Origin: Nymphaea colorata
Lineage: Eukaryota > Streptophyta > Magnoliopsida > Nymphaeales > Nymphaeaceae
Assembly (NCBI RefSeq): GCF_008831285.2
Contig: NC_045150.1
Coordinates: forward strand, 7,080,001 to 7,144,000
Direction of reading: 5' to 3'
DNA length: 64,000 nt
Part shown: piece after piece, positions 1 to 64,000 of the stretch
How positions within the stretch are numbered: the first letter of the stretch is position 1
Layout of the letters: every line of letters begins with the position of its first letter
Notes under the pieces: model-generated
Database searches by the model: none
The model's input: the letters and a program-made list of their open reading frames with translations, nothing else
What the model was told of the DNA's origin: nothing
Translations under genes and position numbers: made by a program

Positions 1-1049
1 TTTGCATTTACAAAAAGTTTTTTTTAGTATGACCATACTAGTGCATGAAAATTCATGCACCAATATGACACATATAACAAGGTTCGAGCTGCCCAATGTT
101 GGGCTAAATATTTAAAACTTGCTTTTAAAAGTCTTTAGTTATAAGGGTATTAACAACAATTTATGATATAATAAAAGGTTATGGTGCTTTTACCAATGGG
201 TTTATTTGTTCCCTTGTTAATATGTATAGATGTTCATCTACAAGGATGAACATCTAAGCTGTTGTCACAAATATCGTTTGACAGTGAGATTTCTCTCACG
301 TACAACCTGATAAAGTTGTTTTTTGGGAAAATATCAACAATTTTTTGGAAAAAAAATAAAAAATCATAAAAATAAAATGCAAAAGGTGAAAACATAATAA
401 TAAAAAATGCAAAAAAAGACAAAAAAAAAAAGAGAAAAGACGCCTCTTTTCATTTTTTTGGGTTTTCTTTTTTTATTTTGGCATCTTTATCGAAAAGACG
501 GTCCTTTGCAGTTTTCTCGACTGACCTAAAAATGTTTTATGCGACAATGCATCCGAGCTTCCTGTATTTGCCGTTGATCGAGGCAACAGGGCCTGGGAAA
601 TGAACAAACGGACTGAGTAATGCATGTCCAGGCTCATGAAGCACTCATAATTTCCTACAGTGCAGTTTCTCTTACAAAGATGTTCTATTAATGTAACGAC
701 CTGACTTTCATTCCAGTTCAAGCACAATCGTTCGATTATATAAGCACAATTTAAACTTGAAAAATCAAAGATCAACTTCAGCTTGGATAAGCACAAAAAG
801 GGTTCAGTCTTGTTAAAGCTTCATATTTTTAAATTGTTGGAGTGAACATTGAATTTTTTGGGTTTTTGTGGTGTGAGAACTTCTCGTATCATGACATGCA
901 TAACGTCTCCTTCATTAGCAATCAATCTAAAGAGAAAATTTCACTATTGAAAAAATTATTTGTCAAGGTGATCCCCTTTCTCGTTTTCTTTTCATTGCGG
1001 CAGTAGAGGTACTGTCAAGAGACTTCCTTGGGAGGTCCAAGCTAACAAT
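1..1049. other. Intergenic AT-rich DNA, no gene seen
   Basis: I see no supported gene here. The stretch is AT-rich with homopolymer runs. The open frames are short and resemble no known protein. Confidence 0.6.
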
Positions 1050-1447
1050 TTGTCCCTTCCCAATATTATGGGAGCTGATTAAGGGCCACTAGGTATAAAA
1101 TTTTTAATTTTTAAGGAACACTTATATGTAAATAATAAAATTTATCCAGAAATATTAATATAAAAATAAAAAAACTTTTTGGGCTTCATGTGAGCAATTG
1201 CCCACACATAACCCACACCTGCCTCAGCTGAGTTGATTTACTATATGCTGGTTTTGACAATATTTTAACTTCCAGTGCTGTAGAAAATTTCTGCTGCGCG
1301 TGAAACAGACAGAGACAAAGATAGAAAATTCTAACTAAAGGGCACCAATATGTAAATGAGTAAAATTTTCATGAAATATCAACACGAAAATAGGAATTTT
1401 TTTTGTAGGTCTGTATGGGCAATTGCCCACACCTGCCTCTGCCCCTA
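1050..1447 (+). mobile_element. Two partial GGAGCCA-type MITE copies
   Basis: Two successive stretches (about 1090-1235 and 1338-1447) each run from a ...TATATGTAAAT... or ...ATATGTAAAT... segment to GCAATTGCCCACAC and then a CCTGCCTC(T/A)GC end. The same order occurs in the better preserved copies near 10015-10180 (same strand) and 11507-11690 (opposite strand). They look like decayed non-autonomous DNA transposons whose left ends are lost. Confidence 0.55.
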
Positions 1448-1538
1448 ATGTAAAAACTGTTCTAAATGAGTTTCAAGTGGAAGCGGGGTTAAATTTTTGA
1501 CGATCAGAGGTTGATGTTTTAAGCCTTTTGGCGTCCAT

Positions 1539-2360
1539 GTGATATTGAATTCAAACATTTCGGGCTATAATAGAGGTAATCTCCCCATATCATGTCTTGG
1601 ATTACCATTGTTCGCAGGGAAGACGAAGATGGAAACTGGAAAGGAGAAGATATCAAAAAGATTATCACTTTGGGAAAGCCAACATACCTTATCTTGCTCT
1701 AACATTGTTTTCAGTGAAAAAGAAGATAGAGGATTGTACTGTGTTAAAGGAGAAGATATTAAACGGACTATCTTTGGGTGAAAAAGCAGACTCCTTTCAT
1801 ACTTTGGTATAATTTGTCTTATAAAGCCATGTTCTAAAATCCACTAGTTGATTATCGGAGCACGTGTTGTCCTGGGACTGGCTTTTGTTTTACCTGGCTT
1901 TGATGTGATGCATCCGGTTTATCATTTTGTTCTTTACATATCAACTCCTTGCAATAAATGGAGGGGAGCCTATCTCCCAGCAGCCTCTTTCATTGGCATC
2001 TCCTCCTTCGTTCACAAGGAATGTCACATGTTCAAATGGAATGATGATGAAAACCATAAAAAGCTTCACTTAATTATTTGGAATAATCTTTGTTACCCTA
2101 TTGATGAAGGTGGGATTGGACTTAAGGATCTAAAGAAATGACATTGCGCAAGCATAATTTATATAGCATTTGAAACCTTTTCAGATGGCGCTATGTTTGT
2201 TAGAGATAAATATTTACAATCCCAGTCTTTGGACGCGCAAATCAAAGCCTACCATGTCTTGGTGCTCCAGAAGTATTTTATGAGGCTGGGAAGAAATAAG
2301 CTACATGATTAGTAAATGGAAGTTTGTTAATGGTGAAAAGATTTTACCACCATTAGCGGC
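1539..2360 (+). pseudogene. Decayed LINE (non-LTR) reverse-transcriptase fragment
   Basis: Several broken reading frames match the C-terminal half of plant L1-type reverse transcriptases, in the right order. At about 1590-1680 a CLGLPLFAGKTK...RLSLWES stretch corresponds to the conserved YLGvPLf-gk...rL-W block. At about 2030-2140 a FKWNDDENHKKLH..IW..LC.P..EGGIGLKDLKK stretch corresponds to the conserved FLWg....kihw..W..vc.pk.eGGLGirdl block. Near 2305-2345 SKWKFVNGEKI resembles the W+-G-G..I zinc-binding lead-in. Frames change several times and there are stops, so this is a fossil. No 5' part (endonuclease) is visible. Family assignment is by remembered consensus. Confidence 0.7.
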
Positions 2361-5300
2361 GGAGACTCAAGTCCAGCCAAGCGAAGTTGTCCCTACCGGA
2401 CTCGGCTTTCTGCACGCATCCCCATTGAGTCATGATAACAAACCAAGTTGCTTCTGAGCTAATTAATTTTTTTTTTTGGCTCCACCCTCCATCACAATTG
2501 AGTAATGTCCACGTTCTTGTATCTTCGTGCCTCTTTATGACTTTTTTTTTTTTTTACGTATTTTTATCATTTCCCCGCTCCTTCTCTAGAGATTTATTTG
2601 TATTTTAATTGTAAAGAATATTTTGTTCTAGGTATAATGCCCATATTGTTGCAGTCGTTTATTTTAATTTTTTAACGGACATTTTATTGCATTTGCAAAT
2701 ACTTACTATGTACCGATGCCCCCTAACTTAAAGTTTGGCTTTAGCCTAAGATGCATTTCAGGCTAAATCCATTCTCAAACATATTAAACAACAAAAATTC
2801 ATCTAGGAAGTGAGCTTATCTAGCAGCTGACCCCGTGCCAACCCTGCTTTTCATAACCAAAACCTAGAGGGTCTGTTTTGATAGATCCCCCCTTTTATAG
2901 GAGACCCACTATATAAACAAACATTGAATTTTGCCGGTGTGAGAAAAAGAAGATCAGAGATCCTCATTTATAGTCAAGACCTCAATATTTGAAGCCGGAT
3001 GAGAGATGAGTCTGATCTTAAATTCATGGATTTGAGATTTTCAATGATCTCAAATCACCTTGAAGCTCAGATACAAAGTTGTCGAATGCCCTCCCTTAAG
3101 TGAAAAAAGGTGGGAGGCCACCAGCCTTGCCCCAAGGTTGGTGCCCTAACTTTGAGTCCATATTGCCAAGTCGAATGGACTAATTAATTTGGCTAATGTT
3201 GTTAGGGTAGCCGGCCGGCCAAAACCATATACAGTGATCGAACTTGGCGTTCAACGGACGAGCTATGTTGGCCAGCAACCGCGCACCAGTTTGGTGACCC
3301 AATGCCCGCAGGTAAAACGTTTACTCATGAATGGACCGACCACCATAAACACGTACCCGTTGATCATATGCCTTCCACCCCAATAGCACGACGTGAACCC
3401 ACCTGTTCTCCGGCTCGAACCATCTGATCCTCTTATTCTAGTAGCTACCAAGTGAAACATGGCAAATATTTCAAGAAAACTGGTAGAAGTTCATGAAAGT
3501 TGAAGCATTGGGACAATCTTGAGAGGTAATTGTGTATACGCTGAGCCACTTTTTGGGTGAGCAAGAAAAACATTTCATTCTATCGCTCAAAAAAAAAAAA
3601 GCTGAAGCTCATCTCCTCCAAACCTTTTGTTTTTTAGGGTAAAAGGTCTGCTTTCGGTGTTTTAAGATGTCGTTTTCTACTTTGCTTCAACTTGCAATTC
3701 AGTGACCCCCTATTTAGTATACAATGAAGTTTACATTCTAAGGGTTCATAATATGAACACGCTACCTACCAACTCAGGTCCAGAACGTTGTGCTAGTCTC
3801 TTTAAAAGCAATATGGCTTAGACCACTTATTCAAGGTGATATTAAATTTGACAACAAAGCCCTGAATCGTAGGTAGGGAAAAAAATGAAGAGGCGTGAGG
3901 AAAGGGCAGCTTAAGCTCTCACTCTTGTGTTGGCGGTAGAATTGATTGGAACATGAATAAGTTGCAAAATATAACTATGCTTTTGCTTAGGTATAACTAT
4001 TTTTTTTTATGTTATCATTACTTATTTTATCTTGCTCACTTACTTTCGACCAAGGCCATAAATGGGTATGAAATTCGGCAAGATACTGTCATTAAACCAG
4101 AGGAAAAAGAAGAATTCTAATGTCTTTGCCTTTTTTACTGGTTCGTCCGTTATGGCGATAATGCAGCCGTTGGATTTGCCAAGGGATTTAATTTCTCAAC
4201 GCTTTCAACGTTACCATTGTTTATTCAAACCGTCCATCAATATTTCACACGAAGAATAAATGGAATAACTGAATACATCTCACCTTCTCCATCCGCATGG
4301 GTACCAAAAAGTTTACCGTTGTCACTATCGACTCGTATCGGTTTTTGTGGTCCGATTTAGCTTACATTCGTTGGGTCAAATCGGCCTTACTTCTTACATT
4401 GCTTTCTTAAAAATAATTGCAGTCAATTCAACGTCATTGAAGAATCAATAGATGAATACATACATGAAAACTTTCATTGACACCAAAGCACGAAATTCAT
4501 AAAGGGGCGTCTCCGTGACTGACTCTTTTTGAGCTTCTACTCAATTCTTTTCATCCTTTAAAAAACTTGTTTTCGGTGTTTGGTGTAGTTTCTGCTATGC
4601 TTCAATTTACTTAATGATGATTCCTTTTTGTGGCAAAGGACGTCCCCATGACACCTTAGAAAAAACCAGTTTCATATAAAAATTTGTAAAGAAAAAGGGT
4701 TTTTAATGAGTTTTTAAAAAACAGTTTTGTATCCATATATATATATTTTTTGTAAATATTCTTTAGGAGATTCTTTCAAGAACAAGGTTTTCTTTGCATC
4801 ACCATTTTTTTGGGGTTAATAATCTCCAAGGAATCCAATTCTCTCTAAGCACGGTTTTTGGCGGCAACCTGGTTTTGGCCTATCATCTAAGCGCCTCCAC
4901 AAGTTTTTTCTCAAAAGCTTCATTCATGATATGAGATTTAGTTGCTGTATCTAAAGGTGAAACTTAGTTGACGTTTTCATATATAAAGATTACCCATTTG
5001 ACCAGCCAACACAAGCAGGGCAGAGCCAACAACAAGTAAAATTTTTAAAATTTAGATGTTTTTTTTAACAAAATTAAATTAAGGTGAGGCAGGGTCCATG
5101 CAGGCCCTACCTTGATTCCGTCCCTGCAAGTCAACACTCATCAATGAACAAATTTTTGACCAACATACCCATAGCAGTTTGTTTCAACAAAAAAACACAA
5201 GTAGTCCGAAACTTAGTGACTTTTACTTTCATCTTCACCACAATTTTAATCATCAACAAGCATTGACCAATCCACATTTAGGTCAGCTTTACTATCTCCC

Positions 5301-5840
5301 TCTATATGTAGCATAGTTGGGTGAACAGGGTGGCACATTGTGGATGTATTCTCGTTTGCATTCTCAAAGGCACTAAGTTTCTCATGGTATGAGGAAACAT
5401 TTGCTTTGGGCTGAGGGGTTGAATGCTAAAAGGTCATTTAGCAGCAAGAAAATTGTGTCAGTATTTCATGTATTTACTCCCATGATTGTTGTAAATCATA
5501 AAACAACTATTCTGTATTTCATGAATTTATTTTAAGGTTTTGAGCAGTTCATGAAACACCCACATTATGTTTCCATTGCCAAACGACTGTCTTGTCCTCT
5601 CTCTCTCTCCATTCCGGTCAATTAACCTTATGTTGTGATGGTGAAAACCTTATTGAACATCCACATCAACCAAATGAGGCATGATTTTGTCCTTTAATTC
5701 CAGTTGAGGTTACCAATTCCCAAAGGCATGGTTGTGATCTAATTTCCTTGAAAACAAAACCAAGCATGCTGCGGAAAAAAGAAGAAGCCATGCCAGCGTG
5801 CATGTTTGAGGTGCCAAAGCACAGAGAATCCAACGGCTGT
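2361..5840. repeat. Intergenic region with dispersed repeat fragments
   Basis: No gene supported. Segments at about 3560-3730 and 4540-4700 share a motif set (GGTAAAAGGTCTGCTTTCGG, TGCTTCAACTTG, TGACACCTTAGAAAA) with each other. They also share it with 31880-32010, 61790-61900 and partly 7200-7440. This suggests an old dispersed repeat family. A short GGCAGAGCCA...CCGTCCCTGC stretch at about 5017-5127 looks like another decayed GGAGCCA-type MITE. Confidence 0.45.
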
Positions 5841-5847
5841 TTAGTTT

Positions 5848-6008
5848 CTCTCTCTCTCTCTCTCTCTCTTCCGCCGACCCTTCATCAACAACCATTACTG
5901 TACTGTACTGTATTGTAAGAAAAGCCTTCCTATCCCCTTTTCTCCGCTATACATCGCCACCAACACTCCTCTCTGCATTTCTCTCTCTATCTCTGTCTCT
6001 CTCTCTCG
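5848..6008 (+). promoter_or_regulatory. CT-rich leader of the small membrane-protein gene
   Basis: Runs of TCTCTC at 5848-5868 and 5980-6006 lie just before the ATG at 6020. The repeated TACTGTACTGTACTGTATTG stretch lies at about 5896-5915. Pyrimidine tracts of this kind are frequent around plant transcription starts. I see no clean TATA box, so the start site is not fixed. Confidence 0.4.
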
Positions 6009-6019
6009 CGTTCTTGTGC

Positions 6020-6589
6020 ATGGAATCCCTGATTGGTGTCGCCATAGGCTTGAGTGTTGCTTTTGCGGTATTGGCGTCCGTCCTCCTCCTGGAAATCCTC
6101 TCTTTCTATTCCAAGAAGCCGGCAGCCATCTTCGGGAGATTCCCATTCAAGAGCAAGAAGGGGCAAGAGGACGGGAATGGCGGCGAGGAATTCGCCACAG
6201 AGGCTGCTCTCGTCGGATCTTTCGGGGGATACTCTGCATCACCAAGTCCTTCCTTCAAGTTTCTGCCGTCGACCACCTTCCTTTTCAGCATCAAGGAGGA
6301 GACCAAGCAGGAGATGATGGAGTCATTGGTCGAAGACAGAAGCGGCGTTGCTGTTGATGATAACGAGACGATCGGCCCATCCCCAGTTCACCAACTTGCA
6401 GCTTCTGCCACTGCTCCTTCAGTTTCTGCTTCTGCTTCTGCTTCTGCTTCTGCCTGTCACACTCCCTTCATCACTCCTGTATCATCCCCAACACTTCTGA
6501 CTCCCCCAATGACGCCTCTGTGGAGGGAATCCCCGCTTAGGTACAGCACCGCCCCCTCGTCCCCAGAGTTGTTCATGGACAGGGTATAA
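6020..6589 (+). CDS. Small single-pass membrane protein, unknown function
   Basis: An intronless frame of 189 codons. I chose the ATG at 6020 over an upstream in-frame TTG at 6014. Residues 4-26 are a strong hydrophobic segment (LIGVAIGLSVAFAVLASVLL), a signal anchor or single transmembrane helix at the N terminus. A basic K/R patch follows (KKP...RFPFKSKKG). The rest is polar: a glycine-rich stretch, an acidic stretch and a Ser/Ala run encoded by TCTGC-type repeats at about 6418-6452. The C-terminal part is Pro/Thr/Ser-rich with repeated TP motifs (TPFITP, TPPMTP, SPELF), which could be phosphorylated. The leader is pyrimidine-rich with CT repeats (5848-6006), as in many plant promoters. GC content and codon use are clearly higher than in the flanks, supporting a real gene. 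I do not recognise a named family; the layout is common to plant membrane proteins of unknown function. Confidence 0.75.
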   Translation: MESLIGVAIGLSVAFAVLASVLLLEILSFYSKKPAAIFGRFPFKSKKGQEDGNGGEEFATEAALVGSFGGYSASPSPSFKFLPSTTFLFSIKEETKQEMMESLVEDRSGVAVDDNETIGPSPVHQLAASATAPSVSASASASASACHTPFITPVSSPTLLTPPMTPLWRESPLRYSTAPSSPELFMDRV

Positions 6590-7059
6590 ACGAGGGGACT
6601 CTGTTTGGTTGGGGCATGGAAGATGACCAATTTCACGAGCTGCCATGATCGAAAAGTTGGAGTTCGTGAACTTGTTCATATCCATGTAATGCAACAAAAC
6701 TTGGGTTGACCTCACAGAAAATTTTCTTGTGTTTTTTTTTTTTTTTTCTTTTGGTGTTTGTCCTTCTGCTACATATTTTTGTGTCCTTTTGCTGTTCTTG
6801 TTGTTGAAATCAAGAGAGGGCAGCTTCAGAACTGTTGGTGATGGAGAGAGTGATTGATTCAAGGTATGGGATATGTATAGGTGGGGGATAAAGTGGGGCT
6901 GAGGTGATGGGGAAGGATGTTGGTTTCAGATCTGCAGTTTTATCTTGCAGAAGACATTGTTTGTCTGGGTCAAGATCGAGCATCAACCAAGAGCAGCAAA
7001 ATTGTCTCTTTGTAGACCACTGGAGATAATGCATTTCTCAAATGTAAAATGTATCATGA

Positions 7060-7095
<36 letters not shown>

Positions 7096-10014
7096 GCCTA
7101 GACAGTTAAACTCCAAAAAATTTTCAACATTTTCTTTTGACTTAATTGGAACACAGATGTGTTTGGTGTGAACTGGTGCTATAAAGTATTATGAAAATAG
7201 GAACGTTTGGATGACACCTTGGAAAATTTGGTTTTACAAACTTGGTTTTATAAAAAATAAGTTCTTCATGAATTTTTAAAAATTAATTTTATATTTGAAT
7301 AACAGGCACCCAAAACCCATTTTTTTGTGAATAAAGGTGGGCAGAAGATGAAGGTTATTCAATTCCTTTTGAAAACATGGTTTTGTAAAGACCGGGTTTT
7401 GACCAAACCCATCCTAAGCCTAATTTTGGGCTGTCAGTGAAATGCTTTCATGATCTTTTGCAATAACACTTATAGGGCCTGAATGACAAATAGAATATAG
7501 AGCAGCTTGTTATTGTTTTACGAATCTACTCCAATATCTAAGTCATATTCATGAAATAATGACATATTGTTTTACTTAAACCGACATCTAATATCATAAG
7601 AAGGATAAATTTTTGGCTTTCTTGGACATTGATGTAAAGATAAGCGAGACAAGTCAAACACCTCTATGGTTGTCACAAGATAACATATGTACTGGATCAT
7701 GGAAAAACCACACAAAAAAGGACATAGGCCATTTGTTTCTGCAAATATCCCGCACTTTTATAAACTAGATCTGCCTCTTTAAGTTGGATCTAATTAATAA
7801 CAGCACAATTTAAAACATTGGGTTCAGAATTAAAACGGATGGTTACAACAAAAAGTTGGTCATGAACTTTGTTTTAGATCCATAAAAATGCTGTAATTTT
7901 CCGGAAGAAAATTAGCAAGTCCTTGTTTGGTGCGAGCCGTGAGAAGCATCCATTACATCGAATAAAAACACTGTCTGTACGGGGTCCGAAAATGTGACCG
8001 ACAGAAATGAATATATGTAATAGAAAATTCACGTGTATGAGAAAAATGAAGGGGTGGAAAAGGAAAGGTCGACGCAATGCCGTGGCCATTTGCTTGGGGA
8101 CATCTCGCTATCTTATTATCTACACAATAATGAGAAAACCGACTTGGGTCGCTACCTCTTAAATGTTTTGGGAATTGTGCCAGATGTTTTACTCGTGATG
8201 GAGAACACGGGCCTCGAGAGGTCCGGATTGTACAGGCTCAGTACATTCCCCATACATATGTGACAAGAAGATCCCGAAGGACATGAGTGTCTATTATATA
8301 TATAACCAATGTTGTCGGCTAGATATTTTTCTTTTGATCCGTATTTAAAAATCTCAGAAATCGCCGCTAAAAGCTTTGAACAACCGTCACCCAACAATAA
8401 CTATTGCTAATGCACTTCTTGCAACAATTTTTAGCATTGGATTTAAAAAAAAAAACTCATTGACAACACTTGGCAGTCGACATATTTTAATTCCTCTATA
8501 TGTATATGCTATTATGTGCTAGATAGTTTTAGTTTCCGGATAACTAATAACTAAAAATTCGTCGTTACAAAGAGTAAATTGTTGCCAAGGATTATAAAGT
8601 ATGGTTAATACTAATTATTAGCTGTTTGTGAACGAAAATTTTTTAAATTTTAAGTCCTTTGTAACATCCGGCACACGGCAACACGGCAGCACTTGTATGT
8701 ATATGGGTGGTAGAGATTAAGTTGCAGATATTAAAGCCAAGTTATTTTTTTTAAGAGTTCAAAACGTCTCTGAATGGAGACAATTGTTTTCCTTAAGGAA
8801 ACTCATTTATCTCATTCTCTCTCTCTCTCCCTATCCCCTTCTTTGAAGGGACACTTCAAACTCGTAACAGTTTGACTTATATATTTGTAACTAATTAATC
8901 GCTATAATCTAATATCCTTTTAGGACCGCTTGAATAATTTTCATCAAAATTAATTAGTAGCTATATATATGTGTGTGTGTGCTCTGATTATAATCTCTAC
9001 ACATATGTGTGTGTATTGATCATAATCTCCACGAATATAATACCTATGCCATCTGCCTAGCTTTCTCAATTATTTGAAAAGATTTTTGATGAATCGAACA
9101 ATATGAATACAATAAAAATGTTCAAAATTGTAGGATTGAAGAAAGAAACAGAGAAAATACATATAGGCAGTTAAGCACACACGCTTTAGGTGATGACAAT
9201 TATTTCAGTGTCAATTGTTTTAACAAAACAACCAACTTGACATCTAAGTCCTTGGATGAAGTTGCATATAAATGAATTCATCCAATCAACACTCTTCTGA
9301 GACTATTCTCTCTCTCTCTCTCTTCTTGCCTTTTGTCCTTATTCTCTCTCTTACTTTACATTCTCTTTCTGGCACTTTTTTCCTCTCGATGGCTACTCTC
9401 CTCGTTAGGGTTGGAGGATCTTAAGGAGAGGAGGGAATCTCAAATAGCAGTCCTTGAATATGTGTGGCTTAACTCATTTATTAACTCATTTATGTAATTA
9501 AGATAATTAGCAAAAAATTCAAAATAAATGTACCTAAAAGAAAAGGAAAAATACCTTCAAAAAGAAAATTGTTTGAAGCATCTCAACCTCGCGTGTGGAC
9601 TAAATAAATATGAGTACTCCATTTATAAGATTTATGCCTTAATAAACTTCCTTAGTTCATAGACTATAATGGATAAGGTTACCTTTTCAAAAACATAACG
9701 CCTGATAACTAGTTAAAAATAAAAAAATTCTGTTGCTAAAATGTTGTTATAAAAGAATTTGCAACTATTTATGGTGTCGTGATTATTTATGGTACTTTTA
9801 GAGACGGTTTATGGTGTTTCAGTGACAAAACTCAGGCATTTTTAGCCATCCGATAACATCTAGCATCTAACATAATAGAGTTCTCTTGATATCTAATTTC
9901 TAATTAATTTTGTAAGATTAATTTTACACTTCATACCTTACATACGTCTACATATTTAAATAGCTGATGAACCATAAGCGTGTTTACTTGTTCTATGAAT
10001 ATCAAGGAACAGTC
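6590..10014. other. Intergenic DNA, no gene seen
   Basis: No supported gene. It contains a (TC)n tract at 7062-7093, CT-rich stretches at 8815-8830 and 9311-9325, and diffuse AT-rich repeat fragments. About 8460-8620 and 9715-9890 share CTAGCATCTAACAT/GATAAC-type motifs with 20940-21110. Open frames here are short and without recognisable similarity. Confidence 0.5.
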
Positions 10015-10180
10015 AGCAGCGGAGCCAGACATTTAGCTGAGGGGTCGACACCATATATTTGAAGGGCATTTTATATGTAAATATGCAAAAATTTAACGTT
10101 AGAAAATACGTAAATAAGACTTTTTTATTTGACTATGCGGGCAATTGCCCACACATGCCCACATGTGGCTCCATCATTGA
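10015..10180 (+). mobile_element. MITE with GGAGCCA terminal inverted repeats
   Basis: The left end CAGCAGCGGAGCCAGACA and right end TGTGGCTCCATCATTG are imperfect inverted repeats around a ~165-bp AT-rich body. The body contains GGGGTCGACACC, GGGCATTTTATATGTAAA and GCAATTGCCCACAC. The CAGxGGCGGAGCCA terminus is typical of a widespread plant hAT-like MITE class (recalled). Relatives lie at 1050-1447, 11507-11690 (inverted) and 41515-41600. Confidence 0.7.
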
Positions 10181-10765
10181 GAACAATATGTAAGTATTCC
10201 AGCTGCTAAATAGACCTTAATGATACATGTATGTGCAAATAGAAGAGTAAAATGAAAATTTAGATGCCGTCAACCACTGTATCAGATAATCATACCATGC
10301 ATATTAGCCTCTAACACCAATCAGATATGGTCCTGGTGGAGTTTTACAATAACAAAGCACAAAATGGCCACCTTATCTGCGTCGACATTAAGTTTCCTTA
10401 TAACTGTACCATGAGCAATTGCAGTTTGTCTTCCTACATTAGATAAAGGTGTAACTGAGCACCTTGAATCTTTTGCAACGTTTTCATAAGCAATGAATTT
10501 GTTCAAGTGTGAGTTTTAAGCTGTAACATCTTCATGTTCCAGTTGGGAGGCCAAGTTTCTTGAAGCTCTAGACATAGATTTGAGTAGATTCCTAGTTTTT
10601 AGCGTCTGAGAGAAAAATCTGCAAGTTTAATTTCAAAGAAAAGAGAAAGAATGTGAAGTTTCTTTAGTTTCTCATGTGGCTTTGAGCTAGTCAAGTTCAC
10701 TTTTGGTCAGATTTATGCTTTACTCTTTTTTTTTTTTTTACTGTTTTACTTTGATCATATGTGGG

Positions 10766-10797
<32 letters not shown>

Positions 10798-11506
10798 TGG
10801 AGAGATCTAAGAGAGAGAGAGTCCAAGATGCTTTTGCCATATTGTGTAATGCTTTTCATCTCCCACGAGAGGCTTAAAAGGAAACAGCTTTTCTCATCAT
10901 CTCAAAGGAGCCATTCTTTTTCAATCTCTTTTTACCACATCCGAATACAGCCACAGACCAATAATCGATATTCTGCGGCTGCTTTATGGAGAGGCTTTCG
11001 TTCAAAAGGACAAACACCCTCATAATGGCTAAGCTGGTACTCCAAAAGACCTGTGTGAATTAATAATGGCGTCTTTTAGCATTTGACTGCAGAGCCTGTG
11101 TTTTTTACATGGAAGCATCAGACATTGAGGCCCACATGTTTTCAGCCTTAGACTTCCATCCAGCTGTTGAGTGTTTTTGCACTCAGTTAACTTCAAACAG
11201 CATTGCTTTTCATGTCAAACTCCAGAAAGCCTTTGTCTCTGTTGGAACTGGCAGTAGTCTTGGCCCCATTCAACCATGGTGGAGTTATTTGTTCTGTGGA
11301 AAGAGATGAATGTGCATTTTTTGGAGCTTCATGTCAACGTGGTTTGTGGGTCGACTTTACCAGGGGCAGGCTTTAAAAGTGAAAGAATCTGCTGTTAAAA
11401 GGATATTTGTGCCTGGCAGCAATTGTGCAGCCTGGAACCAATATTGCAAAAGAAAATTCTTTCTCTAATTTGCCTGTAATCAGCAGTCGATTGTCATACT
11501 TGAGAT
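10181..11506. other. Intergenic DNA with an (AG)n tract
   Basis: No gene supported. There is an (AG)n microsatellite at 10765-10793 and a poly-T run at 10726-10739. The open frames at 10759-11025 and 11109-11309 overlap low-complexity DNA or lack similarity. Confidence 0.5.
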
Positions 11507-11690
11507 CAGGGGCTGAGGCTGGTGTGGGCAATTGTCCACACAGACCCACAAAAGCTTTTTATTATTTTCATATTGATATTTCAGATTTTTTTTTAATCAT
11601 GTACATATTGGTACCTCTTAAAAATTTTAAATTTTATAACTAATGCCTGCCTGTTAACTAGAATTTTTTCTGGCTCTGCCCCTGCTTAAG
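11507..11690 (-). mobile_element. GGAGCCA-type MITE, inverted copy
   Basis: Read on the minus strand it begins AGCAGGGGCAGAGCCAG and ends CACCAGCCTCAGCCCCTGAT. The same internal order of motifs as in the 10015-10180 copy (...ATATG..., GACAATTGCCCACAC) is visible. Terminal inverted repeats are imperfect. A further decayed relative may occupy about 11840-12060 (ends near TGGCTACGCCCC). Confidence 0.6.
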
Positions 11691-12636
11691 AAAAGTGGGC
11701 TTTATCGGATCATATTAGTAAATAGGTCCGTCTTCTACATTCACGAAGTTGAAAAAGAGAAAAGATTAAATAAAGGATTCAATATAATAAAAGGTATCTA
11801 CATTCCTGCTGGCACTTCCCTTTCCAACAAGGAGCTGATATGCAGGAGGAGTGGAGCTAAGGGAGCCTAGCAGGGGCATTCTTTCTTCAGTTTTGAAAAA
11901 AAAAAAAAATACCCTGCAAAATTTTCAAAATTCTTACTTCGCACCAAGGGCAGAGGGGGTGTATGCCCCACGGAGGACACTCTAAAACCTTGTTTAAAAA
12001 TTGTTATCAATATATTTAGTGCCCGGTAGACAAAAATTCCTGGCTACGCCCCACTTGGCACTTGTAAAAATTTTAGAAATTACATAGTAGCCCTAAGACT
12101 GGGCGCCGGGCCGGACCCAATTGCAGTTTGGAACCGGTTCAACTTCAAATCGGGCTAGGCTTGGGCCTGGGCCCAGGCCGAGTAGGACTGCAGAAGGAAC
12201 TGATTTACCCACAGCTCGGTAATACTGGACTCCACTTAAGCTCAACTCGAGTTTGACTCATTTATTAAACGAGTTAGGATTGAGCAGAAGGGGAGACACC
12301 CATTTGAACAGACGAGTTCTTTTCTAGTTATTTCATACTCTTAAAAGAGAATGTGTTCTTGGCGCAGTGGCCTCGTGTTTTTCCTTTTCTTCGTTTACCC
12401 AACATACCTTGGCCTTGTGTTCTGAAGTACTGTGTCTTATTTCTAGCTGAAGTGAAAATCTTTTTGTTCTCGGCACCACTAAGCTCGACCCACGAGCTTA
12501 GTCGTGCTGATGAGCACTCTTGTGGTCGCCCCAGTTGAGCTCATCTGGTGGACTCAAATCAAGCTTGATCTGGGTCATCTAAGGCTCAAGTTAAGTTCGA
12601 TCTTCTCCATCTCAGGTCAAACTTAGCTTGTAGATA

Positions 12637-13156
12637 GGGCTGCACATGAACCGATTCAAGCTCGAGGCCTTTACTTGACTCAAAAATTCTTGAACTCCAG
12701 CTAAGCTCGAACTCGAATCGAGCTGCACAAAACAAGCTTGGGCTCGACTCAGCACTACAATGTTGAGCTCGAGCTCAACTCACTTAACTCATTTCTATTA
12801 ACTTAACATGTCTTGCTTCTTTTTTTAACTTGTTAACTTGCTTAACTAGTTTCTTTTAACTAACTCAACTATGATTATCTAACAGAAAATCCAAAGAAAG
12901 AATGCACATATTCTATATTCAAATATCCTCTAAAGAAAAACTTGCAGAAAGTCTCTCATTCATGATACAGTTATATAGTAAAGTTGAGCCATGTTTATAC
13001 GAGTCGAGTTCTTACAATTCTAACTCTACTTGTTTAACATTTCAAGCATAAATTTAAACTTGTGTTTGGCTCATTTATAAACAAATTGAGCTTGAGTCAA
13101 GCCTTTGCAAGCGAGTTCGACTTGAGCTCAAGTTGGCTTGACTCTTTGTGCAGCCC
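12637..13156. mobile_element. hAT-like TIR element rich in GAGCTCGA motifs
   Basis: The left end GGGCTGCACA and right end TGTGCAGCCC are perfect 10-bp inverted repeats about 520 bp apart. Both subterminal regions carry many CTCGAGCTC/ACTCGAACTCG motifs facing each other, so the element could fold into a long imperfect hairpin. No coding capacity is seen. I could not find a clear 8-bp target duplication, so the flanks have probably decayed. A relative of the same class lies at 21883-22271. Confidence 0.65.
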
Positions 13157-13787
13157 CAAATGGCAAACTTTTCCAAATTGATCTCTTAAATAAGCTCTTA
13201 TAAATCCATTCCTACCATATATATTGTGGTGGCAAATCCAGCCCCATGTTAAACTTTTAGACAAATCCATCATTACATTGTCATGGAGAAGCTCTTGCTT
13301 TGGATAATAGGCTCGGTCTAAAAAAATTAGGTGCATACTCAGATGGGACGATGTGGGAAACTCAACCGTTGAATTTGGTTTTTCCTAATCTTGGTAGTTG
13401 TCTTCACAATGTTTCGCAATGTCATATTTAAGGGATCCCAACATTAGTCGTCCCAATATAGTATTGCTCTGCTCTTGGTTATGTTGAATTTGTATTCTCT
13501 CTCTAGGCAAGTTCTTACTATTACAGATAAAATTTCACTACTTTTTGTGTGAAAATTTTGTAAATTCATTGATGAAATGTTTTCTGGAATTATGGAACAT
13601 CTTATCAAGTGGTTACTGTCCTTCACCTTACTGAATTTGTCAAGTGCATGTTTTTGTTTGCGAAAAGACAACTGGTTGACGAAGAAAATTTTAAAGTTGG
13701 ATAAAATAATAAAATCAATCACTAAAATGAAGACAACTTGCAATACCCCTCGGACCCTCAATGTGTGATGTCCTATTAAATAGCTTC

Positions 13788-14115
13788 TCTAAAATTGCAA
13801 TACTGCTGGGACTTTCAGTAGCATTTTCTAAAATAGTGTCACTGAACTTGGAATTGCTTAGACCTTCAGTAACATTTTCTGAAATAGCATCAATAAATGT
13901 GCGATACAGCTCAGTCCTTGAGCGACATTTTCTGAAGTATGTCACTAAGATTGTATTGCTGTTGAATGACGTTTTAAGAAGCAGCGTCTCTGTCACTAAA
14001 GATACAATACTGCTGGGACCTTCAGTTGACATTTTCTAAATTGTGTCTCTGGATATGCAATTCTATTAAAGACCCAAGTGATGGTTTCTGAAATAGCGTC
14101 ATTGAAGTGTCCATT
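13788..14115. repeat. Degenerate ~53-bp tandem repeat, about six copies
   Basis: The motif TTTTCT(A/G)AAATAG(T/C)GTCACTGA recurs at about 13833, 13884, 13937, 13981, 14028 and 14090. Between copies stand variants of AATACTGCTGGGACCTTCAGTAACA. Spacings run from 44 to 60 bp. There is no convincing coding frame. Confidence 0.6.
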
Positions 14116-17100
14116 GTACTATTTGTGACACATATGGGAATAGTGTTGGTAAAAAAGCTTTCACTAACGTTTTGTTAACTCGGGACAAAGAAGACTAAAG
14201 TGTCTTTGATGCTTGTCTTTATGCGTTACTGAAAACCAAATTTGTTGATTGCGTGTTGCTTGTTATGTCCTTGAATGGGCAATTTTTTTTTTGGGTAACA
14301 AACTAAACCGACTCATTGACAAACCTAGTCATATAGACTTTTTTGTGGATATGAGAAACAATTTGCATTTGAACTATTATTACATTTGAGACTGTTCTCG
14401 TGCATGTCGGAGCAATTGCCACAGCACCCAGTGTGGCTAGACCAATCTAATCTTCCGAAGCTGAAAATTAGGATATCCAAACTAATACAAGCATACTTTG
14501 ATCACAAAAACATCAAAATCAATCACAGTACAGAATCACAACGCAAAATTTTCAGTTCGAGACACTTTGCTTCTGCGGGTTAGGACAAAGTTAAGAGAAA
14601 ACTTTCATCTTCAAGGAAGCCGCTATGGAACTTTTTTAACTTCTGATCGTTCCTTTCATTCTTCATTACTAACATGATGGCTAATCTCTTTCATCCCCTC
14701 CACTTTTCAGTTTTTCTGTGACTTTCTTTTGTCTGCCTTTTCTCCTCTATAAGCCTTTGATGGTGCTGTAGGAAAACGCTTTTACCAAAAAACAGAGGTA
14801 CCAAATCAATATAAATTTCCTGTTGGAATATAGTATATAGAAGTTCTTCCTCCATAGGATTAAAATGTATTGCAGATACATTCTGTCATCATGACAAAAA
14901 CTTCACATGAGCCAAACACCTCGTAGTTTTATCCAAACGATACTGTGCTCTGATTTGACTATCTCTTAGTTCAATCCTAGTTCAACCCCACCACCTCCTC
15001 CAACAGAAACAAAAAGACCCGAACAAGCAGCTGAAGTTGGTTCGTTCAGGTCTCTCCAAAAGGTCATAGCTGAATTTTCATCACTATTTTTGTGTATTAC
15101 TAAGTTACTAGTTGGTATGTAACCAATCAAATTACCAAAAACAATCACTAAAGTGAAACCAAAGACGAGAAAGAAACTTCACACAACAACCTAAAATAAA
15201 TTAAGGCAACTGTTTAGAACTCTTCCTCGATGAACCAAAGAATCTGCCTAGACTAGACGGGTTGCAACTTGAATCAGGAATTTACGACTAGTTTACATTC
15301 TTTAGAGTGGCCTACGGTATGGGAATGATTGAATTGCTCACAAGTAAAGGGGTAATGTTACATTAAATGACCAAAGCAGATACAGAGCATCCTATTCTTT
15401 TGAATCTGAAATATTTAGGATAAAACACAGTAAAAGACTAAAGTGGACCCATAATCATAAAGGCCTCAAATGCAGGAAAATTATTGAGAACTTCATTCCT
15501 AATCACTATGACTTGCCTTAGCAAATGACCTGTTGATGCCCATGTTACATTAATGACATAATCACGCATAGGCCAATGATATGGACACACCACACCCTAC
15601 ATTGCTTCTCTATGTTTTAGCACTTTCTACTTCAGCTGAAACCTCATCATATAACCTACGCAAGCTACAGCCCAAAGAACAGCACATGACACGGCTTGGG
15701 CATATCTTCAAACAAGCAATCTAATGGACTTTAAACAAGCAGCCTTGTACTACAGAGTCGAATATGTTACCATCGAATAACTCCTTCCTTGCCAATGATG
15801 AGCCTGAATAGCAGCATCATCTGGCAATTTCAATTCCATTAAGCACCACAAACAGGGTGGTTCTGCAACTAAAAAGAGTCAAATACAACCAAACCGTTCG
15901 GATGGAACTATAGCAGTGACTTCAGGGCTTCTTCTTCTATGCATGTGTTTGGTTATCATGGATGACGGATCAGGTTTTGACCACCATGGGTTGCAAAAAT
16001 GAGAAGTAAAGTAGGAAAACCAGATACATGGAAGGCTCTGTAAGGGCCTCCTTGCCAGGCAATATAGGACCACCTTACTAACTTGGAGGTTTCTCCATTC
16101 GAACTGTTTCTTTCCATCCTTCAAAATGTGGGACAGCAGCTTGGTTCAATCTTAAGTTGTGACTGCAAAAACACAATATTCTAAATTCATAAATATAACA
16201 AAACGCAGTTGTTATCCGTTTCTATGCTAACAATTTTTTCCCTTTTTGTTGCAATAAAAAATAACAAGATGATTTTGTTACTTATGGTGTAGAAGACAAG
16301 TGAAAACCATTATGGAAAAAATATATTTAGATGTTAGTAGATCAGAGCTTTTCCTTTTTTATACTAAAATGGACAAGTTGTAGTAGCCCACGACGAAATG
16401 TGTCAACTAGGTTGCAAAGCTGCTTCAGTGATCGCTGATCACAGTTAATACTTCAACATCAATCGTCAAACAAATCAGAGTGATAATCATACAAAGAAAG
16501 AAGAATTGCAGCAGCAATCATGATATAGATATCAAGCAACAAAGTTCACTTAGATTTCCAGGGGAATTTCAGTAAGCTTGACTGAGTTTACTGGAATTTC
16601 CATATGCAGATTCCAACAACTCATGATTTCAACAATGCCAAGAGAAAGTGACAAACTAGTGGAGAGTGTCTGCTTAATGGGGTTAATAATCGAAATAGAG
16701 GCAAATATGCTATGAAGGAAGCTGAGTATGAGAAAGGTGTTTGAATGGGATCTGCTTGAAAACTTTACATTCATCACCATGGAGCACTAAATGACTTGAA
16801 ATGCTGGATATGAGGATCAATTGTCAGATACAGTTTCGCTGATTTTCGAATACTACATTGGATGTTTTGTACGTATGTACAATGTAGAGGTGATAACAAT
16901 AGTTTAGGTTGAGGAATATACAATGGACTATGATCTCACAGCACAAACAAATACAACAGTCCTGAGTTTGCGTGGACATGAAAAATGACCAGAGGGAGGA
17001 GATAAATGGACTAGGCAAAGCACCAGTTCTTTCAATTTCTATTAAAGTTTAGATTTAAGATGGCAAAGTTGACAGGAGTTTCAATGCTCACAGAACTCAA

Positions 17101-19016
17101 CAAGGGCTTACGTTTGAACTTTGAAGTTAAGTATAGAATGAAAAACACAAAACAGTACGGTCTAACGTTTTCTATTTGATCTCTGTTTATCAACAACACA
17201 CGCAGAAATATATGCTACTGATATAAATCAGGGGCTTCTATGTGGACAAAACCTGGAAATGTGTTCTTCCATCATCATTAGTGAATAATGGTGTAAAAGT
17301 TAGGTTATCATTTGTGCTTCTTTTTCTTCATGGTGTGCAGGAATCACATGCTTAAATTTCCCATGCAATGGAAATTACAAAGAGATTGTGTCCATGCGAT
17401 AATGGTGACAAGGGGTTAATCCAAGCAAACTAAGAAAAAATTTACTAGCATCTCAGTTAACTCATACGATTAATCAACAGAACCTTGTCGACGGCCATAC
17501 ACAGGAAATAGCCTTTCAAACCCTAGATCAAAGACTTCTAATCCACCGGTCAGATGTGAAACTGTTGATTCTGCTGCAATCAACTGCTGATAAGGGCAAT
17601 TGCAAGTTGTCAAAACTGGTGTATTGGAGGAGGAAACAACTGGCTTGCAAGAATACGAGGAGGATGAGGGATGCGGGCGGCAGGATAGGGATTCTTATGT
17701 GGGCAGAAGAGGAAGAGGAATGGCTGGCTAGATCTCTCTTGTCTGTGGAGGACAGGGACGGATTATGATGCTCTCAGCTCAGTACCTCTCTGGAAAGACT
17801 GATCGCCGGGAAATTTGAGTTGGGAAGAGAGCATGACAGTATAAAAAGGCTATCATGCGTATTCTTTTTCAAATTTCTGCTTTCATTCATAAAAGCATTT
17901 AGAATCTACGATTTCAAGCGCCGAGAAATATGATCTGCGGACAGGCAGAAACCCAAGTAATGAAGCCATGAATTTGCACGTTCCATCTCCAACCTTTAAT
18001 AATCCTGTAAATGGAAGAGCATGTATGCGATTCCGTTAGCAGTCGGAGATCTAGAGGTGCTTTCTTTTGGCACCACACATAAAACTAAAAGCAGGAAGAC
18101 ATAATTGACCTGATCTATGGTCGAAGAAAATGGAATATGGGTGCATTCTTCTCTTCTTCATAAAGAAGAACAAATTCTTTTTTTCTGGTTCTCTAGGACA
18201 GATTCTTCTGTGCCAGCGGGCGACCTGCTATCCTTTTCTCTTCTGAAAGAAGAAAAGTAAGTCTTATCGGCTTCTTCTTTTTCTTCCTCCTTTTTGTGAC
18301 ACTTGTTTGCATGGGCCTGCCAAGAACTAGGAAGGTCAATGGTGAAGAGACAATTCGCTATTCCCCTGGAATTTGAATTCGGTCTTTTGAAGTTTGATAA
18401 GAAATTTTACATCCGGTTAGCAGTCAGATGCCAATTTGACTGTAAGGAACATCCGAATCTGATTACAGATAAAAATTCATATTCCATTTGTATTCTTACA
18501 TCTGAATTCAAATCCAACTCCAAGTCGAATTAGGAAATTTGTGGTTGTAATCGATTGGCATCCCTCATCAAAACTCAACTTCTTGGAACTTTTTGTCCTC
18601 TCAATTTGTATCTGCGTTGAAGCGTGTGGACTCAGGAAGCTACATATACAGGAATTTTAGACGCATTGATCTTGTCAAATTGGATGAAACATTACACGCC
18701 CCTGGGTGATTGTTTCTTGTGAATATGACGAGCAAAAGATTGGAAAAGTCTGGTCAACCTGAGAAAATGGAGACGGGATACAACTCATCAAACCCAGCAG
18801 GTTACGAAATTCACGCTTGCTTTGTCCTTTCAATCACGGCCAAACTAATACCCATCAAAGTTCACTGATGAGGATTTAAACCTTTTAAATTCTATCTATG
18901 ACGTATGATTTCTGACATAACAGATTATATAACTTAAACGTTAGTATGTAAGAAATGAACTATGATTAATTCATTATTTCATTCTAGTTTGCTGAATCCA
19001 TGTAGATTAAATTGTG
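14116..19016. other. Long intergenic stretch, no gene recognised
   Basis: Nearly 5 kb without an open frame resembling a known protein. Base composition between 14.6 and 18.6 kb is less AT-biased than the surrounding DNA. An AAACCCTAGATCAAAG stretch at 17518-17533 (minus strand CTAGGGTTT) and a TATAAAAAGG at 17840-17849 resemble plant leader and TATA elements. A non-coding or very fragmented gene is therefore possible, but I cannot support a model. Confidence 0.4.
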
Positions 19017-19370
19017 CAATTGTGCATGAACATTAAGGAAGCATTTGAAGGTCTTGAATTTTGATTGTAAAAATACAAATTCTACGAACAAAATTTCACC
19101 TCAAACTAGAATTGGAATGAAAATTGTAATTCTAGTTTAACTTTGTGTTTAATAGCCTAGAATTTTGAATCTAAGATTTAAAATTATGTGTTTGATAAAA
19201 CTCCAAAAAAATATTAAAATTTCAGAATCATTATTCCACTTCATATGACAAAATCATAATTCCAGAATTTTGATTCAAGAATGAGTGTATAATCCTGGAA
19301 TCAAAATTCTTTGTTTGATAACTTAATTTTTCTTTCATGAAAAGGAATTTCAATTCTAAAATTCTGACAG
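19017..19370. repeat. Dispersed AATTC/GAATT-rich repeat, copy 1
   Basis: This is rich in alternating AGAATTTTGATTC and CTAGAATT(T/C) motifs in both orientations. About 21180-21570 has the same texture and ends near GGTCAAACAAATGCCCC. Plant MITEs with a GGGCATTTGTTT terminus look like this. Copy boundaries here are uncertain. Confidence 0.4.
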
Positions 19371-19591
19371 CGGATGAGCACAAGAAATAGGATGGTTTTT
19401 CTTGAAGCAAAATTAGCTCTGGCCTTGTAAGACAGAGATTCTCGGCACTTGTCCGGCCAAAGTTATCCTGTTGGCAGGATTCAAAAAAGGCACATAAACG
19501 TAAGGCTTCGACCAAGAGAGAGAAAGAGAGAGATGACATGCTGCTACAAGAACGAGGGTTGTAAAAGAATATTGATTGAATGAACCAAAAA

Positions 19592-19852
19592 TTAACGGCC
19601 AAAATTGATGATCTCAGGATCAAACGACGGTACATAGAATGAATCGGACGCCGGGAAATCCCCGGAGGCAGCTGCAGATGTCCCGCAGAGAAGTCCCATT
19701 AGGGTGACGTAAGGTTCTCGACGGTCGCCGGCGGCATCATGGTGGTCGGTCGGAGGAGGCTTATAGTACATCCGGGCGGTCTGTGGGCAGTGGGAGTGGA
19801 AGCGAGCGGCGATCCTCACCCCCATGTCCAGCATCTCAACGTACCTCCCCAT
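19592..19852 (-). CDS. Small conserved plant protein, paralogue 1 (86 aa)
   Basis: An intronless 86-residue protein starting at the ATG whose complement is at 19850-19852. It is the first in-frame ATG, and its first 36 codons match the second paralogue at 25817 almost perfectly (Met10 here, Leu10 there). The N-terminal half ([11 protein letters not shown], then [17 protein letters not shown]) is compact and likely helical, with a Cys-Pro and Arg/His-rich core. The middle after KPPP is low complexity (His/Asp/Ala/Arg). The C terminus has SDSFYVPSFDPEIINFG. There is no signal peptide or membrane segment. I believe this N-terminal block is conserved across flowering plants as an uncharacterised small protein, but I cannot name the family or assign a function. 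Codon use is GC-rich compared with the AT-rich surroundings. The 5' leader of about 150 nt after the uORF contains no other ATG. Confidence 0.8.
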   Translation of the reverse strand: MGRYVEMLDMGVRIAARFHSHCPQTARMYYKPPPTDHHDAAGDRREPYVTLMGLLCGTSAAASGDFPASDSFYVPSFDPEIINFGR

Positions 19853-20003
19853 GTTCCCTTTCTTTTCTCTTCCTCCGATCGCTTGCTGTTGGATCTCCTG
19901 AATTTTGGTGTTTTTGGCTTCTTTTTCTCCTTTTCCTTCCCTTCCTCCCTGTTACAGGGAATGCAGAGAGAGGAAGAGAAAGAAAAAGGGGGAAACTGAT
20001 TTC

Positions 20004-20033
20004 TCAGAAGACGTCCCAAAGAGAAAATCCCAT
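20004..20033 (-). CDS. Nine-codon upstream ORF of paralogue 1 (uORF)
   Basis: On the minus strand ATG (20033-20031) to TGA (20006-20004) encodes MGFSLWDVF. The paralogue's leader at 26001-25972 encodes MGFFVWDVF with the same length and the same stop. The uORF is the only ATG between the putative TATA box and the main start. It ends 151 nt upstream of the main ATG. The leader outside this block differs strongly between the two paralogues. Peptide conservation is therefore suggested, and with it translational control of the downstream protein. Seven of nine residues are identical; codons 4 and 5 differ. Confidence 0.65.
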   Translation of the reverse strand: MGFSLWDVF

Positions 20034-20072
20034 GAAAGAAGGCTGGGACGAAGAAGATGGTGCGGAGTCCCC

Positions 20073-20079
20073 TATTTAA
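20073..20079 (-). promoter_or_regulatory. Putative TATA box of paralogue 1
   Basis: Minus strand TTAAATA within CGCCTTAAATAGGGG. It begins 40 nt upstream of the uORF ATG, so a start site about 30 nt downstream leaves only about ten nucleotides before the uORF. The second paralogue shows the same 40-nt spacing. Confidence 0.5.
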
Positions 20080-20149
20080 GGCGGAGTCTTCCCCTCTTTC
20101 TCTGCGCCTTCCTGCTCCGTTTCCTTCCCACTTTCCGGTTCCCCAATAG

Positions 20150-20166
20150 GCGCGCGTCCACGCGCC
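20150..20166. promoter_or_regulatory. CGCG boxes upstream of paralogue 1
   Basis: GGCGCGCGTCCACGCGC contains GCGCGT (20152-20157) and ACGCGC (20160-20165), both fitting the (A/C/G)CGCG(T/G/C) core bound by calmodulin-binding CAMTA factors (established knowledge of that family). They lie about 120 nt upstream of the uORF. Similar boxes occur upstream of the paralogue at 26137-26152. Confidence 0.45.
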
Positions 20167-20219
20167 GCCTCGTGCGACACTACTGCGACTCATTCTTCGC
20201 AAGTTATTCGTTTTTCTGA

Positions 20220-21882
20220 AAAGGCCTTTGACTTAAAAAACCCGAGGAGTTAAAGGTCACCGACGGGGGGTGATAGGTGACCCGGCCGCCGGCACCGGTC
20301 CCCGGTTACCGGTGCCGCAAGACTCGGGATAGTCGTCGCCCCCACACACGCCGGTGCACCAAAATCTCATCCAACAAGTCAACACACCCTTTTCCTTTTA
20401 CCAAATTTCTTCCTAATGTTCAGTTGTTCACCTTCACGACAGATAAATTTGAAAATACAGTCATATTCTTATATTTACTTTTGAGTATGCTGATTTATTA
20501 TATTATTAATATTTTTAGGTTGCATTTGATAGCTTTAAATGAGACAGCATAAAAAAGTGCAATTTGAGAGATCATCACGTTAAACAAGAATTTTAAATTT
20601 ATAATACATGTTAAAATCTATGAATTTAAAGTTGGATGAAAAGGTGATCCGATATTAATTCAATGGATTTGAAATCGTAGGATGTTAAATCACCTTGACC
20701 TCAAACATGCAGCGAAACAAACACAACTTTAATAACTTTAATGACGTGTGGCATAATGCACAGGGTCAAACTTGTCTCTCTTTATATATACACCCTTCTC
20801 TGAGATCTAATCTTTCTGTTGGTTGTTGTAACTGAACGTGAATATTTTGATGTACTATTTGATCAACTCAACTCATGTCATGAATAAATATAAGTGTAGC
20901 AAAAGTCAATCTTATCGTCTGCTGGATAGTTGTTGGATGCTTCAAATTTAAAAATCTATCATAAAAACACCATAAATGATTACTAAAGCCATCACAAATA
21001 GTTGCTGCATCATAAAGTGTGACGAATACTAATTTAACGATGGTTTTTTGGTGACAAATTTTTACATTTTAGTTATCGGACAACATCTAGCATGTAGCAG
21101 CATTGAACTCCTCTTTTATATATATATATTATATATGTGTGTGTTTTATCTTATAACTATTGCTTCTTCTAGAAAACATCATTACGAGTGTTTTGATGTC
21201 ACAAAATTTGATTCTAGAATCAAAATTTCCATCTCAACCTGAAATTAGAATAAAAATGCCAGTTTCAGTTTTCGTTTGAGTTTGATAGTATAGATCGTTG
21301 CGTTTAGAATTAAAAAATGATTTGTTTGATGGAAAGGGGGCTATAATTCTAGAATCTATGGATTAAAGTATTCACGCCTTGAGACTCAAAGAAATATGAA
21401 TATTTTTTTAGAATTCAGGAATTATAATTCCACCCTTATGGTAGAATCTTAATTCTGATTCTTGACTGAGCCTATAATTTTTGAATTGAAATTATTTGTA
21501 TGATCAATGCCCATTTCTAAAGAATGAGAATAATGATTATAAAATTCTATTAATTTCAGGTCAAACAAATGCCCCTCAGTATCGACTCATCGGTTTTTTA
21601 ACAAGCCATATTTGTACTATACCTTTTATACATTTACGAAAGTTTAGTTATAGAAATAAAATTTCAAGTCAATAATATGATTGAAACATAACCACCACTT
21701 TTATAAAGCTTAATGAATTTAGCGAATAAAAATCAAACAACAAAGCTGTACGATAAAAGGAGTTATAAGAAAACATTATTTTCACAAAGTCAATGGTCAA
21801 TGTTATCACTAAAAAGTCAAAAAGTGGTCGACTTTTGGCATCTCCTACCCTTTTTGGCATTTCCCACGTTCTATTTTATTTA
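20220..21882. other. Intergenic DNA with dispersed AT-rich repeats
   Basis: No gene seen. A GC-rich stretch (20255-20345, CCGGCCGCCGGCACCGG) borders the paralogue 1 promoter. About 20940-21110 resembles 9715-9890 (shared ACATCTAGCAT and GGTGACAAA motifs), and 21180-21580 resembles 19017-19370. Confidence 0.45.
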
Positions 21883-22271
21883 GGGGTAACTTCACCCGCT
21901 GAGTTGAGTCCGAGTTCAGTTAGCAGGTCAAGTTCGGCTTGACTAATAAAACCTCAAGTCTGATTCTGCTTTAATAAAACCTCAAGCCCGACTCGGCTTG
22001 AGCTCGAGAATAGCTCGATGAAAGCAGCTCGAGCTTAACTCGGTAGTTTCATGTTGTGCTCGAGCTCGACTCGATTAAGGCTCGACAAATTCGTTTGAAT
22101 AGAATTAATATTCATCGTTACATGTTGAGCTCAAGCTCGACTCAATTAAGGTTCGACAAACTTATAAATTTGTTTGAATATATCGATTTGATTAAGGCTC
22201 GATAAAGGTTCGAGCTCGACTCGGCACTTACGTGTGGAGCTCGAACTCAGCTCAATTATTTGAACTACCCC
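21883..22271. mobile_element. hAT-like TIR element, GAGCTCGA-rich, second copy
   Basis: The left end GGGGTAACTTCA and right end TGAACTACCCC are imperfect inverted repeats. The 390-bp body is filled with GAGCTCGAGCTCGACTCG motifs, as in the element at 12637-13156, although the termini differ. No coding frame. Confidence 0.55.
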
Positions 22272-23496
22272 ACCTATAAGAAGATTATGAAAAGATTTTC
22301 TTTTGAACTTTTATTGAAAAGAATTCTCCTTGGACACAAAGCCCTCAAGGTTGTATCTTTGTGCCTTCGACCTTGACTTCTTCAAGGTATTCCCTCAAAT
22401 TTTATTGTTATCCAGATAAAGGAAAGGTTCTTTGTTGTATGATTTGGCAAAAATAGATAAAAAAACAGATGTATGAAGATAGGGCAAGACGAAGTAAATC
22501 ACGTAAAACCAATTAGCACGCGCGATGTGAAAGATTATCCCCGATACTTTTAGAAAACAAGGAATTCCATCCATAGTCAAACATGGTTTTAGACAATTTT
22601 TTCCAAACTTTGGAACCACAAAAATGTTATACTTTTGTTCCCAACCCTTTCTTTTTTGAAGCACTAAATTTTCGCCTATAGACGTGCAGAAGCTTAAATG
22701 AGCTATAGTTCATTTAATTGTTTCAATCAAATGAAAGGCAAAAAAAAAAAAAAATCGAAAAGCACACCTATTAATTTCGTACTAATAAGCTACGTCATCA
22801 CCCTTAAATGCGATTTAAGACGTGTGACGATAAAATTAGATTTGTGGAGAATCCAATTGTGACGAAACAATATAAGTCTCCCATTAATCTTCAAATGGGA
22901 GGAATAAGCATGTGAATCTGTGACTTCTGGGTGCCACCCAAACATGTCAACTATTTTTCAAAACTAACTAAGAAAAATCAAGCAATAATCAATAATTTAC
23001 CAGGCACGTTCATCTTAGAAGCACACCAATTTTCAATCTTTCAAAATCCATGCAAATTTTTGGTATAGTCAGCACTCATTTTGATGGACATACAGTTTGT
23101 GGAAAATTACTAATGATATACAATTGCAATAAGTTCTGATCTTTTTGGTATGAATTGCAATGAGTCCTGACCTTTTCATAATGAGTCCTGACCTTTCTCT
23201 AAGGTGATATGGTAGATGGTGTGTGTAATCTGTAAAAAAATTCTCAATATTAAAGAAAAAATAAAGAAAAATATAAAAGATAATTGAAAGGAAAATGCAA
23301 AAGAAGGAACGATAGAAACTAAAACAAAAATAAAGTTCGAAAGATCAACGTTCAAGTTTTAAATACAATTGTATCTACATGTCCGTGTCACTTTACTTTC
23401 ATACACTCCCATACGTAAAAATTAAATGTTTAAATATAAAATCTTACAAATATCTAAAAGGTAGCTGTATATTGTTTATCCTTTAAGTCACTAATT

Positions 23497-23533
<37 letters not shown>

Positions 23534-25607
23534 AACACTGTACAAATCTCCCAGATGTAGGGTCTTTGAAGACCGGGCCAGAGAGAGCTCTATCTGGAGA
23601 AGGCTCATCTCTAGTTTCTCGCCGGCCGACCCCTCGAACTTTTCTGTTCACACATGATCTAAAGATGTATACAAAAACTTGTACTTTTGTTGATATATTT
23701 CAGTTCCAATGTCATTCATTACCCTAGAAATTATACAGCTGCACGCCACATAATCTATTCTGAAAAATATAATAAAAAGAAATTCTTTATTTATATTTTT
23801 CACCAGAGATTAATAAAAATCTCTATTGCGTTGTCAATTTGAGAGGGATGACCGGAATATTTTAGCATACACACATACAAGAAGACACATATATGGACAC
23901 AACCATGCATCACAAAGCTCACATGTGTGAGACATTTAAATGAATGCATGACAGAAAATTTTCAATATATACGGTGGCTTTGACTATGTAAAATCATCCA
24001 GCTCATGAATGAATGCCGTGGAAAAATAAAAAAAATCAATTATGTGTAAAAAAAAAAAAAGTTAGAACAAATAGCTCCATCTATATAAAAGAAATGCCCC
24101 TACCCCACAGCCTTTAATTAAAAAAACAATAAACGGGCATGGTAGCCTCCCCACCTATTCAAAAAAAATTGCTGTGCCAATAAATTTTTTTTTTTGGGTG
24201 AACTGTCAAGGATGACTCAGCGGCACCATTAGCCTCCCTTGCATAGCTTCATCATAAGTCTCTCAGTTTGATCGGGGTTGGGCTTCAACTTGAAAAAATT
24301 GGTCTATGTTGACTCGATAGAACCCGGTTAGACTTGATTAATTTTTTTATTATTTTTATTTAATAATAATATATATTTTATTATTAAAAATATATTTTAT
24401 ATTTATTTATTTTATTTTGCATTAAAATATATTGACTTTATTTTAATCGGGCCGAATCGAGCCCAAACTAGATAATCAAGCACAAGTTTCGAATCCAAAC
24501 CCGACTCAGGCGGGGCTCGGTCACCAATATATTTTAATGCCCGTCCGTCGAGCTTTTTACCCAAACCATTGGAATAACTGAGATGACAGTTGGTTTTCAA
24601 TGAAAAAGAGATTATGACTTGTCTAGAAACGTGGTTTTTCTTGGACCCTAAGAAAGATTCGGAAGATTTTGCTTGCTGGACAAGTCACATCGGCCATAAA
24701 GCGGTTGGGAATTCGGGGAGGCGTCACTCCGGGCAGGTACTGTTTTTGCCTTCAAAAATAAAAAAAGAACAAGAAGCAAATAGCATCTTTTTTTTTTTTT
24801 TTTTTTTCAGAAATCAAAACGTTTACTCAAAAGAAAAAATCTGTAAACTGGGGAAGGGATTCCTTTCAGACGTCATTTAATAAGTTTTGAATTTTTGGAA
24901 GCCGTCTCTACCCGGCAGCTGTATTCAGGTCAGCACCAGCCTCTTACCACCTGGCGAAGGCGTAGCTGCTCCACCACCTTTCATGTGCTAAGTTGTTAAC
25001 AGTATGATATGATATTTCATCTGTGATGGTACTATGGGATTGCATCATTTAATCAGCTTTGAGTTCTTGATGTCTTTAATCATTCTCATCAGTTTTTGTT
25101 TCGGGCCCCTGGCTAAGCTAAGAGTTCCATCTTTTCCATCCTCCAAAATTTTTCCGGCGATTCCTCCTCCAAGAGCACGGACAAAGAGCTCCACATCATC
25201 AGTTAAAACAATGAAAATCTGCACCCATATGTTACTTACCGCGGTTGCTTCTCACTTGCACTTGTTGGCTTATTCTTTATCAGTACATGACGATTGCTAG
25301 AATTGTTTTCAGTTTCCATAATCGAAGCGAAAAATTGTTCTGTTTCTTATCATCCAGATGCCAACATTGTTAATAATATTATTATTGCTATCAACTTTCA
25401 CTATTGAGAGGTAATAAAGAGGCGAACAGGGGAAAGATAATTTGGTTGAATGGTCGAGTCAATTTATATAGAAAATTACCCCATCTGGAACAGATGAACG
25501 ATAAGAATGACGGCAAATTCATAGGGCATACTGCAAAAAGAGAGGCAGCAAAAAGGAATATTTTGATTGTGACCCGTTTCAATTAATCGGCGCAATGTTT
25601 CACACGA
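22272..25607. other. Intergenic DNA, no gene seen
   Basis: Contains an (AG)n tract at 23501-23529 and poly-A/T runs (22739-22754, 24048-24060, 24786-24809). At about 24255-24525 an element-like stretch has GGTTGGGCTTCAACTTG at one side and CGGGCCGAATCGAGCCC and CAGGCGGGGCTCGGTCACC at the other. It resembles the class of insertion at 40246-40571. No supported coding region. Confidence 0.45.
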
Positions 25608-25817
25608 TCAAACGACGGTACAAAGAATGATATCGGAAGCCGGAAAATCCGTCGAGGCGGCTTTGCCGTGGTCGTCGGATTGGCGCCGGTCGCCGGCGGC
25701 GTCATGCTGCTCGGTGGGAGGGGGCTTGTAGTACATGCGGGCGGTCTGGGGGCAGTGGGAGTGGAAGCGAGCGGCGATCCTCACCCCCAAATCCAACATC
25801 TCCACGTACCTCCCCAT
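25608..25817 (-). CDS. Small conserved plant protein, paralogue 2 (69 aa, altered C terminus)
   Basis: The start (ATG complement at 25815-25817) is placed exactly as in paralogue 1, about 6 kb away on the same strand. The first 36 residues are identical except Leu for Met at position 10. The polar His/Asp/Ala/Arg stretch is similar, but the middle is shorter and different. Near the end both share (D)FPASD. Relative to paralogue 1 there is then one extra base (position 25631), so the frame ends in ILCTVV and a stop. In the other frame the DNA still matches the S-F-(Y/F)-V-P-S-F-D tail. Either this copy is losing its C terminus or a sequencing error added a base. The function is unknown, as for paralogue 1. 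The gene keeps a uORF, a TATA stretch and CGCG boxes, so transcription is probably maintained. Confidence 0.7.
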
Positions 25818-25971
25818 CTCGCTCTTCTCCCTGGTCTTGTTTTGGGTGTTATTGAATCTTTTACGGGCACGAGCGTCTCCTTTCTTCCGTTCCCCTTCTC
25901 TTTCCGATGTTCGCTAGGGAGACAGAGAAGAGAACGAGGAAGAAAGGGAGAGAACGGAGAAGATGGAAGGC

Positions 25972-26001
25972 TCAGAAGACGTCCCAAACGAAGAATCCCA
26001 T
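25972..26001 (-). CDS. Nine-codon upstream ORF of paralogue 2 (uORF)
   Basis: Minus strand ATG (26001-25999) to TGA (25974-25972) encodes MGFFVWDVF, against MGFSLWDVF upstream of paralogue 1. It is the only upstream ATG in the leader and ends 154 nt before the main ATG (151 nt in paralogue 1). The DNA block TTTGGGACGTCTTCTGAG is identical in both leaders while flanking leader sequence has diverged. A role as a cis-acting or start-proximal regulatory peptide is inferred. Confidence 0.65.
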   Translation of the reverse strand: MGFFVWDVF

Positions 26002-26040
26002 AAAGATGTGAGATGGAATTGGGAAGACGGAGGTGTTCCA

Positions 26041-26059
26041 TATATATATATATATATAG
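26041..26059 (-). promoter_or_regulatory. TATA-type promoter stretch of paralogue 2
   Basis: A TATATATATATATATATAT tract whose nearest edge lies 40 nt upstream of the uORF ATG. This is the same spacing as in paralogue 1. It serves as both microsatellite and probable TATA element. Confidence 0.45.
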
Positions 26060-26136
26060 TGGAAGACGCCATTTGCAGAGTCTCTCTCTAGATTCCCATT
26101 TTCCTGGCTACGCCTTTCCCTGTAAATCCGCGGCCA

Positions 26137-26152
26137 CGCGTTTCCACGCGTT
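26137..26152. promoter_or_regulatory. Two CGCGTT boxes upstream of paralogue 2
   Basis: CGCGTT occurs at 26137-26142 and 26147-26152, each within CCACGCGTT. CGCGTT is the core of the rapid stress response element bound by CAMTA factors (established knowledge). A GGGGCCCACC stretch at 26211-26220 resembles the TGGGCC/site II element recognised by TCP factors. Regulation by early stress or calcium signals is inferred only. Confidence 0.45.
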
Positions 26153-26220
26153 CTCCGTTTTTCTTTTCCTCATTTTTATTTATTGTGACGTCTCCGGTAA
26201 ACGTTGAAATGGGGCCCACC

Positions 26221-27325
26221 CCTCCCGGCCTGCTGGTGAGATGGGTCCCACCCACGAAAGCCCCCCAACAGCGTCGGTGCGCCTCAAAATTCCAGCACGG
26301 CTCTGGTATTTTAAAAATATAGTGTTCCGTTTCTTTTTTATTCAATAAAACGCGATATTGTTTCCGATTATTCGATTCCGAAGGTTCTAGTCTTCTAGAC
26401 TTCTGGTGGAAACGACGATAAGGCCGAACGCTCTTTCTTCCTATACCTTGTTTCGCCCCTATTTCATTGGTCGCATACGAGGGCAATAGTGTCAAAAGGT
26501 AGAAAAAATCCTGATTTTTGGCTGTTTAAGTCCGTCCAAGATCCGGTTCATGCACACGGCCTTCTCACATCCGACTCTTTTGTAAAGGAGCGCCATGTCC
26601 AAAGAAAAGAAAATCACGGTCGCTTTCGATCGAGATAAAATATCTCTCCCATATGCACAAGGATCTCAATAAATTCGATTTACATCCATAAAATCTAATA
26701 TCTTAATCAGATATAAAAAAAAGACATCTCATCTTAAAAAAGTAGATCGGATTCATCCAATCGTGCCTTTTATATTGATCCACAATATTTTAGACATTAA
26801 TATTTCTTAAATAAAGATGTCCTCAACTTACAAAATGGATGCGGCAGGTTGTTAGTTTAATTTTCATGGGTGCTACTCTTATATTGCAAAAGGATTGATA
26901 CATCATACTTTATTTAGTAGATATCATACTTTATTTAGTAGATGTATCACACTCCATCCAAGTCTCGACCTAGCTCTAAACCCTGAAAGGGGGAACAAGG
27001 GAAGGGTGCCTTCGCTCCCTTGAATTCCCAAACTCACAAAATCGATAGCATTCGCAAAGATATGGACCACTGAACCAATGGCAAAGCCAAAAAATTTTAA
27101 CTGAGGGGCCCTAATTGATCTCTCACTTAAAGGGATGAATGGTTGTAGGGCACTGACTCAAGTCTAATGTGGGCACCAGATGAGGCTGGACCTAACTGAG
27201 CCTATGTCCATCTTAATCACAATGCAGGATTTCAAGGGCTGGCATGGGCGACTTCACGCTAATCACACATTAGCTCCACTATTGTGTTGAACTCTCTCTC
27301 TCTCTCTCTCTATTATGTATCCTAA
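26221..27325. other. Intergenic DNA upstream of paralogue 2
   Basis: No gene. A short direct duplication of ATCATACTTTATTTAGTAGAT lies at about 26901-26943. A decayed MITE-like segment (GGCAAAGCCAAAA...ACTGAGGGG) lies at about 27080-27290, followed by a (TC)n tract at 27292-27312. Confidence 0.4.
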
Positions 27326-27660
27326 CAAGTCTAATTGACAAAAACGTATATAGTAGCATACACACTCTATATAGATATACAGATATAAAGTACCATAGCT
27401 AGTCAAGTCTAATTGACAAAAACGTATATTGTAGCATACACACTCTATATATAGATATACAGATATAACGTATCATAGCTAGTCAGGTAAGAGGCACATA
27501 TCAGGTGTGACTTTCATTTGATTTCAGTGAGCGCTGATTTCCTTGTACACACGCACACACTCTACATAGACATAACTTAGCATAGCTAGTCATTTAGAAG
27601 GCACATATGAACATATCAGGTGCGTCTTTAATTTGATTTCAGTGAACGCTGTTTTCCTAA
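27326..27660. repeat. Nested tandem duplications (~81 bp and ~125 bp)
   Basis: AAGTCTAATTGACAAAAACGTATAT...CATAGCTAGTC is present twice in direct order (27329-27405 and 27406-27483). A second unit (CTCTATATAGATA...CATAGCTAGTCA...GGCACATAT...CAGGTG...TTGATTTCAGTGA(G/A)CGCTG) occurs at about 27441-27540 and 27562-27650. No coding potential. Confidence 0.65.
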
Positions 27661-29269
27661 CAAGATTCAGAGGTGGACTGGGAGCAACATATAACTCCAG
27701 TAACAAAAAGTAACTTATGAGATCATAGTGGAAAAAAGTGAAAATATATGTTATTTCAAATGGCCGTGCTGAGCTTAGTGGGGAGAGATGTCGGTAGGTC
27801 AGTATATTTTAAGCTATTGTGTGCTCTTTCTGGGAAATTAATTATGTAGGGTGTACCTCAACAACCTCCGGCCACCGTTGACCAAGCCTAGTTTACCGGA
27901 GGTCCAATTGATGGGTCCCAATCTGCTATATATTAGGCGCTATGTCCTCGCCGGCACACAGGGGCCTAGTCAGGCCTGTCCCCACCGGACCTGGTCTTAT
28001 GTGCCCTGCCGATGACTAATTGGCGAATTGAATCACGGCAGTTCGGCTTCCAGCCAGCTAAGTCAACCGGTCAACGGGCAGCCTTTCTTTGAGAGATTGG
28101 ATGGGGTTAGCCACCATCTATAATTTAATATGGCGACTAAAAAAAAATGTATTCAAAATATATGTTATAACATAACTAAGCATACTTCTTCTCATAAAAG
28201 CAAGCGAAAATATATGTGACGAACACACGTCAATATTTGGCAATAATGTAAAAATATTTAACCTATAAATATTGAAGTCTTCAAAACATTAATTAGACAC
28301 AACCTTCTATCAATCAACTTAGGTTATTACTAGTTGATTTGGGTTCATTTAATTACTAAATGATTAAAGCATCATGAACAATAACAAATTTCAAGTTCCA
28401 CATGATATTGAACACATATCTAACTATATTAATTAAATCAATTAGTTATTCTATTAATACGTATTTAGTTAGGTGAATCTTTTTCTTTTTGTTAATACTA
28501 AAAAGTTATCAAGAGAAACTTAGGTATATTCAGAAAGGTGGGCATTGTTTTTTTATTTCACGCATTTTTAAAGGAAAATTTTGATATTTATTTACTAAAT
28601 TAAAGATTGAGTCGACAGACTTTCCTTGAAATCCCTTAGCTGGCCAGGCATAAAAAGTTATAAGGTGGTGATTTTTAGAATTTCCCTAGAAGAAGGACAT
28701 GCTATGTAGGCTTTAAAAGATGGTAAGTTGGTGATTCAATGTATGCAGTTGCCTTTGCTAGTTATATTTTTGTATGAGCACTCCTTTGAAACTTTTCTTG
28801 CTAGCCCTGAGAACCTTTTCAAAAGCCCATAATATGTTTCAGCCAATCTAAAGTATAGACTTGTACACCACCTAGTGAGGACAATTCCACTAGGAATGCA
28901 TTCCTTACAAGGCTATACACACTGGCAGAGCCAAAGGGAGAGGAGATCGCGGAACCAACCTTTTCAATCTTCAAGCAATCTAAAAATGTTGATAATGTTA
29001 ATAAAGTAAACATTACCGACATCCACTCCATGTCGGTACACACAGGCACAATATTCAGCGACACAGAGAGATTCACTCGTTTTTTACCGACACATGCAAA
29101 TAGATGCCGCTAATAACCTACATCGAAAGGTTTCGAACGCAAGTACCATAATGCGCCAGTAAAGATGAACAATTTTCTTCACTTTCATCGATGTCCTGTT
29201 GTAGATGTCAGTAAAGTTTGAACTTCAATGACCCAGTAGTTCCACGCATTGATGAACGCAAGTACCATA
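27661..29269. other. Intergenic DNA, no gene seen
   Basis: AT-rich with a GC-richer island at 27865-28080 (repeated CCGG/GGCC motifs). The frame at 28819-29076 has no recognisable similarity. Short repeats GAACGCAAGTACCATA occur at about 29137 and 29259. Confidence 0.45.
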
Positions 29270-29740
29270 TTTTTGTCTCCAAGATTTTTTAAAGAATGAG
29301 ATCTACGAACAGTTTTCTTCTAAATTGAGTTGTGTGCACTAGGTGTACATGCAACAAATACGCACACAAGTGAAAAATGAGTGAGCGGGGATTAGAGAAG
29401 CTTGTTATATGTGCCGTATCTAATTATCTCATAAATATTTTATTATTTGATAAACATTATCTCATAATTATGTTGACCACTATCTCATACATCCATCTGT
29501 TATTTCATAAATATTTTATTATTTTATTAACTTTATCTCATACTTATGTTTAGTGTTATCTTATATATTTATTCGTTATCTCATTATCATATAAATCTTT
29601 TACTATCTCATACACATTATCTCATATTTATTTGTTATTTTGTACATATTTGTATCTCATGTATATGTATAGGTAATGTTTAGGCATAAAAGTAAATATG
29701 CATATTGATAATAGAGTCTACATTCGATGCACACTTGTTA
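29270..29740. repeat. TATCTCATA-rich dispersed element, copy 1
   Basis: From TTTGTCTCCAAGATTTTTT through GAGTTGTGTGCACTAGGTGTACATGCAACAAATACGCACA and a long run of TATCTCATA/TTATTATCTCATAA motifs, this matches 44790-45260 in the same orientation. No coding frame or clear terminal repeats are seen. A non-autonomous element is likely. Confidence 0.6.
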
Positions 29741-30611
29741 TATTAAGGTGAGACCATTTCTTTATAAACATAAGCATGAAATTTGATGCTTCTACTTTCT
29801 AAAAAGGTACTATATCTATTAAATTTTTTCATGGGTTGTCACTAAGCAAAGGTTGGTGAACCGAAGGGGGCGTTTGTTTACTTCAAATTTAAAATCTACA
29901 AATCTAATGTGGATTTGATGCGAGGTGTTTTTGCTAATGTCACAAAAGACACATATTAAAATTTATGGTTTATCTTAATTATGTTAGATCAACAGTTCAA
30001 ATTCTCGTTTTGACTTTTTGCACTGAAAAAAAAAAGCCAGATTTAAGATCAAATGAGGTTGGGTCCGATCATAAATTCATGGCTCCTAAGTATTTTAGAT
30101 CAGAGGCCAATTTTGTCGAGCCGGGGCCTAGGCCTGATCGGGCCAAGTACGAGGTACCCGTCGAGTACCTGGGTCATTGCCTAGGCTTACATGAAATACC
30201 AAACTTTCTATAATAAAGAATGATGCATGCAATGCATCATATTTTATGTTATAATTCATGCACTTCTTAATAATTTTTATGATGTAGAATACATGCTTTG
30301 ATTGCTTTCAATGTTAAGAAGCTTTGTTTGAATTTGCAATGAAAACATAGGTAATAAGAGAAACAACTATTTAATATTATGGGTCAAGTTTGCAGTAAGA
30401 TTTAAATCCATATCCATTCTAAATAGGCTTACATGGGATTCAAACTTAAATCCCTACAAAACTCATTATCCTAGTGGAGGAATCAAAGATAATTACCGAG
30501 TTGCAAATTTAAGGGGCAATAGCACCTATTTCATAAATTTAGGAAACTTTTTGAGGCATCATATAAATATTCATTTTTAGCACTTTTTCTTAATATGGGG
30601 AAATGTGTAAT
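29741..30611. other. Intergenic DNA, no gene seen
   Basis: AT-rich. A GC-richer stretch at 30112-30190 (CGAGCCGGGGCCTAGGCCTGATCGGGCC) resembles the ends of the GGGCCGG-type insertions but no partner end is clear. Confidence 0.4.
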
Positions 30612-31400
30612 TGTAATGCCCCAAATGTTTAGTCCCTTATTAAAGATTGTGAGGAATCTTCAAGGATTTATAAAGGGGGTCACTACCATAAATAATTGTC
30701 CTGGTTCCTAGCCTTTTTAGGGTTGGAGTCGAAACTGCTATGGGGCGTGTTGATATTCGCCAAACTAGGGCCCCGGGCTCAAGAGTGGGTCAGCTTGTTA
30801 TAGTGGTATCAAAGTCGGTTCAACACTCGGACCTGGGGTTCCACATGCGCGGACGCGTGTGCCTTAAGGGGTTGGATTGTAACGCCCCAAATATTTAGTC
30901 TCATATTGAAGATTGTGAGGAATCTTCAAGGGTTTATAAAGGGGTCATGACCATAAATGATTGTCCTGATTTTTAGCCTTTTTAGGGTTGGAGCCGAAAC
31001 TGCTAGGAGGGGGGGTTGGGATCCACCAAACTAGGGGCCCGAGCTTAGAAGTCGGTCGGGTTGTTATAGTAACTAGACAAAGCAAAAGTCAGCCATCTAT
31101 GGTATCAAAGCCGGTTCAACACTCAGACCTGGGGTTCCACATGCGTGGACGCGTGTGCCTTAAGGGGTTGGATTGTAACGCCCCAAATATTTAGTCTCAT
31201 ATTGAAGATTGTGAGGAATCTTCAAGGGTTTATAAAGGGGTCATGACCATAAATGATTGTCCTGATTTTTAGCCTTTTTAGGGTTGGAGCCGAAACTGCT
31301 AAAGGGGGGGAGGGGTTGGGATCCACCAAACTAGGAGCCCGAGCTTAGAAGTCGGTCGGGTTGTTATAGTAACTAGACAAAGCAAAAGTCAGCCATGAAT
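30612..31400 (+). mobile_element. TRIM-like retroelement array: LTR-internal-LTR-internal-LTR
   Basis: Three ~190-bp repeats begin TGTAA(T/C)GCCCCAAAT and end GGTTGTTATAG-like (30612-30802, 30879-31068, 31174-31363). The first is followed at 30804 by TGGTATCAAAGTCGG and the second, after ~31 nt, at 31100 by TGGTATCAAAGCCGG. Both resemble the initiator tRNA-Met primer binding site TGGTATCAGAGC. Each internal region is only about 75 bp and ends in a purine-rich CTTAAGGGGTTGGAT before the next LTR. There is no coding capacity, which fits a terminal-repeat retrotransposon in miniature. LTRs 2 and 3 are nearly identical and both are followed by AACTAGACAAAGCAAAAGTC. The tandem form therefore probably arose by unequal exchange that took flanking DNA with it. 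Confidence 0.75.
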
Positions 31401-32513
31401 GTCCTGCAAAGCTTGGGGAGTTACAACTTTTCATCTACTTCTGCAACATAACAACAAGGATGTCTATAGATGTTGTCTTCTTCCAACCATTTAACTGAGG
31501 GTTCCTACAAATGGATTTTTTGTCTCTTCACCTTATCCCATCATGTTTACTTCTTTTTTTATATTTACTCTTGTTGATGTTGATTGTTTTTGTAGGTTTA
31601 CATAAGGAGAAAAAGAAGTTTTACAAGTCATAGGTGTCTCTAGCACTCTTTTTGACAATGTGTGGGTTCTTACAATTGTGTGATCAACATTTTACCTCTC
31701 ACCATGACATTCTCAAGGCATATTGCAATCTTTGAGACACTAACACCAGAAGGGAATATGGGATGGACCACTGATCTCAAGTTGGAAGACTAAAATCCTT
31801 CATTCTCACCTATTTTGTGTGAGAAGGATGTTAAACCCACCATGCGATTGAAGGTTGAAACCTTTTTCATTTTCCTATCCCTTTAGGGTCTAAGTCTGGT
31901 TTTGGTGTCTTGGGATGACACCAAGCTATGCTTCAACTTGTATATTGATGTTTCCTTTTATTACAGCAAAAAGAGTTGACACCATAGAAAATCGAGACAA
32001 AAACTGCTTGCTTCCACCCCCACCTAGTCTATAGCACCAATCCCTTTGGAGATCTTCCCCAGCTAATTCATTGAGAATTATAGGTTTGCTTTCCTTCTCA
32101 CTTCTTTCTAAGATTATGATTTTTTATGAGATTTTAATAAGTATATTGAGGTGATTTCGCAGTGAAGCCCATTTAAAAAGGTATTCTACTCAAAAACCAA
32201 GCCATGATAGTAGTAAATCAATTGACAATAAATAGAATATGGTTTGAGAGATCAAAATCAAATAATTCAAACACAGTTATTAACAAAACATATAAAAGTT
32301 TCAAACAATAGCGTAAACAAAAGCTACTAACACACCATATGCTTAAGCGATTCTTAAATTTGTGAAGTAGTGGGCCTAGCTAGTCTTCCTAAAGCACCAA
32401 GTTAAGCAAGGTCCACCATACACTAAGTATGCTAAATTGCTTTCAGGGCTTCAAGAGATCGTAAAACATACAAAAATAAACTTAATAACAATTCAACATG
32501 TCTACGAAAACAT
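31401..32513. other. Intergenic DNA between TRIM array and Copia element
   Basis: No gene. About 31880-32010 shares TGGTTTTGGTGTCTTGGGATGACACC and TGCTTCAACTTG motifs with 3630-3730 and 4560-4680, so it belongs to the same dispersed repeat. Confidence 0.4.
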
Positions 32514-32518
32514 GATAT

Positions 32519-32802
32519 TGTTTGGGAGATTTCCTAATGCATATACAAACAAAAGAATATGCCCTAAAACAGGATCTTTTTCATGCTAAATTATTGAATC
32601 AATACTTTAACTGTAGCGGAAGCGTACCTGAATCCATCTGAACAATCGAACGGTGAGACCGCAGTAGGATCTTCTAGGGTATGTGCGAAGCACGTTTTCT
32701 CTTAGATGGGGAAGAGACAACTCTAGAAAGTGATGTTTCAAGTGCACGACCCGAGGAACCACTACCCTTTTATATTATGAGCAATTACAGATTCAACCAA
32801 TC
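32519..32802 (-). repeat. Truncated 3' LTR of the Copia element
   Basis: Matches about 284 bp of the two complete LTRs from the TGTT(T/G)GGGAGATTTCCTAATGC end (the 3' end on the minus strand) to ATTCAACC(C/A)ATC. It then switches to RNase H coding DNA. It is closer in sequence to the outer LTR (38419-38883) than to the inner one, for example in CATATACAAAC and GCCCTAAAACAGG. Confidence 0.85.
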
Positions 32803-33975
32803 GCAACCACAAAGCATGATTGGATGCCTCGTAACATGCCATAAATTCTGCTGCCATGGTTGAAGTAGCTACTAGTGTTTGTTTAACACTTTTTTAGGAG
32901 ATAGCTCCTCCAGTCAATAGAAATATATAGCTTGAAGTAGACTTTCCACTGTCTTGGCAACCAGCAAAGTCAGAATCTAAATACCCAATGATCTCCAACT
33001 GGTTTGACTTCTTGTATGCGAGCATAAAATCTTTTGTTCTTTCTAAGTACATTAACACCCTTTTGGCTACTTTTCAATGATCCATACCAGGATTACTTAA
33101 GTATCTGCCAAACATTCCAACAATAAATACAATATCCGGACAAGTACAAACTTGAACATACATAAAGCTTCCCACAAGAGATGAATAGGAAATTCTTTTC
33201 AATTCTTTAGCTTCGAGTTCACTTTTAGGGTACTGTTTGATACTAAACTTGTCTCTTTTAGCAACTGGAGTATCTCCTGGTTTGTAATCTTTCATACCAT
33301 ATCGCTGAAGCATCTTATCAATATAGGCCTTTTGTGATAATCCAAGAATATCCCGAGAACGATCTCGAAATATCTAGATCTCCAATACAAAAATGCATCA
33401 CCAAGATCCTTCATGTCAAACTTTGTTGACAAAAATTTCTTAGTTTCATGCAATATACCCACATTATTACTTGTCCGCAATATATCATCGATATATAAAA
33501 CTAGAAAGATAAATTTACCTCCACTGAACTTTTGGTATAAACATTTCATCAACATATTAGTCTCGAAACCAAATGAAACTATAACTTGATGAAATTTGTA
33601 ATACTACTGATGGGAAGCTTGGTTTAGCCCATAAATAGATTTCTTGAGTTTGCTGACCATTTTCTTTGCATCTCTTGAAACAAAGTTTTCTGGTTGCACC
33701 ATATACATTGTTTCATCAATGTCTCCATTTAAAAACGTTATCTTTACATCCATATGATGCACTCTAAGTCAAAATCAGCCACAAGTGTCATTATGATCCT
33801 GAAAAAGTCTTTTGACAAAACAGTATAGAAAGTCTGTATATAATCAATGCCTTCTTTTTGAGTAAAGCTCCTTGCGACAAGACGTGCTTTATACTTTTCG
33901 ATGTTTCCTAATGAATCTCTCTTGGTTTTAAATATCCATTTACAACCAATGGGGTTCACACCTTCAAGCAAGAGA
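32803..33975 (-). pseudogene. Copia reverse transcriptase and RNase H, broken
   Basis: Minus-strand fragments read in order. At 33971-33744 a CKWIFKTKRDSLGNIEKYKARLVA block opens the reverse transcriptase. At 33555-33292 the catalytic YIDDIL (about 33480-33497) stands in the place of the usual YVDDM/L. At 33313-33074 there is the PGDTPVAKRDKF...SLVGSFMYVQVCTCPDI connection into RNase H. At 32803-32860 an AEFMACYEASNHALWL block is the RNase H end. Frames change at least twice between these blocks and stops are present. Confidence 0.85.
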
Positions 33976-34379
33976 ACAATGTCTCATACGTCATTATCCA
34001 TTATGAACTTTCTTTTCTTATTCATGGCATCTATCCACTTATGAGATTTAAAACTCTTTATCACTTGTTGGAGGTTAATAGGATCATTAAGTCCATATCA
34101 ACATCATGTTCTTGGAGAAAGACAAAATCATTTGAAATTGTGCTTCTCCTCTCTCTAGTGGATCTACTTGATTTTCTTGAGGTTGTTGAGTTTGTTCTTC
34201 AGTGATTTGAATGGAGAGACCATCATAATTGTCTTATTCTGAATATGTTAATTGAACAATGACAGGAATAAGGACCTGACTATTGCTTACAACATCTGTA
34301 TGAGTAGACTCAGGTCCCTCTTCAAAGGCAATGTGTCTAACTTTATCACCTCCCCCAAACTCAATATCCTCAAAGAAAT

Positions 34380-34788
34380 GAGCATTTCCGTTTCAAAGAA
34401 AGACTTACTGGTCGGATTATAAAACTTATAACCCCTTAATGTTTGTTTGTTTTCCCTTTATACATTCAATGCAAACATTAAAGTCTGCAAAATCAAGAGA
34501 TTCAAGAATTCGATTCGACATAAGCCTTTTGATCATCTTTTCAGAGTTATGTCGTAAGCGCCTATGCCACAACATAGCATAATTCTCATTTGCTAATTTT
34601 CTTTTAGTATCACTAGATGTAACATGCAAGGTTTCATGATATGAAGCAACCGTATCAAGCAAATAGAGGTTATCGCTACTAAACAAAGAACCAGTGGCAA
34701 TCAAATTTGAGTACCGAAACAACTTAAATTTATTACATCCAAATGAACAATAATAACCAAATTTGTCTAGTAGGAAAATAGAAATCAA
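34380..34788 (-). pseudogene. Copia GAG-pre-integrase domain joined to post-integrase linker
   Basis: LWHRRLRHNSEKMIKRL and CIECIKGKQT give the HHCC zinc-binding module at the integrase N terminus (about 34580-34450). Within a few codons, and after a one-base shift near 34430, the DNA reads KFYNPTSKSFFE, which in intact relatives follows the integrase core. The catalytic D-D-E domain (roughly 180 residues) is therefore absent by internal deletion. Relatives recalled from memory. Confidence 0.75.
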
Positions 34789-34799
34789 AGTCCGTCTAA

Positions 34800-35743
34800 A
34801 AGACGGTACTATATAAGTTTTTTAACAATAACCGAAAATCTGCTATGGCTTCAACCTTCTCCTTCTTGCCATTGCCCACAAAGATGAATCTTTCAACATC
34901 ATTTGGCGTTTGACAATTTAGGCTGCCCTGCACAGAAACACTTATGTGAGTAGTAGCACCCGAATCTACCTACCAAGTATGTCTGAGTACTACAGTTAAA
35001 TTAACCTCAGAATAAACCAAAGTGAGAAGTGTACCTTTTTTTTCACGCCATACGTGATACCTCAATCCTTCTTCATATGACCTTCACCCTTGCAAAAGAA
35101 ACAACCTGATTTGCCTTCCTTATATTTCTTCTATTTCTTAATGAATGAATTGTCAACTGCAACTTCATTAACAGTCTTTATTTTCTTACTTTTAGGCATA
35201 GTAGCCAAGTGAGTACTTTTTATCTTATCATGCTTCAATTTCTCTTTTTTTTCTACACAGTGCGAAATGAACTCATTAAGAGTCAATTTCTCTTTCTGAC
35301 AGTTATAACTAACTTTAAACTATCCATATTGTAGTGGAAGAGAAAGGAGAACCATATGCTTGCGTATGTTCCCTTTGCCTTTATATTTCAACATTACAAG
35401 TTTACTCAAAAAAAGTATTTGTTTCAGTTTTTTCATTTTTAGCAAAACAATTTTCAATTTCTTCGAAAAACGCCTTGGCACTAGCCTTTTCAGTAATTGA
35501 ACCCCTAAAATTTTTTGGGATTGATTTCTTCATAATCATTAAACACATGCGTCTTGAGTGCTCCCACCATTCAAAGTTTCGTTTATCCTCATGGGAACTT
35601 CCGTCTGTTAACTCAGGTGGGAATGACTCCTTAAATTCAAGGTCTAAATCTATGTAACCCAGGACAATCATAACCTTTTCTTTTCAGTCCTTAAAATTCG
35701 AACCATTTAACTCAAGAATAGTATTCAAATTTGTGGATATCAT
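34800..35743 (-). pseudogene. Copia gag, zinc knuckle and protease, broken
   Basis: Gag starts near the Met at 35743 (ILELNGSNFKD, then the UBN2-like VLGYIDLDLEF and DKRNFEWWEHSRRMCLMIMK). A stop replaces the expected Trp close to the start. The zinc knuckle at about 35105-35062 reads CFFCKGEGHMKKD and then TGA (35064-35062) where the last Cys should be. The protease motif DSGATTHIS is at about 34966-34940 (DSG at 34966-34958), with a TAG two codons before it (34972-34970). Confidence 0.85.
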
Positions 35744-36752
35744 AGAGAAGTCACTATACAAAGAACAAAAATTCCAAACATACTCACAATCAATACATCT
35801 ACAGAGATGAAATAACAATTATAAATGAATTTAAATACAATGACATAAATCTCATTACAAGGTACCAGTGCAACATTAATATCTAATCTTTGGATTGAAA
35901 TATTAACTGCAAGTGGTATTCTTGGTCGACAATGAATATATATAATTAGCCCTATTAAATAACGGGTACATCTTTGGATTAACTCAATATTCACATGAAA
36001 ACCTAAAAATTATCACATATTCATTGCTCTGTATGCTTAAGCCTGACCAAACAACAATCCTTCATTGAGCTCATCATTAACCGCATGGATTAAGTATACT
36101 ATCATCTAATGTTCGAAATAGACAAATTCCAACAACAGAAGTCACTTTAGTGACATAAAGTATAAATCTACTCATTTTGAATAATAGACATGACCAAAGA
36201 TTAAATTCATAGCCCAAATATTCATCTAAGGTACACTCCCAATTTTAATAACATACAAAACATGATACATATATTAAATTGACATACAAAATTGCCTTAC
36301 ATTGAATCCAAAACAAAATGATTCAATGAAATAGGCCCGAAAGAGTCCAAGATTTTATAAAGCGGTACCCTAATTGTGTTTAAGTGGGTTAAGAACCACT
36401 AAATCGGCCTTAAAATGGCTCATATCGTTCTTAAACCGCAATTAAAACACCCACATGGCCTTAAAAAGGGCAGAAACGATTTAAAAATTGGACGAATCAG
36501 TCAAAAATAGACCGAATTGGTTCTGAAACCCACTGAACCAGTTAGAAAATGGCTAAAATCAGTTCTAAAACTGAATGAACCGGTCCGAAAATCCCTGAAC
36601 CGATTTGAAAATCAACTGAATCGGTCTGAAAAGGGTCTGACTCGGTAGCAACCATTTTAAAATTGAACAGAATCAGCTCAGAAAAGTACGAACTGGTTCT
36701 GAATCGAATTGAATCGGTCTTAAACCGAACGAACTGGTTCGATTTAATTCAA

Positions 36753-37135
36753 ACCGTATGGATATGGGTCGGGTCCGACATGTCCTGTCTCAAATCCGAA
36801 AGAACCGTATTTTAAAAAAATTAAACCGTATGGATACAGGTCGGGTTCAACATGACCCGATTTGGAACCGAAAGAACCGTATTTCCAAAATTTAAACAGT
36901 TTGGATACGGGTCGGATCCAACATGACCCGACCCAGATTCGAAAGAACTGAATTTTCAAAATTTAAACTGCATGGATACGGTTCGGGTCCAACATGGCTC
37001 GACCAGGATCCGAAAGAACCATATTTTCAAAATTTAAATAGTATGGATACGGGTCGGGTCCAACACGACTCGACCCAGATCCGAAATTCATATGGATACG
37101 GGTCGGGTCTGTCATGACCCGACCCGGGTCCGACC
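36753..37135. repeat. 71-bp tandem repeat in the Copia leader, about 5.5 copies
   Basis: Units run ACCGTATGGATACGGGTCGGGTCC-AACATGACCCGACCC-...-CGAAAGAACCGTATTTTCAAAATTTAA, with starts at about 36753, 36825, 36896, 36967 and 37038, and a shorter unit at 37089. Each unit contains an inverted GGGTCGGGT/ACCCGACCC pair and an AT-rich spacer. Upstream, 36420-36735 has a looser ~30-bp array of GAACCGGTC(T/C)GAAAA motifs. Confidence 0.75.
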
Positions 37136-37582
37136 GCCTACCGCGCGAGCGGTTTCACGGTTCGCCCGATGGATCCGGATCGGGTCTATCATGACCTGAC
37201 CCGGGTCCAACCGTCTACAGCTTGACCACGTGAGCGGTCTCACGCAGTGGCTCCAACGCTCGCCTTCCGAACGGCAGGCGAACGGTGGAACTCCACCGGC
37301 AGGCCACCCAACAGCGTGGGTGGTCACTAGCGGGTAGCGCCCAGACTGCCGGAAGTCGGCCGTCGCCTGCCAAAATGACGAAATCCGGCCGTCCCCTTTC
37401 CCTTTCTTCCTTCTGCCCTTTTTTTTTGCGTCTGCAACGGAAGTGAGGAGGAATAGGAAGAACAGCCGGCCGTCGACCGCCGCCCTTCCCTGTTCCTCTT
37501 CCCCTTGCGTTGCTGCAACAGAAGAGAGGAAGAACGGCCTTGCGTTGGCCGCTGCCTCTCCCCGTTCCTCTTCCATTGTTGT

Positions 37583-37705
37583 GTGTCTGCAACAGAAGCC
37601 CGACGACTTCCATTGCTTGCCCACGTCTGCAACAGAAGCCCGACGGCTTCCATCGCTTGCCCACGCCTGCAACAGAAGCCCGACAACTTCCATTGCCCTA
37701 ACGGT
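37583..37705. repeat. 42-bp tandem repeat, three copies
   Basis: GTCTGCAACAGAAGCCCGACGACTTCCATTGCTTGCCCAC is repeated three times with few changes. Looser relatives (CTGCAACGGAAG, CTGCAACAGAAG) occur at 37430 and 37512. The surrounding GC-rich DNA is open in several frames by composition alone. Confidence 0.7.
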
Positions 37706-37916
37706 CGGTGTCGCCCTTTGGTTCATAGTCTTGCCGACGGTGGCTTCCACCGTTTCCTCAGCAACCTAACACCAGCACGAGGGGTAGAGAGCGTGCAACA
37801 GAGAATGGGAAAGGGTGCGGCCCAACGAGAGAGCAAACACACAAATTCATCCAAAAATTGTGCGGATGCAGCAACAATTAACCCAAAAATTCAATAATTC
37901 AACAATGAACAAAAAC

Positions 37917-37928
37917 ACTGATACCAAT
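37917..37928 (-). promoter_or_regulatory. Copia primer binding site
   Basis: On the minus strand, directly after the LTR end CAACA, stands ATTGGTATCAGTG. It matches the initiator tRNA-Met complement TGGTATCAGAGC over its first nine bases. This fixes the element's orientation as minus. Confidence 0.8.
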
Positions 37929-38393
37929 TGTTGGGGAGATTTCCTAATGCACATGCAAACAAAAGAATATGCCATAAAATAGAATCTTGTTCATGCTAAA
38001 TCATTGAATCAATACTTTAAGTGTAGGAGAAGCGCACCTGAATCCATCTGAACAACTAGACGATGAGATTGCAGTAGGATTTTCCAGGGTCTGTGCGGAG
38101 CACGTGCGGTTTCTCTTAGATGGGGAAGAGACAACCTTAGAAAGCGATGTTTCAAGCAACCGTGCACGATCACAGGGACCACTACCCTTTTATATTATGA
38201 GCAATTACAGATTCAACCCATCAAAGAATTCATAATTGCATACAGGTATCTATACATTATAAAATTGTCTCATACCATATAAAATGATGTAATATCACAA
38301 AACGCAATCACTTAAGTGGATATTTACATTAAGACAGCCATAATGTCTAAAATTCCTCATTGACATATGTCAGCCCACCAAATGATCCTTACA
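37929..38393 (-). repeat. Inner complete LTR of the Copia element
   Basis: 465 bp from TGTTGGGGAGATTTCC to CCTTACA (plus-strand reading), next to the primer binding site. It differs at scattered sites from the outer LTR of the same length. Confidence 0.85.
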
Positions 38394-38418
38394 ATTCGGA
38401 TTTGGGACGGGACATGAT
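38394..38418. other. 25-bp spacer between the tandem LTRs
   Basis: ATTCGGATTTGGGACGGGACATGAT separates the two LTRs. It is too short to be an internal region and does not resemble the leader next to the primer binding site. Confidence 0.7.
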
Positions 38419-38883
38419 TGTTGGGGAGATTTCCTAATGCATATACAAACAAAAGAATATGCCCTAAAACAGGAATCTTGTTCATGCTAAATCATTGAAT
38501 CGATACTTTAACTGTAGCTGAAGTGTACTTGAATCCATCTGAATAACCGGACGGTGAGATCGCAGTAGAATCTTCCAAGGTCTGTGTGGAGCATGTGCGG
38601 TTTCTCTCAAATGAGGAAGAGAGAACCCTAGAAAGTGATATTTCAAGCAACCGTGCACGACCCTAGGGACCACTTCCCTTTTATATTATGAGCAATTATG
38701 GATTCAACCCATCAAAGAATTCATAATTGCGTACAAGTATCTATACATTATAAACTTGTCTCAAACCATATAAAATGACGTAATATCCCAAAACGTAAAC
38801 ACTTAAGCGGATATTTACATTAAGACAACCATAATGTCTGAAATTCTTCATTGACATATGTCGGCCACCAAATGATCATTACA
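38419..38883 (-). repeat. Outer complete LTR of the Copia element
   Basis: 465 bp from TGTTGGGGAG to ATCATTACA, followed by the GATAT target duplication. It is therefore the original 5' LTR of the insertion. TG...CA termini intact. Confidence 0.85.
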
Positions 38884-38888
38884 GATAT

Positions 38889-39834
38889 ATATAGGTGAAC
38901 ATCATCTATATAAACCTAAAACGCTAATTCACTAGAATTTTATTCTAGAAAATCCATAGTACTCTAAAAGCTTAGTATGTAACTAAAAGTTGGCTGCTAC
39001 AACATACTTCTAATCCACTAGATAGTAGCCTTGACTTTTGTACATGGAAAATTAAAAGAACACATAAAAATAGACTAAAACATTGAAAACCTTGATATAC
39101 CCTTCACAAGTGTTGAAATAGGCGTTTTGGATATATTTTCAAAAACAGAGGGTTTGAATGGGCAAATTATGGAACACCCTAAAACTTAAAACTGAACATG
39201 ATGTTTAAAAGTCAAGTATGTCTTCCAAAAGTCTAGCCACCCAATTTTGTATTGGAAGGCAGCCATGCGTTCTAGAGGAAAAGCTAATTCCTTTCTAGCT
39301 TGTCCATCATCGTGTAGCCAAGGTCCTTAAAAACCAATCATGCATTATAAAGACAGAGACATCCTCGAGTACATCACACCTGTTCTGACCTTACAAGATT
39401 GGAATTTGTTCATCATGATTGGCTTGCATGAATGGCAATTGTTATTTAATCTAATCTAACTCATCTCATTAGCAATTTCCCACTTAAAATAGTCCATGTC
39501 AAGGTCCAACAAGTTGTGAATTATACCTTAACTGCCTCATTTTGCAAATCTTACAAACAATAAAGACCAATATTTTTGTCGACTTATTCTTCTAAATGCC
39601 TTCATTTCAAGCATCCATACTTTTATAAAGCTAGTGACATACTTATCAAAACTGATTGTCCACAAGTGCGGTTGCATTAATCAGTTTGAGAAAACTTAGG
39701 CCTCTCTAAATCAATAATAGCAGACAATGTGCCCGGGTTTAGGTTCATTAATAACTATGAGCTTCATCAATCGGATTATGCGTCTAAGGAGGATAAAGAA
39801 AAATGTAGTACAACCTGTATCTACTTTTGGGATA
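38889..39834. repeat. Copy U0 of the BAHD-cluster spacer repeat
   Basis: About 39170-39800 matches 40690-41300, and in parts 47850-47970 and 50030-50440. Shared anchors: AAAACTTAAAA..., CTTCC(A/C)AAAGT, TAACTGCCTCATT, GACCAATATTT, GCATC...ACTTTTATAAAGCTA, TTGAGAAAACTTAG. No gene is seen. Confidence 0.6.
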
Positions 39835-41771
39835 CTATCTCATTTTAATGCCTCATAACCTTACAAAATCACCACACCACCACACTTTCGACCTTGTGAC
39901 AAGGGATTGTCACCAACACCTGATGATTTAATACACCTAATGGATACAACAATCAGATACTCATTTCTCCTAGAGAAAATAATTAATCAGTGAACATATC
40001 TAGGTGAGGGCAATTTTAGTTTTAATAATGTCCTTTTTTTTTGAACTTTTTCATTACCCTTATAGAGGAGTTTTTTTCCTACATGCTCCCATATGAAAAA
40101 TAATGTCAATTAGATTACTCCAATGTCAAGAGCTGTTGCATAAAACAAAGCTTATCTGATAAATGATCCAATAAATTGAAATGTTATTGGAAAAATAACA
40201 ATCCAATTGCCACTACTCTGAATGAAATATGCCATACTCTCACCTGGGTAGGATGGGCACCGGACTGGCCTGCAAACATTAAATGCAGTGTAACAATTAA
40301 CATGAAATCCAAGCCCAACCTGCTCAGCCCAATTAACATGAAAAATTATGTTTAATGTAAAATAACGTACAAATATAATTAACCATAATGCAATATATAT
40401 TATTATATATATTTATATATGTACTAAAATAATATTAAATTTAAGTAATCGGGCCGAGTCTGGCTGAGTCGGACCAGTCTGAGCAGGCTCAATGCCAAAT
40501 TATTGGGCTTGAACCTCAGTCGGGCCTGGTACTGAGTACCCATTGGGCACCCGGCTCGGTGCCCAAGCTTGCCTACCCATCTCTTTCACCATGCATGCAA
40601 TGGAGGTGTCAAACATGCATTGAGTTTAGAAGTAAAAACCACTCCCTTTATAGGATACAGATCCATCTCTATTGCATCATGGGCGGCCCTAGAACTTAAA
40701 ATTTAATATGACCTTTAAAACAGAACCACATCTTCCACAAGTGGAGTCGCACCATTCCATGTTAGATGCCAGCCACATTTCTCAAGGAGAAGTTATTCCC
40801 TTCCTAGTTTGGCACAACTTTCAATTTCTATACCTAACTCTCGTAATTGAATAGTTGTTGCGACCACAATAAAAGGCTAGATCTAAAGCAAGCTTGAAAA
40901 GTCCTACCGCACAACGGAAAATATCTATGCCATCAAAGATTAACATGCGTAAATGGTGACCTATCGATATATAACTGCCTCATTGTGCAAATTTCCCCTA
41001 AAAGACCAATATTTTGTCAACTAAATTATTCTGTCCTCATTCCAGGCATCTTTACTTTTTATAAAACTAAAGGCACACTTATCATGTCCAATTGTATATA
41101 AGTGCAGTCATATTAATCATATTGAGAAAACTTAGTTCTCTCGCAATCAATAATAGTAGACTAATGCGCAGGTATCCTGGTCTATTATGAACTGAGAGTT
41201 CCATTAACTAGACTATATATGTTTTCAAAGATGAGGTCAAGCAAAGTGTGGTACTCCATTTGATTAGTGACGGCATCTCATTGGCGATAAGAGGGTTGAT
41301 GTCTCTTAACATAACAAAATCATCTGATCGGCATTTGACATCATGGCAATATATTGAGGACTTTCCCCAGCACGACATGATTTAGCACTCGAATGGACAA
41401 AGCAATAAAATGCTTCTCTCACTGAAGAAAACAATCCATCGCCAGATAGTATCTCATGAGGAGGTGGCCGCCCCATACTGTTAACGACTTAATGGAGGAG
41501 AGGGTACTTTAGTGGCAGAGCCAGACATATTATGCTGAGGGGCAATCACCATATTTGAGGGGCATTTTATATGTAAAAATTTGGAGTTGATCAATAGGTA
41601 GACAAAAGATTTTTGTTGGACCTTATATCATGTAGTGTTATATATATATATATATATATAAATAAGTGAATCTAGATAGCCAGAGTTATCTGCCTCACTC
41701 GTGAAGACCGTCTGAAATCATGATGGACAGTTGATGAACCAAATCACCTTTTTAGAGTCAATGTCCGTAGA

Positions 41772-41849
<78 letters not shown>

Positions 41850-43129
41850 AGTAAATAATGAATTTTAGCAATTCAAAGCTACTCATCATCTAATTAGAGT
41901 TGTCTATTGGGGATGCATTTTAGTCCTTACAATTTTTTTTTTCTTTCATTTTGTCCTTTCAAAGGACTTCTTAGTTTTACTTTAACTTTTTATTTTTTTA
42001 TTTGCCATGTTCTGTTATTTGAGAGGAAACACTTTGGTGCGTTGGTATTTGTTAAAGTGAAAATGAAGGTCTTGAAAAGGATAAAAAAAAGATAATAAGG
42101 AAGTAAAAATACCAAAACTACACCTCATGATAAGAAATTTCTTAAATGCCCCAACTCTTTTTTTTTTTTTATTAAGGGTGTATATTTGTTTTGTGCATGC
42201 AACTCGATCTTCCCCAAGCATTCAACCCCTTGCTTGGAATGCCTGCAAGACTTTCATTCAGAAACATGTTTGCACCGTGAGAGGTGAAAATATTTTTTCG
42301 GTTTTATTTTTACCGTTAGACTCATCGTGCGTCGGGCTCCGTTCGGCAGAACCCTCTTCTCCCCAGGTCCGATTTTCTGAGTGGAGCGAATCTTAGACGC
42401 TTTTCCCTCTTTGCTTTTCCCATTTCTTCTTTTTTTAAAAAAAATTGTGATTTACACATGTTTTTGTTTCTGATTAATCAGTTTTGGTCGATGGTCTTTA
42501 ATAAAATTGAATGTAAATGGTGAAATCCACTAAGTAAATTGTAGCTTTATGGTTGATTTGGGATCCTTTCTTGGGAGAGGACGTGTATTTCAGAATTCTG
42601 GTCGTCTGTAAGGACACCAGTGCTGCTTCCTGGAATTTTGTTCTTTCGTTGATAAATGCAAGAAAATTGAAATCATAGGATGGCAGTGGTGATGTCCATG
42701 GTGGTTAAACTTGATCTTATTCTCATCCCCTTTTCTTGATTTCCAGTTGTCAATGGCTGAAGTCTTAGAGGTCACATATGTCTGATTTTAGTCTCCCTAT
42801 ATAGCATGGATGGAAGAAGAAGAGGAAGAGGAAACGGCGGCTGCATCCCCAAATTTGCTAGAATCTTGGGTCCTCCCTTATTCCTCTTCTGTCATTCCCT
42901 TTTTCTTCCTCCTCCCTCTCCCTCGCTCCCTCCTTCCCTTCTTCCTCCTTCTTCCTCCTCCCATTTTTCCTTCTTCCTTCCTCCTTCCTTTTTTCCCTCA
43001 ACCTGAAAATATATTTCTATCTCATCAAACTAAGAATTTATTTCTCAGTCATTACACACACATCAAAATTGAAAATAAGAAAGATTTTTCTCATTCCATT
43101 TTTCCAAAAAATATATTTCCAACCACGGG
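39835..43129. repeat. Copy U1 of the BAHD-cluster spacer, upstream of the intact gene
   Basis: 39835-41880 is collinear with 49505-50700 (CTCATTTTAATG, CCTGATG(A/G)TTTAATAC, CAATTGCCACTACTCTGAAT, ATTCCATGTTAGA) except for the insertion at 40246-40571. About 41880-42250 matches 51640-52050. The (TC)n(TA)n tract at 41775-41847 corresponds to 50584-50665. Part of a GGAGCCA-type MITE lies at about 41515-41600. I see no gene. Open frames near 42000 and 42806-43136 are low complexity. Confidence 0.65.
40246..40571. mobile_element. TIR insertion proven by an empty paralogous site
   Basis: The ends GGGTAGGATGGGCACCGG and CCGGCTCGGTGCCCAAGCTTGCCTACCC are imperfect inverted repeats. The paralogous spacer at about 49918-49935 reads straight through as CTCTCACCTACCCATCTC, so it lacks the insert. 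CCT flanks the insert on both sides (40243-40245 and 40572-40574), which could be a 3-bp target duplication, though exact ends are ambiguous by a few bases. The body is AT-rich with GGGCCGAGTCTGGC and GGGCCTGGTACTGAG motifs near the right end and no coding capacity. Confidence 0.75.
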
Positions 43130-43878
43130 CCCTTAATATTTGTATCCTTGGTGAAGGAGCATCATATTTCTTGTTAGTAAGGTCAAAGTACAAGCAAATC
43201 CATATCACTCAGATATGGCCTGGTACATATGCACCACTTTTATCGCTGCCCGGTAAAAGAAATGCATGCTTGGTGCAGTTTTGATTTTGGTGCCGACCGT
43301 CAATGTCGCTAGGGCCAACATTGATGTTTTGAAGTTTGAGGGAATTGTGCTGTCATCTCTACTTTGGATTCGATCAGACCTTCAACTCTGACTAGTTGGT
43401 TCAATGAAGGCCCGATACGATAAGCATCAATCCAGCTAACATTCTTGCACCATGTCCTATTATTGGTGCCAGAGTGGTAGGAGTGGGCACATTTTTAAAG
43501 TTTAGATATAGGTAAATTTGTGTTTAATTATATGGATCTGCCCCTGAAGCACCCGATCACTGCTCCAGGGCTAATTAAAAATTTTGTTACTTATATATTT
43601 AGTGGCCCATAAATAAATTTCTGACTTCACCCTTGATTGGTGTCTATCATACGATTGATAACAATTGCTTGGGAGAAGCAAAAGTGACAAACTATGTAGT
43701 TGATTCAAATCCCGCGATCCATGCGAATTGTTGTCTAGCAATTCAAACTTGGCCCTAATTAATTAGATCACGGAGGTACTTATAGGTGAAAAACTGTTCT
43801 GCCCGTCTTTATTTCCATACTTGGGCCATGCCAACTAAAAATTTCTAGCTCTGCCGATGCGTGAAATACTGGAACTGC

Positions 43879-43885
43879 TATAAAT
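43879..43885 (+). promoter_or_regulatory. TATA box of the intact BAHD gene
   Basis: TATAAAT lies 75 nt upstream of the chosen ATG at 43960, implying a leader of about 45-50 nt. It also argues against the in-frame ATG at 43861, which lies upstream of it. Confidence 0.6.
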
Positions 43886-43959
43886 TCTCCTCAAAGCACA
43901 ATCTCTTGTCCACATCTTTCATCTCTTTCCTAGAGTCACTCTTCCCACTCGATCCGGCA

Positions 43960-45984
43960 ATGGCCACCAATGGCTCCCTGCGGTATGAATCAAGCACCGG
44001 TTACTTCTCAGTCCATGTCAAGAGCAGAGAGCTGGTCACTGCAGAGCTGCCATTTCCAGAGATCTGGCTGCCTCTCTCCAACCTTGACCTGCTGTTTCCT
44101 CCCATGGACTGTAGCATTTACTCCATATACAGGAAGCCCAGCAGCAAACCTGACCTTTCCTTTGGCTCGGCAGTTGAAATTCTCAAGAAGTCTCTTGCTA
44201 AGGTCCTAGTCCACTACTACCCACTTGCAGGTGAGATGGTCGCCAACTCCAGCGGTGAGCCGGAGATTCTGTGCAACAACATGGGCGTCGAGTTCATTGA
44301 AGCTCATGCAGAGATAGAGATCAGTGGTCTCAAGCTCCATGATCCCGACGCGACCGTGCAGGGAAAGCTTGTACCATCGAAGGGACGAGGAGTTCTCAGT
44401 GTTCAGGTGGAGCTCTTATCGTTCACATCAACCAGATCTCATCTCTTTTTTAACAGAAATTTCATGATTTGCACTTTAAAGTTTAATGAAGTAACTACTT
44501 TTTTTTCGTATTTTTCACGAGAACGTCAAAAAAATCGTTATTAAATTCAGAGACTTTGGTCTCACTAGTTTTTCCGTTGCATTCGGTTCCAGAGAATGTA
44601 TGTATAAAAGCCCCTTGCACAAGAATTTCTCAAAATAAAAGCTGGGCCTCTTCATCTTCTTGTGTTTTAAGGAAACAGAACTTTTATTATTTTAGATTTT
44701 GTGCTGTCATTTATTATTGTTCTGCATTTGTTATGAGACCAATTTGTATCCCCGAGTTTTGCAAGAAAAGCTAAGACTTCATACCTTTTGTCTCCAAGAT
44801 TTTTTTTTTCAGAGAATGGGATCTACTAATGGTTTTTTTCGAGACAGAGTTGTGTGCATTAGGCGTACATGCAACAAATATGCACAAAAGGGAAACATGA
44901 ATGGGTGGAGAGGAGCAAAGCTGGTTATATACGCAGTTCGTTATTTCACAATCTCATAAATATTTTATTATCTCAAAAAAATTATTTCATACTCTTGTTT
45001 AATGTTATTTCATACATTTGTCTGTTATCTTAAATTTTTTTTGTCATTTCATAAACTCATACATATATTTAGCATTATCTCATACATCTGTTTGTTATCT
45101 CATTATGTCACAAATCTTTTGTTGTCTCATACAGCGTATTTCATACTTATTTGTTATTTTGTACTTATTTGTTATCTCATGCATATGTATATGCAATCTT
45201 TGGACATAAAAATAAATATGCATAGATAATAGGGTTAACATCCGGCATATGCTTCTTATATACTTAGAACAGCCGCATGCAGAACTTGCATCCGAGGGGG
45301 AGTGGTTTAAAGTATTTTAGGAAATTTTTATAAGGAAATATACTTTGTAGTCGGTCCTCTTTTCTCTTTGGTCGAAAATTTTCCTTGGTCATTTTTTTGA
45401 ACCAGTGCTGACCGATCCAACTTATCAGTCCTCCTTCATTGGCCTAGCTTGATCGATTTTTCGAGGAAACTCACATGGATTTTCAATTAAAGTTATAACA
45501 AGTATAATTTTTTCTCTATAATGAAAGTAATTTCATGAACATACATATTATATATGTTAACTTTTAGATTCTTTCAGTTGTCATGCTGCTTTGTATGAAA
45601 AAACTCAGGTGTTCGATTATATAACAAAAAACTTTATGCAGATACCAAGAAACTTCACAAAAAGTTCTCGTCCTTGTCATCCACAATCAAAAGGTGATGA
45701 ATAGAGTGGATGCGGTTCTTTATATTTATGAACATATATGCCTTTATATTTATGAATATATGTGCTTCATCAATTGAAGAATAAATATCAAAACCATTTC
45801 TCAGTATCGTTGGCTGCCTCAATTAAGGTATCTAACACAAAAAATCATTACTTAGATTAGGCCTTGTTTGATAACCGTCGGACAGAGGATCTATCTCTTC
45901 TGATCTAAAATCAGACATTAAAAAATTCAGCGTTTGAGAAAGATGAGAATAACCGCCGGCCGGAGGATGGTGAATCTCTTTCTG

Positions 45985-46027
<43 letters not shown>

Positions 46028-47622
46028 AACGAGGCCTACAAGCCAAAGTTCATTTGATGCCATATTCTTCTCTCTTTTCTATTAAATGCTTGGCATGACT
46101 GAGGCTCTCTCTCTCTCTGATGAAGGTTTGTGGCAAATACTTATCTGATGACATCTCTCTCTTTCGTTGCATCACCCCCATAGTAATTTGTATCTTTTTC
46201 ACAAGAAAATGATGGATTGTTAGCATATTTTCTCTTTGGAGAATTGGGCATCGAAGCCCTCTGTTATTGAAGGAAAAGAGGGGATCCGGTGCTTTCTGGC
46301 CATAAACAGGGCTTCTATACCTTGTTTGGCTAGACGGTGCCGAAAAAAGAGGGCCCCAAATCCTTTCCGACTATCACCGAGGAACATGGCTCCGGCCTTT
46401 TGTCCATGATCTAGAGAAGAAAGGGAGTGTGAGATACTCGCAGGACATGCCAAGGGCGAGTCGTCTGGCACAGCAGGGATGAAAGCACAGCAGACTTTTC
46501 ACTCATGACTTCTCGTCAACGGAACATTCCTGTAATCCGTAGATTTCAATGATTGGGAATATATTGTTGTGCCATGCATCAAATGGGATCAAGATCCGTA
46601 GCTATCAATTGCCTTTTATTGATTTTTAGCTTCTCACACTTGATGGTTGAGCCTCTTGCTTGGAGCAGGTCACCAAGCTCATGTGCGAAGGCATCGTTGT
46701 TGCTTGCACTTCGGACCACCGGATCGGTGATGCCTACTCCATTGGCATGTTCATGGCTGCATGGGCTGAGGTCACCCGGACCAACTCCCTCGCTCTCATC
46801 CCCAACTTCCGTCGCTCTCTCCTCAGCCCACGCCACCCTGGATCGTACGACAAGTCCCTTGACAACATGTATGGGCCCATCGCATTCCTGAGCCCACCGC
46901 CCAAGCACGAGAGTACTTCGTCCGATCAATTCATCAGCCGGATCTATCATCTGAGCACAGGTGCCCTGAACCAACTCCAAGATCTTTCTTCCACAGATGG
47001 GACTAGGAGAACCAAGCTGGAGGCATTCAGCGCACTTCTATGGAAGCTGATGGCCAATGCCAGTGGTGATGCAGTGAGCAGCTGTCGTTTGGGCATCGTC
47101 GTCGACGGCCGGTCTCGCCTGAGCGAGGGCCCGAGATCGGCACTCTATGGATACTTTGGCAATGTTATCTCGATCCCCTTTGGGGAGGCTACCATTGAGG
47201 ACCTTAAGAGCAAGCCGCTGGGATGGGCCGCGAAGAAGGTGAACGAGTTTCTGGGTTTTGCCACCAACAGGGAGCACTTCCTGGGGCTGATTGACTATGT
47301 CGAAGGGCTGAGGCCTAACCCCATTATGACGAGGGTTTGCTATAGAGGGGCCGATGATGGGCCAGCTATTGTGGTCTCACATGCAAGAGTCTTGGATCCC
47401 TCTAAGATGGACTTTGGTTGGGGCCTTCCTTTCTTGACGTCCGTGCACTGCCCTTGGGAAGGGGATGCCAGATTTGTGCTGCTGCTTCCAAGCCCCCTAG
47501 GGAATGGAGACTGGGTTGTTTACATGCATCTGTTCAAGCACCAGCTTCACGAAATAGAGATGGGGGGAGGGGAAATACTTCAACCACTTACTTTCCAACA
47601 CCTCACCCCTCAAGAGGTTTGA
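43960..47622 (+). CDS. BAHD acyltransferase, HCT-like, two exons, intact (copy A)
   Basis: Exon 1 is 43960-44406 (149 codons), donor CAG|GTGGAG. Exon 2 is 46669-47622, acceptor GAGCAG|GTC. The intron falls at the usual BAHD position, after ...GVLSVQ and before VTKL, in phase 0. The product is 466 residues, close to the family norm of about 430-460. The catalytic HXXXD motif reads HRIGD (residues 166-170), and the structural DFGWG motif is at residues 397-401. BAHD enzymes move an acyl group from an acyl-CoA to a hydroxyl or amine in the cytosol, with the HXXXD His as general base. Overall sequence most resembles shikimate/quinate or spermidine hydroxycinnamoyltransferase-type members, but acceptor specificity cannot be read here. 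I chose the ATG at 43960 because the upstream in-frame ATG precedes the TATA box. The 2.26-kb intron contains a dispersed element. It is the only intact member of a local tandem cluster; the other two copies are broken. Confidence 0.9.
44790..45260. repeat. TATCTCATA-rich dispersed element, copy 2, in the BAHD intron
   Basis: Matches 29270-29740 in order and orientation (TTTGTCTCCAAGATTTTT, GTTGTGTGCATTAGGCGTACATGCAACAAATATGCACA, repeated ATCTCATA). It lies within the intron of the intact acyltransferase gene, away from the splice sites. Confidence 0.6.
45261..46668. other. Rest of the BAHD copy A intron
   Basis: It contains a (TC)n tract at 45987-46024 and a GC-richer stretch at 46230-46470 with no recognisable similarity. 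The last 110 bp (TGCCATGCATCAAATGGGA...CTTGGAGCAG) are conserved before the decayed exon 2 of copy C at 53006. Confidence 0.6.
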
Positions 47623-48480
47623 GAAGAAGGAAGCACACAAAAGATTGTCAATGGCTACTAATTAGGGAAGAAATAAAGTCATCTTGATTATTAGAGAGAA
47701 TGTCTCTGCATGTTCATTTAAATGTATCTTTAAACAATTAATGGAGCGATTTATACTTGGTTAAATTCTTTTGGCATTTTCTTGTATAATATTGAGAACT
47801 CATCCTTGGCAGAATAGTTCGTGCCAAACTTAATTGAGTCATCGGCTCTGCCATAACTGCCTCATTGTGCAAATCTGACCAATAAAAGAGACCAATATTT
47901 TGTTAACTTAATTATTCTGTCCCCATTTCACGCATCTTTGATTTTTATAAAGCTAATGACACATTTATTTTATTAACTAGTGTCTTTTTGTTAAAATTTC
48001 TCGACAAGCATCTAATTTCTTAGTAATAATGTCGAAGTAATTGCAAATCCATCACCCATATACAGTTTGGTACACGCATGCCCAGTTTATGTCCCTGCCC
48101 AGTTAAAAACATCCATGCGTGGTCCAGGTTTGATTTGGGCCCAACTTTTTGGATTTGTACTATCAGCTTGACTAGTTGATTCAATGATGGACCAGTACGA
48201 TGAGCATTGATTGAGCCAATCCACCAATTCGTACTATTATCTGTTCTTGCATACGACCAATAGCAATTGCCTGAGAGAAAGGTAGAAGTAACAAGCTAGC
48301 TAGTTGATTCAAATCCCACCATCCATGTGAATTCTTGTCTAGCAACTCAAACCCCAATTAGATCACGGTGGTACTTATAGTTGAGTTTAATATGTTTCTT
48401 TCATTTCTCTCATTATATTGGTTTTAAAATGGTTGACTTCTTAGTCCATGTTTCTACACCTGGGATATTCTTTGAGTATT
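47623..48480. repeat. 3' flank of copy A and promoter-like spacer of copy B
   Basis: 47623-47815 is the 3' end of copy A, also present after copy C (AGGGAAGAAATAAAGTCATCTTG...TTGAGAACTCATCCTT), with AATAAAG as a likely poly(A) signal. About 47850-47970 is spacer copy U2, and 48000-48480 matches the promoter regions at 43130-43790 and 52080-52690 (GCAAATCC, GCCCAGTTAAAA, TGACTAGTTGATTCAATGA, GATTCAAATCCCACCATCCATG). Confidence 0.65.
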
Positions 48481-48975
48481 GTGTATTAATTCTTAATGTT
48501 ATTTTTGCCACCGTTATAGTGTGTGACAAAGCAACTTCTTTACCAGCACGTGCCGACGTGCTTAAGTTTTTTGTTGCAGGGGTAGCTCATCTTGTGTGTG
48601 TATGTGCATAAGAGAGAGAGAGAGAGAGAGAGAAAGAGATGAAGATATAACTGCATAATTTATGTGTCAATACTTGATTCCAATTGTGTTAATTGACTAT
48701 GGTAATTAAATAGTGGAAAGGGGGGCCCGAACTGTGAATGATGTCAAGTTGGCGGCCCTAGATCAGGTCCTAGTGGTGTCATTCTGCAGCCTAACCTTTA
48801 TCATGATGTCGTCCTTGTGTGTAGTAGCAGATACATGGGGTCTGGACCAATCAATCACCAATTCCCTTGAAAGCACTTGAAATTAAGCGAGGATTCAAAA
48901 ATTACCTGCGCCTGTGGCTCGAGTCCACACCCTTCGTCTCTTTTCTAGAGTCACCCTCTCTCACTCGACCCGGCA

Positions 48976-49415
48976 ACCATCAATCGCTCCCTGCTGTCTG
49001 AATCAAGCAATGGTTACCTCTCCGTCCACGTCAAGAGCAGAGAGCTTATCACTGCAGAGCTGCCGCTTCCAGAGATCAGGCTTCCTCTCTCTAACCTTGA
49101 CCTGCTGCTTCCTCCCATAGATGCTACCGTCTGCTCCAGCTACAGGAAGCCGAGCAGCAAACCTGACCTTTATTTTGGCTCAGCAGTTGAAATTTTTAAG
49201 AAGTATCTCGAGAAGCTCCTAGTCCACTACTGCCACTTGCAGATGAGGTGGTAGACGACTCCAGCGGCGAGCCGGAGCTTCTGTGCAACAACACCGGTGT
49301 CAAGTTCATTGAAGCTCATGCAGACACGTCTTAAGCTCCACGTCCTTTATGCGACGGTGCAGGGAAAGCTTGTACGGTTGTAGCACCAACGGGAAGAGGA
49401 GTTCTCGGTGTTCAG
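48976..49415 (+). pseudogene. BAHD copy B: decayed exon 1 only
   Basis: Clearly homologous to exon 1 of copy A up to the donor CAG|GTGAAG at 49415. The start codon is gone: CGGCA-ACC replaces CGGCA-ATG-GCC-ACC. One base is lost near 49236 (TACTGCCAC against TACTACCCAC), bringing a stop TAG at 49252-49254. A further deletion lies near 49325, and an insertion near 49375 (TACGGTTGTAGC). Intron homology continues for about 90 bp and then breaks off near 49505 into spacer DNA, so no exon 2 of its own follows. An (AG)n tract lies at 48611-48640 upstream. Confidence 0.85.
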
Positions 49416-49504
49416 GTGAAGCTCTCATCATTCACATCAACCGGAATTCATCTCTCCTTTTCCAAAAATGTCAAATTTTTGATGAAATAAATAGTTTCCT
49501 TTTC

Positions 49505-50617
49505 CTTATTTATCTCATTTTAATGTGTCAGAACCTAACAAAATCACCACCACCACCACCACCACACTTTTGACCTTGAGACAATGGACTGTCACGAACA
49601 CCTGATGGTTTAATACGCCTAATGGACACAATCAGATACTTATTTCCCCTAGAAAAAACAATTAATCTGCAAACATATCTGGGTGTGGACAATTTTAGTT
49701 TTGGCACTGTTCTTTTTTGAACTTTTTCATTGCCTTTGTAGAGGAGTTTTTTTTTTTCCTACACTCTAACCGTATAAAAAATCATATTAAGTCTTTGAAT
49801 CTAATATCAAGAGCTGTTACATAAAACAAAGCTTAATTGGAAAATGATGCAATAAATTGAGATGTTGCTGGAAAAACAACAATCCAATTGCCACTACTCT
49901 GAATAAAATGTGTATACTCTCACCTACCCATCTCTTTCACCATGCATGCACATGTTAAACATGCATCGGGTTTAGAGGTAATAACAACTCCCTTCATAGG
50001 ATATAGATCTATCTGTAGCCCATCATTAGGTGGCCAGAACATAAAATTCAACGGGATCTTTAAAGGCCAACCACATCTTCCAAAAGTGGAGTCGTACTAT
50101 TCCATGTTAGAAGCAAGCCGCATTTGAGAATCTCGCCAATGAATAAGACCAATATTTTGTCAACTTATTCTGTCTTCATTCCAGGCATCTTTACTTTTTA
50201 TAAAGCTAATGGCACACTTGTATGTCCAATTGTACTTGAGTACAGTTATATTAATCATATTGAGAAAACTTCTAGTAGACTAGAGCGCAGGTATCCAGGT
50301 CTATTATGAACTGAGAGTTCCATTAACTAGACTATATATGTTTTCAAAGATGAGGTCAAGCAAAGTGTGGTACTCTATCTGATTAGTGATAGCATCTCAT
50401 TGATGATAACAGTGTTGACATCATGGCAATACATTGGGGACTTTCGCAGATGATCCAATGGACAAATTAATAAAATGCTTCTCTCACTGAAGAAAAACTC
50501 TATTGTCTGTCATGATTGTTTATATGGATGACTTAGTTATGGTTTGCCTAAGTGTCCATTAATGTTAGAGTCAATGTTCATGGACTCTCTCTCTCTCTCT
50601 CTTTTGTGTGTGTATGA

Positions 50618-50668
<51 letters not shown>

Positions 50669-52690
50669 TTGAATAATGACTCTAGCAATTTGAAGTCACC
50701 CCGCCATCTTACCAGGGTTGTTTATTTAAAATAGATCAATGGTTGGAAGAAAAACAAGGACAAAAAATTGTAAACTAATATTAGATGACAAGAATGTCCA
50801 CCATATTTTTATCAACATATTTCTGGTTTGACAGTAATATTCGGGCAAATGTTTTCAAGGTTAAAAAAAAAAAAAAGGAAACTTGGAATCAAATTTTACA
50901 AGAGTTTTAACGGGTTTAATAAGAATATGAGCCATTAGCAATATGCCAAAATTCCATGTATGACTTTGTTCCCTAATTGCCTTCTAAATCTTTACGTGGG
51001 CAAACCATTTCATCAATTAATACAGTCAAGAAAAGTTCTGTCTTTTCATTTAAAGAAACGATGAATTCAAGATTGATCGTATTCGTAGACCTAAAAGTTA
51101 AACTCACTCTCCTAGAGCGCCGTATATTATGGTTCCATTGTTATCTCCTGTGGGTCCATAATCTGGATGCCCTAAAATGGATGTATATATAGAGGCTTAC
51201 GTAGCACACTGTTCCCTCACGCAGCACTACATCCGGCCCCGGCCCACATGAGACCGTCTGGAGTTTAGAGTTATCTACAAAGATGAGGGGATGGATCCTT
51301 ATCTTTCTTAATTAATTTTATCGGCTAAAAATATTTATTGTGGCATATGATATATAGACTAGAAATAGGGGAATAATACGTGTCTACTCAAACAACATTC
51401 ACAAAAATTTCTTCAAAGAGTGCAGTATAATTGGTCAGGCTGGCGAACATGCGAAATATACGTCTCCAATTCAATTTTCATGGACAATATTACAATATTT
51501 CGCTGACACTACAAGATATAATGTGACACTAAGGTTATAGTGTCCCCATATTTTTATCTTTATTAGATGACAAGTTGGATGATTATGTTGCTGGTTGACT
51601 CTAAAATGCCGGAGTCATGGTTCAATATTTGATATCTTTCCACCTAGACTACGTGATCTATTGGGGTTGCATTTTACTCCTTGCAAAATTGTCTATTTTT
51701 TTCTTTCATTTTGTCCTTACAAAGGAGCTTCTTACTTTTTCTTTAACTTTTTATTTGGGCTTGTTTGAGAAGAGACACTTTGGTGCGTTGGTAGCCCACC
51801 CACCGAACCTGATTATGTGCACATGGGTGTGTAATGACCAGAATACTCTTGTTAAAGAGAAAAAGGAAGTCTTGGAAAGGATAAAAAAGAGATTATAAGG
51901 AAGTAAAAACCCCAAAAACTACACCTCATGATCAAAAAAATTCTAAAATGCCTCAACTCTCTCTTTCTTTAGGGGTGTATATTTTTTGCGTACATGTGCA
52001 TGCAACTCGATCATCCCAAGCATTCATCCCTCATGTGGAATGCCTGCACGACTTGTGAGTGGGGGCATTACTTTTTCATTTAATATTTGTGTCCTTCATT
52101 CTGGATAAGCATTATATTAGTCGTTATTAACTTCAAAGTACAGGCAAATCCTTCACTCAGATATCTGCACCGCGTTTATTGCTGCCCGGTAAAAGAAATC
52201 CATGCATGGTGTAGGTTCGATTTTGGTGCCAACCGTCAATGTCGCTAAGGTGAAACATTGATATTTTAAAGTGTGAAAGAGAATTATGGTCTCATCTCTA
52301 CTTTGGATTGTATTAGACTTTTCAACTCTGACTAGTTGGTTCAATGAGGGCCAGACACGAAAAGCGTCAATGGAGCTAACATTATTGTGCCAGGTGGGCC
52401 AATTGAAAATTTATTACCTATACATTTAGTGGCTAATAAGCAAAATTTTCTAACTCCACCCCCGATTGATGTCTGTCATACGATTGATAGCAACTGTTTG
52501 AGAGAAGTCACAAACTGGCTAGTTGATTCAAATCCCACCATCCATGAGAATTGTTGTCTAGCAACTCAAACCCGGCCCTAATTAGATCATGGAGGTACTT
52601 ATAGGTGATAACAGTTTAATTTAATATTTTTCCTTCTTTGCCTTGGTTTTATAGAGGTTGACTTCTTAGTTCATGTTTTCTACATTTGGG
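49505..52690. repeat. Copy U3 of the BAHD-cluster spacer with promoter copy P3
   Basis: 49505-50700 is collinear with 39835-41850, 51640-52060 with 41910-42250, and 52080-52690 with 43130-43790 and 48000-48480. It includes a (TC)n/(TG)n/(TA)n tract at 50584-50665. No gene of its own is seen. It is the upstream region of the lost exon 1 of copy C. Confidence 0.7.
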
Positions 52691-52719
52691 ATACATTACT
52701 GCGCCATGCATCTACACAA

Positions 52720-54136
52720 AAGGCCGGCAGATTTTTGAAACACTTTTTAAAGTGTTAATGTTTCCAAACACCCATACAGGGACATGAAATCCACTGTTTT
52801 CATGTCAAATGGGACCGGAGGTCAAGATCCTTAGCTATCAAATACCCTTTTTTTCTTAATTTTATGAAAAATTAATCTTTATTTCTAAAATGTCTCAAAA
52901 TGAATTTCTTAGCTTCACTTGCGCGTTGCTGTATGGAATTTAACATTTTTTTAGCATCTCTTGTTGCATCTCACACTTGATGGTTGAGCCTCTTGCTTGG
53001 AGCAGGTCACCAAGCTCATGTTAGAAGGCATCGTTGTTGCTTGCAAATGGGACCACTGGATTGGTGATGCCTACTCCTTCGGCATGTTCATGGCCGCATG
53101 GGCTGAGGTCTCTCGGACCAACTCACTCACTCTCGTCCCCAATTTCCGTCACTCTCTCCTCAGCCCACGCCATCCTGGGTCCTACGCTAGACAACATGTA
53201 CGTGCCCATGGCATCCCTGAGCCCGCCGCCCAAGCACGAGGGTACTTCATCGGATCAATCCAGCAGCCGGATCTATCATTTGAGCGCGAGCACCCTGAAC
53301 CAACTCCAAGATCTTCTTCCACTGATGGGACTACGAAAACCAAGCTGGAGGCATTCAGCACATTTCTATGGAAGTTGATGGCCAATGCCAGTGGTGATGC
53401 GGAGAGCTGCTGTCGAATGGGCATCGTCGTCGATGGCCGGTCTCGCTTGAAAGAGGGCCCGAGATCGGCACTATACGGATACTTTGGTAATGTTATCTCG
53501 ATCCCATTTGGGGAGGCCACCGTCGAGGACCTGAAGAGCAAGCTGTTGGGATGGGCTGCGAAGAAGGTGAACAAGCTTCTGGTTTATGCCACCAACAGGG
53601 AGCACTTTCAGGGGCTGATTGACTATGTCGAAGGGCAAAAGCCTAACCCCATGATGACAAGGGTCTACTACAGAGGGGCCGACGATGGGCCGGCCATTGT
53701 GGTGTCACATGCAAGAGTGTTGGATCCCTCCAAGATGGACTTTGGTTGGGGTCTTCCTTTTTTGATGTCCGGGCACTTCTCTTGGGGAAGGGATGCCAGA
53801 TTTGTGCTGCTGCTGCCAAGCCCCCTAGGGAATGGAGACTGGGTTGTTTACATGCATCTATTCAGGCACCAGCTTCACAAAATAGAGATGGCCAGATGGG
53901 GAAGGGGGAATACTTCAACCTCTTACTTTCCAATACCTCACCCCTCAAGAGGTTTGGGAAGAAGTGAAATAGAGATGGGGGAAGGGGGATACTTCAACCT
54001 CTTACTTCACCCCTCAACAGGTTTGAGAAGAAGTGAAATGGAGATGGGGAAGGGGAATACTTCAACCTCTTACTTTCCAACACCTCACCCCTCAAGAGGT
54101 TTGAGAAGAAGGAAGCACGCCAAAGATTGGCAATAG
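52720..54136 (+). pseudogene. BAHD copy C: exon 2 with frameshifts and an extended tail
   Basis: Intron-end sequence and the acceptor GAGCAG|GTC lead into an exon 2 (53006-54136) that is open throughout. HWIGD (the HXXXD motif) and DFGWG are kept. Compared with copy A, 8 bases are missing near 53186 and 1 base near 53315. About 43 codons between them are read in the wrong frame, and the frame is then restored. The last ~80 codons are again out of frame and run through three copies of a ~70-bp repeat. No exon 1 is present upstream: promoter-like spacer P3 joins directly to intron-end sequence near 52700. A functional enzyme is very unlikely. Confidence 0.85.
53879..54111 (+). repeat. Tandem ~70-87-bp repeat at the 3' end of BAHD copy C
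   Basis: Units start at about 53879, 53966 and 54035 with (G/A)AAAT(A/G)GAGATGG and continue GGAAGGGG...TACTTCAACCTCTTACTT...CACCCCTCAA(G/C)AGGTTTG(G/A)GAAGAAG. Copy A has a single unit (47554-47632), so the expansion happened in copy C. Confidence 0.8.
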
Positions 54137-54421
54137 CTACTAATTAGGGAAGAAATAAAGTCATCTTGTTTATTAGATAGAATGTCTCTGCATGTTCATT
54201 TAAATGTATCTTGAAACAATTAATGGAGCGATTGATACTTGGTTGGGTTCTTTTGGCATTTTCTTGTATAATATTGAGAACTCATCCTTCTCAAAAAAAT
54301 TTCACAAAAGAATTTCATTTTTCTTTCTTTTCGAATATCAAACAGATTCAGGATCTCAATAGTTCTAACTTTTATTATATCATAGCCAAAGAAAAATTTT
54401 GAGAGGCACTCATTCATAGAT

Positions 54422-54458
<37 letters not shown>

Positions 54459-55166
54459 AAAACAAATGATTGATTAATCTGAAAATAAAGAAACATTGAG
54501 GAGCCCGTACATCTCGTCAGTAATATACAGCTTTGGATTTTTTTTTTTTTCAAAGAAGAGCCTCACGTTTTCTGTCATGACAATGGAATGCTCTGCCTTC
54601 AAGACTAAGTCCGTAACGCAGGGTTCGTATTTGCACATTTTCATGAATCGTGAGATTGAATATCTATCATCAACTTCACGAGAGTCGGTCATACTATCTT
54701 GAAGTGGTTGAGACACTTGAACATGTACTTCTTCATGTTCTACATGATTCAATTTATAAAATTAGGTATCCTTCTCAACTTTCCTCCCGTTATGAACATT
54801 ATGTTCAAATAACGTATCCATCCTCGAAACTATCTCCACTATATTGTCATCAATATAAATATTCCCTCTTAAAAACACGGAGTCGTTTGAATGTTCACAA
54901 CATGATACGAAGGTACGTCTCTTTCCCCGAGAGTCTCAATTTTTTGTATTGGATTTGTGAAGTGAAGACGGGAGTATTGGATTGTCTGGAGGATCGAATA
55001 GTGCATTCGATCGGTATTGACGCGTGAAATTTAACAAACTCGGTGTCCCACCAAGTTCCAAACTTGTTAATAGCAGGAAAAACAGAACAAATTTCATGCT
55101 CATTATTACTAGACTTCTGCATGTATACTCATGACGACATCTTCTTCAAGTGCTTCCTAATTCCAA
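54137..55166. other. Spacer between BAHD copy C and CHLH
   Basis: 54137-54290 matches the 3' flank of copy A. An (AT)n tract lies at 54427-54457. Short open frames at 54474-55122 on both strands show no recognisable similarity. Confidence 0.5.
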
Positions 55167-55172
55167 TTTATT
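55167..55172 (-). terminator. Poly(A) signal of CHLH
   Basis: AATAAA on the minus strand (plus TTTATT), 132 nt past the stop codon at 55305-55307, in a position typical for a plant 3' UTR. Confidence 0.55.
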
Positions 55173-55304
55173 GAAAAGAAAAAATGCGACTTGTTTTACA
55201 TTCAGACACTCACAGGTGCAATTCACAGGCTTGATACAGTTTTGCTGTAGCGGCAATGGACAGAATGAGATACAGAGACTGAGAACATCTTAGATTGCGG
55301 CTTT

Positions 55305-58300
55305 TTATCGATCGATCCCTTCGATCCTGTCTTCAACGTCCGAGTAGAGCTGCCTCAGCCTCTCAAGGTTCTCCTCTGAGGTCTGCCAGTACCCACGCCC
55401 ATTGGCCTCCAAGAAGGTCTGCACCAATTTCCGGAAGGAGTTCGGGTTAGTGTTCATGAGCCTCTTGAGCATCTCCTCATCCTCAATGAATGTGGAGTTG
55501 GCTTCTTCGTAGACCCAGTTGTCCACCTGACCAGATGTGGCGCTCCAGCCCACTGTGTTAGTCAACCGCTTCTCTATCTCCCTGACTCCTTCGTACCCAC
55601 TTGCTAACATTCCTTCATACCATTTTGGATTCAGAAGCTTGGTCCTCGCATCCAACCTCACTGTCTCGGCCAATGTTCTGACCTGTGCATTTGCAGTAGT
55701 GGTATCAGCGATGTAGGCATTTGGTTTCTTGCCGTCCTTGCGCAAGTTCTGCACCAGGTTAGTGGGGTCTGAGTCGAAGTAATGGCTGACATCTGTGAGC
55801 GAGATCTCAGATGAATCCAGGTTTTGAAATGTGGCTTCTGCAGTGCTGAGTGCCATTTCGAACACCTTGCGCTTCTCCATCATGCCGATCCCAGGCGCAT
55901 CCGAGTCGAAAGCAAAGGACTTACGGCTCAAGTACATGTCTTGAAGCTGCTTCTCATCATTCCATGATGAGTTTTCTACTGCAAGATTGACATTTGAGGA
56001 GTATGAACCAGAAGCGTTGGAGAAGACCCGTGTGGCAGCCTCACGAATGCTGACACCAAGTTCTTTTGCCTGCTCAGCTGCATGTTTCCTTACATAGTTC
56101 ATATCCTCTGGTTCATCAAGCTCAGCTACCAACTTCACAGCACGGTCCAAAAGATTCATCTGCAGGAATCAGAAAAAAAAAACGAAAGAAAAAAAGAAAG
56201 AATTATCATCTAGGATGATGAACATCTGATTTCTATTCATCGGATGATTTTGATTGGGCAACAGGAAACAATAAAGAGCGGTGTTCAGCCAGCTTTTGAA
56301 GTTGAAGGTTTTCTAGAAACAAAAAGGAATCCCAAATTTCCAACATCTAAAGATAATGAGTTGGAGTGCTTCAATTAAGAGTTAGCTCTTCTAGTTTACC
56401 TGATTAATGAACAGGTCCCTGAAAACTCCAGAGCAGTTGACTACGACATCAATCCTGGGGCGACCAAGCTCTTCAAGGCTTACAGGTTCAACCTTGTTCA
56501 CCCTGCCAAAAGTGTCTGCAACAGGTCTTACACCAACCATCCACATCACTTGAGCTAGTGATTCACCATAAGTTTTTATGTTATCTGTTCCCCACAAAAC
56601 CAGTGCAACTGTTTCGGGGTACTTGCCACCATTGTCAGCCTTCTGCCTCTCGAGCAGACGATCAACCACAATCTTAGCACTCTCCAGAGCTGCAGCAGTT
56701 GGAATTGCCTGTGGGTCAAGAGCATGGATGTTCTTCCCAGTAGGCAAGACCTTAGGATTCCTTATGGGGTCACCACCTGGTCCAGGCTCAACATAGCTGC
56801 CTTCAAGTGCTTGTTTAAGACTTCCAAGCTCATTATCAGCCACAACCAGCCTCAGACACTCTCCCAAGTATGTGAATAGTGTCCTCAGTTGTTCTTTATC
56901 AGCATTTAGAAACCTGGTTTTGTAAAGATACTGGACCCATGGCTCCATCAAACCAAAACCAAACATTGTTCCAAGTTTTTCTGCAACATCGACAACCTGG
57001 CCACGCTTGTTTGTGGTCCGGTCAACAAAGGCAGATATAGCTCCTCGAGAAGCTTCTGTAATCTGGCGAAGGAGCTCAACATCATCCAGAATTCCCTTGT
57101 CATTTCCTCTGTAAATGTCCTGGATGTCTCTGTTGATTGACTCGGCTAGTATTGAGGGTAAAGACCGTATTCCTTCTTCCGCTCTGTCCAGGGAGGCAAT
57201 GTTAACAAGTGTTGCAACAGCTTCCATGGCAGAAGGTGGCTCTCCAATAACGTGCAAACCACAGGGTAACAGCCTAGACTCAATCTCCATAATCTTGCGG
57301 TAAATGTTGCCAACCACAAGATCTCTCTCATCAGATGACAGCTGAGTACCTGCTCAAAAATAAGTTTGTTGGTTATTGCAAAAGAAATTTGATAGAAAGA
57401 ACAATCATATTATATTCACATAAGAAGTTTCGTAGATTTCAAACTAACAATCACCAATTCTTGCCGTCTGTGTTCTTAAAAAGTGAACACAGCTTAGAGA
57501 CTCCAACAAAAACAGGGAAATCGAATACAACCAATACTTTCCTGAAGTAGAGCAACATCAGTAACTTTAGAATTTCATTAACTTGCAACATGTATTTCAA
57601 AATGATGTATCATGACAAAATCGATAGATTCAAGTCCTTTTACATTCCATACTGCTAGATGTTTCTCGTTGAGTCTATAGACTATTTTTTTCTTTTTTCA
57701 CTGCAGGGCTATAAATATAACCAAATCCAAATTAATATGTTACTTGACGTCCTACATGTGAAGAAATTCTGCGAAAACATGTTATTTCTAGCATGTTAAA
57801 AACTGAGAGCAGATGTCAATTCAACTTGGGAAACAGCATTAAGCAAGCAAGGTTGGATAAATCTCAAAAATTAAGATCACTAAAGTTTACCTTCGTCAGG
57901 CAGGCTCACATCCTTGTCAAGATTGCACTGCTTGGCAGTGCTAATAATGCTGTTTATAATCTGCTCGCCACGACCGGTGTCCTTGAGGCTCTGGTACGAG
58001 GAGATAAGTTCACTTAACTGCTTCAGACCCTTGTACAGCCCAGCATTTTCTGCTGGTGGGGTGAGGTAACTAATGGTGTTGGCATAGCTACGTCTCTTGG
58101 CAATGGTGGCTTCAGATGGATTGTTTGCAGCATAATAGTATATGTTTGGGATGTTACCAATCAGACTGTCAGGGTAGCAGACATCACTCATCCCCACTTG
58201 CTTTCCAGGCATAAATTCAAGTGAACCATGTGTTCCAAAGTGCAGAACTGCATCAGCCTTGAAAATCTTTTCGACAAATGAATAATAGGCAGCAAATCCA

Positions 58301-60587
58301 TGATGTGGGCTTGCTGATTTTGAAAAGAGAAGGCGCATGGGGTCACCTTCGTAGCCAAAAGTGGGTTGGACACCAATAAACACATTGCCATACTGTTTTC
58401 CATAGACTAGCAGGTTTTCCCCATCAGAGTTGAGGTTCCCTGGTGGTTTTCCCCAGCTGTCCTCCAGGGCTTTTGCATAAGGAGTCAGCTGCTGGTACTC
58501 CCTAATGTTCATCTTGTAAGCAATGTTGAGGTTTGGACTACTAAATTTTGCTTCTTTGTCATGAATTACATCCTCAACGAGAGCTTCTGCTGTTTCTGGC
58601 AAGCCATCAACATGGTAACCATCTTTCTTCAAGTCTTTGAGAACACTAAAGATGGAAGAAAACACATTGAGATATGCCGCTGTCCCTACATTTCCTTTGT
58701 CTGGAGGAAAGCTGAACACAGTGATGGCGATCTTCTTTTCCTCCTGCACACGTTGGACGCACAAATTAAACATTTGCCTGACTAAAAACACCATCACTCT
58801 GTTCATGTATTGTCACATCGATATGTCTTGAAGAGCTTGAAATTTGCCAATTACTCAACATACTACCTCCAAAAGAAAAAATAACAACCTTAATGAACCA
58901 CAAAGGATTCAATTTAAAAGCTAAACAAACGACAGATAAAAGGCATGTATGAAAAGAAGAAAACAAGGAAGTCTCCCCAGTAAGCCAAATACCTTTGATT
59001 TTCTTTTCAGTTCTGCCCATCTAATGGCTCTAGTGCAGAGCTGCTCCACCCTCTTGTGAAGAGCATGGGACTTGCCTATTGAGTTACCATGTTCAAAATA
59101 GAATCAGTATATCATAAAAGGAAACATGCAATGGGTGGAAAGTACTGCTTTCAGAGCCAGCAATCACCTGTTCTGCCATCACGACCAGAGAAAACAATTG
59201 GTTCCAGTCCACCATCGAGTTCAGGAAGCGCAACTTGAAGAGCCACTTGAATTGGGTGCAGCCCCAAAGTGCTCGCAAGCCATTCCTCTGTTGTCTGAAA
59301 AACCAAGGGGAGCGCAACAATGTAGGGGACATCCAATTTCCTCAGTGCCTCAATGGCCTTGGGGTGATCCTGCCGGGCAGGGCCACCGACAAGTGCAAAA
59401 CCAGTGAGCGAAACAACTGCATGAACAAATGGCTTCTTTGTGATGGGATCCACTAAAAATTTCTCTGCTGGGGCTGAGAAGTCCAATCCCCCTGCAAAGA
59501 TTGGTATCACCTTCGCTCCCCTAGCTTCCAATTCCATGATCACTGCAACATAGTGACTCTCATCTCCTGTCACAATGTGGCTTCTCTGCAGTATCAGGCC
59601 TATCACCGGCGTATTCGGGTCCTTGATCTTCATGTTCACGGCATCCTTCCTTGTTCCATACCAGTTCAGATACTCCTTTACGTCAGAGTACATACAGGGT
59701 GCCATTGGGTGCCAAATTCCGCTATCTAGGAAGACCACTGGTTCCGAATAGTCCATTTTCACATCCTTCAGTGCCGGAACATAGGAACCGGAGATCATCT
59801 TGAGGAAATTCTCAAGATTATCCGGCGACCCACCAAGCCAGAATTGCAGGCTCAGTATATAGAGCCTTGCATCACGAGCTTTGTCACTTGGCAGATACTT
59901 GAGCACCTTGGGCAGCGTCCGGACCAATTTCAGCATGCTATCGGCGAACCCGGCGGACTGCTTCTTCTTCTTAAACAGCTGAAAGAAGGGGCTCTTGGAT
60001 TGGCCGAGCTGGGACATACTAAAAGACCCCAGTTTGTTCAGCCTCATGACTTCAGGCATAGAAGGGAAGACCAGAACAGCATCAAGCCTGTCCCTCTCCT
60101 TCTCCACCGCCGCCTTCACCTTTTGAGCGAGCTCCTCGACGAAGATGAGCGATCCGATGAAGATGTTAGCGTCAGAGAGATCCTTGCAGAAGGTCTGGTA
60201 CGTAGACTCGCTCCTGAGTTCCTCCACCAGATACCCAACGACTTCAAACGCCGCATCTCTGTCCTTGCTGTTTAGGTTCCTGACTGCAGCAGTGAGTGCG
60301 GATTGGTACTGGGCCTCAAGCACCACATAGACGACCTTCACTCTGGGAAGTCCATTGTTGTTCCTCTCTGGTAGAATTCTCCTCACCTCAGGTGTGGTCT
60401 GAGTGAACAAGCCATTGCCCAGCATGGTACACCTTATGTTGCCCATTCTAGGAGTAGGCCTGACCTGCCCAAACCTTTCATTCTGTAAAAGAGGGGAACC
60501 GAAAGTAGTTCTGAAGAGGTTGGAGAAGGAAGCATGGCGTGGGTGCCTAGAGGAGAGTATGAAGTGAGACTGAACCACAGATGCCAT
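55305..60587 (-). CDS. CHLH: Magnesium chelatase subunit H (CHLH/GUN5), five exons, complete
   Basis: Exons on the minus strand: 60587-59168, 59075-58993, 58743-57891, 57349-56400 and 56159-55305. All introns are GT...AG with consistent phases (1, 0, 1, 0). The sum is 4161 nt, 1386 residues, against about 1380 in other angiosperms. CHLH is the porphyrin-binding catalytic subunit that, with CHLI and CHLD, inserts Mg into protoporphyrin IX in the plastid; it also takes part in GUN5 plastid-to-nucleus signalling. The Ser/Arg-rich N terminus (about residues 1-50) is a chloroplast transit peptide. The N-terminal CHLH domain follows (from about residue 75). The CobN/Mg-chelatase domain fills most of the remainder and includes [13 protein letters not shown] (from residue 669), [38 protein letters not shown] and [10 protein letters not shown]. 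The last residues EDRIEGIDR match the plant C terminus. No frameshift or premature stop is seen. It is the best supported gene in the window. Confidence 0.98.
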
Positions 60588-60742
60588 GGCCGTTGCTCTG
60601 CACTCAGACCCTCTGTTAGCTTGTGAAGTCAGTTCATATGAGGACTTTCAGTAAGAGAGAAGTCGTCGGGGGAAAATGGAGAAACAGAGAAAGAGTGGGA
60701 ATGTGGGGAGAAGAGAACCAGAGGGGTCGCAGTGAAGAAGGA

Positions 60743-60752
60743 TATTTAAATA
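60743..60752 (-). promoter_or_regulatory. TATA box of CHLH
   Basis: TATTTAAATA lies about 155 nt upstream of the ATG at 60587, implying a leader of roughly 125 nt. An ACGTGG core (60895-60900), as in G-box-like light and stress elements, lies about 150 nt further upstream. Light or circadian control is expected from the gene's biology, not shown by these motifs. Confidence 0.5.
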
Positions 60753-60900
60753 TGCATTAAAATTTCTGCGGCTCATCTCAAGGAAAAAGGACAGCCATTG
60801 GTGCTACAATTTTTTCTTTTTTTCTTTCTAATACATGGTCTGTGACTGTTGTGGGATCTTCTTGCTTTTTCTTGGCGGTGAGAGTGTGAATGCAACGTGG

Positions 60901-63818
60901 ATGCTTCCGTGACTACAAAAGAAAAGTGGGACCTCGGCTTCTTCTCCGCCTTTTTAAGAATCTGTGTGGCTGAAGGAGATGAAACTTGAGAGATTTTAGC
61001 TGAGATGGGGATGGCGTTTTCAGCAATCCTATTGGCTGTTGGGATTCCCCACCTTGCAGAGCTAAGCAGTCATTTGCTTTGTGAATAGTGGATTTGGATG
61101 AGGGAGTTTAGGAGATCTTTTCCTCTTTTTTCCCCTGTGACATTGAAGAAGATATCTCCTCGTATGACCCATAAACACCACAAGTTGGTGTCTTATCTTT
61201 CAAGCTTAGGTTTCCCTGGCTGGTAATTGTACATGTATGCTGACAAATATACACCCTTAATTTTACTCTCTCTCTCTCTCCCTCTCTCTCTCTCTCTACA
61301 TATATATATATAAATACCACAAACTGGTTATCGTGTATCGGTGTTTTGGTTATTGGCTGTTCGGTGTACACGTATATAGAGGGTTTTACAGATACGATAT
61401 TTTCGTTTTTTGACCATAGAACTGGTAAAACATTGACGCCTTGTTAGCTGCAAGTGAAATTTATCTGAGACAACTATTGTGCTGAATAACTTATTTCAGC
61501 TTCGATTGTGAGAAAAACAATCCCCATCAAAATGGGAATCATGTTTTTGGGTCAAGAATTTCACCTTGTTGCATTAAAAATTAGTTGTACGGAATAATGT
61601 GGATAAATTACCTTGTAATACATGACTTCTTCATTATTAAGTTTTAAAAAGATGGTTAGTCTTCAAGTTTTTATGGAATTGAAGTGTCAGCCCGCACCTG
61701 ATCGGGTGAATCCGATCATTTCCAAAAAAAAAAAAAAAAAAACTAGCAAACCAGTTACCACCAACAAAGATCATCATATGGTTAGGTGAGTGAAAGTAGT
61801 ATTTAATTCTATTGCTCAATCAAAAACCTGAAGCCTCAAACCTTCCCTCCATTTCTATAGGGTAAGAGGCTTACTTTGAGCATATCAATGTTTCCTCTTT
61901 CTCTCTTTTGCAATATCTTTTGCAATATAGGAGGTTGATGCTTCAAAATTTTGAAATAAAAACTAACCACCTACCAGCCCCTCTGACAGTTACCCGAACC
62001 CCCTTAGTGATAAAAGCCATCATATGTAGAAAAATAGTATATAAGCACATCTAGAGTATGAAAGCACAATTTGTTTTCCATTTCACCCTAAAGCCAACCG
62101 CTTCCACAAACTTAACTTTTCAAAGTTTGAGGAAGATGTCGTAACTTTATTAGCCAAAAAAATGGGTTTTCCTGTTTCTCACATCTTTCTAAAATACCTA
62201 TGCAAACAATTGGCCGAACCCTTTTCATTTAGAATATAAAAGCGACTGCCACTCTAATCTTTTAAGAATTCAGAGTATGTAATATTAATTTTAGTAAGAA
62301 CATTGTTAAATTTAATTTTTTGTTCTGATCTTTAACAGAGTTTGATCATGTTTTGAATCGAAGCTAAACACTTTTTTACTCATATTGCCCCTAATATTTC
62401 CTTTACCATTACCATGTTCGTCATCATCATATACTTCTGAGATCTTAAAACAGAGGATCGGTTTGAACCTACTTACCATTTGATACGTTCATTTCGCTTA
62501 TTCTCCCACTTTTGCTCACTTAAAACAAAAAAATTTGGTTGAGAAAAGGTCAGTAGTTATCACAGTTCGAACAATCTCAGTTCGAACAATCTGGATACTT
62601 CAAAAATATATGATACTCCAATTCCATGTGGGTGGTTTATCATGATCATCCTTTTGCATTTTCATTTGCTTCTTTGCAGTTAATGGTCAATCAATGTGAA
62701 CCAATACGAATTACAATTAACAAAGTACGTAGTGGAGAAAGAACCTAATTCTCGCTATTTATTTTTTTCCTTTTGGCTCATATGTGTGGGAGGAAGGCCG
62801 AAGCCTTCCCTTCCCCCCTCCTTTCATTCGCCTCGGGTCCAAGATTGCTTTATAGTGTCATTCCTTTTGAAGCACAAAGGATTGATGCCACAGGAATTTG
62901 ACATAAGAGCTGGCCGCTTATGCTCACAACCGTTGCTTCAAGAGAGATACTTTTTCCTTAGAACTCAAGAACTCCATGCAAATAAAAACTTGAAAGAGAT
63001 GTTCCTTGTGGCGCCATTCAATCCCTATATTTGTTTAGCGCTATGATTTTAAGTGTTTAACAAGAACATAAAAAACAAACCGAAAATATATAATTGGAAG
63101 GCCAATTTCATAAGACTTTATAAAACAATTTCATGAGACTGAAACATATATAATTTCTTCTTGAGAAGTTTACTTTCTTAGTTTGGTGTCATTCATCAAA
63201 ACAATATAATTCATAACTAATGGTCTTGATGTTGGTATTCCAATCTTTCAACTTACTTCATTTCATGGCCAGTACCGTTGCCCGAGAACGTTTTCCAAAA
63301 CATATGGAGGCCGTTTGGTAACTGTAACCAATACTTCTGTGATCCGATTGTAGAATCTTAAAATGTTTCATGAATCTGCCTTTTTTAAAGTTAGGTTCAT
63401 GGAATAGTAACAACGTGTTATCAATGCCAAACTCCTCAATACTAGAACTAAACTTTCAACGGTTTGCCTTTTCGTAAGATAAAAAAATAATATATGTGGG
63501 AATATACTAGATCATGTTAATTAATTGTTAGAAAAAATAAATCTTAATATCCAATATTGCTGTAAAAACCTGAATTCTAAGTTTGTAAATCATTGTTAAA
63601 TATTTGACAATGAGCATTCAATACAAAATGCCAGGTTGTTCGGGCTGACAAAAAAAAATGGCATACTAAAGACGATTTATAAGGGGGACAAGACCAAATA
63701 ACTCAAAATACATTTTCAGTGTGTATGCTCTTTTTCATAATATAATTTTGTAAACGTGAACTTAGTATTGATTTAGTACGAAATACATATCAAGATAGAC
63801 ATTTGGATACCCAAACGG

Positions 63819-63822
<4 letters not shown>
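60901..63822. other. Intergenic DNA, no gene seen
   Basis: It contains a (TC)n tract at 61266-61298 followed by (TA)n. A poly-A run lies at 61722-61741. A segment at about 61790-61900 is related to the dispersed repeat at 3570-3660 (GCTCAA...AAAACCTGAAGC, GGGTAAGAGGCTTACTTT). The frame at 62696-63046 has no recognisable similarity. Confidence 0.5.

Positions 63823-63902
<80 letters not shown>
63823..63902. repeat. (AT)n microsatellite, about 40 units
   Basis: An uninterrupted AT dinucleotide run of about 80 bp. Open frames over it (Tyr-Ile repeats) are artefacts. Confidence 0.95.
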
Positions 63903-63908
<6 letters not shown>

Positions 63909-64000
63909 TACGCTTGAACATCGAGCCAGCCGACACCCAAAAATTGAGTTTGAGCCCGGCCGGGTAAACTTTTTTAAATATCAAATAAAAAATATAAAGT

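Follow-up and report, generated by a model that had tools for sequence, protein, structure and literature searches.

A short upstream open reading frame (uORF) of nine codons precedes two paralogous genes on the minus strand of the window (the whole stretch of 64,000 nt analysed here, which lies on contig C13 of the genome), and a uORF with the same start and in-frame stop was found in all three intact family members detected in the genome, on two contigs. The first-pass annotation had described a peptide-conserved uORF shared by the two leaders of the window; the retained nine-codon uORF is real and recurs in the one further intact paralogue that was detected, but conservation of the peptide as an entity is not supported. 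The constraint appears, from a plain comparison of the three sequences, to act at the nucleotide level in TTTGGGACGTCT, together with a kept ATG, frame and stop. The explanation favoured here, with confidence evenly divided between acceptance and doubt, is that the uORF acts as a leaky, cap-proximal attenuator of main ORF translation.

Table 1. Features of the two gene copies in the window (uATG, start codon of the uORF)
Feature	Copy	Position	Strand	Remarks
uORF, MGFSLWDVF then stop	1	20004..20033	-	sequence, pattern search
uORF, MGFFVWDVF then stop	2	25972..26001	-	sequence, pattern search
17-nt core TTTGGGACGTCTTCTGA	1	20004..20020	-	contains palindrome GACGTC
17-nt core	2	25972..25988	-	identical to copy 1
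Main ORF, 86 aa	1	19592..19852	-	last 16 residues in a different frame from the paralogues
Main ORF, 69 aa	2	25608..25817	-	
TATA-like box TTAAATAG	1	20072..20079	-	46 nt before uATG; putative role
TATA repeat	2	26039..26058	-	begins 57 nt before uATG; putative role
Leader, uORF stop to main ATG, 151 nt	1	19853..20003	-	pyrimidine-rich, then purine-rich; predicted long hairpin
Leader, uORF stop to main ATG, 154 nt	2	25818..25971	-	pyrimidine-rich, then purine-rich; predicted long hairpin

The coordinates, strand, peptides and stops of the two window uORFs, as well as the gaps of 151 and 154 nt between the uORF stop and the main ATG, had been given exactly, as re-reading of the sequence confirmed. 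The claim that the leader has diverged around a conserved block is also borne out: in ungapped comparison, copies 1 and 2 are identical at 26 of 30 nt in the block; the figures are 7/30 for the preceding and 16/30 for the following 30 nt. Block identity is 25–26/30 across the three pairs of copies, while only 1–4 of the 10 nt on each side are identical in these pairs, and the block limits are the ATG and the TGA. Dinucleotide shuffling of the leaders (the span from 15 nt before the uATG to the main ATG) gave no 30-mer match as good as the observed one in 500 shuffles for each of the three pairs, the best shuffles reaching 22, 23 and 22 of 30. The uORF pattern ATGGGNTTYNNNNNNTGGGAYGTNTTYTRR, of which ATG-N12-TGGGAYGTNNNNTRR is a looser form, matched twice in the window, and the search of the genome (407.8 Mb, 783 contigs) returned the same two places alone, with none for the reversed control. 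An in-frame extension upstream of the uATG was considered and rejected, the open stretches there being unlike one another.

The family census consisted of two protein searches of the genome, made with a tool that scores its best candidates only; these yielded both genes of the window, an intact gene on contig C9, two related, strongly matching stretches on contig C1 and one match on contig C5 at E = 1.41. The intact C9 gene (copy 3) carries the uORF ATGAGATTGTCTGTTTGGGACGTCTCCTGA, which encodes MRLSVWDVS followed by a stop, has nine codons and lies 115 nt before the main ATG. The C1 relatives are without first codons, unlike sequence stands where the leader would be, and they have no uORF; the genome search for the 17-mer core with up to 2 mismatches gave no match beside them. 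The two stretches, both 5'-truncated and related to the C9 gene (C1:2133569 and C1:2213253), lie about 80 kb apart and have similar upstream sequence.

The main protein of copy 3 has 78 aa, and copies 2 and 3 both end in IILCTVV. The 86 aa given earlier as the length of the protein turned out to be peculiar to copy 1, where a 1-nt frame difference close to the 3' end produces it, compared with 69 and 78 aa in copies 2 and 3. The difference falls at 19592–19640 (minus strand), where the DNA is still conserved (D5 repeat, 90%), and it reflects a frameshift of recent date or else an error of the assembly. Over their first 37 codons, the main ORFs have diverged with dS of 0.45, 1.46 and 0.75 (pairs 1-2, 1-3 and 2-3) and dN of 0.035–0.059. 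Searches with main ORF copies 1 and 2 revealed no Pfam family at E up to 10 and none in NCBIfam; a PDB search with the main protein of copy 1 gave a single chain at E 0.4, and this protein had no relative in viral_contigs or genome_contigs. The main ORF is a putative relative of At1g70780, which belongs to group 12 of the conserved plant uORF genes discussed below.

Elsewhere in the window, two acyltransferase ORFs of family PF02458 (Transferase) are neighbours (46681–47622 and 53018–54136, plus strand); the second has a repetitive C-terminal tail, and the ORF at 43960–44544 looks related to them. A magnesium chelatase large-subunit gene occupies 55305–60587 (minus strand); two of its ORFs contain PF02514 and one contains PF11965. 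Short local direct repeats with units of 46–62 nt, spaced 78–115 nt, are clustered at 27326–27658.

TATA-like boxes stand before the uATG at −46 in copy 1, −57 to −45 in copy 2 and −43 in copy 3. The usual spacing between a TATA box and the RNA start is about 30–35 nt; this rule, combined with YR dinucleotides picked by eye, predicts RNA starts about 11, 13 and 12 nt before the uATGs of copies 1, 2 and 3, with alternatives of 19 and 8 nt in copy 2. Given the predicted start, both the ATG and the stop of the uORF lie inside the 5' leader; a start at least 12 nt later than predicted would leave the uATG outside the RNA. The uATG had been called the only ATG of its leader, which is correct for the span between the predicted RNA start and the main ATG; 40 nt farther upstream, the TATA repeat of copy 2 contains another ATG (26041). 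The promoters of the three copies have a GC-rich motif, GCGTGG(A/C)CGCG, in common, about 120–160 nt upstream of the uATGs.

All three uATGs have T at −3, a weak context, and at the main ATGs position −3 is A or G and position +4 is G. A long hairpin is predicted downstream of the uORF stop in all three copies. Leaders that are pyrimidine-rich and then purine-rich are common in plants, and the folding energy of the whole leader is distinct from that of shuffles in copy 3 alone (z −2.82, compared with −0.53 in copy 1 and −0.30 in copy 2), so the hairpin is weak evidence. A Rfam scan of 901 bases of copy 1 gave 33 matches at E up to 1, none of which reached the gathering score; these sub-threshold matches comprised 31 miRNA-precursor models, most of them over the hairpin, and two lncRNA models.

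Under the attenuator reading, transcription would start about 11–13 nt upstream of the uATG, and a fraction of the scanning ribosomes would initiate at this codon in its weak context, perhaps aided by the downstream pyrimidine/purine hairpin. These ribosomes would read the nine codons and terminate, and some of them would take up scanning again over the 115–154 nt to the main ATG in its strong context; the outcome would be a lowered and buffered output of a small (~70–80 aa) protein of unknown function. The start, the length, the stop and the W-D-V codons are kept in the three copies, and the nucleotides of TTTGGGACGTCT are kept as such. The retention of the start, the nine codons and the in-frame stop in 3/3 copies, despite a main-ORF dS of 0.45–1.46, argues for this reading, and a substitution pattern unlike that of a protein-coding stretch argues against it. 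According to the accessible text of a yeast study, the effect was not always the predicted one when the cap distance was altered in four uORFs, and earlier work cited there found cap-proximal starts to be often skipped; therefore, weak context and cap proximity together may leave the uATG mostly unused.

The substitution pattern was followed over the three copies, in which 24 of the 30 block columns are invariant. The variable columns are distributed over the first, second and third codon positions as 2/2/2 in the uORF versus 4/1/17 over codons 1–37 of the main ORF, although none of the tests fell below 0.05 (Fisher p = 0.064 for third versus first plus second positions, p = 0.17 for third alone, p = 0.09 for first plus second alone). 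Nei–Gojobori counts of synonymous and nonsynonymous differences in the uORF are 2 and 2 for pair 1-2, 0 and 4 for pair 1-3, and 1 and 4 for pair 2-3. Copies 1 and 2 alone fit peptide selection (dN 0.095, dS 0.635), but copy 3, with 4 nonsynonymous and 0–1 synonymous differences, does not (dN 0.208, dS 0.233 for pair 2-3). At main-ORF rates, pair 1-3 would be expected to show 3.4 synonymous and 1.2 nonsynonymous differences, while 0 (P 0.006) and 4 (P 0.034) were observed; the corresponding P values are 0.22 and 0.016 for pair 2-3 and 0.79 and 0.17 for pair 1-2, and all of them are only rough, since the pairs share history and the sites are few. The first-pass annotation had named equal divergence of synonymous and nonsynonymous sites as grounds for rejecting its own claim, and the lack of a third-position bias weakens the peptide claim accordingly, with the little power that nine codons give. 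The residues invariant over the three copies are only M, W6, D7, V8 and the stop; the supposedly unchanged WDVF end is kept in copies 1 and 2, but its final F is not invariant, because copy 3 reads WDVS.

An overlapping frame, which reads LGRL in all three copies, shows about the same degree of conservation as WDV. It was rejected as a coding frame in its own right: the ATG-started ORFs listed for it in copies 1 and 2 run from points upstream of the predicted RNA start into the main ORF, where they end. The comparable conservation of the two frames, the invariance of TTTGGGACGTCT, the even 2/2/2 distribution and the departure of pair 1-3 from main-ORF rates all point in the direction of a promoter-proximal DNA element, a possible if somewhat doubtful reading, in which a transcription-factor site or a downstream core-promoter element would stand at a more or less constant spacing from the TATA box and the ATG and TGA would be incidental or secondary. 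The palindrome GACGTC, which we take to be a candidate ACGT-core, C-box-like bZIP site, is invariant in 3/3 copies and is found 64, 63–75 and 61 nt downstream of the point where the TATA-like boxes begin. The 17-nt core of copy 3 differs from that of copies 1 and 2 by one T/C difference, and TTTGGGACGTCTYCTGA, the form of the core used in the genome search, has three exact matches, all in leaders of this gene family.

The same search, when up to 2 mismatches were allowed, found 36 + 53 = 89 places, compared with 41 + 45 = 86 for the reversed control; there is no genome-wide excess, and the 17-mer in this form is therefore not a widespread element. One genome match with a single mismatch showed no resemblance to the uORF gene in the stretches compared. 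Within the window, up to 3 mismatches gave 2 matches, and 6 of 100 shuffles, a weaker control, gave at least 2. The shorter core GGGACGTC has a third window occurrence at 4639–4646 (minus strand), outside the gene family, with 0.45 expected. Besides the lack of excess, two observations speak against the DNA element: the pair 1-2 counts do not depart from main-ORF rates, and both limits of the conserved block coincide with those of an ATG-to-stop unit in each of the three copies. It is the main rival of the attenuator, and it accounts better for the nucleotide constraint but not for the ATG and in-frame TGA bounds in all three copies; its claim is a tentative one.

Another reading, which seems unlikely, is peptide-dependent arrest, a mechanistic form of the first-pass reading, in which the nascent W-D-V-(F/S) would halt the ribosome on the stop codon, perhaps together with a small molecule, and block scanning to the main ATG. 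The invariant residues W6, D7 and V8 lie close to the stop, and there is a precedent in the six-codon uORF MAGDIS, with an Asp two places before the last residue and then a branched residue. The MAGDIS uORF is situated close to the cap. At the same time, of the eight residues that follow M, five vary among the three paralogues, the change of F9 to S included; the likeness of Asp-Val to Asp-Ile comprises two residues and may be due to chance, and the W-D-V codons are not independent evidence for the peptide, because they overlap the invariant DNA core. It is the invariant W-D-V near the stop, as in MAGDIS, that keeps arrest under consideration. The accessible text of the papers on mammalian AdoMetDC (AMD1) describes the stalling of ribosomes at the stop of this uORF in response to polyamines (PMC4505036, PMC11900008), and that tiny uORF (also PMC9648851) resembles the one found here in being very short and in having an Asp and a branched residue before the last codon. 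The peptide, the main protein and the kingdom all differ, however, and the likeness is an analogy only; it is quite improbable that the family possesses a plant counterpart of MAGDIS, a cap-proximal nine-codon uORF whose terminal W-D-V-x would hold up the terminating ribosome when a metabolite is sensed and which would have been too short for discovery in the first Arabidopsis–rice screen. Least of all is it to be expected that the block has no function and survived by chance since the duplication, an idea for which the small sample of three sequences from one genome speaks, but which the diverged flanks, the 25–26/30 identity in three pairs and the 0/500 shuffles per pair contradict.

Retention of a short leader ORF in duplicate genes, with start, length and stop kept, is a feature that the attenuator candidate shares with the conserved peptide uORFs (CPuORFs) of plants, for which the first Arabidopsis–rice screen, by Hayden and Jorgensen (2007), reported 26 groups; some CPuORF main ORFs are also of unknown function, as the accessible text indicates (PMC2075485). 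Unlike CPuORFs, the uORF here has nine codons and is without an excess of synonymous changes over the three copies. CPuORF homology group 12 (CPuORF29) likewise comprises two paralogous genes (At1g70780/At1g23150) with a uORF and a protein described as of unknown function by Jorgensen and Dorantes-Acosta (2012; PMC3426882), and the ESUCA paper places it among the sequence-dependent regulators (PMC7106846), in both cases according to the accessible text. As a match for the uORF itself, the group 12 CPuORF was rejected, since Table 6 of PMC2075485 gives 39–51 aa for the uORFs of this group versus nine codons here. Literature searches by sequence string, with most subscription papers and figures outside their coverage, found no printed WDVF uORF, and the peptide strings matched only wheat dwarf virus papers.

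Two points follow for the study of such leaders. The conservation of a uORF-shaped block can be one of nucleotides, which became visible here only with a third paralogue. As far as the accessible text of PMC2075485 goes, the first Arabidopsis–rice screen was blind to ORFs shorter than 20 aa, which would have escaped detection (the shortest in its Table 6 has 17), and the presence of a nine-codon uORF in every intact family member found suggests that very short ones may have been missed.
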